The notes under the pieces: model-generated
Databases searched by the model: none
Seen by the model: the letters and a program-made list of their open reading frames with translations, nothing else
What the model was told of the DNA's origin: nothing
Position numbers and translations under genes: made by a program
Shown: positions 1 to 64,000 of the stretch, in pieces
How the letters are laid out: each line of letters opens with the position of its first letter
Numbering within the stretch: position 1 is the stretch's first letter
Source of the DNA: Farysia itapuensis
Taxonomy: Eukaryota > Basidiomycota > Ustilaginomycetes > Ustilaginales > Ustilaginaceae
DNA length: 64,000 nucleotides
Assembly (NCBI GenBank): GCA_023212645.1
Contig: JALBYC010000009.1
Location: 310,001 to 374,000 of the forward strand
Direction: 5' to 3'

Positions 1-87
1 CGCACCCTTTTCCGCTCCTGTACGCCATGTCCGACCGAAATACACGCGATATTGATGCACAAATCGATGATCAGACGGTGGATCGTG

Positions 88-122
88 GATCGTGAGAAGC
101 AGATCGTGAGAAGCAGATCGTG
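88..122. repeat. short 14-bp tandem repeat
   Basis: The unit GATCGTGAGAAGCA occurs twice in tandem, followed by a partial third copy (GATCGTG). The flanks are also rich in GATC/ATCGTGA words. No function can be assigned. Confidence 0.7.
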
Positions 123-279
123 TATCGTGAGATATGAATATGAATCTGAGATCGTGTCCGGATCGCGGATAGATCATGAGATCATCAGATCACGCAGGGT
201 GGTTGGGGCTGTCAGATCGCTAAAAAATGATTGTGGTACCAGTATCTGGTCCTTGGAATCAGAATTGACCTGATTACCC

Positions 280-301
280 ATTCTGATCCCAGAATCAGAA
301 T
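280..301. other. 8-bp inverted repeat (hairpin)
   Basis: ATTCTGAT and ATCAGAAT are perfect reverse complements separated by six bases. The word GAATCAGAATT also occurs at about 256. It could be a protein-binding palindrome or chance. Confidence 0.4.
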
Positions 302-1164
302 TTGGCAATATCCGATGTGATTTGCTGATTTCGTCCGGGCCGGGATCAGCAGTGTACAGACACTGATTCGCGCTCAGGGTCCTGGAGCTGTACCAAATTT
401 TTTTGGCAAATTCGCTTGCTGGGTGCCAGAAGAGCTGGAGGAATATTAATACAAAATGCTGACGGCGATTGAATTGCGCGTTTGACATGTGTTAAAATCA
501 TCAGTTGGAGCTTGCCACTCGATAAGATTCGACGACTGCGAATTGAGGTCATTCGGCCATATTTACGGTCATGGGAGTTGCTCTAGCCAAGACAAGACAA
601 GTTGAAGATCGGCGCAGAGCAGGAAATTCTGCCTGAAGGCTCCGAGACAGAAAAATATTGACATGAACGTCGGCGTTGTGAGCTGGCTTTTGTTCTCACA
701 TCTACACCGCTCCTCACACCCAGCCACAATTACACCACCTGGCATTGCTCGGCCTGAAAGCACGCCGTAGCATCACTGTACCGGTTTGCAAGAAAGCTTT
801 GACAGCAGAAGCGCAATTAAGAGGAGGAGCCCCGATTGCCGACTTCATAAGTGCGAACTGACGCTGTTGCCAAGTTGGGCACGTTCCCTCGTATTTGGCC
901 ACGTTGCATCTTGTCAGCCTTGTCCCTCTCCCAACACTGCATTCCAGCCCCTCCCACAACCAACACCGAGGTAAGCATCGCTCTCGCAAAGCGGGCCTTG
1001 CGAAATTTAGCCACGTCAAACACCCCGTAGTCGTCTTGTCACGCTTGCGGCGCTAGCGTTTCTCCACGTTGGTGCTCTTTCTGTGCTGCGTTTACGTCGC
1101 GTGCTATCGTCCACGCCTCCATCATTACTATTGGCCTACATCGTCTCACAATCCTACGTCCGAC

Positions 1165-2238
1165 ATGCGACCCGTTACAAGATCTTTCAGGATGAACATC
1201 AACCCCAGCATGCCAGAATGCTGGGGGCATCGAGGTGCATCGGCTACATTTCCAGAAAACACGATCGCTAGCTTCGAAAAAGCTATCAAAGATGGATCCG
1301 AAGGCCTCGAGACCGACGTACACATCACAACAGACAATGTCATTGTCATGTTCCACGATCCGACCTTAGAGCGCACGACCAACGGCAAGGGTCTCATCTA
1401 TGAGAAGCCTTACTATGGCGAGGATGGTATCGAGCATCTGGTGACCAACAAACTGCCGGCGCAGCGTATTCCTACCTTCCGACAGGTCTGTGACCTCTTG
1501 ATGCGTTCAGACTGCAAGCATGTCAAACTGAATTTGGACATCAAACCGGACAACAACCCAGAGAGACTGTTCACGCTGATGCGCGAAGTAATCGAATCCT
1601 ACCCAGACTACGAAACGGATCTGGCGCCGCGTATGATTCTTGGACTCTGGCATCCCAAATTCCTGAAGGCTGCTCTTGCCAAAGTCCCGTCGATGAAACG
1701 CATTCACATCGGAGCATCACCGAAGGCTGCACGAGAGTATTTCTGGAACGATTGCTCCGGCTTCTCCATGTATTTCGCCTGCCTTGTTGGCGCTGATGGT
1801 CAAGCATTCATCTCTGATGCGCAAAAGGCTGGCAAAGACATCTATGTCTGGACCGTCAACCGAAAGGACGAGATGATCGAGGCAACAAGATGGGGCGTCA
1901 AAGCTGTTTTGACAGACAAGACTTCCTTGTTTCAGGACTTGCGCAAGAACATGAGCAGCGATTTTGCCTCCACAAGACAGACGGAAGTTGGAATCTTCTT
2001 TCGATGGGCTACCTGGAGATACTACACCCTGCCACAATTTGTTCTTCAGAGCCTTTGGCTATCCAATATTGCCAAACGCGCTGGCGCTCCCTTCGAGCAA
2101 CTACCCGCAGTCGATCAGCCACCAGCGATTTCGGCATCTGCTTCCGACGTTGCACCCACGGCTGTTCATTCGACAATGTCTGAGAAGACGCCGTACACTT
2201 TTCCCGTTCAGCCTATGGCTGTTAATGCCGCTGCATAA
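1165..2238 (+). CDS. PGC1: glycerophosphodiester phosphodiesterase (PGC1-like phospholipase)
   Basis: The 357-aa product is a GDPD-family enzyme. Near the N terminus it has the family core HRGASATFPENT, then ETDVHIT and a second catalytic histidine in VMFHDPTLERTTNGKG. The middle (LNLDIKPDN, GLWHPKFL, YVWTVNRKDEM, AVLTDKTS) fits the TIM barrel. A hydrophobic aromatic segment near residues 285-300 (WATWRYYTLPQFVLQSLWL) could be a membrane anchor, as in yeast Pgc1, a phosphatidylglycerol phospholipase C. The lipid substrate is inferred from that resemblance only. The start is the first ATG of the open frame; an ATG at 1192 also precedes the barrel. A Ser/Pro/Ala-rich tail of about 55 residues follows the hydrophobic segment. 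No intron is needed. Confidence 0.82.
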   Translation: MRPVTRSFRMNINPSMPECWGHRGASATFPENTIASFEKAIKDGSEGLETDVHITTDNVIVMFHDPTLERTTNGKGLIYEKPYYGEDGIEHLVTNKLPAQRIPTFRQVCDLLMRSDCKHVKLNLDIKPDNNPERLFTLMREVIESYPDYETDLAPRMILGLWHPKFLKAALAKVPSMKRIHIGASPKAAREYFWNDCSGFSMYFACLVGADGQAFISDAQKAGKDIYVWTVNRKDEMIEATRWGVKAVLTDKTSLFQDLRKNMSSDFASTRQTEVGIFFRWATWRYYTLPQFVLQSLWLSNIAKRAGAPFEQLPAVDQPPAISASASDVAPTAVHSTMSEKTPYTFPVQPMAVNAAA

Positions 2239-2748
2239 ATTTCCCTCGTCATCTAGATTCTGACCCATACCGCAATTTCGCTCACCTGCAATAGACCTTG
2301 TCGCGCTTCTTGTTTCAAGCTTCTTTCTTCGTATCTGCCGTCGAGATTCACACTGTGTATAATTAGTCGAAGCTGTTCGGCATCGGGCTGAACCGTGCAA
2401 TTAGCCGGAAGGTTTTTCTTTGAGGCATGTTTCAATTGCGGCCGCTCCACTTGCAAAAAGCTGGGCTCAATAATCGCGGACCTTGAATCTCAAACAGTGA
2501 CAGGAACGGGAATCGAACGACTTTGGCTGGACGCTTTCGAGCTTGACGGCAAATTGTATTTAGGATACGCATGAAGCGGGTGGCATGTACGTGAGAGGGT
2601 TGACGGAAGAGGATTCTCAATTTTGAGGTTTGCGCTTCTTGACCGGATCCTCCACAAGTTCAGGAGGGTTTGTACTTGCTTCCATCCACCTTCCTTCCAC
2701 AACTCTCCTGTCGGCAGCCTCTTACTACCTACCTTGCTCAGCTTGACG
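2239..2748. other. intergenic region, no gene seen
   Basis: This contains the 3' flank of the phosphodiesterase gene and the promoter of the next hydrolase. A CT-rich stretch (about 2678-2735) precedes the ATG. Nothing else is recognisable. Confidence 0.5.
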
Positions 2749-3927
2749 ATGATGGATGCTGCTCTGATCAAGGTGCTTCGGCTCGTCGTGCCGCTGGCTC
2801 AGAAAGTAATGACTCCTTCGCAACCTACCGCTCCAAAACCCAACACGACAACCTACATACCATCACCCTTTGTGCCCGGCAAGATTACGCGCAAGACGCA
2901 GCGCAGACGCCTAAAGACAGAGATCTATACGCCTTCATCCGAGCCGCACGACACACCACTACCAGTGATCATCAACTTGCACGGTTCTGGCTTCTGTTTT
3001 CCCAATCTGGGCGAGGATTCGCGATTTTGTGCGTACTTAGCCAAGACTCTGCCGGCAATCGTACTCGATGTCGACTATTCGCATGCTCCGGAGCATCCCT
3101 GGCCAGCAGCAGTCGAAGACGTTGATTCCGCTATTATGTTCGTCCGTCACTTTGCTACAGAGGGCAAGAAGCAGCGCAAGAGGCATGGTGCAGTTGGTGC
3201 TACGGGTCAGAAAGAATGGCTTTGGGACCAAGACCGAATTGCCGTCACAGGCTTCAGCTCTGGTGGGAATCTGGCGCTGATAGCTGGAACACGCAGTGCA
3301 AACCATGGAGGTGTGCAAGCTGTTGTTGCATTCTATCCATCAACCAATCTGGCGGAGGATGCGTACGATAAACCCCAATTGTGGCCTTTGAAAGGATCTG
3401 CCGGCGGCACTCTTCCTCCCTGGTTACGAAAATCACTGTACGAATGCTATGTACCCTTGGAAACGGTAAAGGACCGCAAGCAGCCATACATCTCTCCGCT
3501 CTACGCTGATCCAGCTGTATTCGTACCCTCGGTAACCATTTTGACTGCAGAGCAAGACTCTCTAGCGAGAGAAGGCTCGCAACTCGTTGAGCGCCTTCAT
3601 AGCAGCGACAAGTTTAAAGGCTCTCTTGTGCACTGGGAAGCCAAGGGTCAAGGACACAATTGGGACAAGATGACAAAGAAAGGAACCGCTCCCGCCAAGA
3701 TGAAAGACGAAGCGTATGCCATGGTCGCGAGACGACTACGCGAAGCCTTCAGCACAAGCACTTCGAGTTGGAGCGACCTGGCTGAGCAGACGGATGACGA
3801 TGACAACGACAACGTAGAAGCGAGAAGCGAGAGTCGGAATAGCACAAACAGGCCTCAAACGCAGATCTCATCTGCTCCGAGTGGGCTTGAAGACAAAGCT
3901 CTGCCTCCATTACCAGCAACGGCATAA
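2749..3927 (+). CDS. alpha/beta hydrolase, hormone-sensitive-lipase type
   Basis: The 392-aa product has the features of the HSL-like (alpha/beta hydrolase-3) esterase family. They are an oxyanion-hole region HGSGFCFPN in place of HGGG, then DVDYSHAPEHPWPAAVED, the nucleophile elbow TGFSSGGNLAL (Ser of GFSSG), an aspartate in LTAEQDSLAREG and a histidine in GQGHNWDK. It probably hydrolyses a small carboxylic ester; the substrate is unknown. There is no signal peptide. The last 60 or so residues are acidic and Ser-rich (DDDDNDN) and look disordered. The start is the first ATG of the frame (MMDAAL). It is single-exon and convergent with PPE1, with only about 95 bp between stop codons. Confidence 0.8.
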   Translation: MMDAALIKVLRLVVPLAQKVMTPSQPTAPKPNTTTYIPSPFVPGKITRKTQRRRLKTEIYTPSSEPHDTPLPVIINLHGSGFCFPNLGEDSRFCAYLAKTLPAIVLDVDYSHAPEHPWPAAVEDVDSAIMFVRHFATEGKKQRKRHGAVGATGQKEWLWDQDRIAVTGFSSGGNLALIAGTRSANHGGVQAVVAFYPSTNLAEDAYDKPQLWPLKGSAGGTLPPWLRKSLYECYVPLETVKDRKQPYISPLYADPAVFVPSVTILTAEQDSLAREGSQLVERLHSSDKFKGSLVHWEAKGQGHNWDKMTKKGTAPAKMKDEAYAMVARRLREAFSTSTSSWSDLAEQTDDDDNDNVEARSESRNSTNRPQTQISSAPSGLEDKALPPLPATA

Positions 3928-4021
3928 GTTTGGTGTCAGACTTATGAGATTATATAACCACTATACCCCTTCAGCCTGTATACTTGACTTGTAACATGTC
4001 ACGATGTATAACAATACGATG

Positions 4022-5404
4022 TTATTGCTCGCCCACCTTTTTGAGGCGCTTAAATGGCAGTTGAACGCGCTCGTTGCGCTTCCAGAAATCGACGAGAATG
4101 CCCGCCGTACGCTCTGGAGCGTCTTGCTGAAGTGAATGACCGACATCTGAAATGACTTCCAGCTGATATTTGCCCTGCATCTGTCCAATCATCAATTCGC
4201 GATCCAGTCGATCTGTACCGGCAAGGAGAAGCAGTCGGGCTGTTCTAGTGGCCAGGAACCGTGAAGACAAACCCTGAAACCAACTCTTCCAGAACGGTTC
4301 CGTGGCCAACAGATCGGCGGTCCACTTGTATGCATGCTCCTTCCCTTCCAGGGACAGCGTGGCGCTGGGGTCAGCGAGCACCTCCTGATGCTCTTCTTCA
4401 TCTACTGCTTCTGCTTGAGTTTCGCGTTTGTATGCGGGGTTTGGCTGAATAAGAGGTGGCACGCTGACTTTAGCACTGTCCAAATTGGCAATGGTGTTGC
4501 TGTCGACATGCCATTGTATCGCAGCTTCGATCGAGGGAAAGCCGGAAGGATGGGAAAGAACTACGCTTCGCATCACGCCAAGAGCGTCCATTGCAGTACC
4601 TTCGACGACATCTAAGACTGCTACACCTGAGATGCGTGTGAAACCAGAAGCAAAGAGAGCTTGTGATGCAGCAACAACGACCGATCCTCCCATGGAGTGC
4701 CCGACCAGAACGAGAGACGGCATGCGGTCTCGATCCGGGTACATGGTCGAAAGCAACGCTATCAAGTCTGAGCAAAGTGTCTCAAGTGACATATCGAGCG
4801 GCGCTGCAGGGACGCCAGTCAAATGCGTGCGACCATGACCACGGCAGTCGTAAGCTAGAACACCTGTCTCACCATTGGTCTTACGTGTGATTTCAGCCGC
4901 CGTCAAGGCATAAGACAGCGCACTGAAACCAGCTCCGTGGTGTAGCAGAAACAAAGTGCCAGGATCCGAAGTTTCTGGTTCTACGTCTCCGTCCATCCCG
5001 CCGTCGTCATCTGCATTGATCTGTTGAAGATCTAATGGCGGCAATGTAGCAGCACCTAGATCGAGCGGGACATTCGTAACAGAAGCAACGCCTTTGTGAA
5101 GCCCGGATCTGTTCCTTGGTCTGGGAGGCGTATAGTAGACTCGGAACGCTGCTGAACCAGCCGCGAGTGGCACGTCAACCTGAAGCGCTTGCTCAAAGTA
5201 TGCTTCTGCCGAGCGAGGCGAGTAATCTTGCTTGCTGCGCCTCGACTTGCCGGCCGTGCTAGTGTTGCGACCCGCAGGTCTAGGTGAACTTATTTCTGCA
5301 TCTTCTGACTCTTGCTCCTCGGGTACAGTCTGCGTGCTAAAGGGTGGCAACGGAGGCAACGTGTTGAGCTTGGCTTTGAGAAACGAGGTGCGAAGGTCAC
5401 TCAT
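4022..5404 (-). CDS. PPE1: protein phosphatase methylesterase 1 (PPE1/PME-1)
   Basis: The 460-aa product matches PP2A methylesterases, which remove the C-terminal methyl ester from the PP2A catalytic subunit. Visible features are the start MSDLRTSFLKAKLNTLPPLPP, HHGAGFSALSYAL (oxyanion region), YDCRGHGRT, the nucleophile elbow VGHSMGGSV, VLDVVEGTAMDAL with the catalytic Asp, the PME-specific stretch FPSIEAAIQWHV, FWKSWFQGLS, and the catalytic His in SDVGHSLQQDAPE. The open frame extends 48 codons upstream, but the conserved MSDLR start is preferred. Low-complexity inserts lie at about residues 25-60 and 140-165. It is single-exon and shares a roughly 310-bp divergent promoter region with the IZH3-like gene. 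Confidence 0.9.
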   Translation of the reverse strand: MSDLRTSFLKAKLNTLPPLPPFSTQTVPEEQESEDAEISSPRPAGRNTSTAGKSRRSKQDYSPRSAEAYFEQALQVDVPLAAGSAAFRVYYTPPRPRNRSGLHKGVASVTNVPLDLGAATLPPLDLQQINADDDGGMDGDVEPETSDPGTLFLLHHGAGFSALSYALTAAEITRKTNGETGVLAYDCRGHGRTHLTGVPAAPLDMSLETLCSDLIALLSTMYPDRDRMPSLVLVGHSMGGSVVVAASQALFASGFTRISGVAVLDVVEGTAMDALGVMRSVVLSHPSGFPSIEAAIQWHVDSNTIANLDSAKVSVPPLIQPNPAYKRETQAEAVDEEEHQEVLADPSATLSLEGKEHAYKWTADLLATEPFWKSWFQGLSSRFLATRTARLLLLAGTDRLDRELMIGQMQGKYQLEVISDVGHSLQQDAPERTAGILVDFWKRNERVQLPFKRLKKVGEQ

Positions 5405-5715
5405 CGTATTCAAGCTACCCAGGGAATCCACAACAGCGGTACAACGATTAAGCGTGAGTAGCTCGTGCGCTCGCAGCACGAGTTTGTTACAATCTGGATG
5501 TGAGATCTTGAATTCTAGCACCGGGATTCGAAATTTCAATTCAAGCACCGCGTTGGCGTTAATGCGAACAAACGTTGTTGACTGACGTAGGACGCTGGAA
5601 ATGTCGTTGTAGATCTATACAAAGTGGTGGCGCCCCAAACCAGCTGTCCCACCTATCTTTACCATCACCACTCTCACATGTCCCCACCGCTGCATCTCAT
5701 CAACGCTCTGCAACT
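5405..5715. promoter_or_regulatory. divergent promoter between PPE1 and the IZH3-like gene
   Basis: The two start codons point away from each other across 311 bp, so both core promoters must lie here. A pyrimidine-rich tract (about 5640-5700) precedes the IZH3-like ATG, as is common in fungal 5' leaders. No clear TATA box is seen. Confidence 0.45.
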
Positions 5716-7953
5716 ATGACTCTTTCAAGGCCGTCTCTCAATGCATCTTATTCAGCTCCGCCTCATCACGTCTTCTCACGATCTCCTCCAGATGAGCCGA
5801 CGAGACCATTTCACGTCCGTCGACGAATTCGACGAGCGTCTCAACCTTTCGCTTCGTCGTCGTCCAAAGTGTCTCTGAAGACAAGCATCGGGAAAACATC
5901 GCCCGACAGCTATGGTCTCTACAGCAGCACAACAGCCACCGAGTCTGGATCGTCGGAAGACGAGCTGCTCTGGAACGCATCCGATTTCACCGGTCGTCCC
6001 GCTGATCGATCGCTGGAATACCTCGATCTGCCAGCTTCACTACCGTACACAATCCTCTCGCTACGCACACAACTGCTCTCATACCTGGCAGAGCTGGAGT
6101 CTCGCACGCTTGCTTTCTATCACAGCCATGTCTCTTCTTCGACAAGCGAGCCATCGTCCGCCAATTCGTCTTCAGCCATCTCAGATCGAGACGAATCAGA
6201 ACACGTTGACGGCCCCCTTGCTTCCCTTTTCCAACAACTCGAAGCACTGCGCGAAGACTTGCGCGGGCTGATGGCGTTGCTGCCTCTCTCGCCTCGTTCT
6301 CTCCCCGCCGCTGCCTCCTCGGCACTTGCCGCTCGTTCCCAATACCTCGTACAGGAGTGGGAGTCGTTGACCACCAGCTTCGCCTTTCCGGTAGGCTTGA
6401 GTGAAGGATTCAAGGCTAATCTAGCACGCCTGCCGTCCACTGCCGATGCAGCCAGCCTGCGGCCAGATCTCTCGTCCTTATCTGCACTTGCGTCTTTTCC
6501 TCACTTGGACATCGACTTCGCCTCAATACTGGAGCCGCTCAGCTCACAAATGCCCAAACAAGCATATGCGCTCGCATCAAAGATGCAAGTGCGACTCGAA
6601 TTGATCCAAGAGTCGGTTCGAAAGATGACCTGGAAGCAAAGCATAGCTGAAACCGATAACACAGAAGATGAAGCTTCCCTCGCTCATCGACTCGAGGCCA
6701 AGCTAGCTGGCTTCTCATCTCGAACTCGCTCACGAGCGAACAGCTTTGCCCTGCGAGCCGGAAGTGCAATGCACGAGGCAGAAGAGAAATTGTACCATCT
6801 GGCTGTAGAGCTTGCTCGCAATGGCCAGGAGCTCATCCAGTACGAGCATCTACCCGCTTTCTTCCGCAATAACGAACACATCTTGTCCGGCTATCGCTTC
6901 ATTCCCATTCGCAATTGGCAAGCGCTGCTCAAGAGCACGTTCCAAATTCACAACGAGACCGGCAACATCCATACGCATCTGTTTGGTCTTGTTGCTATCT
7001 TTCCGCTCTTCTGGCCGAGCAAAGGATTAGACGATCAGACGACACCGATGGACCGACTGGTGCAGACAGTCTACTTGCTTGCAGCGACCAAGTGCTTACT
7101 GCTTTCTGTTTCGTGGCATGTGATGGCTGGCTGCTCTGATCGCAAGTGGTTCGAAGCCTTTGCTTGTGTCGATTACACCGGTATTGCTTGGCTAGTTGCC
7201 GCTTCGATCTGGACCATTGTATACAATTGCTTCTACTGCCAACCCAATTTGGCTCTCGCCTACTCTTTCACAACCCTACTCGTTGGATTTGCGGGGGCCA
7301 TCTTGCCGTGGCAGGCATGGTTCAACGAACGTCAGAACAAGCATTGGCGGATCGCCATCTTCCTCACGATGTGCTTTACTGCCCTTGCGCCTTTCTCGCA
7401 TGCAGCATTCCAGCACGGCTTGGCCAAAACATTTGGCTTCTTCAGTCCAATTTTGCCCAGTCTAGCCTTCTACATCGGCGGCCTTGTCTTCTACGCTACA
7501 CAGTTCCCCGAGAGTTGGGCTCCGGGACGCTTTGACACGTGGGGCCACTCCCACCAGCTTTGGCACATTGGCATTGTGCTCGCCATCGTTTGTCATTACC
7601 GAGCTGCACTCATCTTCCACGCCAACCGACTTGACTTCAGCTGCGCTTTGCCAGCAGCTGATCTGGCCTCGTCTCTCTCGTCCTCAAATTCGGCCGCTGA
7701 TTCCGTGTCGATTATGCAGACCGCCCTGAGCTACTTGCCCTTCTCGCTTCCTTGGATCAGATCGTCATCAGAAGGTGTCACGACACCGATCGATCACATG
7801 TTTGCCAAAGTCGGAGGTATGGAGGGCATCATCGGTCTCGGTAGGGCCGATGACCAGGTTCTCCAGTGGCGTCGTCTTATCGGTAGGATTGGAAACGGTG
7901 CCGTCGGTCGAGGCTGGGATGCTCTCGTCGACTGGGCTCAAAACTTCTGGTAA
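5716..7953 (+). CDS. IZH3: IZH3-like ADIPOR/hemolysin-III membrane receptor
   Basis: The 745-aa product has a long Ser-rich soluble N-terminal half (about 400 residues) followed by a seven-helix PAQR/hemolysin-III domain. The domain opens with FFRNNEHILSGYR and NETGNIHTHLFG. It closes with the metal-site region GHSHQLWHIGIVLA, where the HxxxH motif is intact. Length and layout fit the fungal IZH3 subgroup, whose members carry a long N-terminal extension; family members affect zinc and sterol homeostasis. The start is the first ATG (MTLSRPSLNAS); the open frame upstream lacks ATG. It is single-exon. Confidence 0.85.
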   Translation: MTLSRPSLNASYSAPPHHVFSRSPPDEPTRPFHVRRRIRRASQPFASSSSKVSLKTSIGKTSPDSYGLYSSTTATESGSSEDELLWNASDFTGRPADRSLEYLDLPASLPYTILSLRTQLLSYLAELESRTLAFYHSHVSSSTSEPSSANSSSAISDRDESEHVDGPLASLFQQLEALREDLRGLMALLPLSPRSLPAAASSALAARSQYLVQEWESLTTSFAFPVGLSEGFKANLARLPSTADAASLRPDLSSLSALASFPHLDIDFASILEPLSSQMPKQAYALASKMQVRLELIQESVRKMTWKQSIAETDNTEDEASLAHRLEAKLAGFSSRTRSRANSFALRAGSAMHEAEEKLYHLAVELARNGQELIQYEHLPAFFRNNEHILSGYRFIPIRNWQALLKSTFQIHNETGNIHTHLFGLVAIFPLFWPSKGLDDQTTPMDRLVQTVYLLAATKCLLLSVSWHVMAGCSDRKWFEAFACVDYTGIAWLVAASIWTIVYNCFYCQPNLALAYSFTTLLVGFAGAILPWQAWFNERQNKHWRIAIFLTMCFTALAPFSHAAFQHGLAKTFGFFSPILPSLAFYIGGLVFYATQFPESWAPGRFDTWGHSHQLWHIGIVLAIVCHYRAALIFHANRLDFSCALPAADLASSLSSSNSAADSVSIMQTALSYLPFSLPWIRSSSEGVTTPIDHMFAKVGGMEGIIGLGRADDQVLQWRRLIGRIGNGAVGRGWDALVDWAQNFW

Positions 7954-8278
7954 ATGCATACATCATTCTTCTGCAATTTTCTGTCTCATACATTGTTCAT
8001 CTCTGCATTCAATCCCAGTCAACATCTGTAATCGTGAACACCCTGCCCGGAACGACTCTCGAACTAAAGTAAGGCTGGCCAACGAGCGTAGCTGTGTTCA
8101 AATTCAGCGGGAGAGGTGAGACACGGCGTTGAACCTGAGGGAAAGTGTTCAAAAGAAAAAGGTATTCTTCGGGAATCGGAACACACACCTCCACGCATCA
8201 CAAAGTGGATGGACAAGCCATCCATCTATTTGCGCAGCGGACTGTGACTCTACTTTTACTACCACCAACAGTCCCACC
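7954..8278. other. intergenic region, no gene seen
   Basis: This is the 3' flank of the IZH3-like gene and the promoter of PHS1. Nothing coding or repetitive stands out. Confidence 0.5.
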
Positions 8279-9151
8279 ATGCCTGCTAAGAACTCCCCGA
8301 CAAAGCGCAGCGGTGGCAGCGCTTCCGTATCGACAAAGTCCTCTGCGAAACGCAAAGGCCCACCCGCAGCAATCAGGTACTATCTGGTCGTCTTCAACTT
8401 CGTCTCGTTCTTTGGTTGGGTGTTGGTTCTCTCGACGCTTGTGAAGCACTTGGCTTTCGGGCCGCAGTCTTTCTCAGCGCCTGTCAAGTATGCAAGCGAG
8501 TGGATGGCACCTCTACGAAGGCTCAGGATCGGCATTGTAAAGACGTACGGCGACAGACTTCCGGAACCATTTGCAACCCTTGTAGAGCGTGCATCCAACT
8601 CGCACACCTTTGTCGGATCGCTGGTTGCTCTCGTCCAATCTCTCGCTGTCATGGAGGTTGTCCACGCCGCCCTGGGCTGGGTACGTAGTCCGGTGCCCAC
8701 TACGGCATTGCAAGTCGCCTCGAGATTGTTCATGGTTTGGGGTGTGACGGAGCGATACTCTTCCGCCTGGACCTCGCCCTTCTATGCCAGTATGGTTCTC
8801 GCTTGGGCCATCACTGAGTGCATCCGATATCCTTTCTACGCCAATCAGCTGCTGGGTACCGAGGGCCGAGGGCTACTGTGGGCTCGTTACACCACCTTCT
8901 ACCTCCTCTACCCCATTGGCGCAGGCTCGGAAGCCATGTGCATCCTGTCCACTCTTCCCAACAGCTGGCCATGGAAGAATGCTCGCGCTTGGGATCTCCG
9001 ATCATGCATCTTTGCTGGACTGTTCATCATCTGGTGGCCTGGTCTCTACGTCATGTACACCTACATGATCAAACAACGCAAGAAGGCCATCGGCAAAGGC
9101 TTCTGGGGTGACAAGGTTATCCAAGAACTTGCCGAGAAGAAGCGCCACTAG
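8279..9151 (+). CDS. PHS1: very-long-chain 3-hydroxyacyl-CoA dehydratase (PHS1/HACD)
   Basis: The 290-aa multi-pass protein matches the PHS1/PTPLA family, which performs the third step of very-long-chain fatty acid elongation in the endoplasmic reticulum. The sequence shows the first membrane segment YYLVVFNFVSFFGWVLVLS, VEVVHAALGWVRS, the ITECIRYPFYA segment, and the catalytic pair in YPIGAGSE, where Tyr and Glu are seven residues apart as in yeast Phs1. The C terminus is Lys-rich (KQRKKAIGKG ... AEKKRH), compatible with an ER-retrieval role. The start is the first ATG (MPAKNSPTK), with a basic Ser/Lys-rich leader of about 30 residues. It is single-exon. A run of C residues follows the stop codon. 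Confidence 0.93.
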   Translation: MPAKNSPTKRSGGSASVSTKSSAKRKGPPAAIRYYLVVFNFVSFFGWVLVLSTLVKHLAFGPQSFSAPVKYASEWMAPLRRLRIGIVKTYGDRLPEPFATLVERASNSHTFVGSLVALVQSLAVMEVVHAALGWVRSPVPTTALQVASRLFMVWGVTERYSSAWTSPFYASMVLAWAITECIRYPFYANQLLGTEGRGLLWARYTTFYLLYPIGAGSEAMCILSTLPNSWPWKNARAWDLRSCIFAGLFIIWWPGLYVMYTYMIKQRKKAIGKGFWGDKVIQELAEKKRH

Positions 9152-9172
9152 CCCCCCCCACCCCCCCTTTTC
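9152..9172. repeat. poly-C run after PHS1
   Basis: Immediately after the PHS1 stop codon is a C homopolymer interrupted by a single A. It is a simple-sequence tract in the 3' UTR and prone to slippage or sequencing error. Confidence 0.6.
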
Positions 9173-9273
9173 CTCCCCTGACCACTCCTCTCGCGCCACA
9201 TTCGTGTAACTTAGTATCACCCGCGTTCTGCGAGCTAATTTAAAGAATATGCACTGCTCTCGAAGCTACGTGT

Positions 9274-10373
9274 TTAGATGGTCCTGGTTCGGCTGACTCT
9301 CCACATGTCCCAGGGTAGGCGCCAGTGTTTGGAAGTGAGGAGAGACTGGTGATATGGATTGAAGTCGGCTTTTTGTAGGCGCTCGAGGTACGATCTTGCT
9401 GGAGTTGCATTTACGAGAGCAGCGACGGCCGCGGGCGGGATTTTACCCCCAAAGTCTTCCTTGATCAAGGTGCGTGCTGTAATGAGGTAGTCGTTCGCAC
9501 GGGTGGCTACGCTGAACACAGCGTCTTTGAGACCGTGAGCATTGGGACCGTTGCGGAACACGTCCTCCTCCACCACGTTGAACTGGGTTACAAACTCTTG
9601 TGGAAGGACGAGTTTGCGTGCGCCCTTGGTGATTGATTGCCGGGTATGTGGTGGTGGGTGTGAGTGGTATGGGATGCTGGACGTCGCGAGTGCAAGACCA
9701 GATACTTTGCCCAGATGGGAGAAAAGTTCGTCCATAACATCACTGCGGACGCCCAAGAGGTTGAGAGAGAGGTAGTTTAGCCGTGAAGATGTGCTTTCCG
9801 CATACGACTCGAGCGACTCTAGCGTCGGCGGGGCAAAGTTATCAGCCATGTCGTCTTCGCGAATTTGAATCAGGCGTAGAAAGTGATCAAGCATCAAGCC
9901 GCCTGCGGCGTTGTTCTTGACGGCCGGATCTTGGAATGCGTCTCTTAGCGCCAACACTACCGGTTGCTTTGCCGGTCGGTTCTACAGAAAAATTGTCAGT
10001 CCTCACATCAACAGCGACTTTGATACGGTCTACTGACTTCGTAAGCTCCCCTAACAGCATCTCTCCACCAACCCATGCGCATTCTGCCCAAAAGCTCGTT
10101 TGACACCGTGTCCTTGAGACCAGAAATCTCGACATTGAACGTCCGAATGGCCGCATAGTGTGTCTGTAGGTGTTTTGGGTAAAAGTAGTGTGCGAGATAT
10201 GAAGGGTGGTCTCTCTTTGCAAGCTCATTCAACAGGTAAGCTCTCGGTGATTGCAACGGGGAGGCCGACTGGGACGCTGGTGGAGCGGTCCGTGGTGGAG
10301 CTGCGGCAGACGTGGTCCGCGCTGTTGAAAAGGATGCTGCACATTGTCGGCGGCCAGTCCGCAAGACTGACAT
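9274..10373 (-). CDS. NDUFAF6-like squalene/phytoene-synthase-family protein (two exons)
   Basis: The model is exon 1 at 10038-10373 and exon 2 at 9274-9981, with a 56-nt intron (donor GTCAGT, branch-like CTGAC, acceptor CTGTAG). Splicing joins GAYE to NRPAKQPVVLALRD in frame, giving about 347 aa. The N terminus (MSVLRTGRRQ..., Arg/Ser/Ala-rich) looks like a mitochondrial presequence. RAYLLNELAKRDHPSYLAHYFYP and MGWWRDAV match the non-catalytic branch of the squalene/phytoene synthase fold that includes the complex I assembly factor NDUFAF6. The Asp-rich catalytic motifs of true synthases are not evident. The role in complex I assembly is inferred from the family. An upstream in-frame ATG at 10457 is a less likely start. 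Confidence 0.8.
9982..10037 (-). other. intron in the NDUFAF6-like gene
   Basis: This 56-nt intron has donor GTCAGT and acceptor CTGTAG on the minus strand. Removing it restores the reading frame and family alignment. Confidence 0.75.
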
Positions 10374-10539
10374 GCTGTGTGAATGGTGGTATGGCTTTGT
10401 AATGTCTGCGTTCTTCTTAACCTTCAAAAAACAAAATCTCGGGGTGGAGGAGGGCACTCAGACGACACGATCCGAGCATGCATTCAAGTGATATAGCCAG
10501 CTAATGACTTCATAAGAGTGGCGATACAGCGGGTATACA

Positions 10540-11265
10540 TCAGATACCACCTTTCGCGAGCGTCATCCAGAGGTCGTCTGAGGGGGAACATCAACCGAAT
10601 CATCAGCTGAGATGCAAAGGAGGAAGGGACAAAGAGACCGAGACTTACCTCCAAGATAGTGAATTGTTTCTATCCCGATGCCCTTGCCTGTCTTGAGAAT
10701 CTCTTCCGATGACATCTTCATGACACCCACCGCAAGGATTTCATCTTTGCCCTGGGCGCGAATTGCCACGCATTGCCCTTCTTTCAGCGGTGTCTCTCCT
10801 TTGCTCGGGTCGGGTAACATACCGCCCGCCGAGGTGAGACCTGGCGACATGATATTTGCGCCGGAAAGCACAAACTTGATCGCTCCTCTGTCGACTTGCA
10901 CAGACGGCATCATGTCTGGGACTACAGAATTCGAATGTGGTCAGCACTCGGGCACGTAGCAAGACACGTATTGACTACTTACACTTGTGCAACAGTCGCA
11001 GAGACGGCATGTACCAGTCATCGTAATGCTGGAAGAAGAGCACTTGCTTATCCGAGATGAGCATCTGCACATGCTCACGTGCAAACTTGACCGTGGTGAC
11101 GGAGGCTTTGTTTGGCCAGGCTGCTTCTAGTAGCGATCCATCGTCCTGGAGCAATGCAGGATACTGCTCCCCCAACTTTTGCCGAATGACTCTACGAACG
11201 GAGGATTTGAGTGCTGTAGCAGGCCCAAGATCCGGCTTCGGCTCAAACTTCTTGAAGAGCGACAT
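10540..11265 (-). CDS. TMA20: TMA20/MCTS1 PUA-domain translation factor (three exons)
   Basis: The model is exons 10983-11265, 10649-10921 and 10540-10577, with introns of 61 and 71 nt (donors GTGTAAGT context and GTAAGT; acceptors TGTAG and CTCAG). The spliced product of 197 aa reads through [24 protein letters not shown] and [17 protein letters not shown] in frame. It matches MCT-1/Tma20: N-terminal [10 protein letters not shown] and [11 protein letters not shown], then a PUA domain with [19 protein letters not shown] and [14 protein letters not shown]. Tma20 works with Tma22 in recycling post-termination 40S subunits and in reinitiation. It lies head-to-head with the downstream ATPase gene (about 185 bp between start codons). 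Confidence 0.92.
10578..10648 (-). other. intron 2 of TMA20
   Basis: This 71-nt intron has donor GTAAGT and acceptor CTCAG on the minus strand. It leaves a 38-nt last exon encoding [12 protein letters not shown]. Confidence 0.85.
10922..10982 (-). other. intron 1 of TMA20
   Basis: This 61-nt intron has donor GTAAGT and acceptor CTGTAG. It splits the Phe codon in HK-F-PDMM. Confidence 0.85.
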
Positions 11266-11449
11266 GACTGAGTTGCGACACAGTCAGGGGAGTGGGACTG
11301 TCTGTCGTCCCTGTCAAGAAGGCGAGCAAATTTGGAAAATATTCGGGAGTCGGAGAATGTGTGTGCTCCAGCATTCTCCGACATGCACAAGCCAGAAGAC
11401 CCTTCCAGCACTGCCCAGTGGCCTTCGTGGCACCAACCATCGACCCAGC

Positions 11450-13456
11450 ATGCATTCCGTCGTCCTGCTCAGTAGCTCTAGAGCAACAGTGCGGTCTCTT
11501 TTTGTTGTTGAACGAGCAAGTCAGCTCACCGTGACAAGACCGCCAGTCATACATCGATGCTTTGTCTCTCATACTCCACGTCAGCAGCAACAAGATCGGA
11601 CAGACGAGAAGGCGTCGCCTCGAGGATCAAAGTCATCATCCTCGTCGGACAACGAAAGAAGCGGTTTCCGAAGCTTCTTCAATTCTACAGGATGGGAGAC
11701 AGCTATGGGCGCTTCGGCTGGCGTTATGCTGCTGGGTGCTGCAGCTATGGTCTATCAGGCGTGGTACAAGCGACATGTACTCAAGAAGATGGAAGCGGCA
11801 TTCGATCCTGGCTACGACCCTGTTTTGGCGCTGGCCAAAAGCGGAGATCAGCTGGCGCACGTCAAGATTGATCCTCCACGGCCTGAAGACGAGATGATCC
11901 GCAGCATCGTTGCCGGCAAGGAAGCAGGACGCTACTTCTTGATCATGGGCAGCAAAGGGGCCGGAAAGGCGACATCTATCATTGAGGCCATGGCCAAGTT
12001 CGATGCAGACGGATGTGCCTTCTTTGACGCCCATCCTGACCCGTCCATCGTGGTCGACCGCTTTTCAGAGTCCATCAACTTTTCCAACAACCGAGACTAC
12101 TTGGGCAATCTCCTTGGTCTCTCAGATCTGTCCGGCATGTCGCAATTTCAGCAGCTAGAAAGAGCATTGCACAAGCTTGAACGCGCACTGATCAAACGTC
12201 AGCAGAGGACACACAAACCTGCCATCATCGTCATGAACAGTGCTCATCTGCTCCCACGCGACGAAGAGGGAACCAAGCTGCTGCATATCTTCCAGCAGCG
12301 CGCCGAAAAGTGGGCATCTGCAGGCACAGCCACATTCGTGTTCGTCTCTGCCGACTACTGGGTCTATGATGTACTGCGTAAAGCATCAAATCGGATGGAC
12401 ACCCTCTCCTTCCGTGACCTCTCGAGGAAGCAATCCATAAATGTGCTCAGAGGCTGCCGAAAGCAGTATTGGGGCGAGAAGGCAACATCGCACGATCCAC
12501 GTGTGCTCCAAGAAGTGTACGAGATCTGTGGCGGTAGAATCGGTCTTCTGAACAAAGTAGCCCGGCGCAAAGATATGATTCGCGCTGCTCGACAGCTTGT
12601 TGAAGATGACATGCAATGGGTGCTTAGCAAGACCGGCATCATCGAAGACCATGACGACGATGTGATGGACGAGCAGAAGTGGAGTACCTGCAGCTGGCTA
12701 CTGTTCTCAGAATTGGCCCACAAACAAAAGGAGCTCGAAGACGTGTTGCGCGAGCACGGTGGACGCTTACCAGAGGTCGCTCGCGAGGATAAGACGGAAG
12801 ATGCACACTATAGTAGCCTTGCGGCTCAATTGCACCATGACGCAGGCTGGTACAAGGCTCAGAGCTCCCTTGTGCCTGGTGTCACCCGCTTCGTAGCAAA
12901 CGCACCCACGCAAGATCAGCACGATGAGCACGATGACGCCGAGGACGACGAGGATGACGACGAAGGCGTTCAACCATCTCGCCGCCGACTAGCAGAATCG
13001 CTTCTCACCGACCCGTCCTCGGACCAGGAAGCAGACGTCCGAGGTGTGGACGTGCCAAATCCACATCTGACGTGGGCAGAAGCACGGCAAGTCATGACTC
13101 GCCCTGACTTCATCCAAGAACTCGATCACCTCAACATTATTCATATTGACCGACATCATCACATTCGCGCTGATTCCATGCCACTACTTCGCGCCATGCG
13201 CCGAGTAGCGGAATCCGAAGGGTACGGCGACAGGCTAGAATCTGTCATGGATCGCGTCTCCGCCATTGAGAGCCTTGGTCGAACGCGAGAGCTGGTGTGG
13301 AAGGAACAGGGAGACGGAGGCCAGTTTCTCATCAAGAAGGACCACAAAGGAAGACACATCGAATCTTGGACGTTACTGGGCGGCGACGAACGTCTTGGCC
13401 GTGACCAAGACGAAGAAGGGGCCGACAATCTCGACAATGCATCTTCGAACAACTAG
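11450..13456 (+). CDS. mitochondrial-type P-loop (AAA-like) ATPase of the fungal winged-helix family
   Basis: The 668-aa product begins with an Arg/Ser-rich presequence-like leader. A membrane segment follows at about residues 90-110 (GASAGVMLLGAAAMVYQAW). The nucleotide-binding domain has a P-loop GSKGAGKAT, a Walker-B-like stretch PAIIVMNSAHLLP and a sensor-1-like region TATFVFVSADYW. The remainder (FRDLSRKQSINVLRGC, ICGGRIGLLNKVARR) resembles Orc/Cdc6-like AAA+ modules of fungal mitochondrial proteins. The P-loop residue after GK is Ala, not Ser/Thr. An acidic insert (EDDEDDDEG) lies near residue 500. The role is unknown. The open frame extends to 11057 across the TMA20 gene, but the first sensible ATG is at 11450. 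It is single-exon. Confidence 0.72.
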   Translation: MHSVVLLSSSRATVRSLFVVERASQLTVTRPPVIHRCFVSHTPRQQQQDRTDEKASPRGSKSSSSSDNERSGFRSFFNSTGWETAMGASAGVMLLGAAAMVYQAWYKRHVLKKMEAAFDPGYDPVLALAKSGDQLAHVKIDPPRPEDEMIRSIVAGKEAGRYFLIMGSKGAGKATSIIEAMAKFDADGCAFFDAHPDPSIVVDRFSESINFSNNRDYLGNLLGLSDLSGMSQFQQLERALHKLERALIKRQQRTHKPAIIVMNSAHLLPRDEEGTKLLHIFQQRAEKWASAGTATFVFVSADYWVYDVLRKASNRMDTLSFRDLSRKQSINVLRGCRKQYWGEKATSHDPRVLQEVYEICGGRIGLLNKVARRKDMIRAARQLVEDDMQWVLSKTGIIEDHDDDVMDEQKWSTCSWLLFSELAHKQKELEDVLREHGGRLPEVAREDKTEDAHYSSLAAQLHHDAGWYKAQSSLVPGVTRFVANAPTQDQHDEHDDAEDDEDDDEGVQPSRRRLAESLLTDPSSDQEADVRGVDVPNPHLTWAEARQVMTRPDFIQELDHLNIIHIDRHHHIRADSMPLLRAMRRVAESEGYGDRLESVMDRVSAIESLGRTRELVWKEQGDGGQFLIKKDHKGRHIESWTLLGGDERLGRDQDEEGADNLDNASSNN

Positions 13457-13537
13457 TCAGCATATGTGCTTACATGGCTCTTTATTTATTTACATTTACA
13501 TCGACCTAATCTGTCGACAGATTCAGCGGCGTGAGTC

Positions 13538-15691
13538 TCAGATGCTGTGTACCTCGAACACAACGAGCGATTCTGGAAGCAGAGTCGGCACCTGCACTCC
13601 GACGGTTGCGAGTAGTTGACCGGTGAGGGTGCAAGGTTGCTCTGAGTGAAGCCAAGACAGATCAGACTGGCCAACAAAAGCACTTGAATCGGTAGCAGGT
13701 GTTGTGACCATGGAGATGGTGTAGGTGCGGTCGCGAGCCAAGCCAGGGAAAGTGACGGGCGCAGGTGGGTAGACCTGCGAAGACTGCATCTGCACGTAGG
13801 TGTACAAAGCCTTGGTCCCATCTTGGGAAATGACACCGCGTAGATCCGCGCCGGTCTCGGGCGGCAAATCGGCGTACACGGGCTGACCGGTATGGATGAC
13901 GGATCGCCACTTCTTGTGCAGCTCGATCCATTGTCGAACCTGGTCGAGTTCATGCTTTTCGATCTGGCTGACGTCCCATTCCATACCCATGTGACCTAGG
14001 AGAGCAACACCGGCGCGGAGGTGCAGGCCATGCGTTCTTCCAGTCGTGTGACTGTGAGCCGGTCCCATGTGGGCTCCCATGAGCTCGTTCGGAACCAGAA
14101 GATTGGTGTACTTCTGAATGGTGAGTCGCTCGAGTGGATCAGTGCAGTCACTAGTCCAGATACGGTCGGTTCTGTCCAAAATGCCAAAGTCAACGCGCGC
14201 ACCGCCCGATGCGCAGCTCTCAATCTCCAGACCGTGATGTCGTTCCTTCAATGTATCAATCAGACGGTACACGGCGAGTGTGTGGGCGTGCACGGCAGCT
14301 CTGCCGTTGCTGCTTCCTGGCTCCAAAAGGTCGCGATTATGATCCCATTTCAGATACTTGATCATTGGATACTCTGTGAGGATGTCGTCGAGGCACTTGA
14401 GGATGTAGTCAAAGGCTTTTGTATTGGACAAGTCAAGGACGTGCTGGAATCGTCCCTCGACGGGCAAGCGAGACTTGTTCGGTCGCAGGATCCAATCGGG
14501 ATGGTTTCTCCCCAGCTCAGAGTTGAGGTTGACCATCTCAGGCTCGACCCACAGTCCGCACTGAAGACCGACCTTGCTGACATGATCCCACAAAGGCTGT
14601 AGGCCGTTGGGCCAGACAGTTTTGTCGACGAACCAGTCGCCTAACCCGGCCGTGTCGTCTCGTCTACCGTTGAACCATCCATCGTCGAGAACGAATCGTT
14701 CAGCTCCAACGGAAGCGGCAGCATCGGCGATCGCCTTCAATCGATCGATGCGCATGTCAAAGTAGACAGCTTCCCAGGTGTTGATCGTGACTGGTCGAGT
14801 ACTGCTGGGGTGGTGTGCACGGTGGCGAAGATATTGATGGAAGCGGTGAGAAAGCTGCGACAGTCCATCACCCCACGACCCGAGAGCCAAAGGGGATGTA
14901 TAAGTCTCACCCGAAGCGAGCAAAATCTCGCCCGGGTCCAGAATTTCGCCGGCTTGGATGAAGGAAGAGTAGCTGGGTCCCCTCTCTGCTGACAGTCGAT
15001 GATTACCACTCCATGCCAGATGAACGGCATGTACAAGGCCTCGTTCGAATCCGAAACCAGGCGTGCCAGCAGCGACAAGCAGAGTAGCATCTAGGCCTGG
15101 CCGACCTCGTCGCGATTCACGCACATGCTTTCCGACAGTAAAGGCATGACGCTGAGGGTGACGCTCGCGGAGATGACGACCAGTGGTGTCAAGCAGCTCA
15201 CGTGCACTATTGGAAACAGGGAAGGACAGCGCTGCATCTTGAACGTCGAGCACATCTTGGCCCAGATTCTTAATGCTAAGCTGCTGGCTGAGGATACCTT
15301 GATCGGTGAGCTGAAGAGTCAGCTTGACTTGCACGCCGCCTTGAGCGTCCTCGGCACGTACGACGATGGAGTCAGCGCTCTTGTCGATTTCGGCAACGGT
15401 GAAATCGAAACTGAACTCGCCAGTAGAGGGACGCAGCAAGGTCGATCCTGGCGTACCTTGCCATCCTTGCGAAGGCAGCGGAAGCAAAGTCAATCTCGGC
15501 GAGATGCCCAGGCCACCGCTGACAGCTTGAGTACCCTCTGCGCTTGCGAGACATTTGAGTATCTGCTCGGACACATTCTTGCCAATGTCAGCACCCCAAT
15601 AGACAATAGTCGGAAAGCCAGGTGCACTGCAGTCCAGTACAACGCTGGTACCTCCATTGCTCAGATGATGAATCAGCTTGACGGGCGACAT
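13538..15691 (-). CDS. GH36 alpha-galactosidase, intracellular type
   Basis: The 717-aa product is a full-length family-36 alpha-galactosidase. The N-terminal beta-sandwich begins MSPVKLIHHLSNGGTSVVLD. The barrel carries FVLDDGWFNGRRDD, the nucleophile Asp in LKWDHNRDLLEPGS, ESCASGGARVDFG, and the acid/base Asp in WTSDCTDPLERL. There is no signal peptide, and length and motif order resemble the bacterial/cytosolic group rather than secreted GH27 enzymes. It should release galactose from melibiose or raffinose-type sugars inside the cell. It is single-exon and divergent from an alpha-glucoside-type permease gene, which could supply its substrate. Confidence 0.93.
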   Translation of the reverse strand: MSPVKLIHHLSNGGTSVVLDCSAPGFPTIVYWGADIGKNVSEQILKCLASAEGTQAVSGGLGISPRLTLLPLPSQGWQGTPGSTLLRPSTGEFSFDFTVAEIDKSADSIVVRAEDAQGGVQVKLTLQLTDQGILSQQLSIKNLGQDVLDVQDAALSFPVSNSARELLDTTGRHLRERHPQRHAFTVGKHVRESRRGRPGLDATLLVAAGTPGFGFERGLVHAVHLAWSGNHRLSAERGPSYSSFIQAGEILDPGEILLASGETYTSPLALGSWGDGLSQLSHRFHQYLRHRAHHPSSTRPVTINTWEAVYFDMRIDRLKAIADAAASVGAERFVLDDGWFNGRRDDTAGLGDWFVDKTVWPNGLQPLWDHVSKVGLQCGLWVEPEMVNLNSELGRNHPDWILRPNKSRLPVEGRFQHVLDLSNTKAFDYILKCLDDILTEYPMIKYLKWDHNRDLLEPGSSNGRAAVHAHTLAVYRLIDTLKERHHGLEIESCASGGARVDFGILDRTDRIWTSDCTDPLERLTIQKYTNLLVPNELMGAHMGPAHSHTTGRTHGLHLRAGVALLGHMGMEWDVSQIEKHELDQVRQWIELHKKWRSVIHTGQPVYADLPPETGADLRGVISQDGTKALYTYVQMQSSQVYPPAPVTFPGLARDRTYTISMVTTPATDSSAFVGQSDLSWLHSEQPCTLTGQLLATVGVQVPTLLPESLVVFEVHSI

Positions 15692-16607
15692 CTTGGAAGA
15701 TGGAGAAGAACTAGGATCGCGCGAAAGGGAAATGAAATTATACCCCGCTTGCTACCCCGCGCAGCAGTACCGCGAGAATGTCGGGGAAACGCATGGTGCA
15801 CGGACGACCCATGGTGTAAGGTTTGACGGAACGGATGTCGTGTAGGACAGGTACGCGCAGGGATCGTCAACAGAACAAACGAAGTGCGACCGAACACCGA
15901 GACGTAATTTCGCCGAACGCCGAAATCTCAGGATCGGGGGTCAAAGATCGGAATCGACGAAAACCGAAGACCGGGGGCCAGAGTAGTCGGTGGCGGGAGC
16001 ATACGCTTCGCCACGACAGGGGTCGAAGTCCGAACACCGGACCAAAGCCAAAGTGTGCAAACAGCCAGACCGGCAGAGCGGCACGCAAGGAAAGCAGTCA
16101 GAAGCAGAATGCATGAACGAAATCTCGGGACGTATAACGACGTTTGGTAATGAAATCCGGCAGATATGAATTTCCACTCCGCCAGCGTCTAACGGGTGGG
16201 ACAATCGGAACTGAGCTCAAATCTCGGTAAAACAGGACCCCGCAACTCGCTTGCACCACGTTCGTACATTTCACCGAAGAGCGTCCGCACCAATCAGACG
16301 TCTTGTGAGCTCGCTTAAAGACGCTTCCGACAGTTTAGCAGGAAAAGACCTCAAGACAAGACTTTTCTGGAGAGATTTCGGTCGAACTGTGCTACCCGAA
16401 GGAGCTCGCCAACGCATTTCGTACAGGATGAACCCTTGGCCGTTCCTCAACCCTGCGGGGAAAGTGTGGGGCGATGCTACACCATCGACATGATCCCACT
16501 TGTAACGATATAAGGACAGCACAAGCGTGCCTTTTCTCTTGCAGTCTTCATCCTACTCATCATCTCTCTCACATCCTTCTCCTACCACCTTCTTCCACAA
16601 CATCATC
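15692..16607. promoter_or_regulatory. divergent promoter of alpha-galactosidase and sugar permease
   Basis: This 916-bp region separates the two divergent start codons. I see words matching the CreA/Mig1 consensus SYGGRG at 15971-15976 (CCGGGG), 16455-16460 (GCGGGG) and 16466-16471 (GTGGGG), compatible with glucose repression, although such short sites occur often by chance. A repeated CCGAA/CGAAAT flavour marks about 15895-15975. No coding region is evident. Confidence 0.4.
16509..16514 (+). promoter_or_regulatory. TATA box of the sugar permease gene
   Basis: TATAAG lies about 95 bp upstream of the ATG at 16608, with a pyrimidine-rich leader between them. Confidence 0.5.
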
Positions 16608-18242
16608 ATGTCGTCTCTTGACTCCAAGGACTTCTCTTCGGAGAAGTACGACACTGAGGCCGGTCCAACACTCGTCATGACAGTCACTGAGCTCAACGAA
16701 GGAGCACGACAGAGTGCCAAGAAGGAGACTGAACAGTCCATTTGGGAGTCTGTCAAGTCGTGCAAGTGGGGCCTCTTCTGGTGCTTTACTGTCTCGCTCT
16801 GTGTCATCATGGAAGGCTACGACTTGAACCTTCTCGGCAACTTTTTTGCTTTCCCTCAATTTGCTCAAAAATATGGTCACTACGTCAACGAACAGGATGG
16901 GTATCAGCTTACCCCCGCGTGGCAAGCTGGCTTGAACAACGGTTCTGGTGTTGGTGCCTTCTTCGGTACTCTGCTCAACGGCTACCTCGTCACCAAATTT
17001 GGACACCGTCGCGTACTCCTCTGTGCGTTGGGCGCTCTGGCCAGCTTCTTGTTCCTCACCTTCTTTGCCACATCGGTTGTCATGCTCCTCATCGGTCAGC
17101 TGCTTTGCGGAGTTCCGTGGGGTGTCTTTGCCACCACTGCCCCTGCCTATGCTTCAGAGGTCCTTCCACTCAATCTCCGTGTATACATGACGAGTTGGAC
17201 CAACATGTGCTTCATCATTGGACAGCTGATTGCTTCTGGCGTTCTTGCCGCCCTGGTAGGATACGAGAGTCAGTGGGCGTACCGAATCCCATTTGCGCTG
17301 CAATGGATATGGCCTGCCTTCCTGATCCCTGTCCTCTTCTTTGCTCCCGAATCACCATGGCATCTTGTTCGACAAGGTCGTCCTGAAGAGGCTGAGCGCA
17401 GTCTTCGCCGTCTTTACAGCAGCCACGTATCAGACGAGCACATCAAGGACACTCTGGCCGCCATCACCAAGACCAACGCCCTCGAGGAGCGAATGAACAT
17501 CGGTACTTCGTACTTGGACTGCTTCAAGGGAGTCGAGCGCAGACGTACCGAGATTGCTTGCGTCGTGTTTGCCGGTCAAGTACTTTCTGGTTCATCCTTT
17601 GCCTACAACTCGACCTACTTTTTCCAGCAAGTCGGCCTCACCCCTAGCCAGACTTACGATCTCAACCTTGGTGGAACTGCTATGGCGCTCGTCGGCACGT
17701 TCTGCAGCTGGTTCTTCGTCATGCCCTATGTTGGACGTCGTCGCACTTACCTCACCGGTATGGCTGTCATGACTGCCATCCTGATGGTCATTGGTATCCT
17801 CAACACCCGCACCGACAACAAGTCTGTCGGCATGGCACAGGCCGTCCTCACGCTCGTTTGGACCTTTGTCTTCCAGCTCAGCGCCGGACAGATCGGCTGG
17901 AGCACGGGAGCCGAAGTTTCGTCGACTCGTTTGCGACAGAAGACTGTCTGCCTTGCCCGCAATGCCTACTACATTGTGTCCGTCATCAGTCAAGTTCTGC
18001 AACCTTACTTCATGAACCCCACTGCATGGAATCTTAGAGGCTACACCGGCTTCTTCTGGGGCGGTACGGCGCTTCTCACCTTCATCTGGACCTTCTTCCG
18101 CATGCCAGAGACCAAGAACCGCCCTTACGAAGAGCTCGACATTCTCTTTGCCGAACGCGTCCCTGCGCGAAAGTTCAAAACCACCCAGGTCGACACAACT
18201 CTGCACAAAGAGCCCGAGATCACTCCCACTCTTGCCCACTAA
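16608..18242 (+). CDS. MFS sugar permease, alpha-glucoside (maltose) type
   Basis: The 544-aa protein has 12 predicted membrane segments and the sugar-porter signatures. These are MEGYDLNLLGNFFAFPQF after TM1, TKFGHRR in loop 2-3, QLLCGVPWGVFATTAPAYASEVLP, PESPWHLVRQGRPEEAERSL in the central loop, and PETKNRPYEELDILF at the end. The PESPWHLV loop and the long TM1 loop are typical of fungal maltose/alpha-glucoside:H+ symporters. Its neighbour encodes an intracellular alpha-galactosidase, so the real substrate may be melibiose or raffinose-type sugars; that is inference from position. The start is the first ATG after the pyrimidine-rich leader (MSSLDSKDF). It is single-exon. Confidence 0.86.
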   Translation: MSSLDSKDFSSEKYDTEAGPTLVMTVTELNEGARQSAKKETEQSIWESVKSCKWGLFWCFTVSLCVIMEGYDLNLLGNFFAFPQFAQKYGHYVNEQDGYQLTPAWQAGLNNGSGVGAFFGTLLNGYLVTKFGHRRVLLCALGALASFLFLTFFATSVVMLLIGQLLCGVPWGVFATTAPAYASEVLPLNLRVYMTSWTNMCFIIGQLIASGVLAALVGYESQWAYRIPFALQWIWPAFLIPVLFFAPESPWHLVRQGRPEEAERSLRRLYSSHVSDEHIKDTLAAITKTNALEERMNIGTSYLDCFKGVERRRTEIACVVFAGQVLSGSSFAYNSTYFFQQVGLTPSQTYDLNLGGTAMALVGTFCSWFFVMPYVGRRRTYLTGMAVMTAILMVIGILNTRTDNKSVGMAQAVLTLVWTFVFQLSAGQIGWSTGAEVSSTRLRQKTVCLARNAYYIVSVISQVLQPYFMNPTAWNLRGYTGFFWGGTALLTFIWTFFRMPETKNRPYEELDILFAERVPARKFKTTQVDTTLHKEPEITPTLAH

Positions 18243-18433
18243 GCCAGCTAGCCACACTTGTATTTGTACTGTCATGGAAGCCATTTGATCATCTTTCTCC
18301 TTCGTGTGTCTGTTTGTGCATTTTTGCCAAAGAATAGTGCATTGCCGGTCTGGTGACCGACTATTATTCCGAAGCGAGTTCGGCTTATCGGGGTAACGAC
18401 AGAACGCTTCGCCCTCAACACACGACCTTGACC

Positions 18434-20110
18434 ATGTCTGAGCCAGCGACGAGCCCGTCGTCGTGGAAGGAGATTGCTTCGGCCAAGCAGCAGTCTCGAC
18501 TGCACTCACTGCCTGCGGAATGGAGACTCGCGCCCACCTACCTCAACAAAGCCGTGGCTGGCAGCGGCGCCGACGTACGTTCAGTCCCAGCGGCCTGCGG
18601 AGTCTTGACGGATTCCGAGATAGAAATCACCGAGACTCCTGTTGCACAGATTCTCAGTGCTCTGCGTAGTCGCAAATGGACTTCAGAGGCCGTGACGGTG
18701 GCCTTCTGCAAGCGTGCTGCTATCGCTCATCAGTTGACGAATTGTCTGACCGAGCTCTTCTTTGACGAAGCCATCGCGGCGGCGCAAGGCTTTGACCAGC
18801 ACTACGAAAAGACCGGAAAGCCAGCAGGCTCCCTAGCTGGTCTTCCCATCAGTCTGAAAGACAATTTCAACTTCGTTGGCAAGGACAGCAATCTCGGCTT
18901 TGTCGCCTGGATCAACGATCCTATGCAAAATGATGCGACTTTGGTCACGCTTTTGCGTGAACAAGGCGCTGTGCTTTACTGCAAGACTGCCACTCCCACT
19001 GCCATGATGATTGCCGAAACCGTGTCTAATGCCAACGGGAGGACGCTACACCCATTCAACACAAATTTGACCCCTGGTGGCAGCTCTGGAGGCGAGTCGG
19101 CTTTGCTGGCGCTCAAAGGTTCGCCACTCGGTATAGGCACGGACATTGGCGGCAGTATTCGCATTCCATGCTCCAGCGTGGGAGGCCTATGGGGCCTGAA
19201 GCCGTCCTTTGGCCGGTTTCCTACACACGGCTGCCGCAGTGGCTTGGCAGGACAGGAAGCCATTATGAGTATCAATGGACCCATGTGTAGCACGCTTGAG
19301 GGCCTCGAGATCTATGGCAAGACGGTCGTAGACGCACAGCCGTGGACAGTCGACCCGAAATGTGTGCCAATTCCTTGGACGCCTGTGAGCGATATCAAGT
19401 TGCCGAGCAGCCTGACAATACTCATGATTGTCAACAACGGCCTCGTCACGCCTACGCCTCCAATCCAGCGAGCACTGACCGAAGCGGCAAAACAGTACCG
19501 CGAAAACGGGCACCGTGTGGTCGTATGGGACGCTTCTCAATCGCGAGCCGATACGGAGCTGTTTGCTCGTGGTCTGACCTTTATCGAAACCTTCTTTGGC
19601 GCAGAGGGAGGAGAAACGATTCAAGGCTTGATGGCAGCCTCCGGTGAGGATGCACAGTGGGTCAAAGGTCTCGCTCAACCAAATTTATCGCTGGGAAAGT
19701 CAGTCGCTGAGTTATGGAAGGTACAGGCGAGCCGCTCCGCATGGGCCTGTGACATGCTGGCCAAATTTAAGCAACTTGCTGATGGAAAAGCAGTCGACGC
19801 CATTGTGACACCTGTCGCTGCTGAAGTCGCGACTACACACGATGCATACCACCACATCTTCTACACTGGAATGTGGAATCTCCTTGACATGCCCAGTGTC
19901 GTCTACCCAATTCCAGGCCTGACCGTAGACGCCAAGACAGATAGCAAGCAACAAGGCTTCAATCCCAAAAATGATATCGAGGCGAAGGTATGGGACCAGT
20001 ACAATTCATCAGACTACCACGGTCTGTCGATCTGCCTCCAAGTCGTTGGCTATCGACTGCAAGAGGAGCGCACCATTGCCGTGGCCCAACAGCTCAGCCG
20101 TTGTGGATAG
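18434..20110 (+). CDS. amidase-signature hydrolase
   Basis: The 558-aa product has the complete amidase signature core: catalytic Lys in LPISLKDNFNFVG, the Gly/Ser-rich stretch GGSSGGESALLALKGS, and the cis-Ser/nucleophile segment GIGTDIGGSIRIPCSS. The C terminus ends with GLSICLQVVGYRLQEERTIAVA. It hydrolyses an amide bond; the layout resembles fungal acetamidase/general amidases, but the substrate is not known. There is no signal peptide. The start is the first ATG (MSEPATSPSS). A GATA-like TTATC word lies about 50 bp upstream. The last 105 bp of the gene and its 3' flank are duplicated 2.5 kb downstream. Confidence 0.87.
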   Translation: MSEPATSPSSWKEIASAKQQSRLHSLPAEWRLAPTYLNKAVAGSGADVRSVPAACGVLTDSEIEITETPVAQILSALRSRKWTSEAVTVAFCKRAAIAHQLTNCLTELFFDEAIAAAQGFDQHYEKTGKPAGSLAGLPISLKDNFNFVGKDSNLGFVAWINDPMQNDATLVTLLREQGAVLYCKTATPTAMMIAETVSNANGRTLHPFNTNLTPGGSSGGESALLALKGSPLGIGTDIGGSIRIPCSSVGGLWGLKPSFGRFPTHGCRSGLAGQEAIMSINGPMCSTLEGLEIYGKTVVDAQPWTVDPKCVPIPWTPVSDIKLPSSLTILMIVNNGLVTPTPPIQRALTEAAKQYRENGHRVVVWDASQSRADTELFARGLTFIETFFGAEGGETIQGLMAASGEDAQWVKGLAQPNLSLGKSVAELWKVQASRSAWACDMLAKFKQLADGKAVDAIVTPVAAEVATTHDAYHHIFYTGMWNLLDMPSVVYPIPGLTVDAKTDSKQQGFNPKNDIEAKVWDQYNSSDYHGLSICLQVVGYRLQEERTIAVAQQLSRCG

Positions 20111-20428
20111 CTTGATACATCGAGATCTCTAGAGATTGAGGGATCATACACTGATCACTGATAGTTAGCATTTCATAACCTGACACATTGACCTCCGCAC
20201 CGTGCGCACCGTGCCAAACGCTTTTAAACACTTTTCACTCTGGCAGCGCTGTTCTCATGTTGAGCTTCTTCACCTTCATCTGCTCTGCATCTCAGCAGTT
20301 TGGCACCACGACGAGCTTTCACTGAATAGCGATGGAAGCATCTTCGGCAATATCGCTGAGCCCGTCCTTGACTACACCAGACCCCATAGCACCCAGTATC
20401 GTAGACGAACCTGTAAAGGCAAGGCTAG
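20006..20428 (+). repeat. direct duplication, copy A (end of amidase plus start of next gene)
   Basis: This segment aligns with 22511-22929 over its whole length with scattered substitutions and small indels. It spans the last codons of the amidase, the intergenic region and the first 32 or so codons of the downstream ORF. It is in direct orientation, about 2.5 kb from copy B. Confidence 0.93.
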
Positions 20429-20511
20429 GAAAACTCAAGGAAGTCTTGCTGTCCAAGGATGCTGGCCTCGAGTTGCTACACGGCCGCAAGTCTCACACCT
20501 TTCTATGCTAG
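20332..20511 (+). pseudogene. truncated paralogue of the 22833 gene (stop-interrupted)
   Basis: The first 32 codons (MEASSAISLSPSLTTPD ... DEPVKARL) are near-identical to the start of the protein encoded at 22833. The sequence then diverges completely (GKLKEVLLSKDAGLELL). A TAG at 20509-20511 ends the frame at codon 60. The same frame stays open for another 45 codons (AKYKDTPAFVWKPTCK ...) to a TGA at 20647-20649 and still looks protein-like. It could be a decayed gene with one nonsense mutation, an unrecognised intron, or simply a short protein. Decay following the duplication seems most likely. Confidence 0.45.
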
Positions 20512-20922
20512 GCAAAGTACAAAGATACACCGGCCTTTGTCTGGAAGCCAACATGCAAGCTTCCTGAAAAATCTCGAGATTATCCAATGCCACCCGAGTT
20601 TGACGGATGTATAGCTCTACACACCGCGGAACTTAGAGAAGCATCCTGAAGCGGGCTTCTGAGGATGCTGGCCTGGAAAGGACGGTGTCTTCGGCGATTG
20701 TACGTTGAGCCTAGTTGCTGATGCGCCAGATGCAAGGTGTCCTGAAGTCGCATCAGATAACCGCGTCCATGCAGCATTACGTGGGCAGCAACACCTTCCA
20801 CCGAAAGGTATGCATGCCTTATCACCGTCCCGTAGACGGTGTAAGCATGGCTGAAGGAGGGCAAGCCTCCGCCTCTGGCACGGCTATCGGCATCACACAC
20901 AGAGATCAATGGCACTGTGGAC

Positions 20923-21309
20923 ATGATCCTCGACGCTGCAGAGTCCACCGATGATCAACTCGCGATTCTGCGCGACCTTCTGGCAGCTCACTTGGCCAGT
21001 GACTGCGACGTCGTAGCTGAAGATGACGAAGTCGTGTCCAACGACAATGTACTCGACACGTCTCTCGATACGCGTCTAGAAGACGACGATGTACTCGACG
21101 CGTCTCTCGATGCGCGCCTAGAAGACGACGATGACGACTTCCGCTGTTTGAATATCGCGTTCCTTGACGGGCAAGATGTTGGCGAGGACTGTCTCCATCC
21201 CCTTTTCCGAGCACAGCCTGTCGACAAGCAAGATGATGGCGAGGTTCAAATTCGTTCCCATTTTCGAGCACAGCATGTCGGATCAACAGCAGCTCGACAA
21301 AAGACTTAG
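20923..21309 (+). CDS. hypothetical acidic protein with internal repeats
   Basis: The 128-aa ORF begins MILDAAESTDDQLAILRDLLAAH, then has two tandem 14-residue acidic repeats (VLDTSLDTRLEDDD / VLDASLDARLEDDD) and a less perfect 19-residue duplication (LFRAQPVDKQDDGE / HFRAQHVGS). I do not recognise it. The TAG at 21307-21309 is followed in the same frame by 46 open codons (DSGAAASASADALVDFF ... AADANLS) up to a TGA at 21448-21450, so the frame may be interrupted or spliced. It lies between the two copies of the direct duplication. It may be one exon or fragment of a larger degenerate gene reaching about 22340. Confidence 0.35.
   Translation: MILDAAESTDDQLAILRDLLAAHLASDCDVVAEDDEVVSNDNVLDTSLDTRLEDDDVLDASLDARLEDDDDDFRCLNIAFLDGQDVGEDCLHPLFRAQPVDKQDDGEVQIRSHFRAQHVGSTAARQKT
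21043..21132. repeat. two-unit 42-bp tandem repeat
   Basis: The 42-bp unit containing GTACTCGACRCGTCTCTCG is present twice in tandem and encodes the acidic 14-aa repeats. A further roughly 57-bp imperfect duplication follows at about 21170-21285. Confidence 0.8.
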
Positions 21310-21445
21310 GACAGCGGAGCAGCAGCTTCAGCGAGCGCCGACGCTTTGGTCGACTTCTTTCGCACTGCTGTTGGCCGAGGGTTCTCTGTGTCGACGGCGG
21401 TCAAGCAAGCTGCCACCGTGCTTGACGCCGCCGATGCCAACTTAA

Positions 21446-22339
21446 GTTGACGGAGCGTACACGGCATTGCCCATCCATTCACCGAGACGTGCGAAAATCA
21501 GTGGAAAAGCATCTTTGCTTACTGTGTGGGACCCGCAGGACGACAAGTGTATTGCGTGTCTTGGAGAGGAGGCACACGTTGGCCCGGACGCGGGAACGGT
21601 AGCCTTAAGGTGCAATGCCTGCTACGTTGAAAGGTGCAAGATATCCTACTGTGTAGTCTGTTGGGAAGTCAGGCCCGTTGATCAGATCGAGGATCACGTC
21701 CTAATCTGCTTTCAGGAATATGTTGAGAAGCACAGCGGCCAGCTTCTCACGGGGGTAGAACGAGGCTTTTGCGACTTCGGCATGCCGAAGCCTTCCCTGC
21801 AGTATTGGGAAGGGATCACTTTTTGGACGTGTCCTTTTGCTTCATGCGTATACACCCAAATCGGCTGGGAACACGCTGGGCCCGGCGCCTTCCGAGAGCG
21901 CCGAGAGCAGTGGGAAGGGACGAGCGTTAGATTCCTACCTGGCCTCAACTCGTACGATCGTACATAACTGGGAAAGGCAGCATCTATGCCTTTCCAAACC
22001 GGACAACCTTCTACAGCCATCTTGCCTCCCATCTTTCGCGTCAAGGACCAGGAACATGCGACCTACGTTTCTCACTCATCGACGAGCGCGTCTGCTGTCC
22101 GACCCTATATTGCGACCTGTCGTGGCAGGACAGCAAGGAAGGTCGCCTTCGCCTGTTGTGTCATCTCATTACTGACCGCCACCTTTCTATACTGTTTGAC
22201 GGCGCAGGAAAATGCATACGGTTCAATGACCATGTCCAGCCTGGAGAAATGGACCCCAGCTGTTCGAACGGGTCATGCCCCGAAACCTGGTCAGAAGATT
22301 TTTCTGTACCGATTGCAAACCCCAGTGTCCCGGAAGGGT
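21446..22339 (+). pseudogene. cysteine-rich hypothetical gene, fragmented or multi-exon
   Basis: A frame open from 21446 to 21967 has no ATG before a zinc-finger-like cluster (DDKCIACLGEE, LRCNACYVERC, SYCVVCWEV, then His and Cys). A second open frame, about 21915-22339, encodes another Cys/His-rich segment (CDLRFSLIDERVCC, YCDLSWQD, LLCHLITDRH, SCSNGSC). Both have protein-like composition, but no ATG-started single frame links them. They may be exons of one gene or a frameshifted relic. The CxxC spacing suggests bound zinc. I recognise no family. The patch is bounded by the two copies of the amidase-end duplication. Confidence 0.35.
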
Positions 22340-22510
22340 AAGGAGAAAAGCCACGATTAACGACCACCGCCAGATTTATGGGCCCGAAGCCTATGGTCCT
22401 CGGACCTTCCCTGTCGAAGAGTCCACGACCACATACGTGTATATAGCTAGATTGCACCGCATCCTCTATCTGCAATCTACGTATTTCCCTCAAGATGTCC
22501 TCCAAGAAAA

Positions 22511-22614
22511 TCATCAGACTACCACGGTCTGCCGATCTGTCTCCAAGTCGCTGGCTATCGACTGCAAGAGGGGCGCGCCATTGCTGTGGCCCAACAGCTT
22601 AGCCGTTGTAAATA
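22511..22614 (+). pseudogene. orphan 3' end of an amidase gene
   Basis: These codons reproduce the amidase C terminus (SSDYHGLPICLQVAGYRL ... AQQLSRCK, then TAG) in an open frame without the rest of the gene. The copy encodes GLPICLQV where the intact gene has GLSICLQV; Pro is the usual residue in amidases, so this copy may preserve the older sequence. It marks the breakpoint of a duplication. Confidence 0.85.
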
Positions 22615-22929
22615 GCTTGGTAGCAGGATCGAGGGCTCTAGAGATTGAGGAATCATACACTGATAGTTGCATTTCCATAACCTGACACATTGACCTCCAC
22701 ACCGTGCTAAATGTTTCTTGTACCAACATACTTTTCACTTTGGGATTGCTGTTCTCCTGTTGAGCTTCTTCACCTTCATCAGCTCTGCATCTCAGCAATT
22801 TTGGCACCACGACAAGCTTTCATTGAATAGCGATGGAATCGTCTTCGGCAATATCGCCGAGCCCGTTCTTGACTACACCAAACCCCTTAGCACCCAGTAT
22901 CGTAGACGAACCTGTAAAGGCAAGGCTAG
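22511..22929 (+). repeat. direct duplication, copy B
   Basis: This is the second copy of the segment at 20006-20428. It starts abruptly at TCATCAGACTACCACGG and ends at AAGGCTAG, after which the sequences differ. Confidence 0.93.
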
Positions 22930-23615
22930 AATACTATGCCTTCTGCCTCGGGTCAGACGAGCAGCGCACTGCCTCGCTTCTTGAAGAGCCCGCAATACCT
23001 GTAGCGATCTATCCTCTATGCCTTGTACTCAGATACTTAGTCGTCAAAGAGCAAGTCCGTCTCGGAGAGTCGAGTAAGCGCTTCAATTGGTCTCTGAAGC
23101 AGTTGTTCGCTGCGGTCTCGTCTGGATTCGCTGCATACGGCTATCATCAGACACTCAAATCAGATCCGACCCTAACGACACTAAACCTTCCAGACTCTTG
23201 TCGGCTGCAGCCAGCCTTGGAGCCCACAACTCGCGATATCCATCTACAAACCAGCTTGCAGCTGACTCTCCAATCGGCATGGCACCTTGCTCAGGCGCTT
23301 TTGCTTTGTCCAGAACCTTTCTCGACACCCCCCAGCTCTCTCGTCCTTGGATACATGTTTCACCACGTCGCACAATCAACGCAGCATATCACAGAAGAGT
23401 CAATACAGGCTGATGCTTCAGAAACGGAAGTCGCCATGATGCGATGGATCCTGGATGGTACCCGTGACTGGCTCGCCATCGACATTGAAGCTCTGCGCAA
23501 GGCCAAGCGTGATCGAAAGAAGGCCACTGCATCGCCAAAAGATACCAAATCGTCGCAAAGCGCTACCAAAGTAAGGGCTGGGTTCGCCCTCTTGGCTGAC
23601 GCTGAAAACGAGTAA
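22833..23615 (+). CDS. hypothetical protein, duplicated N terminus
   Basis: The single-exon ORF encodes 260 aa that I do not recognise. The N-terminal 32 residues (MESSSAISPSPFLTTPN ... DEPVKARL) are shared with the truncated ORF at 20332. The middle is Leu-rich and helical in character (FNWSLKQLFAAVSSGFAAYG, LQLTLQSAWHLAQALLL). An SSLVLGYMFHHVAQSTQH segment follows, and the C-terminal 40 residues are Lys/Ser-rich (KAKRDRKKATASPKDTKSS). No signal peptide or certain membrane helix is seen. The open frame of this length and its composition favour a real gene. The homologous 5' flank implies it inherited its promoter through the duplication. Confidence 0.6.
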   Translation: MESSSAISPSPFLTTPNPLAPSIVDEPVKARLEYYAFCLGSDEQRTASLLEEPAIPVAIYPLCLVLRYLVVKEQVRLGESSKRFNWSLKQLFAAVSSGFAAYGYHQTLKSDPTLTTLNLPDSCRLQPALEPTTRDIHLQTSLQLTLQSAWHLAQALLLCPEPFSTPPSSLVLGYMFHHVAQSTQHITEESIQADASETEVAMMRWILDGTRDWLAIDIEALRKAKRDRKKATASPKDTKSSQSATKVRAGFALLADAENE

Positions 23616-24302
23616 TCGCATGTAAAAAGTCATCTGCACCATTGAGATTCAGCTTCAATCATCTTGGCTCGCCGTATCAGCAGGTGTCCAGTGTGAATTG
23701 CAGATGTTGATTGGATCTGAAGAAAGTGCTGTCGTCCTTACAATCATGCGACTGGAGAGGATGGTTTCACAGCCATCGCTTAGTCCAGCTTTTCGAGCCT
23801 GGCTGTGTGTAGCTACTTTGGTGTAGCAGCTGACAGAGAGAAGCGCAGTCTTGCTTACAGACGGCACCAGCTAGCAAGTGTGTACCGTGTACGTTCAGAA
23901 ACTATTTAAGGGGCAACGGTAGCCATTGTCTTTGCTACGTCGGATGTGTTATGCCTACCCTGGTGTGCAGCATAACGACATCAGCGGAGTACTTTATTGT
24001 TCCCCGCTTACGATATATACCTTCTAGGTGCAGGTTTGAGCAGCCTACCAAGAAAGCATTAATGCGATGGCCAGCCATAGTCGCACTGAATAATGCATCG
24101 TTGCGGGTTCCTATCCGCGGACTTCGGTTTTAGCAACAGGCATGAAATTCCCCATGCATTGTTGTCCTACCGCTATCTGGCGGTGGCCCTGCCGCTGACG
24201 ACGCATTGACAAGACGGAGCAAGGAGGATCAGGTCTGTGCATATATAAGAGCCCCATCGGCCGGCGTTCCTGCCTCTATCTACGATCCCTCCTTACTTCA
24301 AA
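23616..24302. other. intergenic region upstream of the SDR gene
   Basis: No gene is seen. The right end carries the SDR promoter, with a TATA box at 24242. Confidence 0.5.
24242..24249 (+). promoter_or_regulatory. TATA box of the SDR gene
   Basis: TATATAAG lies 54-61 bp upstream of the ATG at 24303, a sharp placement for a regulated fungal promoter. Confidence 0.55.
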
Positions 24303-25265
24303 ATGGGCTTCTTGTGGTCTCAACTCTTTGTGCGTCCCGCGTATCCTACGCAGTCATGCGAGGGCATGACAATCATTGTCACTGGCTCCAACGTTGGCCT
24401 GGGCAAAGAAGCTGCCCGTCACTTTGCGCGTTTGGGTGCAGCCAAAGTCATTCTGGCTGTTCGTAACCTCGAAGCGGGCGAGCTTGCCAAGAAGGACATC
24501 GAAGAATCAACACAGTGCGACGCAAAGGTGGTGGAGGTATGGAAACTGGACCTGGCCTCTTACGATTCCGTCAAGGCTTTCGCAGAGAAAGTCTCCGGTC
24601 TGGACCGCATCGACGCTGTGGTGGAGAATGCCGGTATAGCCGTGGACAAGATCTCCATGGCAGAGGGTCACGAGCGCACCATCACAATCAATGTTATCAG
24701 CACTTTCCTGCTAGCCGTCTTGCTGTTGCCCAAACTCAAGTCGGTCGCCAAGCAGCACAACATTCAGCCTCGTCTCACCATCGTTTCTAGCGAAGTTCAC
24801 GGATGGACTGCCTTCAAGCAGAAGTCTGAACCCAACATCTTTGAAGCGCTGGACAAACCGTCGCAGAAGGACATGGGTGATCGTTACCCGTTGAGCAAGC
24901 TTCTCGAAGTTCTTGTCGTTCGTCACCTTGCACCTCTTCTGCAGTCGAGCGGGGTGATTCTCAACATGCTCAACCCCGGATTGTGCCACTCGGAGCTCGG
25001 CCGCGACGCCGGCATTGCCCTCTCCATCCTCAAGTTCTTCCTCGCTCGCACGACCGAGATGGGAAGCCGCACATTGGTCGCCTCCGGCCTGGCCGGCAAG
25101 GAGTCTCATGGAAAGTACATGACCGATGGGCTCGTCGATGACTCTGCCCTCTCGGCGTTTGCCTCCAGTGAGGAAGGCGCACAAGTTGGCGAAAAGGTGT
25201 GGACCGAGCTGAGCCAGATTCTCGAGAAGATTCAGCCTGGTGTGACCAAATCCATTAAAGGATAG
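24303..25265 (+). CDS. short-chain dehydrogenase/reductase
   Basis: The 320-aa product is a classical SDR. It has the nucleotide-binding motif TGSNVGLGKEAARHFA (TGxxxGxG), VENAGIAV (NAG motif), a catalytic Ser in TIVSSEVHG, and YPLSK (YxxxK), followed by LNPGLCHSELGRD. The pattern resembles the retinol-dehydrogenase-like fungal SDRs that reduce or oxidise lipophilic alcohols with NADP(H). The actual substrate cannot be read from sequence. The short hydrophobic leader MGFLWSQLFV may associate with membrane. It is single-exon, with a clear TATA box. Confidence 0.86.
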   Translation: MGFLWSQLFVRPAYPTQSCEGMTIIVTGSNVGLGKEAARHFARLGAAKVILAVRNLEAGELAKKDIEESTQCDAKVVEVWKLDLASYDSVKAFAEKVSGLDRIDAVVENAGIAVDKISMAEGHERTITINVISTFLLAVLLLPKLKSVAKQHNIQPRLTIVSSEVHGWTAFKQKSEPNIFEALDKPSQKDMGDRYPLSKLLEVLVVRHLAPLLQSSGVILNMLNPGLCHSELGRDAGIALSILKFFLARTTEMGSRTLVASGLAGKESHGKYMTDGLVDDSALSAFASSEEGAQVGEKVWTELSQILEKIQPGVTKSIKG

Positions 25266-25420
25266 AGCCACCAGTCACATGCTAGCGACCCAACATACCC
25301 CTTTTAGCTCAAGCATACCCTTGCTTAGTTTATCCCTGCTATGTATTGAAACACCCGGAAGTAGGACGTAAGGTAACATTTCCTCTGATGAAGCCGCGTG
25401 CACAAAGGCGTGAAGCACGC

Positions 25421-26084
25421 TCATTTGTCCGATGCCTTCTCGTCCAAAACTACACAGATGGCCATTATGAGAGCGGCATCGACATTGGGAGCAATTGTCA
25501 CGATGTATGTCTGTTGTCCGACTGCCAAGCGAGAGCGTTCGAGTCAATTGCTTCCGAATGGGGGAACGGGGTAGGTGCTTACACATTAGCTGGCCAGCGT
25601 TGCCATACTCTTTGCTAACGTCGGCAACTACGGAGCCGTCTTGAGCCTTGATCGTAGCTCCATGTTTGAACCAGTCGCCTTCGAGGTGCAGACTAGTTTG
25701 GCGGCCGTCACCCGCGAGGTTGCGGAAGGAAACTTCCAATTTGGTGCCCATAAAGGAGTGACCTTGAATCTCAAACAACACCTCGTTGTTGCCTCCGACT
25801 CGCAGTCCGCGATACTTCTTTGGAAAGGACAACGACACTGCTTTGATCTCAAACAAAGGTTGATTTTGATGATTTTTGACCACCTTTGTTGCGTGCAGTG
25901 ACAGAGCTTTGGCCTCAACGTCGAAAACGACAGCGCCTGTCACCGCGTCTTTGACAGCGAAATCGTCGCCTGTGAAAAATAGCTTGCGTTCACGGACCTT
26001 GAGCGCTATAGGTACAGTGTGTCGAGTAAACTCAGGGAAGACGCCTAACGGCGCAGCTGATGCGGTCAAATTGGCCGTTTTCAT
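25421..26084 (-). CDS. LURP-one-related (tubby-like) protein, two exons
   Basis: The model is exon 1 at 25583-26084 and exon 2 at 25421-25521, with a 61-nt intron (donor GTAAGC, acceptor TTGGCAG). Splicing joins NAGQLM to FGQQTYIVTIAPNVDAAL and ends LDEKASDK, giving 200 aa. The protein fits the LURP-one/scramblase-like tubby C2 fold, with LFFTGDDFAVKDAVTGAVVFDVEA early, EIQGHSFMGTKLEV in the middle, and a C-terminal helix DAALIMAICVVLDE. The molecular role of this family in fungi is unknown. Without the intron the frame runs into an unrelated tail, so the spliced model is preferred. The start ATG (MKTANLT) is the first one close to the domain. Confidence 0.85.
25522..25582 (-). other. intron in the LURP-one-like gene
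   Basis: This 61-nt intron splits the Phe codon of LM-F-GQQTY. The donor is GTAAGC and the acceptor is GGCAG. Confidence 0.8.
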
Positions 26085-26238
26085 GGCTGATAGTGGTAGA
26101 GAGAGTAGACGGCAGGCGGGGTCAGGCGGTGCCAAGACATTGTAGCACAGAGTGGAGTGCCGCTGCTCAGCGCACAGTCCTATTTCCAGAGATACTGAAT
26201 TCAACCAACAGGGTGCACTGAAAGAACGAAGGGTGTGC

Positions 26239-27129
26239 CTAATTCTTGCTGCCAATGAAGGGAACGAAGCATGGCACATTCTCCTTGTACTGCTTCCACT
26301 TGGGATTGTCCTTGTTCTTCTTGTCGCCGCTCTCCTCGAGCATAGGCACACCGCTGATGAATCGGATCAGTCCGTACTCAAGGAGAGGGCTCATGGCAGC
26401 CAGTCCCACAATCCAGGGTGGATAAAATGGACCGGCATGAGTCAGAGCTCGGGTGGCCAGAATGAACTGACCAGTCCACAGACTCACTTCGCCAAAGTAG
26501 TTGGGATGTCGAGACCAGCCCCAAACACCGGAACTGATGAACGCTTCGTCGTGCTTGCCAGCGTTCTTGGCTTCGCGCCAGGCCGATTTCTGTCGGTCTG
26601 CGACGATCTCGAGACCCATACCTGCTAGCCAGATACCGAGGCCGATGTAGTCACGCGCTCCCATGGGCGGCTGCGCGTTGCGTGGAATAGAATTGACAAG
26701 GTACACTGGTAGTGCAGTGATAGTGATCCACGTAGCCTGCATCATCCAAGCACCGAAGAACTTCGGGGGACTCTTCTTGATCTCTTCGAATCGTGAATCC
26801 CCACCCGACTTCTGAATGCGCTGGAACAAGAACGTGCCCAGACGGAAAGCCCAGATAAGCGTGATGCCCGTCATGATGACCTGGCGTGGGTGAAATGCGC
26901 TGATGGACGTCGGCAAGCTGACATTCTTGAAGCCATCGACATAGCGAGCGCGAAGCCACGGCATGTAGAGCGAGAGACCAGCTGCAGAGATGAAGCCCAA
27001 AGATCCGCAAAGGTCGTAGTACTTCTCCGTCTTTAGTGGCACCGCAATGGAAGCACACGCGGCCTGGAAGCCATAAATGACTCCCAAGGTTGGAAGAAGC
27101 GCCTTCAAGCCTACAGTGTACGTACTCAT
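26239..27129 (-). CDS. DUF1295 / steroid 5-alpha-reductase-like membrane protein
   Basis: The 296-aa multi-pass protein matches the DUF1295 family, related to 3-oxo-5-alpha-steroid 4-dehydrogenases and isoprenylcysteine methyltransferases. It shows TLIWAFRLGTFLFQRIQKSGGDSRF, IWLAGMGLEIVADRQKSAWR, and the C-terminal signature SGVWGWSRHPNYFGEVSLW, which in the superfamily binds NADPH or S-adenosylmethionine. A reductase acting on a lipid is plausible but unproven. The start is the first ATG (MSTYTVGLK). A TATATATC element lies about 45 bp upstream on the minus strand. Confidence 0.85.
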   Translation of the reverse strand: MSTYTVGLKALLPTLGVIYGFQAACASIAVPLKTEKYYDLCGSLGFISAAGLSLYMPWLRARYVDGFKNVSLPTSISAFHPRQVIMTGITLIWAFRLGTFLFQRIQKSGGDSRFEEIKKSPPKFFGAWMMQATWITITALPVYLVNSIPRNAQPPMGARDYIGLGIWLAGMGLEIVADRQKSAWREAKNAGKHDEAFISSGVWGWSRHPNYFGEVSLWTGQFILATRALTHAGPFYPPWIVGLAAMSPLLEYGLIRFISGVPMLEESGDKKNKDNPKWKQYKENVPCFVPFIGSKN

Positions 27130-27475
27130 CTTGCTGTGGGCATGAAGCAGGCGTTGCGAACAGAAAGATGCATGATATATAGCATACAGAGCACGTATCT
27201 ACATTATGCAATCCCGCGGACAGGCGATGACGATGATTAGCTTCCTGCTGCATGCCTGCATTGCTGATATTTTTGAAAATTACAGTCTAACACGTGGCTC
27301 AAAACTACCTCCGAAATTCCGAAATTAATTTTGGACTCGATTGATCTGCGGATCTTGAAAGCGAGTGAAGCGCCAAGCACGCGCCTGCCCAAACATGCCA
27401 AACTGCACGTTTGACATGTCGGAACGTACAATGATTCGCCGCTTTTGCCCTTTTCACCTTCATCTTTGAATCAAC
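27130..27475. promoter_or_regulatory. divergent promoter of the DUF1295 gene and PNS1
   Basis: The 346 bp lie between opposed start codons. A TATATA element near 27175 suits the minus-strand gene. A pyrimidine-rich leader precedes the PNS1 ATG. Confidence 0.4.
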
Positions 27476-29053
27476 ATGTCGCAACCCTATTATGGCAACA
27501 ATTCTGGCCCTGGCTATCCGCCCCCGCAGATGCAGCAGTCTGGGCCATATGGTCCGGGTGCCTATCAAGGACAGCCCAATGGCGCACAGAACTACTATGG
27601 CGCTCCCAACGATCAACAGGCTGCGTACTACGGCTCAGATCACAAGGCGCCGCTCAAGCCTGACGGCTTCGAAGGCGAGCGTTTGCAGCCCAACAAGCCC
27701 AAGTTCAATGATCCAATCTTTCTGGTCCTCTTTCTCGCTGTCTTTGGTGGCTTCATTGCACTCTCTGTCATCTGTTTGCAAGGGTACTCTAGCAGCAACG
27801 TCAATGAGTCTATTGGCCAAGGCAACGTCGCTGGTTCCACTCTCAATGGTGCCACTGCAATCCTCTTTATGCTATGCTGCGCAGTCGCTCTCGGTCTCTC
27901 CATCATCTACATCTTGCTCGTTCGTACCTTTCCCAAATTTATCCTAGAGGCGACCTTGCTTCTTACCACGCTGAGCAACGTCGCTTTCTGCGTCTATCTT
28001 TGGGTCAAGGGCAACACATCTGCCGCTATCATCTTCACTATCTTTGCCGTTCTGAGCGTGATAGCTTACTTCTTCATGCGAAAGCGGATCCCGCTGGCCA
28101 AGCTCATCCTTGTCACGGTCATTCAGACTGCAAACCAGTACAAGAGCGTATACGTTGTCGCTTTGCTTGGACTACTGGTCGAGACTGCGTTCAGTGCCTG
28201 GGTGGGATGGACCATTGTTGCTGTCTACCAGCGATTTGAACCTTCTGGCCAAGCTTCCGGAAGCAGCTCAGGCAACGGAGCCGTCATTGGTCTGATGGTC
28301 TTTGTTGTCTTCTGCTACTACTGGATATCAGAGGTGATCAAGAACGTTGCTTTCACCACCGTAGCCGGCATCTACGGCACCGCTTACTACAACGCCACCA
28401 AAGTTTCGCACGCCGCGTGGGGCGCCTTCCGCAGAAGCATGACTTACAGTCTCGGCTCGATCTGTTTTGGATCTCTGATTGTCGCGTTGCTCGACTTGCT
28501 GCGTGCCTTTTTCAACATCTTACAGAGCCAGGCCAGAGCCGATGGCGACATGGTCGGCCAGATCTTGGCTTGTGTTGCCGCCTGCTGTGTGAGCTGCATT
28601 CGAGGCCTGGTCGACTATTTCAACCGATACGCTTACATCAACATTGCTCTGTACGGGAACGGATATATCAGGGCAGCCAAGGAGACCTGGTCGCTCATCA
28701 AGGACCGTGGCATTGATGCGCTCATCAACGACAGTTTGGTCAATATTGTCTTTAACTGTGGTGCCTTTATCGTCGGTCTCTTGACTGCGCTTTTTGCCTA
28801 CATCTACGAGCAGAAGACCAACCCACAGTATCTGCAGAACGACTCGGGTTACTACGCCATCATCCTGTTGGTCGCGTTCGGTCTCGGTTTCAACATTGCG
28901 CTCAGTGTAGGATCCGGCAGCATTGCTTCCGGTGTTAGCACCTATTTCGTTGCCCTCGCCGAAGACCCATACATTCTTCAGGGCAAGAACCCTGAGCTGT
29001 TTGAGATGATCCGACAACAATACCCTCGCGTCGTCAACGCCGTCCACAACTAG
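27476..29053 (+). CDS. PNS1: PNS1 choline-transporter-like (SLC44/CTL) protein
   Basis: The 525-aa membrane protein matches the CTL family member Pns1. A Gly/Pro/Tyr/Gln-rich cytosolic N terminus (YYGNNSGPGYPPPQMQQSG) precedes KPKFNDPIFLVLFLAVFGGF. About ten membrane helices follow, with the CTL-specific stretches FRRSMTYSLGSICFGSLIV, FNRYAYINIALYGNGY and KETWSLIKDRGIDALINDS. It sits in the plasma membrane; yeast Pns1 has no proven choline transport. The start is the first ATG. It is single-exon. Confidence 0.93.
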   Translation: MSQPYYGNNSGPGYPPPQMQQSGPYGPGAYQGQPNGAQNYYGAPNDQQAAYYGSDHKAPLKPDGFEGERLQPNKPKFNDPIFLVLFLAVFGGFIALSVICLQGYSSSNVNESIGQGNVAGSTLNGATAILFMLCCAVALGLSIIYILLVRTFPKFILEATLLLTTLSNVAFCVYLWVKGNTSAAIIFTIFAVLSVIAYFFMRKRIPLAKLILVTVIQTANQYKSVYVVALLGLLVETAFSAWVGWTIVAVYQRFEPSGQASGSSSGNGAVIGLMVFVVFCYYWISEVIKNVAFTTVAGIYGTAYYNATKVSHAAWGAFRRSMTYSLGSICFGSLIVALLDLLRAFFNILQSQARADGDMVGQILACVAACCVSCIRGLVDYFNRYAYINIALYGNGYIRAAKETWSLIKDRGIDALINDSLVNIVFNCGAFIVGLLTALFAYIYEQKTNPQYLQNDSGYYAIILLVAFGLGFNIALSVGSGSIASGVSTYFVALAEDPYILQGKNPELFEMIRQQYPRVVNAVHN

Positions 29054-29199
29054 GCCAGCGCAATTGCTCGCTCACTGCTGTGCATACCCGTTATACCAGC
29101 TCTTTACTTTACTCAATACTCCTGTCACTGTCAGGCACTCTCGCTAATGCTTATATCATTTTTCAGTCTTAAAGCTGCTCCATCTCGTAGCTACTTTGG

Positions 29200-31447
29200 C
29201 TACAGCTTAGCCAGTGTTCCGGGCGTCTTTGCCTGTCGCGAGACCCTGGCAATGGCGATTCGAGTGCCGGGACATTTCTCAATGTCCTTTCGGAGTAGCT
29301 TGCCCGTGGGGTTGCGGGGGGCTGCGTTAGAGAAAAGGTAGACACTGGGATGCTTGTAGTAGGCCGTCTTGTCCGACACCCATGTGTGCAAGGTATTTGC
29401 GAGTTCCTGCATCTTGGCTTCTTGCGACAGTACTGACTTGTCCTTGGGCACGACTAGAAGGAGAACCTCTTCTTGACCTGTGCTCTTGTCCCGGATCATA
29501 CCTGTTGCAGCTGCATCGACGAGGGAAGGATGAGTCGCAAACAGATCGTCCAGTTCGGCCGGAGGCACTTGGAATCCCTTGACCTTGATCAGCTCCTTTG
29601 TGCGACCAGTGATCCAGAGGCGACCATTGGCGTCAATTACGCCCTCATCACCAGACCTGTACCACCCATCGTCTGTAAAAGCCCCTGCTGTGAGCTCAGT
29701 ATCCAGGACATCGCCCGTCTCGGACGACAAGCCTGAGTAGTAGCCCGACATGAGGGCAGGAGCGCGGATAATGATCTCGCCTACAAGTCCTGGGTTCAGT
29801 GGCGCTCGTTCGCCATTCTTGCGAGCTTTTGCCGACATTTGACGAATCTCTTGTGCCCTTTGCTCGATCTGTTGTGAGTTGGTTCCCGGCAGCGGTCGGA
29901 TCTGAATTTCGGTGTTGGGAACAGGCGTACCAGTGCTGCCCAGCTCGTCCCGTGGTCCAGCAGCATCCTCGTCCAGACCAAGACCACCCGTCTGAGCGGT
30001 GGACGCAGTCTCGGTAGTTCCGAACCCGAGCTGGATATATTTGCCGGTGCGCTCATAAACTTTGCGCACCACTTCGACCGGTACAGGTGCTCCCCCTGTT
30101 AAAAATCCGGCAATGCTCGACAGATCGATGCCTTGACTTTCCGGCAAAGTCTTGTCCAGGTGTGGACATGAGCGCATGGCAACAGCAACTGCAGGTGCAA
30201 TATGTGCAAAAGTCGCCCGATAGCGTGTAATGAGCCGCAGATAATAGCCCAGGTCGAACTTGGGTGACGCAGGAAGCACCAGCGTCACGCCAAACGCAAT
30301 AGTGGGCAGCAACAGCGTGGCCAATCTAATGAAGATCACAGAGACTGTCAGTAACAGGTCAAGATGCAAGAGGCAACATCCAAACTTACCCGTAAACGTG
30401 GTACCATGGTGCCAATGCAATCCATCTTTCCCCTCCTCCGTGGCGGCCTCGAGTTGCGCCAGAGAAGTGAGGATTCGTGTCCCATACGCCCATTGTGTTG
30501 GCAACGAGAGCCTTGTGGCTGAGCAAGACGCCTTTGCTCTGACCGGTGGTGCCACTGGACCAGAGTATGAAAGCGGTTCGTCTCTGTTGCTCTTCTGAGC
30601 TCATAGGCGCGACCTGGAATGCGGGTCGGTCTAGGCTCTGGATGCTACCTTGGGCTTTGCTGCCCGGTGGGGGCAGGAGGAGGTGTGTCCAGTCACGCGG
30701 GTCCATAGCAGCAGAAACGCTATCTTTGTTGAAATTAGAGCCGTAGTAGTCCATGCCAGAAGCATGATCCACTGTCCATACGCGTCTACGTCGGAAAGGC
30801 ACCGCATCGCTCTTTTGTGTTCGAGCAGCCTTGCCCTCGTCCCAATCACGAGCTAGCTGCTGGGCCCAAGTGCGTATCTCTTGTGCCGAGACTCGTCCCT
30901 GGTTGGTCGGTTCTGAGTCCAAAAGGAGCTGCAAGGCTTTGCGCAGAGGCAGCTCTCCCTCAGCCCCTGCAGAGGTGACGAGGATCTGGGGACGAGCCTT
31001 GGCAAGGATGTAGGCCAGCTCGCGGGGGCTCAGGTATGTCGAGATTGGACAGACGGTCAGGTTGGCGGCAAGAGAGCCTAGGGCAACAATCGGCCACACC
31101 ATGCCATTGGGAATGTGAACGAGCACAGTCGTGCGGGGTGCATGAATGGGCTGCTTAGGGTTGGCGGGGTTCGGCTGGAAGACGAGCGCTGGCTCTGTGA
31201 GTGCGGCGAGAGAGCGAGCTACGCGCAGACTGTCGGCTTGAAGACGGGCCCAGCTGAGTTGAGCTCCTGTGCCATCGTGCACGAGCAGCGGCTTGTGCGT
31301 CGGAATAGGTTGACCATCATAGGTGTGATTGGGATACTCTTCCGAGCGCGAATTGGGGTGATGCTGCAGAGGGTTGCTGAACAGGAAGGTGTGTAAGTTC
31401 TGGTCCGTGGGAAATGCCACAGTCGGTCCGCTGATCTGATTTGCCAT
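29200..31447 (-). CDS. peroxisomal acyl-CoA ligase (4CL/acyl-CoA synthetase-like), two exons
   Basis: The model is exon 1 at 30390-31447 and exon 2 at 29200-30325, with a 64-nt intron (donor GTAAGT, acceptor ATTAG). The junction restores APWYHVYG-LATLLLPT, giving 727 aa. ANL-superfamily motifs are all present: the P-loop LWSSGTTGQSKGVLLSH, GFGTTETAS, WYRSGDEG, LWITGRTKELIKVKGFQVPPAELD and a catalytic Lys in PTGKLLRKDI. The C terminus is AKL, a peroxisomal PTS1 signal. It should activate an aromatic or fatty acid to its CoA ester inside peroxisomes. At 727 aa it is longer than usual 4CL enzymes (about 550-600), with linkers near residues 175-290 and 465-520. Confidence 0.88.
30326..30389 (-). 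other. intron in the acyl-CoA ligase gene
   Basis: This 64-nt intron has donor GTAAGT and acceptor CATTAG, and restores motif continuity. Confidence 0.85.
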
Positions 31448-32417
31448 GGCGAGAGACAAAGGACGATGAGGAGTTGCACAAAGATGGAGGGGACACTTCA
31501 ATGGCGGACGCTCTCGACATGCGGGTCGTCTTTATGTGTGGGGTCAAGCGGGGACACAAAATGGTACCTTTCGGCTCTCACGGCTAAGGTCAAATGCTCA
31601 GACTGCAGTCGACACACCTCCCCGCACGGTAGCACAAGCACTTGCTCAGCGCCAGAGTTTGAGCATGAGTCTCACTTGCATCACATGGCAGCTAGAAGAG
31701 CAGAACGAGGGAAGCAGGCATCCTCTCTCGGCCGCTGTACCAAGCTGTGAAGGTGTTTGAAGCCAAACAGGGTCCTTTGTCGGACGAGAATATTTGTCCC
31801 AGTTTCCGTCATAGCCGAAGGCCCGAAGCACGCTGCGACGCTGGTGTCTCGTCCTGGACCCTTGACTCTTTTAGAGCTCGTCCAGGACATTACGTTGCTC
31901 TTACGTAACGTATACTGCTCGGGCGTTGGCACTTAAGCACGTAGCGCACAGCCGATGGGCAGTCGGTGACCTTGCACGGCAGCACGCCGGTCAACGCCAT
32001 TGTATTTGGGTACCAACAAGACGGCAAGAGCGTCGATTGCCAGGCATCACCCCTTACAAGGCTGTGTGTATAGCAGGGCTGTGTGGACTGGTGCCTTTTA
32101 TTTGGTGTTTGTCCCTAGAAATTGATTGGGCGAAACTTTCATGTGCCGAAGAGGGAAAAGGGATCGGCATTTAAGTGCCAAGTTGAAGCATTCACATTGT
32201 GATTGAGCATAGCGCGCGCCAAAAAACCAAAAGAAACACCAAACACTCCGGCCAGGCTCCAACCTCGCCGAGCCTAGGCCGTCCTTTTTCTTGTCAGATG
32301 TGTAGTCTTCTCTGCGCGCCAGAGTCTTCTACCACCATACCGCCACTCACCTGCTTCTTATAAAGTAGGACTTCGGAAGTCGCGTTCTCCCCTGAGACTG
32401 ACAACTCGTGGATCAAA
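31448..32417. other. divergent intergenic region, no gene seen
   Basis: About 970 bp lie between the ligase and the secreted-protein gene, presumably both promoters. No convincing coding frame is present. Confidence 0.5.
32359..32365 (+). promoter_or_regulatory. TATA box of the secreted-protein gene
   Basis: TATAAAG lies 53-59 bp upstream of the ATG at 32418. Confidence 0.5.
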
Positions 32418-33296
32418 ATGAAGTTCACACCCCGCAGTTTGGCAAGCGGTGCCTTGCTGGCTTTCGCTTCTTGCTCGTTCACTAGCGCCGCCCCTTACAC
32501 AAAGCGAGCAAGCAACAGCTCGCAATCCTTCTACAATCCCTACAGCAATGGTGGATCCATGCTGACGGGCGCTACGGCTTCAGGTCTGGGCGAACCCGTC
32601 AATGTCATTGTCTCTGGCGAATCGGATGCAGGCGTCCTCAGTCAGGCAGGATTTGAGGAATTCAGTCGGGCCGTATACTTTTCTCCAGGCAGCTGTCTCG
32701 GCATCACTGAAGGCAATGCTCAGACACTTAACCTTGGCGACGGCAACGGATCCAAGTCTCAGACCAATCTGATGCGGTACAACTACAAGCAGGGAGATGG
32801 CGGCACCTGTCTCGAAAGTCTTAACGGTGGCAATCATTTCCGATACTGGATCCAGAACGGTTCGGCGGCTGACTCGGGAGCTATCTTCATCGCCGCTTCT
32901 GTCGAGCTCAACAGTACACTATCCCACACAATTGCCACCAACGGATACAATCGGGGACGCAATGAGCTAGTCGGCAACGCCACGGCAGGCACCCTTACCA
33001 GTCCCGGTGGTTACAAGTACACCGTCACCAGCAGCACCAACACCCAGCTTTTGAGCAACGTTCAAACCAGTCAGATCAACCACGGTATCTCCATCGACGG
33101 TAACGTCGCCATCCTCACCGTCCGCATCACGCAAAACGGCACCATCGGCGCCAATTCCAACTCGACCAGCTCTGGATCCAGCAGCAGTGGCAGCAGTGGC
33201 GGATCAAGTAGCAGCGGCACCTCAACCACGTTCTTCACCGCCTCCACCATGCTTCTTACAGCTCTCCTCGGGTCTGGAATCCTCCTTCTCGCTTAA
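32418..33296 (+). CDS. secreted, probably GPI-anchored cell-surface protein
   Basis: The 292-aa protein begins with a signal peptide (MKFTPRSLASGALLAFASCS, cleavage after SAA) and a Kex2-like KR at about residue 30. The body contains several N-glycosylation sequons (NSS, NGS, NST, NAT, NGT). The C-terminal part is a Ser/Gly/Thr-rich stalk (SSSSGSSGGSSSSGTST) followed by a hydrophobic tail (MLLTALLGSGILLLA), the layout of a GPI-anchored wall protein. I do not recognise the central domain (VNVIVSGESDAGVLSQAGFEEF, GITEGNAQTLNLGDGNG). It is single-exon, with a sharp TATA box. Confidence 0.78.
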   Translation: MKFTPRSLASGALLAFASCSFTSAAPYTKRASNSSQSFYNPYSNGGSMLTGATASGLGEPVNVIVSGESDAGVLSQAGFEEFSRAVYFSPGSCLGITEGNAQTLNLGDGNGSKSQTNLMRYNYKQGDGGTCLESLNGGNHFRYWIQNGSAADSGAIFIAASVELNSTLSHTIATNGYNRGRNELVGNATAGTLTSPGGYKYTVTSSTNTQLLSNVQTSQINHGISIDGNVAILTVRITQNGTIGANSNSTSSGSSSSGSSGGSSSSGTSTTFFTASTMLLTALLGSGILLLA

Positions 33297-33545
33297 CGCA
33301 TATCACTGAATCTCCTTGCTCATACCTAGACAATCTCTTCTCCCTAGAATGCTCCCCCATAGAACAACCCAATTATGCACGAGGAATGCAAAAAAGAAGG
33401 CGGTGCACGATTTCGATTGTTATATCGGTTGTGTTCAGATGTCGTTCCGCGTTCCGCTTTCCTCAACGCACTGATCAAGCCGTAGACCCCTTCATATCAC
33501 CACTGCCTTCCGCTCACTTCCGCTTAAGGTGATCACGCCATCGCA

Positions 33546-35093
33546 ATGCTCGGCAGTCCCGCCACGAGCAAATCGAATGGCTATTCTCATCGCGGAGCAG
33601 CTAGCGTCTCGTCTGTCGACCTCGACATAGAAGGTGGAGGCAGAATACACGAGAGCTACGACTCGGGCTTGCCGTGGCCACTGTCCAAGAGCTCAACCGG
33701 AACACCATGGAGCGCAAAGGGGCCAGCAGCTCATATTCCCCGGCTGTCTGTCTCTCAGAGCGCCAAATGTCATCTTTCATGGGCACGATCCGGTTGGCAG
33801 GATGCCAACCGCTGGCCTGACGCACTCCGTCTCATCTCGAGCTCCACCGAGATACGCAACGGCGTTCTCAAAGGCTTACTACTTTGCAGCACTATCTCGG
33901 TCGTCGTCGTCTTCTTCTTCGAACTTGCTTTCTTCCCCAAAATACTGTTTCAGCAGCCAGCTAAAGCAGCACACGATGTGGTTGAGTCTGGATCCATCGT
34001 TGGCTCTCTTGGCAATGTCTTCTGGCTCTATCCACTCATCGGTGGCAGCTATCTCCTCGCAGCCTCCTGGACATCTGACATCGCCCAGGCAACCTTTAAA
34101 CTTCGACATGGTCATCTCAAAAACCTGAGCTTGTCCAACAACAGCATACCTCCTGGCACCTCTCGTCGCTTGCTTCAGGAAAGCTACAGAGTCTTGCTCA
34201 TTCTCAACTACATAGTCATCTACTTTGTTTTGCTGCAGATCCCCTACATCGGTCGCATCCTTGCGTTCCTCTTCATGTCTATGGTCGATGGCTACTACTG
34301 TTTCGAGCAAGTCTGGATCTCGAGAGGCTGGTCGCTCGAAAAGAGGATGAGGTATTGCGAAGAGCGCTGGTCCTACTTTGTCGCTTTTGGCTTGCCTTCC
34401 ACTGCCGTTTCCTTCTTTCACCCAAGCGGCCTTCTCAACCTGATGCTGTTCATGCTCGTCTTTCCTTTCTGCACCGTCCTCGCCATGCTAGCCCATCCAC
34501 AGCCCCGCCTTTCAGCTTCGGGCTCGGCTACCACTACTCCCGACTATGGCGGTGCAGCAGGAAGTGATGGTGCACCGCTAAGCGTACTCTTACCTGCTCG
34601 TATACCCATCTTCTGGCCAACAATCAAGCTGCACAAGCTGCTGCTACAGACACTACCAGGTCTTGCATCAGTGACACACAGTGCGTCTGTACAAGCGTAC
34701 GAGCGCACGTCTTTTGGCAGACTGAATGGCGGTGGACAGAATGGTGTCTATGGCGGTGGGTATGGCACCGCAGGCAAGACCGCCGCACAGATGGTCGACG
34801 GCGTCTTTGGCGGAGCAAGCGGCGCTCAGCTCTCCACCTTCGGCCGATCCTCGCCTGCGCACTGGTCTGCAACCATGAACGGCACACATGAGGCGTATGT
34901 TTCGCCAAATCAATCGCAAGGTGGGGGGCCTCAATTTGCAGGCAATTCGCAAGCTTATCCAGGAACGGCGGTTTATGCCAACATAAATCAAAACATTCAC
35001 GCTCGAACCGCATACGCAACGCAAAGCCCGGCAAAGACACCTCTCCCACCTCCTCCAAAAGGACCCGCTGGCAGCCATCGTAAATTTGACTAG
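33546..35093 (+). CDS. EI24-like multi-pass membrane protein
   Basis: The 515-aa protein has a soluble N terminus of about 110 residues. An EI24/CysZ-like domain follows: membrane segments in NGVLKGLLLCSTISVVVVFF and LYPLIGGSYLLAASWTSDIA, ILNYIVIYFVLLQIPYIGRI, MVDGYYCFEQVWISRGWSLEKRM and FVAFGLPSTAVSFF. This matches fungal homologues of the ER protein EI24, implicated in autophagy in animals; the fungal role is unproven. The C-terminal 170 residues are Gly/Ser/Gln-rich and probably disordered, ending PLPPPPKGPAGSHRKFD. The start is the first ATG. It is single-exon. Confidence 0.78.
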   Translation: MLGSPATSKSNGYSHRGAASVSSVDLDIEGGGRIHESYDSGLPWPLSKSSTGTPWSAKGPAAHIPRLSVSQSAKCHLSWARSGWQDANRWPDALRLISSSTEIRNGVLKGLLLCSTISVVVVFFFELAFFPKILFQQPAKAAHDVVESGSIVGSLGNVFWLYPLIGGSYLLAASWTSDIAQATFKLRHGHLKNLSLSNNSIPPGTSRRLLQESYRVLLILNYIVIYFVLLQIPYIGRILAFLFMSMVDGYYCFEQVWISRGWSLEKRMRYCEERWSYFVAFGLPSTAVSFFHPSGLLNLMLFMLVFPFCTVLAMLAHPQPRLSASGSATTTPDYGGAAGSDGAPLSVLLPARIPIFWPTIKLHKLLLQTLPGLASVTHSASVQAYERTSFGRLNGGGQNGVYGGGYGTAGKTAAQMVDGVFGGASGAQLSTFGRSSPAHWSATMNGTHEAYVSPNQSQGGGPQFAGNSQAYPGTAVYANINQNIHARTAYATQSPAKTPLPPPPKGPAGSHRKFD

Positions 35094-35304
35094 CTCGTGG
35101 AATTTGGTCCTGCTTTGCGCAGTACGACTGCATTTCGGGGGGCCGCACAAGGTTGGATATGAAGCTGCAAAGCGGGATGTAGACCATCTCATTTCACGGC
35201 ACAGACGAGTCGCTGTGGGCACATTGGGCGTTCAATACACTTAAAAGCCGCTGTCAGACAAGGGAGCCATCTCTGGCCGCCTATCTCTTGCACCTATCTC
35301 CGCT

Positions 35305-36282
35305 ATGCTGTCGAGAACTTGGAAACTGCTTACGACAACACTTTGTCTGCTGACAATTTCGTCCGTCTCTGGTAGTGAACACCGGTCACTGTCTAAGCGA
35401 TTCGCTGGTGAAGAATGCTATCGGGAGTTCAACACAAACAAAGGCTGCGCCGTGGCCAACGTTGCTTTCTTCAGTGACAATGACTGTTCGCGGCCAATTG
35501 CGCTCGATCGCCATGTGCCTGGAAGTACCAAACCAGACGACTTTGTACGGGGTAACGCCAAAATGCTGTTTGACTCGGCCATATCTGCCTCACCTTCTGG
35601 ATTCAGATCGATCAAGATCCTAGCAGCGACCGAGGGCTTGGGAGTCGGTTTCGCTCAGCATCCTGATTCCGACACCCTGATCATGAATATGGCATGGCTT
35701 TCTGCAGCTGAGACCTCGCATGCTTTCAAGACACAGTCATGCGTGCAGCTTTCGAATGTCTACGCTCCGCTCGCCCGTCACTGGACTGTTAAGTTTGAGG
35801 ACACGCTTAACCAGCCCGGTTACATCTGGAATCCGAGCAATTTGCCCATGAAGTCGAACGCTGCGACATGCACTGCCCAGACACAGGGCAAAAAACACAA
35901 TGTGTGCCTCGAGGCTCGATCTTGGGGCGCGGGTGGTGTCCTTGACGTCTTCAAGTCGAACGATTGCACTGGCACTCCAACACGTCAACTCTTCAACAGC
36001 GCGCAGTGCGAGCCCCTTCTGCTCACCGGTTTCTCCTCGTTCAAGCCAGTTCAGCCTCTTGGACAAACGATCGACTTTAGCTTTAGCAACGAGTACTACG
36101 CCATCGGTAGCAATGGGTATCATGCCTGTGGACAACAAAAAATCGTCACGCGGCCTTTCGTTCCCGGCAAATGTCAGAAGCTGCAAGCTAACGGCGCTTA
36201 CGTAGGCGTGTTTGGCAACGATCCCTCCTTCCCTCAAGCGGGACCAGACGTTGGCGCCGTTCCCATCAAGAAGGGTAAATAA
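35305..36282 (+). CDS. secreted cysteine-containing protein of unknown function
   Basis: The 325-aa product has a clear signal peptide (MLSRTWKLLTTTLCLLTISS) and a Kex2-like KR in SLSKRFAGEECY. The mature region contains about nine cysteines (EECYREF, KGCAVAN, NDCSRP, QSCVQLS, AATCTAQ, HNVCLEA, NDCTGTP, AQCEPL, HACGQ, GKCQKL), suggesting disulfides and an extracellular site. No membrane anchor or catalytic motif is recognised. In a plant-associated smut such a protein would be listed as a candidate effector, but that is inference. It is single-exon. Confidence 0.75.
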   Translation: MLSRTWKLLTTTLCLLTISSVSGSEHRSLSKRFAGEECYREFNTNKGCAVANVAFFSDNDCSRPIALDRHVPGSTKPDDFVRGNAKMLFDSAISASPSGFRSIKILAATEGLGVGFAQHPDSDTLIMNMAWLSAAETSHAFKTQSCVQLSNVYAPLARHWTVKFEDTLNQPGYIWNPSNLPMKSNAATCTAQTQGKKHNVCLEARSWGAGGVLDVFKSNDCTGTPTRQLFNSAQCEPLLLTGFSSFKPVQPLGQTIDFSFSNEYYAIGSNGYHACGQQKIVTRPFVPGKCQKLQANGAYVGVFGNDPSFPQAGPDVGAVPIKKGK

Positions 36283-36690
36283 CTCCACTTGGTCACACAT
36301 GGAGCCTTGTCCGGTACACATCTCTTAGCGCATTGCTCACTATGACCTTGACGGTCGCCGCATTCAATCACCTTAATGTCGCCGCAATCAACCAGCTCGA
36401 CGTGATCTCGAAGGTCGCCCAAATAAGTAGTCTGTTCGTTGACCGTTCGTTACTTTCGACGTTCATACGTTCATATACGTTCGATACGTTCATTCGAGAA
36501 AGTTGTCTGTTAGAGTGACTTTTGCCATCGGATGAGTACGGCTGAGGAAGCGGTGCTGTAATTGTGGGGGAAATTGGGGGTCAGATCATCTCAAGTTTTC
36601 TCAACATTCTTCCGGATCAACGACGCTTCTTGGCATATCTTAATCTCGTGTCGAGTGCGAGGAAGTGTTGCAGAATAGAGATCGAACAAC
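36283..36690. other. intergenic region, no gene seen
   Basis: The stretch 36430-36495 contains several ACGTTC/CGTTCA words (TTCGTTGACCGTTCG, ACGTTCATACGTTCATA), a short imperfect repeat. Otherwise it is the promoter of the dehydroquinase gene. Confidence 0.45.
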
Positions 36691-37240
36691 ATGGCAGCTA
36701 AAAGTGCCAATGGAAGCATTCTGGTCATCAATGGCCCCAATTTGAACCTACTCGGCACGCGCGAGCCTGAAAAGTATGGCTTCGAGACCCTGGCCGATGT
36801 CGAGAAGAGCGGACAAGAACAGTGCGCTGCGCTCGGACTTGGATTCGAGGGCTACCAGTCCAACCATGAAGGCGCTATCGTCGACCGTATCCACGCTGCG
36901 AGGTTGGACGGCACACGAGGCATCGTAATCAATGCGGGAGCGTATACCCACACCAGTGTTGCAATCCGAGACGCTCTGTCTGGAGTCAAAGTCCCCTTCG
37001 TCGAAGTCCACGTATGTACATTAGGCCCGAATGACATCAGCAAGGTGCAAAGACTGAGTTTCTTCGACCTTCTACCCACTACAGATCTCCAACGTTCACG
37101 CAAGAGAGCCTTTCCGCCATCATTCGTACATTTCAGATATTGCTACCGGCATCATTGTGGGTCTTGGCACATACGGATACACAGCTGCAATCCTGTTCCT
37201 TGCCCAAAAGTTCCAAAAGGAAGCCCTTGCTGCCAAATAA
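36691..37240 (+). CDS. type II 3-dehydroquinate dehydratase (catabolic), two exons
   Basis: The model is exons 36691-37011 and 37085-37240, with a 73-nt intron (donor GTATGT, acceptor CTACAG). Splicing joins VPFVEVH to [15 protein letters not shown], giving 158 aa, the normal size for type II enzymes. The sequence shows [17 protein letters not shown] with the catalytic Tyr, [31 protein letters not shown], and the catalytic His in [10 protein letters not shown]. Fungi make 3-dehydroshikimate for biosynthesis with the type I domain of the AROM protein, so a separate type II enzyme normally serves quinate catabolism (QUTE/qa-2 type). The rest of a quinate cluster is not adjacent. Confidence 0.95.
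37012..37084 (+). other. intron in the dehydroquinase gene
   Basis: This 73-nt intron has donor GTATGT and acceptor CACTACAG, and is phase 0. Confidence 0.9.
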
Positions 37241-37660
37241 GGACCTCTAGCGATGCTAATGAAACCCAATTCCCACGACAGGGTAGGTGTACTCATCTAG
37301 AAAGTCTCGGACTAAATTTGTCCGAGACGATGTTTGTGCTAAGTCGTTGGCCACGGCATGTCAATTGCTAGCTTGCTAAGCTCTCCGCGACGGAAGGAGA
37401 GAGTCTTTCGTCAAGGAGAACTGGACCGTTCTCGCAAATAGAGACTTGGTCGAGAGAGGGTGAGAATTGTTGTTCCTTGCCCCGCGGAAGAGCGGTTGAT
37501 GCTGCTTATGTAAGTGGCATTAAACCCAAAAGCTGAGAATGTTTGTGTAAGCAGCATATATCCAGGGTCCTCTCGTTTAATTCCGACAGAAAATATGGCC
37601 ACATAAATGGTGACATCTGATGTTCCACATTCTCACCGCCTTCTACAACCATAAGCGGTC
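37241..37660. other. intergenic region with a hairpin
   Basis: This separates the dehydroquinase and ALO1 genes. It contains the perfect 9-bp inverted repeat listed at 37304; no gene is seen. Confidence 0.5.
37304..37328. other. perfect 9-bp inverted repeat with 7-nt loop
   Basis: GTCTCGGAC and GTCCGAGAC flank the AT-rich loop TAAATTT. The hairpin lies 64 bp past the dehydroquinase stop codon. It could be a 3'-UTR structure or a palindromic regulator site. Confidence 0.6.
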
Positions 37661-39703
37661 ATGTCACAGACTGGCATGCAGGGCAAAGAAGTCGTCGACT
37701 TTGATCCTTCGATCCTGCAGAGGTCGACTCAGGAGCTGTACGATGACGTGCGACCAATCGTGGTGCCGTCTTCTTCGTCTAAAGCGGTGTTTCGGAACTG
37801 GGGCCAGTCCTTCGTCAGCAAGCCAGCACGCGTGTATGCCCCAACTACAGTAGCACAATGCGCCACAATCGTGGAGCTGGCGCGAAGAGAAGGAGTACAA
37901 GTTCGACCTGTCGGTCGAGCACACAGCCCCAGCGACCTTGCCCTCACCAAGAGTTGGGCTATCCGCATGGAAGGGGTCAAAGGAATCTTATCCATCGACC
38001 CAGCAAGGCCTGCGGTCACCGCGCTTGGTGGAACCTACATCTCGGACATTAACGAGGCTCTGGACGTAGCGAGCCCGCGACTGGCACTCCGCAATGCGGG
38101 CTCCATCTCCGAGCAGACAATCGGCGGCTTGATTTCTACCGCAACACACGGAACGGGCATTGAGTTTCCGGTCGTGTCAACCTACGCTGAACGATTGACC
38201 ATACTATGTCCGCTGCCCGGAGGCACGCAACATCTGGCGTGTAGTCGGAAAGAGAACGCAGAGCTGTTCAACGCCACTCTGTGTGGTCTCGGCTCTACAG
38301 GCCTCATTACATCCGTGACCGTGCATGTGCAGCCCGCTTTCAATCTAAAGCAGTACTCGGAAGAATTATCGTTCGACTCACTGTTCGGTGCTAAGACTGG
38401 GTATCCAGTCGCAGTCCACAGCAAGCAATCTCTCGGCAAGCTGCTGAGTGAAAACAAGAGACTCCCCGCCTGCCCTGTACACTACAAGCCATCATTTCGG
38501 ACAAAGACTTCCTCCGACATCTATCCCATTTCGCCCTCTGCCAACGCGAAAGCTGACGAATTGTCGAGAGCCGACCCGCAAGACGACGAAGAGACGAGGA
38601 AAGCGCAGAAGGATTTAGAAAACGTCGTCGGCTCTGGTCAGCACGTTCGTATGATGTGGTTCCCTCAAGTGCACATGATCACCATGCTCAGGGCCAACCG
38701 ATCGACCGAATCTGCGTCGCCAACGCCGAGTCTGGTGTCTCGTCTGAAGGGCGACCTCATCGGACATCGACTCACAGAATTTTTGCTGTATGCATCCCGC
38801 TTCAATACACAGTGGACACCAGCGGCGGTCCGGTGGATTCACTACCTCACACATCCTGCCTTCCCAGACGACAGTCTCAGTCAAGCTGCCGAGGTCTTCC
38901 ACTCTTCACCCCAACGCGTCGGCCCAGCACAAGTTGCAGCTACGACCGAGGCCCAAGCTGAGCTTCCCGTAGCTTTGTTATCGTCCGATTCGACTTCTAC
39001 TTTTTCATCGCCGCAGACTCTCGTGGAAGAGATTGGCGTCGTCGGCCCAGACGGCGGCGAAGTGAGCTGGACCACCGAGGAATTCTCAGCGTCGTCACCA
39101 CAGCTCGCGAGAGATCCGCCAATCTTGCCAGCAGACACCCCTGCGCCACGTCCGCTCCGGTCTGGTAATCCCGTCTGGTCGCAGGTTGGACGCTCGGATC
39201 GAATTTTCAACATGGACTGCCTCTTCCCCCAATACACTGACGAGTGGGCTATCCCGTTCAGCCGGGCTGCAGCTGCAATTCGAGCAATGCGCGACTGGTT
39301 AGACGAGGAAGAGAAAGCGGCCGACGGCGAGAGAATCCACTTTCCCGTTGAGATTCGCTTCACTGACGCTGACGGTATCTGGCTCAGTCACGCGCAGGGC
39401 CGCAAGACCTGCTACATCGGCATTGTCCAGTACCGACCGTATAACCGTCCTGTCAAGTACCGACAGCTTTTCACCAAGTTTGAGACCTTGATGCGACACT
39501 TTGCAGGACGACCTCACTGGGCGAAAGCGCATACCTGCTCTCCCGCCGAACTGTCTCAGCTATACCCACACTGGAACGACTTTCTCAAAACGAGACAGAA
39601 GTACGATCCAGATCAGATCTTTGTCAACCCATATGTAGAGCGCCATCTGCTCGGTAAAGTCGGGGAGCATGTAGACTCGCGCGTCTTCAAGAGTCGGCTT
39701 TGA
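37661..39703 (+). CDS. ALO1: D-arabinono-1,4-lactone oxidase-like FAD enzyme
   Basis: The 680-aa product matches the ALO/GLO family, which makes D-erythroascorbate in fungi. It has FRNWGQSF at the domain start and the FAD-linking region VRPVGRAHSPSDLALT, where His is the usual flavin attachment. TALGGTYISDINEAL, NAGSISEQTIGGLISTATHGTG and LCGLGSTGLITSVTV follow. The C-terminal ALO region has FPVEIRFTDADGIWLS, GRPHWAKAH and YPHWNDFLKTRQKYDPDQIFVNPY. It is about 150 residues longer than yeast Alo1. The extra sequence is a Ser/Thr/Pro/Gln-rich, probably disordered insert (about residues 400-510). The enzyme is expected at the mitochondrial outer membrane. It is single-exon. Confidence 0.88.
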   Translation: MSQTGMQGKEVVDFDPSILQRSTQELYDDVRPIVVPSSSSKAVFRNWGQSFVSKPARVYAPTTVAQCATIVELARREGVQVRPVGRAHSPSDLALTKSWAIRMEGVKGILSIDPARPAVTALGGTYISDINEALDVASPRLALRNAGSISEQTIGGLISTATHGTGIEFPVVSTYAERLTILCPLPGGTQHLACSRKENAELFNATLCGLGSTGLITSVTVHVQPAFNLKQYSEELSFDSLFGAKTGYPVAVHSKQSLGKLLSENKRLPACPVHYKPSFRTKTSSDIYPISPSANAKADELSRADPQDDEETRKAQKDLENVVGSGQHVRMMWFPQVHMITMLRANRSTESASPTPSLVSRLKGDLIGHRLTEFLLYASRFNTQWTPAAVRWIHYLTHPAFPDDSLSQAAEVFHSSPQRVGPAQVAATTEAQAELPVALLSSDSTSTFSSPQTLVEEIGVVGPDGGEVSWTTEEFSASSPQLARDPPILPADTPAPRPLRSGNPVWSQVGRSDRIFNMDCLFPQYTDEWAIPFSRAAAAIRAMRDWLDEEEKAADGERIHFPVEIRFTDADGIWLSHAQGRKTCYIGIVQYRPYNRPVKYRQLFTKFETLMRHFAGRPHWAKAHTCSPAELSQLYPHWNDFLKTRQKYDPDQIFVNPYVERHLLGKVGEHVDSRVFKSRL

Positions 39704-40086
39704 CCACTTTGATCCCTGCTTTCAATCACGTCTCCATTGGTGTCAAACCCTGATGGGCAGCCAGTGGCAATCTAGGATGCCGAGCATGATCTGCTTTCGG
39801 GTCGGTGAATGGACGGCTAGCTACGTAATTGAAAATTGGATCCCGAAATAGCTTTGAGAAGGTGGCATCATTTGTATTCACTGCACCGCCTCTGTAATGG
39901 GACCTTCAAATTTCGAATGCTTGGCGTAGATTTGCTCAGCCGCTCCGCCCAAGAACAGCCAGAATTAGCTGTCACTACGACATACTCCACTGTGGAGGCT
40001 AGTGGCATGTTTAAAACAACCGCTCCTTCCTCCTTTCCTCTCACCATCTATCCAGACGAGATCTTCACACGCAGGTCAACTTTTTT
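39704..40086. other. intergenic region, no gene seen
   Basis: This is the promoter region of the RCR-like gene; nothing distinctive was noted. Confidence 0.45.
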
Positions 40087-40506
40087 ATGTCTTGTAACGG
40101 ATATTACTCATACGGTCGGTGCTACGGGAATGGTGGCCTTGGCTATGGGCCGCGCATCGGCATCGGAGTGGGTATTGCGGCTGCCGTCGTGATTCTCATC
40201 GCGCTCTTTTCCATATTGGCGAGACGAAGGCGTAGAAGCCGTGTTGCTGCTCACAACGTGACCGAGACAAGCGGAATGCCCATGAATCAGTCTGGTCCAT
40301 ATGCTACAGGTGGAGGGTATAACACAGGTTATGCGCAGCCAAGCCCGTATGGCCAGTCATATCAAGCACAGTCCTACGGCCCACCTCCCGGTCCGCCACC
40401 GGCGAACAACGACGATGGAGTTTACGCGCCACCTCCGGGAGCTCCACCGCCGGCATACGTCCCCAACAACAATACACACAACAAAAACGCTGAAAGTATG
40501 GCATAG
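40087..40506 (+). CDS. small RCR-like single-pass membrane protein
   Basis: The 139-aa protein has a short Tyr/Gly-rich luminal start (MSCNGYYSYGRCYGNGG), one membrane segment (GIGVGIAAAVVILIALFSIL), a basic stop-transfer run (ARRRRRSR) and a Pro/Gly/Tyr/Gln-rich cytosolic tail. The tail contains PPAY, a PPxY-type site for Rsp5 ubiquitin ligases. This layout matches the fungal RCR family (Congo red resistance, regulation of chitin deposition and plasma-membrane protein traffic). The assignment rests on architecture rather than strong identity. Confidence 0.65.
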   Translation: MSCNGYYSYGRCYGNGGLGYGPRIGIGVGIAAAVVILIALFSILARRRRRSRVAAHNVTETSGMPMNQSGPYATGGGYNTGYAQPSPYGQSYQAQSYGPPPGPPPANNDDGVYAPPPGAPPPAYVPNNNTHNKNAESMA

Positions 40507-41873
40507 ACCAATATATCACTGGAGCCAGCAAAGGAAAGCTCTCGCGTTTGTCCCTATTCGTATTCTTCTGTACATTTTGTCGATCTATTTGTTCCCATCT
40601 TTGTAGCATTACGTTCCCAGAGCACATCAATTCCATTGCTGCATCTAGCCGGCCTAAACGGTGTTTCTGTGTCTGTCACGGAAGCGCTCCAATGCCACAT
40701 ATTAGCCTGTAACAGCTGTATACGTGGAACAATTCAAACGATTCCAACATGCACCATTGCGTTACTTAGCACCGTATGGAGCCTGACAGCTGGCGCTTCC
40801 TTGACTTGAAGTGTACAGCATGTGATTTGTACTGTGGCTCCCAAATGACCCATCGTTGGCTCATTCCTGATCTCTATTTTACCTAGCAAAAGGAAATCTC
40901 GTGTGAGAAGCTCGAAGTATGTCCAGCAGAGACACTGATGAGGCATCGATGCATCCAGAGAATGTAGCACCACTTGCAGTTCTGTGATTCTGCACAAAAG
41001 AGTGACATGCGCCTTCGACGCCCAATGACAAGACCATTGGCGAATTTCGCACCTTTGCAGAGCAGCTCAATTGATCAGGCCTTGTCTAAGGAAGCTTTCA
41101 GCGTGTAATGTAGTAATTTTGGAATGTCGTCAGCTCGACAACTTAGGATTGTGCTTGAAGAATCACGAGTTGATGTGAATGTCTGGGACTCAACTCACAC
41201 TCTGGGGTAGCTAAATGTCGCACGAGACTGCAGCGATTACCGGACAAACTTCTCGCTGTGAACGGCTCTCACAGTCTTGAATTTATCTCCAGGTGGTTCT
41301 CTGAAATAAATCGTGAAACCATGGCTTTGGATCTCCGATGCATAACGTTTTCTCGAAAGAAAGTCTTTGAATGTATAATGTTGCTACAAACACGCAGCGC
41401 GAATTTGTTATCCTCGCGTCTGCAGCGCAGCATGGCGCCTCTTGCGAGCACATTGCGCCAACATCTAAGGCATGGCTAGTTTGTTTCCAACATCGATGCG
41501 GCCATATGCGGCTCATACTCTGTCGCCTTGATAGGAATTCGTCAACACAGTTTGGGTCAGATCGAGTTCTATCTAGCAAGAAAAAACAACCTTAGCCACA
41601 GGGGTCGGCTCGTCTGATGGGGTCATGCTGTCTGAAGATCATTTGTATGCGAGCTGGGGAAATTGAGGGTGACGTGCAGTCGTGATTGGTTGCCTCCCAG
41701 GCCCTCGCTTGATTCTCCATTCCTTGTTGTCCCCTCCTTCTACGTTACCTCCCTCCTCCTCCTCCTTCTTCTCTCCATCCGTCCACTACGTCTTCGTTGC
41801 TATTGTGCGAACGCAGCCAGAACGGCATCATTCATAGAGACTTTGGTCGTCTAACGTCATCCACAGCGACAAC
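40507..41873. other. long intergenic region, no gene seen
   Basis: About 1.37 kb without a supportable ORF; short frames on both strands lack protein-like composition. A TCC/CTT-rich pyrimidine tract (about 41720-41785) precedes the SUR7/PalI-like gene and probably marks its 5' leader. Confidence 0.5.
41751..41784. repeat. CT-rich simple repeat in a 5' leader
   Basis: This is a (TCC)n/(CTT)n-like tract about 90-120 bp upstream of the ATG at 41874. Confidence 0.6.
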
Positions 41874-42920
41874 ATGAATATTCCGGCTTGGCTGCTCGCC
41901 GGTGTCGGCTTCCTGTCCATCGGCGCTTCCTTCATTCTCCAGCTCCTGGTGGCTCTTGGTTTGCCCTACATCAAAGGTATCTACTTCCTTTACATCAACT
42001 TCACTGACTCAACGGTGAGCGACACGACACTGCGAGTCACCTTTGGCATTTGGTCGCAATGTCTTAGCCAGACCGGCGCCAGCGCTTGCTCGCCTACCGG
42101 ACTTGGTTACCAGCAGACGTTCCAGGGCGTCAACACTGCCATCAGCTCCTTTTTCGTCAACAAGTTGCCCTATGCTCTCGTCTTGCAGCCCATTGCGGCT
42201 GGTTTCACTGGTCTGGCTGCCGGAGCCGCCTTCCTGGCAATGTGCACCAACACCTTCCTCTGGCCTCTGGCAGCACTGTGGGCATCCTTCCTTACTATGG
42301 CTGCCTTGGTCATCGAACTCGTCCTCTTCATCTTGGCACGAAACCGCGCACGAAACTTCCAGGCCACCGGCACGCTCACTCCTTCGGGAAGCGAACTCGG
42401 ACCCGCGATCTGGATGCAAGTAGCATCTCTTCCTCCTGTCTTCTTTGGCTTCATGATGCTTGCAGCCGCTTGGTACATCAAGCGTTCGCGCAGCAACGAC
42501 AACTACTACGATGACTATGCGAATGAACGCAACGGCTACTACAACGAGCCGGTGGAAAAGGAATACTACAGTGCGCCTGCCCCACGCCCCGTTAGCCGTG
42601 CAAGCCGCGCGAGTCGTCGATCACGCTACAACGACGACTACTACGAGCCTGAAGAGAGCCGAGTGTATGGCAACGTTGCTCCTCGCAGCTCCTCACGCCG
42701 CAGCGTACGACCAAGCTACGCGGAAGACTATGGTCGCTACGACCGACGAAGCTATGATGACCGACGAAGTTATGACGACCGACGAAGCTTCGAAGAGCCG
42801 CGAGTTCCAAGACGAAGCTACGGTGGCGAGAACTATGGCAGCAGAGGATCACTTTCCTCTCCCACCACACCTTACCGCGGTGGCCGCTCACGTCGATACA
42901 GCGAGCGAGGCGCCTACTAA
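41874..42920 (+). CDS. SUR7/PalI-type four-helix membrane protein
   Basis: The 348-aa product has four membrane segments. TM1 is AWLLAGVGFLSIGASFILQLL, and an extracellular loop with FGIWSQCLSQTGASACSPTGLGY carries the Cys pair and CSPTGLGY signature of the SUR7/PalI (Rim9) family. TM2-TM4 follow. PalI proteins sense ambient pH upstream of the Rim/Pal pathway and SUR7 proteins organise eisosomes; which one applies here is uncertain. The cytosolic tail (about 130 residues) is rich in Tyr, Arg, Ser and Asp, with RRSYDD repeats. It is single-exon. Confidence 0.8.
   Translation: MNIPAWLLAGVGFLSIGASFILQLLVALGLPYIKGIYFLYINFTDSTVSDTTLRVTFGIWSQCLSQTGASACSPTGLGYQQTFQGVNTAISSFFVNKLPYALVLQPIAAGFTGLAAGAAFLAMCTNTFLWPLAALWASFLTMAALVIELVLFILARNRARNFQATGTLTPSGSELGPAIWMQVASLPPVFFGFMMLAAAWYIKRSRSNDNYYDDYANERNGYYNEPVEKEYYSAPAPRPVSRASRASRRSRYNDDYYEPEESRVYGNVAPRSSSRRSVRPSYAEDYGRYDRRSYDDRRSYDDRRSFEEPRVPRRSYGGENYGSRGSLSSPTTPYRGGRSRRYSERGAY
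42741..42794. repeat. tandem repeat in the SUR7/PalI-like tail
   Basis: An 18-bp unit encoding DRRSYD is repeated three times (RRSYDDRRSYDDRRSFEE). Confidence 0.8.
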
Positions 42921-44192
42921 AGCTCCGCTTCGGCTGCTTCTCGCAGACTTGCGTCTACGACTATACACACTCTTTACCTGTCGCGTTTTCGTTTCTGTAC
43001 ACTCTATTCCAGCCCGTCAGCCTTTTGCGCACTCTCTCGAGTCAGCGCTCGCATGGATCTTGCACTCAATTTGCCCCATTTTGTACTGCCTCCAACCATC
43101 ATATGCCAAAAGAATCGGAGCCTTGCACTGTAGACCTGCTTCGTCCTTAATTGCTCATTGTTTGGAGATTCTTACTCGTAGCCTGGTGTTTCCGTGATGG
43201 AACTCGCGTTGGCTGGTGATAACAGCTGAAGGTGGAACGAAATTGTGGGGCTTCCGACGCACCGTCATGAAAATCCACGTTGCGTGAGGTGGCCGTTAAG
43301 ACCGAAGTTCCCCAACCCTACGTTCGGCAAGGCCTCGCTAAGCAATTTCTTCAGCTGGACACACTGCAGTCACCTCCGACGAAGCTGTTGTGCTTCGGCA
43401 CACAGTTTCAAGAGCGGATGAGTGCGAACAAACCACATTCACTCGACACTGTGACTTGCAGTGTAGTGATGTGGTGTCTGCTTGGCGGTACTGTGAGATT
43501 GTCCGTTGGCGTGCGCGGAGCTTTTTTGGTCCTTATTTTTATTTCGCCGATCCGATGAGATCATTTTTTGACATTTGGCTGCCGCCGATTCGTCTGAGCG
43601 AAGACGTATCATGCACGCGCGTCACCGCAGCTAAATTTCTCTCGTGCTGCCGAGAACAGGAACATTCTTGCGTGTGGGCTTACAATGTATGTCTTCCGTT
43701 TGGCCGCGTATCGGACCGGCTGCGCAGGATGAGCCTTACAGCACAATCAGGATTTTGATACTGATCGCTGAGCTCCGTAATGAAAGACGCCCCCCCGAGC
43801 TTGGCATGAACCCACGCAAGCGAAAATAAGCTTCATCGACGGAGTGACGAGGCGGACAAGAGATAAGACTTCGTCACTCCTAGCCAGAGATGACAAGTCG
43901 TGGCTTGCCAATTGTCAGGCGATAGCCAGCGGAATGCGAATGTGTTTACCGAGAAGCCTGTCGACAAAGGGTTTGTTGGGTTCCCCCCTTTCCCTGTGGC
44001 TCGTGTGCCCAGCTGGTCTATTCCAGGGTCTGCCGAGCTGCAAGACCACTAGCCGTCAGCCATTCATAAGATCCCGTACATGTGCACCAGACTGTTGCGC
44101 TTTTCCTCTGCTCGATTCAGTCCCCTTCTCCATCTTTTCCCCTTCACTCTCCTCCACCCAGCATTCCGCAGTGTTGCACTTGTCACACCCCA
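42921..44192. other. long intergenic region upstream of the amino-acid transporter
   Basis: No gene is supported. The right half holds a perfect 10-bp inverted repeat and a GATA word, both listed separately; these are candidates for nitrogen control of the transporter. Confidence 0.5.
43841..43880. promoter_or_regulatory. 10-bp perfect inverted repeat enclosing a GATA site
   Basis: GGAGTGACGA (43841-43850) and TCGTCACTCC (43871-43880) are exact reverse complements with a 20-bp spacer. The spacer contains AGATAAG (43861-43867), matching the HGATAR consensus of fungal nitrogen-regulatory GATA factors. It lies about 310 bp upstream of an amino-acid transporter start codon. Confidence 0.5.
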
Positions 44193-45692
44193 ATGTCGTC
44201 CACTCACAATGCGCCAAGCGCCGAAGAGTCCGTTGGGACCGTCTCACAAACACACTCCACCGACTTGGAGAAGAATAGGCAAGACCACATCGCGGTAGAG
44301 GAGGGCGCTGTTAAGCCTGGCCATGCAGTCCCCGAGCAGACCATGTTCGGTGAGAAGAGGGAGCAGTACCGCAGCGAAGAAGACTACATGTGGGAGCAAC
44401 AGAAGCGGTCAGAAGGAGACACCAAATTTCACAAGCTTGGCTGGAAGAAGCTCACGGTTTGTCTGATCGTGGAAGCCATTGCTCTCGGCGCTCTGTCCAT
44501 CCCCAGCGCCTTTGCCACTCTTGGTATGGTGGCTGGTGTCATCATATGCGTCGGCGTTGGCTTAATTGCCATCTACACAAGTTTCATCGTTGGTCAAGTC
44601 AAGCTCAAGTTCCCCCAAGTCTCACATTACGCAGACGCAGGTTACCTCCTCATGGGACGCTTCGGGTACGAATTGATCGGTGCCATGTTCTCCCTACAGC
44701 TAATCTTGCTTGTCGGCTCGCATTGCCTTACTGGAACAATCGCCTTCCTCAACCTGACCGAGAACGCTACCTGCTCTGTCGTCTTTGGTGTTGTCTCGGC
44801 AGTCATTCTCTTCCTCGTTGCTATCCCGCCCACCTTTTCGGAAGTCGCCATTCTCGGCTACATTGACTTTGGCTCCATCATCATTGCGATTGGCATTACA
44901 ATCATTGGAACGGGCGTCACAGCAGGCAAGCAGCCGGGTGGGACCGCAGCTGTCGATTGGTCAGCGTGGCCTAAAGAGGGTGCGACGTTCGCAGATGCGT
45001 GGATCGCCCTCACCAACATCATCTTTGCCTACTCTTTCGCCGTGTGCCAATTCTCGTTCATGGACGAGATGCACACGCCTAAAGATTACGTCAAGAGTAT
45101 CTATGCCCTTGGCATCATTGAGATCTTCATCTACACTCTTACCGGTGCTCTGATCTATGCCTTCGTTGGTGTTGACGTTTCCTCTCCAGCCCTTCTTTCC
45201 GCTGGTGCAACTCTGTCCAAGGTCGCTTTTGGCATCGCCCTTCCTGTCATTTTCATTTCTGGTTCCATCAACACTACAGTCGTGGCGCGCTACATTCATG
45301 GTCGCATCTTCAAAAACTCAGTGGTTCGGTATGTCAACACTCCAATGGGATGGGCAACATGGCTTGGTCTGGTCGGCCTGATCACGGTCATCGCCTTTGT
45401 CATTGCCGAGGCAATTCCCTTCTTCTCCGACTTGCTCGGCATCATGTCCGCACTCTTTATCTCTGGCTTCACATTCTACTTCCCTGCGTGGATGTGGTTC
45501 AAGCTGATCAAAGAGGGGCGGTGGAACGCAAACCGATGGAACATCTTCCTCAGCGTCGTCAATGCCGCCGTCTTCTGCCTCGGATTCTTGGTCCTAGGCT
45601 GTGGCTTCTACGCCTCTGTCAAGGACATCAGTGACCAATACGCTTCGGGCAGTGTCCGTAGCTCCTTCTCCTGTGCACCCATCGAAGGGTAG
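44193..45692 (+). CDS. amino-acid transporter, AAAP family (Mtr-like)
   Basis: The 499-aa protein has a hydrophilic N terminus of about 85 residues and about 11 membrane helices. The first core helix, KKLTVCLIVEAIALGALSIP, is followed by SAFATLGMVAGVI, a signature of fungal neutral amino-acid permeases (N. crassa Mtr type, AAAP family). Other recognisable parts are FAYSFAVCQFSFMDEMHTPKDY and FISGSINTTVVARYIHGR. It imports amino acids with protons across the plasma membrane. The start is the first ATG (MSSTHNAPSAEE). It is single-exon. The upstream palindrome with a GATA site suggests nitrogen regulation. Confidence 0.87.
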   Translation: MSSTHNAPSAEESVGTVSQTHSTDLEKNRQDHIAVEEGAVKPGHAVPEQTMFGEKREQYRSEEDYMWEQQKRSEGDTKFHKLGWKKLTVCLIVEAIALGALSIPSAFATLGMVAGVIICVGVGLIAIYTSFIVGQVKLKFPQVSHYADAGYLLMGRFGYELIGAMFSLQLILLVGSHCLTGTIAFLNLTENATCSVVFGVVSAVILFLVAIPPTFSEVAILGYIDFGSIIIAIGITIIGTGVTAGKQPGGTAAVDWSAWPKEGATFADAWIALTNIIFAYSFAVCQFSFMDEMHTPKDYVKSIYALGIIEIFIYTLTGALIYAFVGVDVSSPALLSAGATLSKVAFGIALPVIFISGSINTTVVARYIHGRIFKNSVVRYVNTPMGWATWLGLVGLITVIAFVIAEAIPFFSDLLGIMSALFISGFTFYFPAWMWFKLIKEGRWNANRWNIFLSVVNAAVFCLGFLVLGCGFYASVKDISDQYASGSVRSSFSCAPIEG

Positions 45693-45870
45693 ATACCATA
45701 ATGTGAAATAGTCTCTATACACTGGATAAAAATGTAGAGCATGCTTACCTAAGTGGACCAGAATCTGCAGGATCACAGATCAAGTCCCGATGTGAGAGTC
45801 TCCACTTTTTGGCTACCAAGACCATTTTGACAGGCCTCGTGTGTGTCGCGATTCTACCTCCCTCTATACC

Positions 45871-46524
45871 ATGTCGGGTCTACCAAATGCAGGTTTGGCT
45901 GAAGAGCAACAGCAGCCGGGAAGCTCTGCAGCATCTCTCGCCACATCTGCACACGCATCCGATGATGATTTTCGCATGACACCCTCCGCAATGCCGGAAA
46001 CAGCTAAAGAAAAGTTCATTCGAAAGATGAGTCAGGAACCGCTGGTGCCTATTGGCTCACTCCTCACATGCGGTGCGCTGATCTTGGCGTCAAGGCAGAT
46101 GGTGCGTGGCAACCGAGAACAGTTTAACAGGTTATTGCGATGGCGAGTTGCATTCCAGGGTTTGACGGTACTAGCTGCCCTTGGTGGATCTTATTACTAC
46201 GGTCAGAAGAGCGCAGCGGCTGTACCGGCGCCACCTTCTCGTCCCGCAGATGCACCGCTTCAGCAAGGAACAGTGACTACTTCCCCAGGACGACCCCCTA
46301 CCCACTGGCAACAGATGCGTGCCGACGATAAAGCCAACAAGAATCGCGCCGCATTCCAAGACCGTGTCGAGACGGCGGCAGATCGCGAACTCAACGACGA
46401 CAAAAGACTCGAAGAAGCGCTCCTCGGCAAAGAAGAACCTCTTCCCACCGTCTCACAAGCTCAAGTTCCGAAAGCACAGAGACCAAGACCTGTCATTGGC
46501 CAAGATAGTCGACGACAAGTCTAA
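45871..46524 (+). CDS. RCF1: HIG1-domain respiratory supercomplex factor (RCF1)
   Basis: The 217-aa product contains the hypoxia-induced-gene-1 domain: EKFIRKMSQEPLVPIGSLLTCGALILASRQMVRGNREQFNRL and a second helix FQGLTVLAALGGSYYYG. The QxxxRxxx(R)Q-type region typical of Rcf1 follows (RGNREQFNRLLRWR). Rcf1 is an inner-membrane protein that supports cytochrome c oxidase assembly and bc1-oxidase supercomplexes. An extended charged C terminus ends KAQRPRPVIGQDSRRQV. The start is the first ATG (MSGLPNAG); a GTG codon 30 bp upstream is in frame but not expected to be used. It is single-exon. Confidence 0.9.
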   Translation: MSGLPNAGLAEEQQQPGSSAASLATSAHASDDDFRMTPSAMPETAKEKFIRKMSQEPLVPIGSLLTCGALILASRQMVRGNREQFNRLLRWRVAFQGLTVLAALGGSYYYGQKSAAAVPAPPSRPADAPLQQGTVTTSPGRPPTHWQQMRADDKANKNRAAFQDRVETAADRELNDDKRLEEALLGKEEPLPTVSQAQVPKAQRPRPVIGQDSRRQV

Positions 46525-46542
46525 CCCAGCAGCTCCGGCGAA

Positions 46543-46575
46543 GCAGATACACGCACACGCACACGCACGCATACA
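46543..46575. repeat. CA/GCACAC microsatellite
   Basis: ACACGCACACGCACACGCAC is a simple repeat in the 3' flank of RCF1. Confidence 0.7.
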
Positions 46576-46710
46576 CAAACAAAGTTGCACGCCCGGGCAA
46601 CTAGCTAGATGCACTGCCCGCGCATTCCGTTGCAAGAAGCTTCTGTGCTTACACGCTAGCTGATCTCATTCACCAATCATGTTTTAAGAACGGTAACACA
46701 AATTTGTCCA

Positions 46711-48972
46711 TTACGCATGCAGCTGGCGCAGAAAGTGATCTAGATCGACAAGTATTGCTCGAGAACCCTGCTGGATGGTGGTAGGAGTGACTGGGGACTT
46801 AGCCGGTGACTCAAGAGACGAGTCGGACTGCACTTCCTCCTCGTCAAACAGGAATGGGTCGTTGACATAGCGACTGGAGGAGAGATGGTGGATGCATTCT
46901 CGAATCTCGGTGAGAGCGTCAGTCACCGTCAGGGCCAGTTTCGAGCAGCCTGTTTGGGTGGCGTTCTGAAGAACCAGACTATGTAGATCGTCGAGAAGGT
47001 CAAGAATATCAAGCGCGACGTGAAGAATCAGATCGGTTCGGAGTGGTCCTTCTTGCTGAGCGCTGACCAGGGCGTGAGCTTCACAGGCGAGCCAAAATCG
47101 GCATCGAAGCAGCTGCCTTGCCAAGTCGAGAAGCACTACTTCTGTTGCCGAAGGGTCCGCGGAGGTAGGCTGAAGAGAAGCCAAAGAGTCGTGCATTTGA
47201 ATCGCCGATGCAGCTGTCAAGTGCTCGCAAGTCGCGAATTTGCAGCGACCCTCAAGACATGGAATGAGATGCTCGTACTTGCGGCTAAAGGTATCGAACA
47301 CGGTTGGAAAGCCCAGTTGGACCAGAATATTTGACGATTTGCCGTGGTCTTCGGACTTGACGCGCTTGCGACTGGGCGCTGGCTCGAGACTTGCAGATCG
47401 CTTGCGAGAGTTTGGCGCAGCTATCATTTTCGGCCAAGGCTGGTGCTGAAGTTGACAGAGATAACCAGGTCTGTGCTTTGCCCACCACTGCTCAGCACGA
47501 ACAAGCAGGATCCATACCCTGACGCAGCGTTGGTGCAAATCGTCCTTCTCTTCCCGAGTGTGGTGGTGGCTGATGGACGCGAAAGAGTCACACTCGAGCG
47601 CTTGCAGCCCCAAGCTATCTAATTTCATAAGCTTGGCCAGCGTCACGGCCTCTGAGAAGCGGAAGAAACTAGCTTGCTCCCATTTGTTACCGGCTTCAGG
47701 TGCAGAATGTAACGCGTACAGCACAATCGAAATGAGAAAGCTCGTCATGACGCTCTCCAGCGTCGGCTGTTCACCGAACGACGTCGTGCCCTCCGACAGG
47801 GACCGGAGCGCCAGAGCATCTGCTATCATGGATATAGCTTCTGCCGACTGCTTCGGCTTCAGAGACGAACTTGACAGCGTTGGCATGACAAATGGACACG
47901 CCAGCTGAGTCGACACTTTGTCGATCTGTGCAACCGTACGCTTTGCTCCTTTGCGAGGAGGATCTGGAATGGTAGGAGCTTCGATGCGTACTTGCAAAAG
48001 ACCGAGAATCGACATGCTCAGTGCAAGGGCTGCAAAAGCAGGATCGTGTGTGTGAACTTTGCGACCGAGACGCGGATACACATAGGCACGCGGGTAAATG
48101 TCGGCACATAAAGGCTGGTAGAGCCGTTCGAAGAACACGGCCGTTCGCTTAGTCAATTTGAGTATATCGAGATGTTCACTCTGGTTTGCGGGTGTCGACT
48201 GACTGCGTTTTGGAAGAAGAGTCAGCGCTTTGCTGGCAGAAAGCGGACTTGGATCTCTGCGCAAACAGGTAGGTTCTGTGAGCCCAAGACTGTCAAAGAT
48301 TTGGTCAGCCCAAGCTTTCTGCATGTGCTGCTGTTGTTGACACTGTTTGGCACGGACGGCTGCCTTGGAAACATGTTGCGGATCCCAGTCCATCTCCTCG
48401 GCAAGTGTACTGAGCAAATCCAAACCAGCTGGCGGCTCTGCAAAATTGGCCGAAGCCGAAGACGAGGACGACAGACTGTCTGAGTGAACCAAGTCCGGCA
48501 TACCCAAGTCCGGGATTGGCAAGGTTGATGGCGGAAATGACGACGTTGATACCGAGAGCAGCTCCGAGAAGGCTGAGTGAGTATCAGAGACGGGCGCCTG
48601 CGAATGCAACAGGGTGTGGAAGGACGAAGCAAAGGTGAAGATCGACGTTGGTGGCATCTGCTGATCTTCTACTGTAAAGGTTCTCGAGCGAGAGACACAG
48701 CTGGAATCAGTAACGGTGCGAGAACGTGGCACTGCTTCTTCTGTGGCTCCAGCTAGCGTTGGCGAATTGTTTATTGAATCGTTTGGTGATGCTGGCAAGC
48801 GTGACGAAGGCGAGGCGGCAGGCTCGCCGTGTCTCTGTCTCGAGCTAGAATGTTTGACCATCAATGACTTTCGAGCCGGAATGCCATGTGCGGATAGACA
48901 GCTGGAAATGACCGAATTTGGCTTGACTCTGCTGGGCCCGCCCACAGACACAGGAGATTGTACCGATAGCAT
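46711..48972 (-). CDS. fungal-specific transcription-factor-domain (MHR) protein lacking a zinc cluster
   Basis: The 753-aa protein has a Ser/Pro-rich N-terminal third of about 240 residues. A region with the helical pattern of the fungal middle homology region follows: FFERLYQPLCADIYPRAYVYP, DPAFAALALSMSILGLLQ, TSFLISIVLYALHS, FFRFSEAVTLAKLMKLDSLG and RCVRVWILLVRAEQWW. A basic KRSASLEPAPSRKRVKSED stretch may be a nuclear signal. No Cys6 zinc cluster is present in the frame or visible upstream. It may regulate through partners or have lost its DNA-binding exon. The start is the first ATG with protein-like sequence (MLSVQSPVSVGG); the open frame extends further upstream. It is single-exon. Confidence 0.68.
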   Translation of the reverse strand: MLSVQSPVSVGGPSRVKPNSVISSCLSAHGIPARKSLMVKHSSSRQRHGEPAASPSSRLPASPNDSINNSPTLAGATEEAVPRSRTVTDSSCVSRSRTFTVEDQQMPPTSIFTFASSFHTLLHSQAPVSDTHSAFSELLSVSTSSFPPSTLPIPDLGMPDLVHSDSLSSSSSASANFAEPPAGLDLLSTLAEEMDWDPQHVSKAAVRAKQCQQQQHMQKAWADQIFDSLGLTEPTCLRRDPSPLSASKALTLLPKRSQSTPANQSEHLDILKLTKRTAVFFERLYQPLCADIYPRAYVYPRLGRKVHTHDPAFAALALSMSILGLLQVRIEAPTIPDPPRKGAKRTVAQIDKVSTQLACPFVMPTLSSSSLKPKQSAEAISMIADALALRSLSEGTTSFGEQPTLESVMTSFLISIVLYALHSAPEAGNKWEQASFFRFSEAVTLAKLMKLDSLGLQALECDSFASISHHHTREEKDDLHQRCVRVWILLVRAEQWWAKHRPGYLCQLQHQPWPKMIAAPNSRKRSASLEPAPSRKRVKSEDHGKSSNILVQLGFPTVFDTFSRKYEHLIPCLEGRCKFATCEHLTAASAIQMHDSLASLQPTSADPSATEVVLLDLARQLLRCRFWLACEAHALVSAQQEGPLRTDLILHVALDILDLLDDLHSLVLQNATQTGCSKLALTVTDALTEIRECIHHLSSSRYVNDPFLFDEEEVQSDSSLESPAKSPVTPTTIQQGSRAILVDLDHFLRQLHA

Positions 48973-49532
48973 TTTGAACAACCAACACGATGTAGCAGAA
49001 AAGGGTCGGAGCGCTTGCACGACGGCGAGAGCGAACGTGTGGTTGCGCGGAAGGAGATGAAGGTAGCAAATGAATGGGCATTCGCAACGAGTGGTGGGGA
49101 TGTCTGGACCAGAGCACGGTGCGGGGGATCTTTCCGAGCGCACAACGGCCCTGGCCGCCCACGGAGCGTGAGTGCCTGCTTGACACGAGCGAGGGGGGCC
49201 CAACGTCGAACGGCGTGGACCGAAGCAGACACCGAGCCAACCCCGCGATTTCTTCAGTTTGAGCTGGCTCACCGGCAAATTTTCTGTCCGCCTTCTATTT
49301 TTTCTTCTCTCCAGAAAGCCGGTCGACACCACGTTCATCCGATTGCCATCTGCTCTGCATCAGTTTGCGCGCATCCTTGATTCGTTTATGCTGCGGAAAA
49401 CTGAGCGAGCGCTATCGGTCATCTATCTATAGCAAACTACACCCGGTCAGCCGGCTAATTCGAATTCACCGGTCGGGTTTCATTTCGGTGCAAGTTCGGG
49501 AAGAACCAAATGGGGACCTGAATGACTAATGA
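48973..49532. other. intergenic region, no gene seen
   Basis: This includes the promoter of the MHR protein gene and the 3' flank of TUM1. Part is open in both strands' frames but lacks recognisable motifs. Confidence 0.45.
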
Positions 49533-50570
49533 TTAGGTGTTTTTGTCAATTGGCACTCCCTCTTGTTCACGAGAAGCCCAGCCCATCCAGCTCTCGTCGT
49601 AGACACTGCTCTGTACGCCGATTTCTTGCAAGGCAAGCCAGATGCATGCAGCAGTCATGCCAGATCCGCACGTGTTGGTTGCTGCCAGTTCGCCTCCACT
49701 CGATGCTTGCCGCAATTTGTCGAGCGCTTCCATTCCGCCCACTGCGTCGCTGAATGTTCTCCACAACTCGATCTGATCCTTGAGGACTGTGTACGACGAC
49801 TTGCCGTCCTGTGACTTGACCGTTTTGAGCAAGCTCGGAAAGGGAAGGGAGAGACTGTGCGGGATGTGGCCGGAGGACAATCCTGGCCTGGGCTCTGGGT
49901 CTGTGCCGTCGAATCGTCCCTTGGAGCGAGCATCAAATACGGTCTGACTTCGAGCACCCATCTTGGCGTTGGCGACCATTTCGTCGAATGAGCGCACGAT
50001 ACCATCCTCCAGCACTGGCTCTGGGTACGACTTGGGTTGGTGCTGTGCTGGCGGCTCGGACTCTGTGGGAAGACCATGGTCAATCCACGCTGGTAGTCCA
50101 CCGTTAAGCACAGAGACTTTGGCGTGACCAAAAGCTTTGAATGTGAATGCTGTTCTTGGCGCTGAAAACACGCCGTGCGTATCGTAGACAACCACATGTG
50201 TATCAATGTCGATGCCGTGCATACCTGCAGCCTGTGCGAACACCTGCGGTGACGGCATCATGTGAGGCAGATTACGAACGCTTTCACCTCTTGTTGCCAC
50301 CTGGTCTACATCCCAAAAAGAGGCGTGGGGCAGTCGAGGTCCTTTCTGGAACTCGCTCGCTGCATTGCGTGGCGGCTGTGTGTTGGGCATGAACCAGGTT
50401 GCATCCAACACTCGGACCGGACTTTGCTCTTCCAGCAATGCGGCAAGCTTTTTCGGCGTCACGACCAGTGGGACTGGGGACGGTCGGACCGTGTTACTCA
50501 TCATGCGTCGTGAGCACGGCTGTAGAGTGGCCGCGGTCCGGACAGATGGCCAAAGTCGGGTGCGTGACAT
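49533..50570 (-). CDS. TUM1: mercaptopyruvate/thiosulfate sulfurtransferase (TUM1, rhodanese)
   Basis: The 345-aa product has two rhodanese domains. The first contains VRVLDATWFMPN and HASFWDVDQVATRGES. The second contains VFDARSKGRFDGTDPEPRPG and GHIPHSLSLPF, then the active-site loop NTCGSGMTAACIWLA with the catalytic Cys. CGSGMTA is the loop of the mercaptopyruvate sulfurtransferase/Tum1 group, which passes sulfur to Uba4-Urm1 for tRNA thiolation. The N terminus (MSRTRLWPSVRTAATLQPCSRR) looks like a mitochondrial presequence; a second start at MMSNTVRP would give a cytosolic form. The DNA transposon is inserted 109-117 bp upstream of the start codon. Confidence 0.92.
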   Translation of the reverse strand: MSRTRLWPSVRTAATLQPCSRRMMSNTVRPSPVPLVVTPKKLAALLEEQSPVRVLDATWFMPNTQPPRNAASEFQKGPRLPHASFWDVDQVATRGESVRNLPHMMPSPQVFAQAAGMHGIDIDTHVVVYDTHGVFSAPRTAFTFKAFGHAKVSVLNGGLPAWIDHGLPTESEPPAQHQPKSYPEPVLEDGIVRSFDEMVANAKMGARSQTVFDARSKGRFDGTDPEPRPGLSSGHIPHSLSLPFPSLLKTVKSQDGKSSYTVLKDQIELWRTFSDAVGGMEALDKLRQASSGGELAATNTCGSGMTAACIWLALQEIGVQSSVYDESWMGWASREQEGVPIDKNT

Positions 50571-50678
50571 GGTTTTGGAAGGGCAACTACACTCTCAAAC
50601 AGTCAGACCGTTCGCCCAAGCGCTAAGCGCGCAGCGGCGCAGCAAATAAAAATGGTGTCAGATCGACCAGCCCTTCCG

Positions 50679-50686
50679 GAAAACTC
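50679..50686. repeat. left target-site duplication of the transposon
   Basis: GAAAACTC sits directly outside the left inverted repeat and recurs directly outside the right one (56748-56755). It is 8 bp if the final G of the right terminus is counted as flank, 7 bp (AAAACTC) if the two termini are taken as symmetrical. Confidence 0.85.
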
Positions 50687-50700
50687 CACAATGAAAAATC
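50687..50700 (+). repeat. left terminal inverted repeat
   Basis: CACAATGAAAAATC pairs with the right end in inverted orientation with two mismatches. Confidence 0.82.
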
Positions 50701-50704
50701 GGAA

Positions 50705-50923
50705 CCGACAAAATTCCGACAAAATACCGACAAAATGACTTTTTTGAAAAGTCGGTCTCAGATCCAAATGCCGGACCGACAAGAGTCGAAAAAATACCGA
50801 CAAATGGTACCGACATCGAACCGACAAAGGCCCACAATACCGACAAAATACCGACAATAGGTACCGACAACGGGTACCGACATCAGACCGACAAAGACAC
50901 AAAGTACCGACAAACAACCGACA
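50705..50923 (+). repeat. left subterminal CCGACA array (14 copies)
   Basis: CCGACA starts at 50705, 50716, 50727, 50776, 50797, 50810, 50821, 50840, 50851, 50864, 50877, 50888, 50907 and 50918, usually followed by A/AA and often preceded by TA. Steps of 11 bp recur (six of thirteen), placing neighbouring motifs about one helical turn apart. These are candidate binding sites for an element-encoded protein. Confidence 0.9.
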
Positions 50924-51061
50924 AATATTGGACTCTCAATCAGCCAGCCTGAGCACGTATACGGATCACAGCCGCACAAATTTGTATGCATCTACACAGA
51001 TTGCGCTGGGACAACGGGGCGGACTGGGCGCGCTTGGCGACGCGGGCGAAAGACGACGAGA

Positions 51062-52845
51062 CTAAGACTTCGAGGACCTGCAAAGGGTGGAATATAGCTG
51101 TTAGTCACAGCTCGCTCGCTGGCAAATACCATATCTTTCTGGGCGTACTTACCTTTTCCTCTTGCTTTGCACGATCCTGGAGGTAGTCCGGGGCCCGGGA
51201 GTGTCGCGAGTGTTGGCCGCGGTGCTCGTGTTGTTGGGCCTTGTTCCTCGCAACAACTTCAGGAGGAGAGGCTTGGTAAGGTCAGTGATGTGACTGCCTA
51301 CCAAAGGATCGCCTTTGCCCCCGAGCTCCTCGACTTGCCATGCCGCGACCAGGTACGCGGTCAGCAGTACCTGGAAGCAGCGGGCCGCGTTCGCCTTGCT
51401 CCCGAATGCGACTCGGTCCCCCAGCGCCTCCAGCCGGTCGACTGAGGGCCAAGACCACAGAGCATCGTGTGCGAAAGTCACGCCACGGTTGTCGTCGGTC
51501 GTGTCGAACACCTCGTTGGCCCTCTCGAGGCCTTGCATCCAGGCCTCGAGTTCGGGGGCGGCGTCGCCCGCCCAAATCTCCTCTCCGCTATCCCTGGCCT
51601 CTCGTAGGAAGCCGGCCAAGGTCGATTGGCCAGGGAAGCGGGTGAAGAGGTCGCCACATTGCACGTGCTCCGCAAGCACACGGACTGTGGACATTGAGAC
51701 CACAAAGTTGAACAGGTAATGTAAGTTGGATTGTGACAGGTATTTCCGAAGCCATGGGCGTACTTACAGTCGGGTGTCAATTTCCTTTTTAGGTCCAGCA
51801 AGATCAGTGTCTGTCTTTGCTGCAGTTGAGAGTTAGAGCTCTCAGCATCGTGGCGTGGGCCAGGCGCACTGGTTGAAGCAGGTATTGACTCCTTCCCTTT
51901 GCCTTTGCATGTGGCATTGGCCTTCGCCTTGCCCTTGTCCTTCTTTTCGGCCTGACTCTTTGCCTTGCCCTTGCCTTTGCTCTGGGTCTCAAGTTGCAAG
52001 ACAGCAGGGTCCTGGGGCGGGTGTTCGACAGCAGGTGCCTGGGGTGGGTGTTCGACAGCAGGTGCCTGGGGCGGGTGTTCGACAGCAGGTGCCTGGGGTG
52101 GGTGTTCGACAGCAGGTGCCTGGGCTGGTTGTTCGACAGCAGGTGCCTGGGCTGGTTGTTCGACAGCAGGTGCCCGGAGCCGGCGTTCGCGCAGCTTGTT
52201 TCCGTCCCGGAAGTGCCGCTGCAGGAGGCATCGTGCCTTCCAGCCATCCTCAGCCCAGGATACTTCGAGGCAGCGCTCTTCGAGCTCGTTCAGTGCCAAC
52301 ATCAGTGCCACATTGTGGTTCTTGTGCAAGTAATTGTACGTTGGCCGCGTCACCGAAGTTTCGTGCCGGATGCTTAGGAGCAGGGTGTGTCCCACGGACT
52401 TGACAGTCCGGCGGATCGACCGAAGACGCGTCTTGCCTTCGGCAGTGTCTCGTAGGAAATTGCCATCAGTATCGACGAGGATGAGTTCACTGGTCCATTG
52501 CGCCATTGGCTTCTTGTATCTCTGTTCCGCTTCGCTCAGGTAGTACATGCATTTCTGCTTTTCAGCCTCCGACAGCGTGCTATGTTGTCGAGCAGCGGTG
52601 CGGTGCGTTGCAATTTGCTGGCGTAAGGATTCCAGTTGCTGGGTAAGCTGTTCCTTTTCATGGGCCCAAGCTTGGGAGCTTTGGTTGGCCTTCTCGGTCA
52701 TGTCTTGCAGGTTCTTTTCGAGGGAGGAGTTTTCGGCAGCTTTGATGGTAAGCTTTGACTCCAACAGGTCAATTTTCGTGTTTCGCAATTCCAAATCCTT
52801 GTGCAGGAGCTGCAGGTCGCTAGCTGAGTTTTGACAATCTGTCAT
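51062..52845 (-). CDS. transposon second protein: coiled coil plus 9-residue repeats (TnpA-like candidate)
   Basis: The model is exons 51768-52845, 51153-51684 and 51062-51077, with introns of 83 and 75 nt (GTAAGT donors, CACAG and TTGCAG acceptors, a CTAAC branch in the second). It gives about 541 aa; if the last intron is retained, the protein stops at 51149. The N-terminal 120 residues form a coiled coil (LLHKDLELRNTKIDLLESKL, EKEQLTQQLESLRQQIA). A conserved-looking domain follows (KKPMAQWTSELILVDTDGNF, RSVGHTLLL-like region, LEVSWAEDGWKARCLLQRHF). Next are six APAVE[HQ]PPQ-type repeats, a Lys/Gly-rich basic stretch (QSKGKGKAKSQAEKKDKGK), and a C-terminal domain (LAEHVQCGDLFTRFPGQS). I recognise no family. 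By position it is the counterpart of En/Spm TnpA and may bind the CCGACA arrays. Confidence 0.7.
51078..51152 (-). other. probable intron 2 of the transposon second gene
   Basis: Donor GTAAGT overlaps the TAA that would otherwise end the frame. A perfect CTAAC branch site and TTTGCAG acceptor lie 75 nt on. Only 16 coding bases follow. Confidence 0.6.
51685..51767 (-). other. intron 1 of the transposon second gene
   Basis: This 83-nt intron has donor GTAAGT and acceptor TCCACAG. It joins KLTPD to FRVLAEHV. Confidence 0.8.
52013..52175. repeat. 27-bp tandem repeat, about six copies
   Basis: The minus-strand unit encodes APAVEHPPQ or APAVEQPAQ. Adjacent copies are almost identical, which suggests recent expansion by slippage or unequal exchange. 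Confidence 0.9.
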
Positions 52846-52942
52846 TTTGCGGAAAATTTAAGCGGGGGCTTGTTGAAGTGGTGGTGTGCTTGGGGAACGG
52901 CGTTGATCAGTCTGCGTGAATGGTAGTCGTGAATGTGGCAAA

Positions 52943-53003
52943 GGGACTCAGCTGAGACCCCTCAGGTGAGGGACTTAGCTGAGAGACTTAGCTGAGGGAC
53001 TTA
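52943..53003. repeat. 13-14-bp tandem repeat in the transposon spacer
   Basis: About four degenerate copies of GGGACTTAGCTGAG lie roughly 100-160 bp upstream of the second-protein start codon. The core AGCTGAG/CTCAGCT is partly palindromic (CTCAGCTGAG). Confidence 0.75.
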
Positions 53004-53029
53004 AAGTTAAGCTTCCTACCGAAAGGACG

Positions 53030-53057
53030 CGTGACTACGCGCGCGCATATAGTCACG
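53030..53057. other. 8-bp inverted repeat with CG-alternating loop
   Basis: CGTGACTA and TAGTCACG are exact reverse complements around CGCGCGCGCATA, within the transposon spacer. Confidence 0.6.
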
Positions 53058-53190
53058 TCGCGAACTGTTCAGTTAACGGCTTGGCCGACAGATTCTGCTA
53101 ATCGATAAGTGGGCGGGACGTGCAATTACTGACTATAGTAGCGCTAGATGTGCTGAAGGTCGAGGGAGGTGACGTGTCAACGACATCTAC

Positions 53191-56100
53191 TTAGTAGTCT
53201 ACTTCCTCTTCTGCAGTCGTTTGCCATACGTTTTCGGGTTGTTCGAGAGTAGCAACAAACTTGAGACAGTGAAAAAGGTAAGAGACGCCTCTGACTTGGT
53301 AAAGACCCAGCAGTTCCTTGATCTGGTCAACACGCAGGACAACGCGTTCGGTTTCAGGGCCGACTTTGACGTAGTCAAGACATCTCTCGCAGTTGACGTA
53401 CTTCTGCATCAAAACAAGTGGAGAGCAAATGTTCCGCGAGTCGACCATAAACTGAATCGCTTGTCCGTATATGTCATGGCCGAAATCGTCTTGCGCCTGT
53501 AGTATATATAGCAAAGCGTAGCGTTAGGTATGCTATACAGTCACAGAGTCCTACATTCCATCTCGAATTACCCTTATGATCGAGCTCTGTCTTGCCTGCT
53601 CTTTACGAGACGTTCGGACACCAGTTATCGTGACACCAGACTCGAGGGTGTGTTTGCCGAACAGGTTTACGGAAGCAACAGGCACGTCCAGCGCAGCCAA
53701 GGCATCTGTCACCGCTTGCTCATCCTCGAGGGTTAGATCTCGACTAAGATGGCTGGGAAGTTTTGTACTGAAGCGGGCGGAAGTCTCTCGATCGGTAGTT
53801 TCTTGAGGATATAGCCAATTAATCAGCTTTACAGCCTCTCGTTGAAACAGGCGGTTGCTCAGTGTCTTGTAGTCAAGTTTGGACCATCCTTGCCTGGACT
53901 TGAGCAGCCCTATCTCCCTCTCGCAACAGGCCTGTGACGTGATTCTTACGCTCCCATGTGACTTCATATAGTCCTGAAGGTGCAGAAGATAGTGAAGGGA
54001 GATTGTTGCCCTTTTCACCCTAGAAAGATCGTCTCCAACGTACAGGCGCTCGAACTCCTTGCAAAATGCGCTGAAGTGCGAGTGCATCTCTGCGAGATCT
54101 TCGTGAGACAAGCCTTCGACGCAAAGGGCCAGCTTCATGCCTAATCTCAGACGGTGCAGCATACGGCTAACTTCGTATGGAGCTCCAATCTCAAGCAGAA
54201 ATGCACCTAGGTGATAGTACATGACCGTTGATAGCTCGGAAGCCCTGTATGCTGAGTCAAGACACACGGCAGGGTCTCGAGGCGTGCCCGTGACAAAGGC
54301 GACGGGAAGTCCGCTTTTGTTGTCCACGACCGAGCGACCGAACTCTTCCCATATAGTCGGGGGCAAAGAATAGCCGTCACCAGGAAGACATTCCTTGATG
54401 GTCTTGAGCACTAATTGGGGGATATTGAGACCACTTAAGTGGAATATGTCCAAAGGGAAGAAGGCGGGAAAGGAAAAGGTGTCGAGATTGTGAAACACAG
54501 ATCGTCCTTTGATCCCGTACGTGGTGATGTATGCATCTTTGATCTCAGCATCATCAGCCGCTTCGATTTGATCCACTCGAAATCGGTAATCTCGATCGCT
54601 GCGCAAGGGAAGATTGAAGGGATCGTAGTCTGCGATCCGCCAAGAGTTAATTGATTCGCCAACCTCATCAATTAACGTGTCCGCTTGGTCGGGAGTGCGC
54701 AAGGGAAAGTAAGATTGTGTTGATACCACACCCTTTGCTCCGGTGATCTCGCACACACGGCAGCCCCTGAATCCGTTCGTGCCGGTGAGCTTGGACAATT
54801 TTGATGAAGCAGGTTGGTCTGCGCAGACACCCAAAACTCGGGCTCGCAACATGAACATTGACTCTTTGGCTGGATCCCAGGTAGGAAAGCCTGGGCCTGT
54901 TATCTCTTCAACTATTGGCAGTAGGAAAGAGTCCAGATCGACAGGAGATTTCGGGCCAGGAATAATGGTAATTAGCATTGTCTCGGAAGCCTTGAACCGC
55001 TTCTCTGGGCTCAAATTCAGCCGTGTTGCAAGCACAAGCCAGCCACTGGAGGGCTTCCCGTCCTTCCATTCCGCAGCATCGAGGGAAAGGAACAGGAATT
55101 CATCCCTTGGGTCGCTGTCACCATTGGCATTTTCGTAAAGCCAGGCAGCAACATCACCATCCGGAAAGTCCTTGAAGAGATGATGGGGGGTGTTTCGCGT
55201 CGTCTGAGCCTTGGACGTGGCCGTCGAACGGTACGCGGCGTCGTGAAGTTGACCATGTGCAAGCTTGGCGCTGATTCGCGGCAGGACAGGCAGAAAGGAG
55301 AAGCGCGCCCTTGCTTCGCGCTTTTGAGTGTACCTGGGCAAGCCACAAATGGTCGAACCCCTCCGAGCTGGACAGTGGTCCAGCTCCGCATACAGTCCAG
55401 TGTAGGCAATGCACGAATTAGAGCACATGTCGATTTCGATGGCGCCTAGACCGGTGACCTCTCGAACAAGCTGGGTCGCCTTGTAAAGTGATCTTAATTG
55501 TAGCTTGTCGTTGAAACGGTTCCAAAGGGCGCGCTGACGGCGGTAAGAAGCCTCAGAGTGTTTGCCCTCGGCCCAATATCGATAATTCTGTAAGTCAGCT
55601 TCTTCCTCTCTTGTGAGAGATGCCGCTTTATCTCCAGCTCTAGGAACGGCGGCCGATGTGAGAGCCTGTAGCACCTGCCTTTGCACTGGCAATGGCGAGA
55701 CGTCGTCATCTGATCCGAGACTTGCATCGAATTGGTCCTGTTCTAGATTTTCTTCAGCGATAGGTAGCACAAAGATGCTTTCTTCTTCTACTTCGCCTGG
55801 ATCTACATGGTCCATGCTTTCTTGCTCTGCCTGATCTGTGCTCGCTTCGTCCATGCTCGCTTCGTCCATGCTCGCTTCGTCCATGCTCGCTTTGTCCATG
55901 CTCGCTTCGTCCATGCTTGCTTCGTCCATGCTTTCTTCGTCCAAGCTTTCTTCGCTCATGCTTTCTTCGCTCATGCTTTCTTCGCTCACGCTTTCGTGTC
56001 CTGCTTCGCTCAGACACATATCGTGCATGCTTTGTTGTTCGACTTCGCTCGACTCTGCCGCGTCCATGACTCGCTCACGCACGAAGTTGTCTCCTCTGCC

Positions 56101-56418
56101 CGAAAAGCCTGTTTGAAAGATGTCACCAGGAGGGACGTCAAGGAGAATGGACGCGAAACCCAACGTGTGTAGTCTCTACTTACCTGCAAGCCCTTTGGCT
56201 AATAACGTGGCCATAATCTCTTCGTTCAGATACATGCCGGCGTCGTTGGACTGGAGACAAAACTTTAGCCTCTTCAGCTCGATTGGATCATGCGTCGTTT
56301 GCATTAAGTGACGATCATGGCGAACATGACTGCGTCTGGTCTCTGGGTGTACGCTTCTGCCTCTTCCGCACTTGGAGCAGAAACAGTCAACACGTTTCGA
56401 CGCCGTGGAGTCAGTCAT
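53191..56418 (-). CDS. Tnp2/EnSpm-type transposase (three exons)
   Basis: The model is exons 56184-56418, 53572-56108 and 53191-53496, with two 75-nt introns (donors GTAAGT and GTAATT; acceptors AACAG and CTACAG). It gives 1,025 aa. Residues 10-30 form a Cys/His cluster (CFCSKC, HVRHDRH). About residues 117-170 are ten acidic pentapeptide repeats of the MDEAS type. The Tnp2 core follows: AEGKHSEASYRRQ, LDHCPARRGSTICGLPRY, FLSLDAAEWKD (D about 422), LITIIPGPKSPVDLDSFLLP, RVLGVCADQPAS, GFRGCRVC, PLDIFHLSGLNIPQLV (D about 632) and ACCEREIGLLKSRQG (E about 808). The last three acidic positions can form the DDE triad. Exon 3 supplies DIYGQAIQFMV to the C terminus. It probably cuts and joins the element ends; its promoter lies in the right-hand CCGACA array. 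Confidence 0.85.
53497..53571 (-). other. intron 2 of the transposase gene
   Basis: This 75-nt, phase-0 intron has donor GTAATT, a CTAAC branch site and acceptor CTACAG. Confidence 0.75.
55846..55998. repeat. 15-bp tandem repeats encoding acidic pentapeptides
   Basis: About ten 15-bp units (minus strand MDEAS, MSEES, LDEES, MDKAS) sit in the N-terminal part of the transposase. Confidence 0.9.
56109..56183 (-). other. intron 1 of the transposase gene
   Basis: This 75-nt intron has donor GTAAGT and acceptor AAACAG. It joins AKGLA to GFSGRGDN across a split Gly codon. Confidence 0.8.
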
Positions 56419-56611
56419 CGTTTCCACAAGACAGCGAGGAATCAAAGACCTAGCGGCAGACTCCGTTGTATCAATCAAAGAACCCTGGACCACAGAACAT
56501 ACGAGAGCAAAAGGTAGAATAGACGGGCAGACGCACACATGCGCATACGTTCAAACAAAAGACACAAAGGTAAATCGACATGTTACATACCTCCACAGAT
56601 CGCGACCTTGA

Positions 56612-56729
56612 TGTCGGTTGCTTGTCGGTTGCGTCACTCTAAAAAAGGTATTTTGTCGGTTGCGTCACCCTTAAACAGGTATTTTGTCGGTACGGAGTCA
56701 CCACTTTGTCGGTTCCGGTATTTTGTCGG
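56612..56729 (-). repeat. right subterminal CCGACA array (6 inverted copies)
   Basis: TGTCGG begins at 56612, 56623, 56654, 56685, 56707 and 56724. Two copies lie in a 31-bp tandem unit that also contains GGTTGCGTCAC and GGTATTT. It overlaps the transposase promoter (the start codon is at 56418). Confidence 0.88.
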
Positions 56730-56734
56730 TTTTA

Positions 56735-56748
56735 GATTTCTCACTGTG
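56735..56748 (-). repeat. right terminal inverted repeat
   Basis: GATTTCTCACTGTG is the reverse complement of CACAGTGAGAAATC and matches the left end at 12 of 14 positions. Confidence 0.82.
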
Positions 56749-56755
56749 AAAACTC
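56748..56755. repeat. right target-site duplication of the transposon
   Basis: GAAAACTC (or AAAACTC from 56749) repeats the left flank exactly. Confidence 0.85.
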
Positions 56756-57722
56756 ATAAACTCAAATCTTATTGCAGCTGTGTGGGACTGATGAAGCAGA
56801 CTCGCAACCGGTCCCGGATTGCTGCGCACAATCTAGCGCAAAGTTGATAAAGACAATGCCAACCATGATAACAAGAGACTTTCTGAAACGCCAGCATCGA
56901 GTTTTGCCGCCCCTTTCCGTTGTATCCGCGGCGTCCACCTCTTGAAACGCACGGGTCTACCCCACTTTAAGACGATCGTGGATCTGATAACGTGGGGGGA
57001 CGGCCACAAATCAGCGTGGGCGACAGAGGCTTGAACAGACGGCGTGACGAGCTGCAGTCGGTCCGATCCGTTGTCAGAAAGATCCCCACGCCACTTGATC
57101 GATGGAGAAAGCGGGAAATGGATAAACTTTGACGACGGCAAAAGCGAAAATGACAGCCTCGCACTTGACGATGACGATTTCTAATCCAATCGAAGCTGTC
57201 GCTCGCAATCACGATGCTTGTTCCAGGGTCACAAGATTTGGGACCTGATGAACTTGATTATCGCTAGTCTGAGCACGCTAGAGTCTACGAGCAAGCTCTG
57301 ACTTCATCTCACGCGTGTTTCCGGACTCATATCGAGGCATGTTGGTCAGCATGCTTGTCCTTTGACGGATGCCAGACCGGTCCGGTCAGATGTCCTCGCT
57401 TATATGCTAGCGGGGTCTACATGCGATGCCAAGTCTGTGCATGGTGTGAGGGCATAAATTTCCCCCACGACGATTAGTCGAATTATTGGGGCTTCTTTTA
57501 CGATCCCCACACTTGGTGCATGACGGCAGTGTTCTGGCGTCCCTGCCCCGCATTTTTGAGTTTGTGACGGAAATTACACGCTGTCATTGTGCCGCTATAC
57601 GCTAGACCCTTGTGCGACATAAGCACAAAGGTCCAGAAAGGTACAAGAAGGCAAACTTGCCACCACTCCGCAATAACTTTCCCCATCCCCTGTCTCTCCT
57701 CCTCTCTGTGCCACATTCCGCT
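56756..57722. other. intergenic region, no gene seen
   Basis: This is the native flank of the transposon insertion followed by the promoter of the sugar/quinate-type transporter. Short frames on the minus strand (about 56830-57210) lack recognisable features. A CT-rich leader lies at about 57680-57720. Confidence 0.45.
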
Positions 57723-59543
57723 ATGGTCACCTCTGGAAACAACGGGTCGCTTACACCCTCCAAGCAGGAGGACAATCCACTGGAACTCACACCAACTGAA
57801 TATGATGCCGTAGACCCAAAGGCAAGCAAGCGACTGACGCCTAGCGCCCTTGTGCAAGACCTGAAGGCACACTGGCGCGTATACGTGTTGGGAGTCTGTT
57901 CGTCCTTCGGTGGCCTGCTCTTTGGTTGGGATACAGGCCTTATCGGTGGCGTGCTGGCCATGTCTGCCTTTCAAGATGACTTTGGGCTAGAGGGACAGAC
58001 TGCCAAGCTCGCCGCGCTTAAGGGCAACATTGTATCCGTACTTCAGGCTGGTTGCTTCTTTGGTGCCGCTGCAAGTTTCTACCTCCCTCACCGCTTTGGA
58101 CGCAAGATTGCCATGATGATCTCGGCCGTCGTCTTCCTCATTGGTTCCATTATCCAGACTGTATGCAGACTTAACGGTCAGAGCGCTACTTCGGCACTCA
58201 ACCAACTCTACGTGGGAAGGGTGATTGGAGGATTCGGGGTTGGACTGGCTTCCTCAGTTGTACCAATGTACCTGTCGGAGTGTGCACCTCGAGCCATTCG
58301 AGGTCGTCTGGCCGCAATGTATCAGCTGCTCATTGTGACTGGTATCTGCCTTGCCTACTTTGTCAACTACGGCATGGTAGAGAACTGGTCCGACAAGACA
58401 TCGAGCGCTATGTGGCAGATTCCTTTTGCGCTCCAGTGTCTGCCTGGCGCACTCTTCATTGTCGGCATCCTCTTCCAACCCGAGTCTCCACGCTGGCTGG
58501 TAGAAAAAGGTCGATCAGACGATGCCAGAGCCTCACTTGCCCGCGTCCTTCGTGTCTCTGAATCTCACCCAACCGTGATCGGCATTGTAGGCGAGATCGA
58601 GGATGACATGCAGGGTCGAGAGCGTCTGACCATCATGCAGCAGCTCAGATTGGCGTTCTCTAATCGAGTCATCACCTATCGAGTCTTTACCGGCGTCCTC
58701 CTCATGTTTTTCCAACAGTGGACTGGAACCAACAGCATCAACTACTACTCCCCGCAGATCTTTGCAACCCTTGGTATCACTGGAAGTTCGGGCGGATTGT
58801 TGGCCACCGGCATTTACGGTGTCATCAAGATTGTCACGACCGCGCTTTTCATGATGGTTGCCATCGAACAGCTCGGACGCAAGTGGTGTCTGATCATCGG
58901 CGGACTCATCCAAGTATTCTGTTTGTACTGGGTTGGTATCTACCAGGCCATTCGTCCGTCAGGCTTGCCTGTCGATGGTGTTGGCTACCTCACGATTGCC
59001 ATGATTTACGTCTTCGTCGTTGGCTACGGTCTGGGCTGGAGTTCGACAGCTTGGGCTGTTAGCGCAGAGGTGGCTCCCAATCAGCTTCGAGCACTGGCCA
59101 TGTCGAGCGCCACCATGAGCCAGTGGTTCTTCAACTTTGTCATTGCCAAAATCACTCCGCTTGCCCTGAACGACATCAAGTTCGGCACCTTCCTGCTCTT
59201 CGGCTCGGTCACGCTGTGTGCAGTCATCTGGGCAGCACTCTTCCTCCCCGAGACGAGCGGCGTCACGCTAGAGCTCATGGGCCGACTATACGAAGGCAAC
59301 ATCATGTCCAGATCGATTCAAGATCTTAGCCCCAAGAAACGCCGAATCTTCCGCGCTCAGCTGTTGGCAGAAGTTGGAGGCACCGCTGACGGCGGAGTCA
59401 TCGTTCAACCTGCCCACGACCGACCCTTTATTCACACTTTGGACCGCAATCTCACCCAGTCAGGCTCGAGCAACAAGCAGGGCTCTGCTGAAATCGACGT
59501 TACCGATGCACTCTCTTCAAACCACGCCCATACACAGAAATAG
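57723..59543 (+). CDS. MFS sugar/quinate-type transporter
   Basis: The 606-aa protein has 12 membrane segments and clear sugar-porter signatures: GGLLFGWDTGLIGGVLAM in TM1, LPHRFGRKIAMM, VGRVIGGFGVGLASSVVPMYLSECAP, PESPRWLVEKGR, QQWTGTNSINYYSPQIF and LPETSGVTLELMGRLYEG. The TM7-8 region (INYYSPQIFATLGI ... GIYGVIKIVTTALF) most resembles fungal quinate permeases (Qa-y/QutD group), but hexoses are also possible. The N-terminal 60 and C-terminal 80 residues are cytosolic. The start is the first ATG after a pyrimidine-rich leader (MVTSGNNGS). It is single-exon. Confidence 0.85.
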   Translation: MVTSGNNGSLTPSKQEDNPLELTPTEYDAVDPKASKRLTPSALVQDLKAHWRVYVLGVCSSFGGLLFGWDTGLIGGVLAMSAFQDDFGLEGQTAKLAALKGNIVSVLQAGCFFGAAASFYLPHRFGRKIAMMISAVVFLIGSIIQTVCRLNGQSATSALNQLYVGRVIGGFGVGLASSVVPMYLSECAPRAIRGRLAAMYQLLIVTGICLAYFVNYGMVENWSDKTSSAMWQIPFALQCLPGALFIVGILFQPESPRWLVEKGRSDDARASLARVLRVSESHPTVIGIVGEIEDDMQGRERLTIMQQLRLAFSNRVITYRVFTGVLLMFFQQWTGTNSINYYSPQIFATLGITGSSGGLLATGIYGVIKIVTTALFMMVAIEQLGRKWCLIIGGLIQVFCLYWVGIYQAIRPSGLPVDGVGYLTIAMIYVFVVGYGLGWSSTAWAVSAEVAPNQLRALAMSSATMSQWFFNFVIAKITPLALNDIKFGTFLLFGSVTLCAVIWAALFLPETSGVTLELMGRLYEGNIMSRSIQDLSPKKRRIFRAQLLAEVGGTADGGVIVQPAHDRPFIHTLDRNLTQSGSSNKQGSAEIDVTDALSSNHAHTQK

Positions 59544-59952
59544 CTTCTCCTGGACCACAGTCATATACGCATTCGCAATATACCCACATTGTAGCTGACT
59601 GATTGTGAGTGACTGCGCGCCTGTACCAAAATCTCGGGTAAGAGACTAGCGCCGCCGGATGATTAACAGCCGTGCATGGCAAAACTTGGGTGCGGCGGAG
59701 TTGGTGCCATTCACCCTTAGCTTACTTCGTTTACCACAATGGAGCAACATGTCTCTGAGCTCCGCAATTGTTCACGAGCTCGTGTCACAGGTTGCTATCT
59801 TGAGCTCCAGGGAATGGTGGATTTCACGGTTCCGGAACGCGTTGATCCGTGCGCTAAAACTGGAATTCGGAAGATTGACGTTTTGGAAGACTTGCTTCCG
59901 ACCCAACCAACACCTGTCTATCATTCACATCCACAAGTGAGTCTTCCCTGCG
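59544..59952. other. intergenic region, no gene seen
   Basis: This is the 3' flank of the transporter and the promoter of the RidA-family gene. Overlapping short frames are not convincing. Confidence 0.45.
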
Positions 59953-60730
59953 ATGGCGTATGCAGCCCGGGTTCCCGTTCTTGGCCTCGCTTGTCGACAG
60001 CTTCAGCAAAAGGGTTCAGTGTCACTGACCCGAGCGTGTGCTGCCAACGCACGTCGTCCGTTTTGCAGCTCCCAAGTCATGTCGTCCCCTTACAAGGTCA
60101 TCACCACTTCTGAAGCCCCCAGCGCTGTAGGACCCTACTCTCAGTGCATTATCCACAACAATGTTGCCTACGTGTCGGGCTGCATCCCCTTTGTGCCCGA
60201 GACAATGACTTTGGTCGAGGGAGGAATCGAAGCACAGACGGAGCAGGCCATCACCAACCTCTTTGCCGTCGTCAAGGCCGCCGGTTCTGAGCCATCGGTA
60301 AGTCGACGGAAACGCCGGATAGAAATGTTTTAGTTTTGCTTATCGCCAGTTTGTAGCACGTTATCAAGACGACAGTCTTTATGAAGGACCTCAATAACTT
60401 TGAGAAGATCAACGTGAGTGCGACTAGTTCTGCCCGCTGACTCGCTTAGGCCACGCTTACTGACCGAGATCCGACGTCTTGGCACTCCCTGCATCCGGAT
60501 TCTGCGCTTCTTCACCCGTTCGGGACCTCGCTTGGCTGAGACTAGGCTATCTACGAAAAGGTAAGATGATCCATGTCGACATGCAACACTAGATCCGGAG
60601 CTGACCGAATTGCTTTCTTGGTATGTAGCGTTTCGCTCCTTACAAGCCTGCCAGGTCAGCAGTCGAGGTCGCTCGACTTCCCAAGGACGTCGGTGTGGAG
60701 ATCGAATGCATTGCTGCAATCAAGTCGTAG
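59953..60730 (+). CDS. MMF1: RidA/MMF1 family deaminase, four exons including a 15-nt microexon
   Basis: The model is exons 59953-60297, 60357-60413, 60546-60560 and 60629-60730, with introns of 59, 132 and 68 nt. All junctions are phase 0: [45 protein letters not shown]. The 172-aa protein has a presequence-like leader ([20 protein letters not shown]), a second Met at [14 protein letters not shown] for a possible cytosolic form, and the RidA core ([46 protein letters not shown] with the substrate-binding Arg, GVEIECIAA). RidA enzymes hydrolyse reactive enamines/imines made by pyridoxal enzymes; yeast Mmf1 acts in mitochondria. Confidence 0.9.
60546..60560 (+). other. 15-nt microexon of the RidA gene
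   Basis: GCTATCTACGAAAAG encodes AIYEK between acceptor ACTAG and donor GTAAG. It is needed to keep the conserved (N)xIYE...F spacing before the PARSAVEVA segment. Confidence 0.85.
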
Positions 60731-62108
60731 AGTCTCGGACCACCCTTCTTGACACTATAGCCATCACACTACTCAATGAAAGGCATTCTTGCCAACAATT
60801 TCAGATGTCCTTCCATACATGTATTGCCGCGATATGCGTGAGGTCTTCCCACTGAAATAGCTAGTCAGAGGAATAGGTCACCGCCACAGTGTCGGGCGCG
60901 CTGGGCCAGTTCCATCGCACAAGTAGGAGACGTTGGACCCTGTTGGCTATTTTGAGCTCCGCGCTACTGCTCGCGAAGCTCGCGTAGAGAATATGCATCA
61001 CTAGCTGCTTTGATCAGCTTCCTTCGCATGAAACTTCCAGCAAGCTGAGCTAGCCGCGCGATCTGATATCACCGTTAAGCGCACACGGGATTCACCTAGT
61101 GTACCCTCAAATTTGTGGTGCACAAGCAGCTCAAGCGGAACGTGATTCACAGCTGATACCGATAGCAGCAGTCTTGTTCGGCAAAGTGCCACGAGTTTTT
61201 CTGAACTACAGCTTACGGGAGAGTCGGGTCAGAAGGCAATCTCCCCGCAAGGGCGTTCGACACAAGGTGTGAGGTCGTGCTAATCTCGCCCACAGAGTAG
61301 TGAACGCGAACAGCCGAGCAAGCCGGCCACGTCTAATTCGAGCATTCGCCGCGGGTGTCGGCTTTTTGCCGTCATGAACGGTGTTACGCTCCGAACGCGA
61401 CTGGTACGCGATGACGGATGGACACGCTCCGTGCTTTCCTTGTTCTCTAAGCGATGGTGGTGGAGTCAGGAGATGGTTAAGCGAGCTTAAGGGTACGATG
61501 ATGGAAGCGCCGGATACGGGCTTGGTAATTTTGAGTTTTGGCAGGCTTCCGCTGAGCGCTGAGCTCAGACATGGGCCCAGGTTCTGTGGATGATCTGGAT
61601 GATGCCGAACTTGAACTTGTGTTAATTAATGTTCAGTCCCCCTGTGCGCGTAGATTTGTGTGCCCCGAGGCGTCGGCCAGAGAGTTTCCGAATTACTCGA
61701 ATTGGAAACCCAAGTTTAATAGCAGCAGAGCATGCATAGTGGTTGTTGTTGTTGTCGAGTTCTGACAGTCTGCGCCATGCTGCCTCTCGGACCTTGCCAG
61801 ACCCTTGGTGGTCTGCATCCTCTAGCTCGCGTGTGAGAGCAACACCCATGCTCGCTTGTCTTGCCGTGGGTGGTGAACCATAGGCAAAATCTACACGCCG
61901 CTCAACTGCCGCTCGATGGCGTCTGGTACATTGCGCCGGTCCAACACCCCCGCCGTCGGATTGTCTTGCTGTACCCCCTCCCCCTTCTTCTTTCTCACCG
62001 TCATTGTCGATATAAGACAGCCCCCCTCTCCACTTTCATCGTCTCCCATCACCGTCCAACCCGTCCTTTCCCCTATCTCTCTCCACTTATCCAACACCAC
62101 CAACAACC
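60731..62108. other. long intergenic region, no gene seen
   Basis: About 1.38 kb without a supportable gene. The right end holds the promoter and CT-rich leader of the aspartic protease gene. Confidence 0.5.
62011..62016 (+). promoter_or_regulatory. TATA box of the aspartic protease gene
   Basis: TATAAG lies 93-98 bp upstream of the ATG and is followed by a long pyrimidine-rich leader, typical of a highly expressed fungal gene. Confidence 0.5.
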
Positions 62109-63302
62109 ATGCAGCTTAAGCTCTCCTTCGTTGCCGGCCTGATTGCCAGCTCGGCCTTGGCCGTGGCCGCCCCCGTTGAGCAGGAGCGAGGCATCAACAT
62201 CCCTATCCAGAAGCGAAACACCTTGACTGTTGCCGGCTCGGACCAGATCGACTGGAACAAGGTCAACTCGCACTTCGACCAGCTTCGCGCCAAGTATGAG
62301 AAGAACTTTGCCGCCTTCAAGGCCAACACTGGCCGTGACCACCCTTCTAAGAGGGACCTGCCCGAGGAGCTTGCCAAGCGCGCCACCGGCTCGGTAGCCC
62401 TCACTGACCAAGAGGGTGGTCAGCTCTGGACCGGCACCATGGCCTACGGTACACCAGCACAAAGCTTCTCGATCGACTTTGACACTGGCTCTGCTGACAC
62501 TCTGGTCAACAACGGCGCTTACAAGCCTTCCTCCTCCTCGACCTCGGCCACCAACGGTGACCAGTTCTCTACTGCCTACGGTGACGGCACTACCGCCCAG
62601 GGCACCATCTACACCGACACAGTTCACATCGGAGGCTTGAGTGCTACCAAGACGGCCATCGGTGTCTCGACCAACCAGTTCATCGACTCGTCCGAAGGCT
62701 CCTCTGGTATCTCGGGCATGGCCTTCCCCTCCCTGGCTGCCTTCGGCTCCAAGTACCTCCCCTACTTCTTCCGCTTGAAGCAGGCAGGTGCCGTCTCGTC
62801 GGGTGTCTTCCAGTTTGACCTTCGAACTTCTGGATCCTCGCTCTACCTCGGCGGTACTGACTCGTCCAAATACACGGGTTCGCTCGCTTACACCAGCGTC
62901 GATTCGAGCAATGGATTCTGGCAGGTCCCCGCCACTGTTGACGGCATCAGCATCGAGTCCATCGTCGACACTGGTACCACCATCATTGTCGCTCCCACAT
63001 CGCAGGCCAAGGCTCTGTTCTCCAAGCTTGGCTTGCCCACCTTTACCCAGGACGGCAGCACATATGCTTACTACAACTGCAACTCGCCTCCCAAGGTCAC
63101 ATTCACCTACGGCAGCTTCTCCAAGACGCTCTCCACTGCTACCACCTCGTTTGGTACCACCAACACGGGCCAATGTGTCTTGTCTGTTGCTGGTGGCGAT
63201 CTCGGCATCAACGCCTGGATCACTGGTGACTCGTTCCTCCAGAACGTCGTCGCCGCTTTCGACACTGACAAGAACCGTATCGGATTCGCTTCCAAGGCGT
63301 AA
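62109..63302 (+). CDS. secreted pepsin-like aspartic protease
   Basis: The 397-aa preproenzyme has a signal peptide (MQLKLSFVAGLIASSALAVA) and a propeptide of about 75 residues with KR sites (IPIQKRNT, HPSKRDL, LAKRATG). An A1-family domain follows: LWTGTMAYGTPAQSFSIDFD, first catalytic Asp in FDTGSAD, a flap Tyr in TAYGDGTTAQG, IDSSEGSSGISGMAFPS, second catalytic Asp in SIVDTGTTIIVAP, and C-terminal WITGDSFLQNVVAAFD. There is no C-terminal Ser/Thr stalk or hydrophobic tail, so it is soluble and extracellular (or vacuolar). Strong codon bias toward C-ending codons and a TATA box suggest high expression. It is single-exon. Confidence 0.95.
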   Translation: MQLKLSFVAGLIASSALAVAAPVEQERGINIPIQKRNTLTVAGSDQIDWNKVNSHFDQLRAKYEKNFAAFKANTGRDHPSKRDLPEELAKRATGSVALTDQEGGQLWTGTMAYGTPAQSFSIDFDTGSADTLVNNGAYKPSSSSTSATNGDQFSTAYGDGTTAQGTIYTDTVHIGGLSATKTAIGVSTNQFIDSSEGSSGISGMAFPSLAAFGSKYLPYFFRLKQAGAVSSGVFQFDLRTSGSSLYLGGTDSSKYTGSLAYTSVDSSNGFWQVPATVDGISIESIVDTGTTIIVAPTSQAKALFSKLGLPTFTQDGSTYAYYNCNSPPKVTFTYGSFSKTLSTATTSFGTTNTGQCVLSVAGGDLGINAWITGDSFLQNVVAAFDTDKNRIGFASKA

Positions 63303-63679
63303 GTATCTCTAGCATGCAAAAAGAAGGGCCGCCAAGCTCGTAGTGATTGCGCGACAGTACACCACACCACCTCTGGTGTTTTGTATACCCACACCCTGTT
63401 TATTTTCGCGCATCTTGTCTCGTGCCGTGCCCACGCATGTTTTTCATACAAACATAAAAAGCACCATGTTGCAATGCAGTCCTTCAGTTTCTTACTATTT
63501 CACTCTCTTTCTCTCACTTCTGCCGTTTCGCCTTCTTCGTCGTCAACGCAGTACGTTGAAGAAGAAGAAGGTCGTCACCAAGAAGAAATCTTCCAAGAAG
63601 CAATAGATTGCCATCATCGACGGCCCAATCAAGCACCAGCAGCCCTCAAGCCTGCTTAACGACCCTCACGACATTCACT
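63303..63679. other. intergenic region with an unresolved Lys-rich frame
   Basis: The 3' flank of the protease gene contains a GAAGAAGAAG-rich stretch (63555-63606) whose frame would end LKKKKVVTKKKSSKKQ. It might be an exon of a small gene or chance purine-rich DNA. Confidence 0.35.
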
Positions 63680-63868
63680 ATGATTACGTAAGTACCCAGT
63701 CTTCCTCTTTTCACAATCGAGATGGTGTATGCTCATAGCCGAGGCTCGCCTACCCTTGACAGCTCGGACCGTACCTCTAGCGAGGGCAGCAATAATTTTT
63801 CACGAGCGCTAAACCTGCCTCTGCCCGATTCCCTGGACAAGAAACGGTCGATGGCTAGCGGCTCTTAA
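63680..63868 (+). CDS. possible tiny spliced protein (37 aa)
   Basis: ATGATTAC is followed directly by a GTAAGT donor. After a 75-nt putative intron (acceptor TTGACAG at 63762), the frame continues as SDRTSSEGSNNFSRALNLPL to a stop at 63866-63868. The product would be MIT-SDRTSSEG ... LDKKRSMASGS. Composition is protein-like and the splice signals are good, but the exons are very small and I recognise no family. It could be the 5' part of a different gene or an upstream ORF. Confidence 0.35.
63688..63762 (+). other. putative intron of the tiny gene
   Basis: 75 nt, donor GTAAGT, acceptor TTGACAG. Confidence 0.35.
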
Positions 63869-63955
63869 CACGCACACTCTCTTCGTTACCACACTCACTT
63901 TTGCAATGCGACGCATACCTACAATTCAGCAGAAAGCTGTGCGAGGATATATATC

Positions 63956-64000
63956 ATGGATGGCGATGTGAGTACTGTGCTCCTTGGAGAAGATGAGCAA
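63956..64000 (+). CDS. possible first exon of a gene running off the window
   Basis: ATGGATGGCGAT is followed by the donor GTGAGT at 63968, preceded by a GATATATATC (TATA-like) word and a CT-rich tract. It could be a four-codon first exon (MDGD) of a gene whose body lies beyond the window. Very little supports it. Confidence 0.2.
   Translation, partial: MDGDVSTVLLGEDEQ

Follow-up and report, generated by a model that had tools for sequence, protein, structure and literature searches.

The window, a 64,000-nucleotide stretch of Farysia itapuensis DNA, contains a real, autonomous-looking DNA transposon of the CACTA/EnSpm type, probably a novel variant whose stagger is longer. The element spans positions 50687..56748 (6,062 bp, no strand assigned), as delimited by its matching ends and by a duplication in its flanks. 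Its protein and termini place it with CACTA/EnSpm elements; the length of its target-site duplication does not, because the duplication measures 7 bp and those of the CMCT group measure 2–5 bp. Strict EnSpm/CACTA membership fails on one tested feature, duplication length, as read from one insertion.

The two ends are near-matching inverted repeats of the type CACA[A/G]TGA, as originally described. The left terminal repeat CACAATGAAAAATC (50687..50700, plus strand) and the right terminal repeat CACAGTGAGAAATC (reverse complement; 56735..56748, minus strand) are identical at 12 of 14 positions, and the CACA..TGTG borders have the CA..TG (CAC..GTG) form of EnSpm/CACTA termini. For these symmetric borders we compared the flanks at k = 1 to 10 and found a match at k = 7 only, with AAAACTC at 50680..50686 and again at 56749..56755 (both plus strand). 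An exact flanking duplication of 7–8 bp had been proposed; the 7-bp version stands, and an 8-bp version would require asymmetric ends. The sum of identical end positions and matching flank bases is 12 + 7 = 19 for this element, whereas the best of 60 random window pairs with the same spacing reached 16. Together with the Transposase_21 match described below, the borders and this score uphold the original prediction of a complete two-gene Tnp2-type transposon at this position. A scan for border pairs around the element returned one further pair, with a score of 13. Ten CACA..TGTG pairs in the window lie 0.8–12 kb apart and have a flank match of at least 6 bp; the ends of the element are the best among them, and those of the other nine agree at 5–9 of 14 positions. 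In the 13.7-Mb genome the 14-bp end pattern CACANTGANAAATC occurs without mismatch at two places, which are the two ends of the element; with up to 2 mismatches it occurs at 768 places, compared with 471 for the reversed control.

Next to both ends lie the inward-facing CCGACA arrays that the original prediction had reported. The left array (50705..50923, plus strand) comprises 14 motifs within 237 bp of the end, and the right array (56612..56729, minus strand) comprises 6 inverted motifs within 137 bp of the end. Elsewhere in the window no three CCGACA motifs, on either strand, fall inside 100 bp. A first array scan of the genome gave 23 matches (control: 2), with 14 in the element and 2 at the C1 locus; a second scan gave 36 matches (control: 17), of which the element accounts for 16, C1 for 3 and C14 for 1. 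Two other array-like places showed no relation to the transposase or to the gene-2 protein: C33, which looks retroelement-like by eye, and C46, which sits inside a 1,056-aa open frame. At the array-like places C23, C1:199041, C3:353896 and C22 and at the C29 array flank, tblastn found no match to either protein of the element. At C23, CCGACATAACCTTCCA-like units form a short tandem array (L022 ~1469-1549), which is probably unrelated to the element.

Both genes are open and read from the minus strand, as had been claimed, and their four introns were predicted from reading frame and splice consensus. The transposase gene (53191..56418) consists of three exons (56418-56184, 56108-53572 and 53496-53191) separated by two 75-nt introns, and the predicted splicing gives the expected product of 1,025 aa. 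Its main exon matches the Pfam family Transposase_21 (tnp2, PF02992) with E = 7.3e-15 and 55.2 bits (cut-off 28.6), and this is the only Pfam family at E ≤ 1 in the three exon frames. Judging from conservation, the candidate catalytic residues are D422, D509 and E703, accompanied by C528xxC531 and H635 (D366, D453, E647, C472xxC475 and H579 in main-exon numbering). In alignment A1, which contains eight sequences including the transposase of the element, D422, C528 and C531 are conserved in 8/8 and D509, E703 and H635 in 7/8. Row P0002 of A1 misses E703, which is aligned in all seven sequences of alignment A2 (7/7), so that the assignment of this residue depends on the alignment. Of the C(2)C and H(3-4)H motifs that CMCT transposases carry between the second D and the E, the second histidine was not recognised in the transposase. 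An AlphaFold model of the protein was unusable (mean pLDDT 37.4), and a PDB sequence search with A3 gave no matches at E ≤ 1. The protein collection holds at least 5 relatives of the transposase among 7,995 scored candidates, and profile A2 found at least 5 among 7,996, one of them new. Neither the one stretch from viral_contigs nor any of the 14 from genome_contigs was confirmed as a relative.

Gene 2 (51062..52845, minus strand) has two introns, with exons at 52845-51768 and 51684-51153 and a short last exon at 51077-51062 or at an alternative acceptor; depending on this last acceptor the product has 541 or 568 aa, and the 3′ end varies accordingly. By eye, the N-terminal part of the protein is coiled-coil-like and its middle is repetitive. 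Pfam gave no family above cut-off for gene 2. In this genome its sequence finds eight matching places including gene 2 itself, the weakest with E = 0.014. We regard its product as most likely the binder of the CCGACA arrays, a role that we propose by analogy: in the available excerpts of PMC2613891, transposition follows a two-protein scheme of TNPA and TNPD, and TNPA acts on the subterminal repeats of maize En/Spm.

These observations suggest how the element may move. A tnp2-type DDE transposase would cut at the CACA..TGTG ends; the gene-2 protein would bind the inward CCGACA arrays and help to unite the ends, much as TNPA does; and integration by a 7-base staggered cut would leave a duplication of 7 bp where 2–5 bp are usual. 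A complete, autonomous-looking CACTA/EnSpm (CMCT) cut-and-paste transposon, with gene 2 as array-binding protein and a 7-base staggered integration, is the reading that we favour with fair confidence. Within it, DNA binding by gene 2, a 7-base stagger as the habit of the enzyme and present activity of the element are all steps that we infer.

The duplications of EnSpm/CACTA elements usually measure 2–3 bp. The duplication of Abr1 measures 7 bp. Our element resembles EnSpm/CACTA elements (maize En/Spm, fungal EnSpm) in its tnp2-type transposase, its CAC/CA..TG ends, its subterminal repeats and a putative second DNA-binding protein. It differs from them in its 7-bp duplication and in a separate gene 2, for whose main frame (459 aa) none of the 7,994 scored candidates of the protein collection proved to be a relative. 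In the excerpts seen of a study by Kojima, CMCT lineages have CA..TG termini "in most cases" and duplications of 2–5 bp (PMC12730594). The Cryptococcus neoformans elements CNIRT6 (CACTG ends, 3-bp duplication) and CNEST (CACGG ends, TA duplication) likewise have fungal CMC transposases and ends starting with CAC; their duplications agree with the CMCT range and differ from the 7 bp found here (PMC12810828, in the part available). ESTA, Plavaka, Transib and Chapaev share a DDE transposase with C(2)C and mostly CA..TG ends with our element, and as a group differ from it by their 2–5 bp duplications, according to the same portion of PMC12730594. Plavaka, for which that source gives TGT..ACA or CATCA..TGATG ends and a 2–3 bp duplication, was rejected as a home for the element because Pfam gave no such match and the ends differ. 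In the accessible sections of the respective papers, SmTRC1 has CCC ends and a 2-bp duplication in 7 of 14 copies, which fits the CMCT range (PMC1636069), soybean Tgmt* has a 3-bp duplication (PMC2613891) and Styx, whose superfamily is not named there, has a 6-bp duplication (PMC10853768); an Agaricus element that lacks an intact transposase gene shows 9-bp duplications, and an ABR1 homologue is there called hAT-type (PMC10051438). In a largely open-access body of literature, the titles, abstract openings and passages covered by the search describe no tnp2/EnSpm element whose duplication is 7 bp long.

Two two-gene tnp2 elements, one with a 3-bp and one with a 7-bp duplication, lie on this contig and can be compared directly. 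The neighbour (C53:304367-310319) ends at window position 319, about 50 kb from the element at 50687. Its inverted ends start CACATCGGAT and differ at a single position in their first 40 bases, and its flanks match at k = 3 only (ATT). This recovery of 3 bp shows that our flank comparison detects the typical length when an element should have it, and also that in this genome CACA ends accompany an ordinary 3-bp duplication. Both elements carry a Transposase_21 gene, a coiled-coil-like second gene, CACA ends and subterminal repeats; unlike the element at 50687, the neighbour has ends identical at 39/40 bases, a 3-bp duplication, convergent genes and other motifs. The neighbour appears complete with two genes; its right end corresponds to window 1-319 and its subterminal repeats are CTGGTACC/TCTGATTC-like. 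Its second gene has its best Pfam match below cut-off and shows no convincing relation to gene 2 (in a single comparison, the best match spanned 28 aa with E = 0.010).

The strongest alternative to a 7-base stagger is that the element is an ordinary EnSpm/CACTA transposon with a 2–3 bp duplication, the 7-bp flank match being a coincidence or a short tandem repeat that was already there, with the true duplication or a few terminal bases possibly lost. We consider this unlikely, with evidence on both sides. The 2–5 bp given for CMCT elements in the excerpts of PMC12730594 speak for it, as does the neighbour with its CACA ends and 3 bp. A further AAACTC lies at 56758-56763, only 2 bases past the right flank copy, so that local repetition could favour a chance match; among the nine poor-ended CACA..TGTG pairs, one has flanks that agree over 10 bp. 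Counting both strands, the window contains AAAACTC 10 times. However, the symmetric CACA..TGTG borders match at no length except 7, and a 3-bp duplication would require four unmatched extra bases at the right end. The chance of a specified 7-bp match is ~6e-5 (4⁻⁷), and two identical 7-mers stand side by side at 19 of 63,986 window positions (~3e-4); from this one insertion, we rate a 7-base stagger as more likely than coincidence.

The original prediction had also taken termini and duplication to suggest a distinct fungal lineage rather than a standard CACTA element. The part of this argument that concerns the termini falls away, since CMCT termini are mostly CA..TG in the excerpts of PMC12730594 and the 3-bp neighbour also starts with CACA; the 7-bp duplication, beyond 2–5 bp, continues to favour it, from one insertion. 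That the element represents a previously undescribed CMCT lineage, in which a tnp2-type transposase would make a 7-base cut and a rapidly evolving second protein would act on CCGACA arrays, is to us an evenly balanced proposition. The length of a duplication mirrors the spacing that the transposase gives to its two strand-transfer events, and it is used to separate superfamilies. If true, a 7-bp tnp2 element would mean that the stagger can change within the CACTA/EnSpm clade, would caution against classification by duplication length alone and would widen the 2–5 bp range for a clade to which Transib and RAG1 also belong.

A somewhat more doubtful alternative is that the element is an immobile relic whose frames are still open, a reading compatible with our preferred explanation of its origin. 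The original prediction had suggested that the element may be active; its genes are open, yet it was found in one full copy. The presence of a single full copy agrees with it: the whole-element DNA search of the 13.7-Mb genome gave three matches, which are this copy and two fragments (C12 and C14), and no second full copy was found by DNA, protein and end searches. The DNA search with each end, by a method that skips simple and very common words, returned the element only. Copies with borders elsewhere, which according to the original prediction would count against the proposed ends, were likewise not found in this genome. Two further observations point the same way: the sister locus C51 lacks the second D and the conserved histidine, and two relatives of gene 2 are solitary open frames. 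What speaks against an immobile relic is that the element retains both ends, both arrays, the duplication and both genes in intact form, a combination that the examined loci C1, C12, C14 and C51 lack. Far less probable, and already disfavoured, is membership in a superfamily with 7–8 bp duplications, with a transposase that is merely tnp2-like: the excerpts of PMC12810828 and PMC12730594 give 8 bp for KDZ (4–8 bp in two Cryptococcus families) and 7 bp for the Puccinia hAT7 type, and the latter length would fit, but the three exon frames give Transposase_21 only, with no KDZ or hAT Pfam match at E ≤ 1, the duplication is 7 bp and not the 8 bp of KDZ, and a CMCT assignment agrees with the CA..TG ends and with the C2C motif.

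Relics of related elements are scattered through the genome. The C12 fragment (L013 4889-5362, 474 bp) matches the 3′ portion of gene 2 at 87% identity over 467 query bases and has neither CCGACA arrays nor a transposase match; it is a trace of another copy. At C14 the DNA match covers 179 query bases of the transposase at 67% identity, and the protein comparison reveals the start of a decayed transposase, with 6 stops and 25% identity across 375 aligned aa. Upstream of it lie 2 CCGACA motifs oriented as at the right end of the element; by eye, the terminus of this relic has lost its resemblance to the ends. At C1 a 4-motif CCGACA array lies next to the two parts of a decayed gene 2 (36–42% identity), ordered and oriented as in the element, and no transposase match was found in 8,978 bp. 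A CACATAC string immediately outside this array may, by eye, be a former end. Neither C1 nor C14 shows a target-site duplication. Since both relics keep an array beside a gene, arrays and genes belong, and travel, together.

A Transposase_21 search of the genome found three loci: the element, its neighbour at C53:305859 and C51, whose protein is the nearest relative of the transposase (40% identity). The C51 locus has no CCGACA array and no credible ends. A narrow scan for ends found none; the best CAC pair of a wide scan (8/12 end identity, 10-bp flank match) was taken as chance, because one of its ends lies inside the L010:2-1312 frame and the other, by eye, right upstream of the transposase start. 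The tnp2 gene at C51 is flanked by two long open frames with retroelement domains (L010 2716-4452 and 8044-9930); one is above cut-off for Pol_BBD, and the other is above cut-off for GAG-pre-integrase and just below it for the integrase core. These may be domesticated sequences or remnants. The C29 locus holds a gene-2 fragment (L046 1531-1686, 56% over 52 aa) and, about 3.6 kb downstream in matching orientation, a short run of TGTCGGCC-type repeats (L025 1486-1522); together they are possibly a broken relic, or a chance arrangement. Two solitary open frames, at C5 (L042 1225-2187, 321 aa) and at C1:664723 (L044 1375-2190, 272 aa), are related to gene 2 in its N-terminal part. They have a WA..WK..LL motif in common and may have been adopted by the host.
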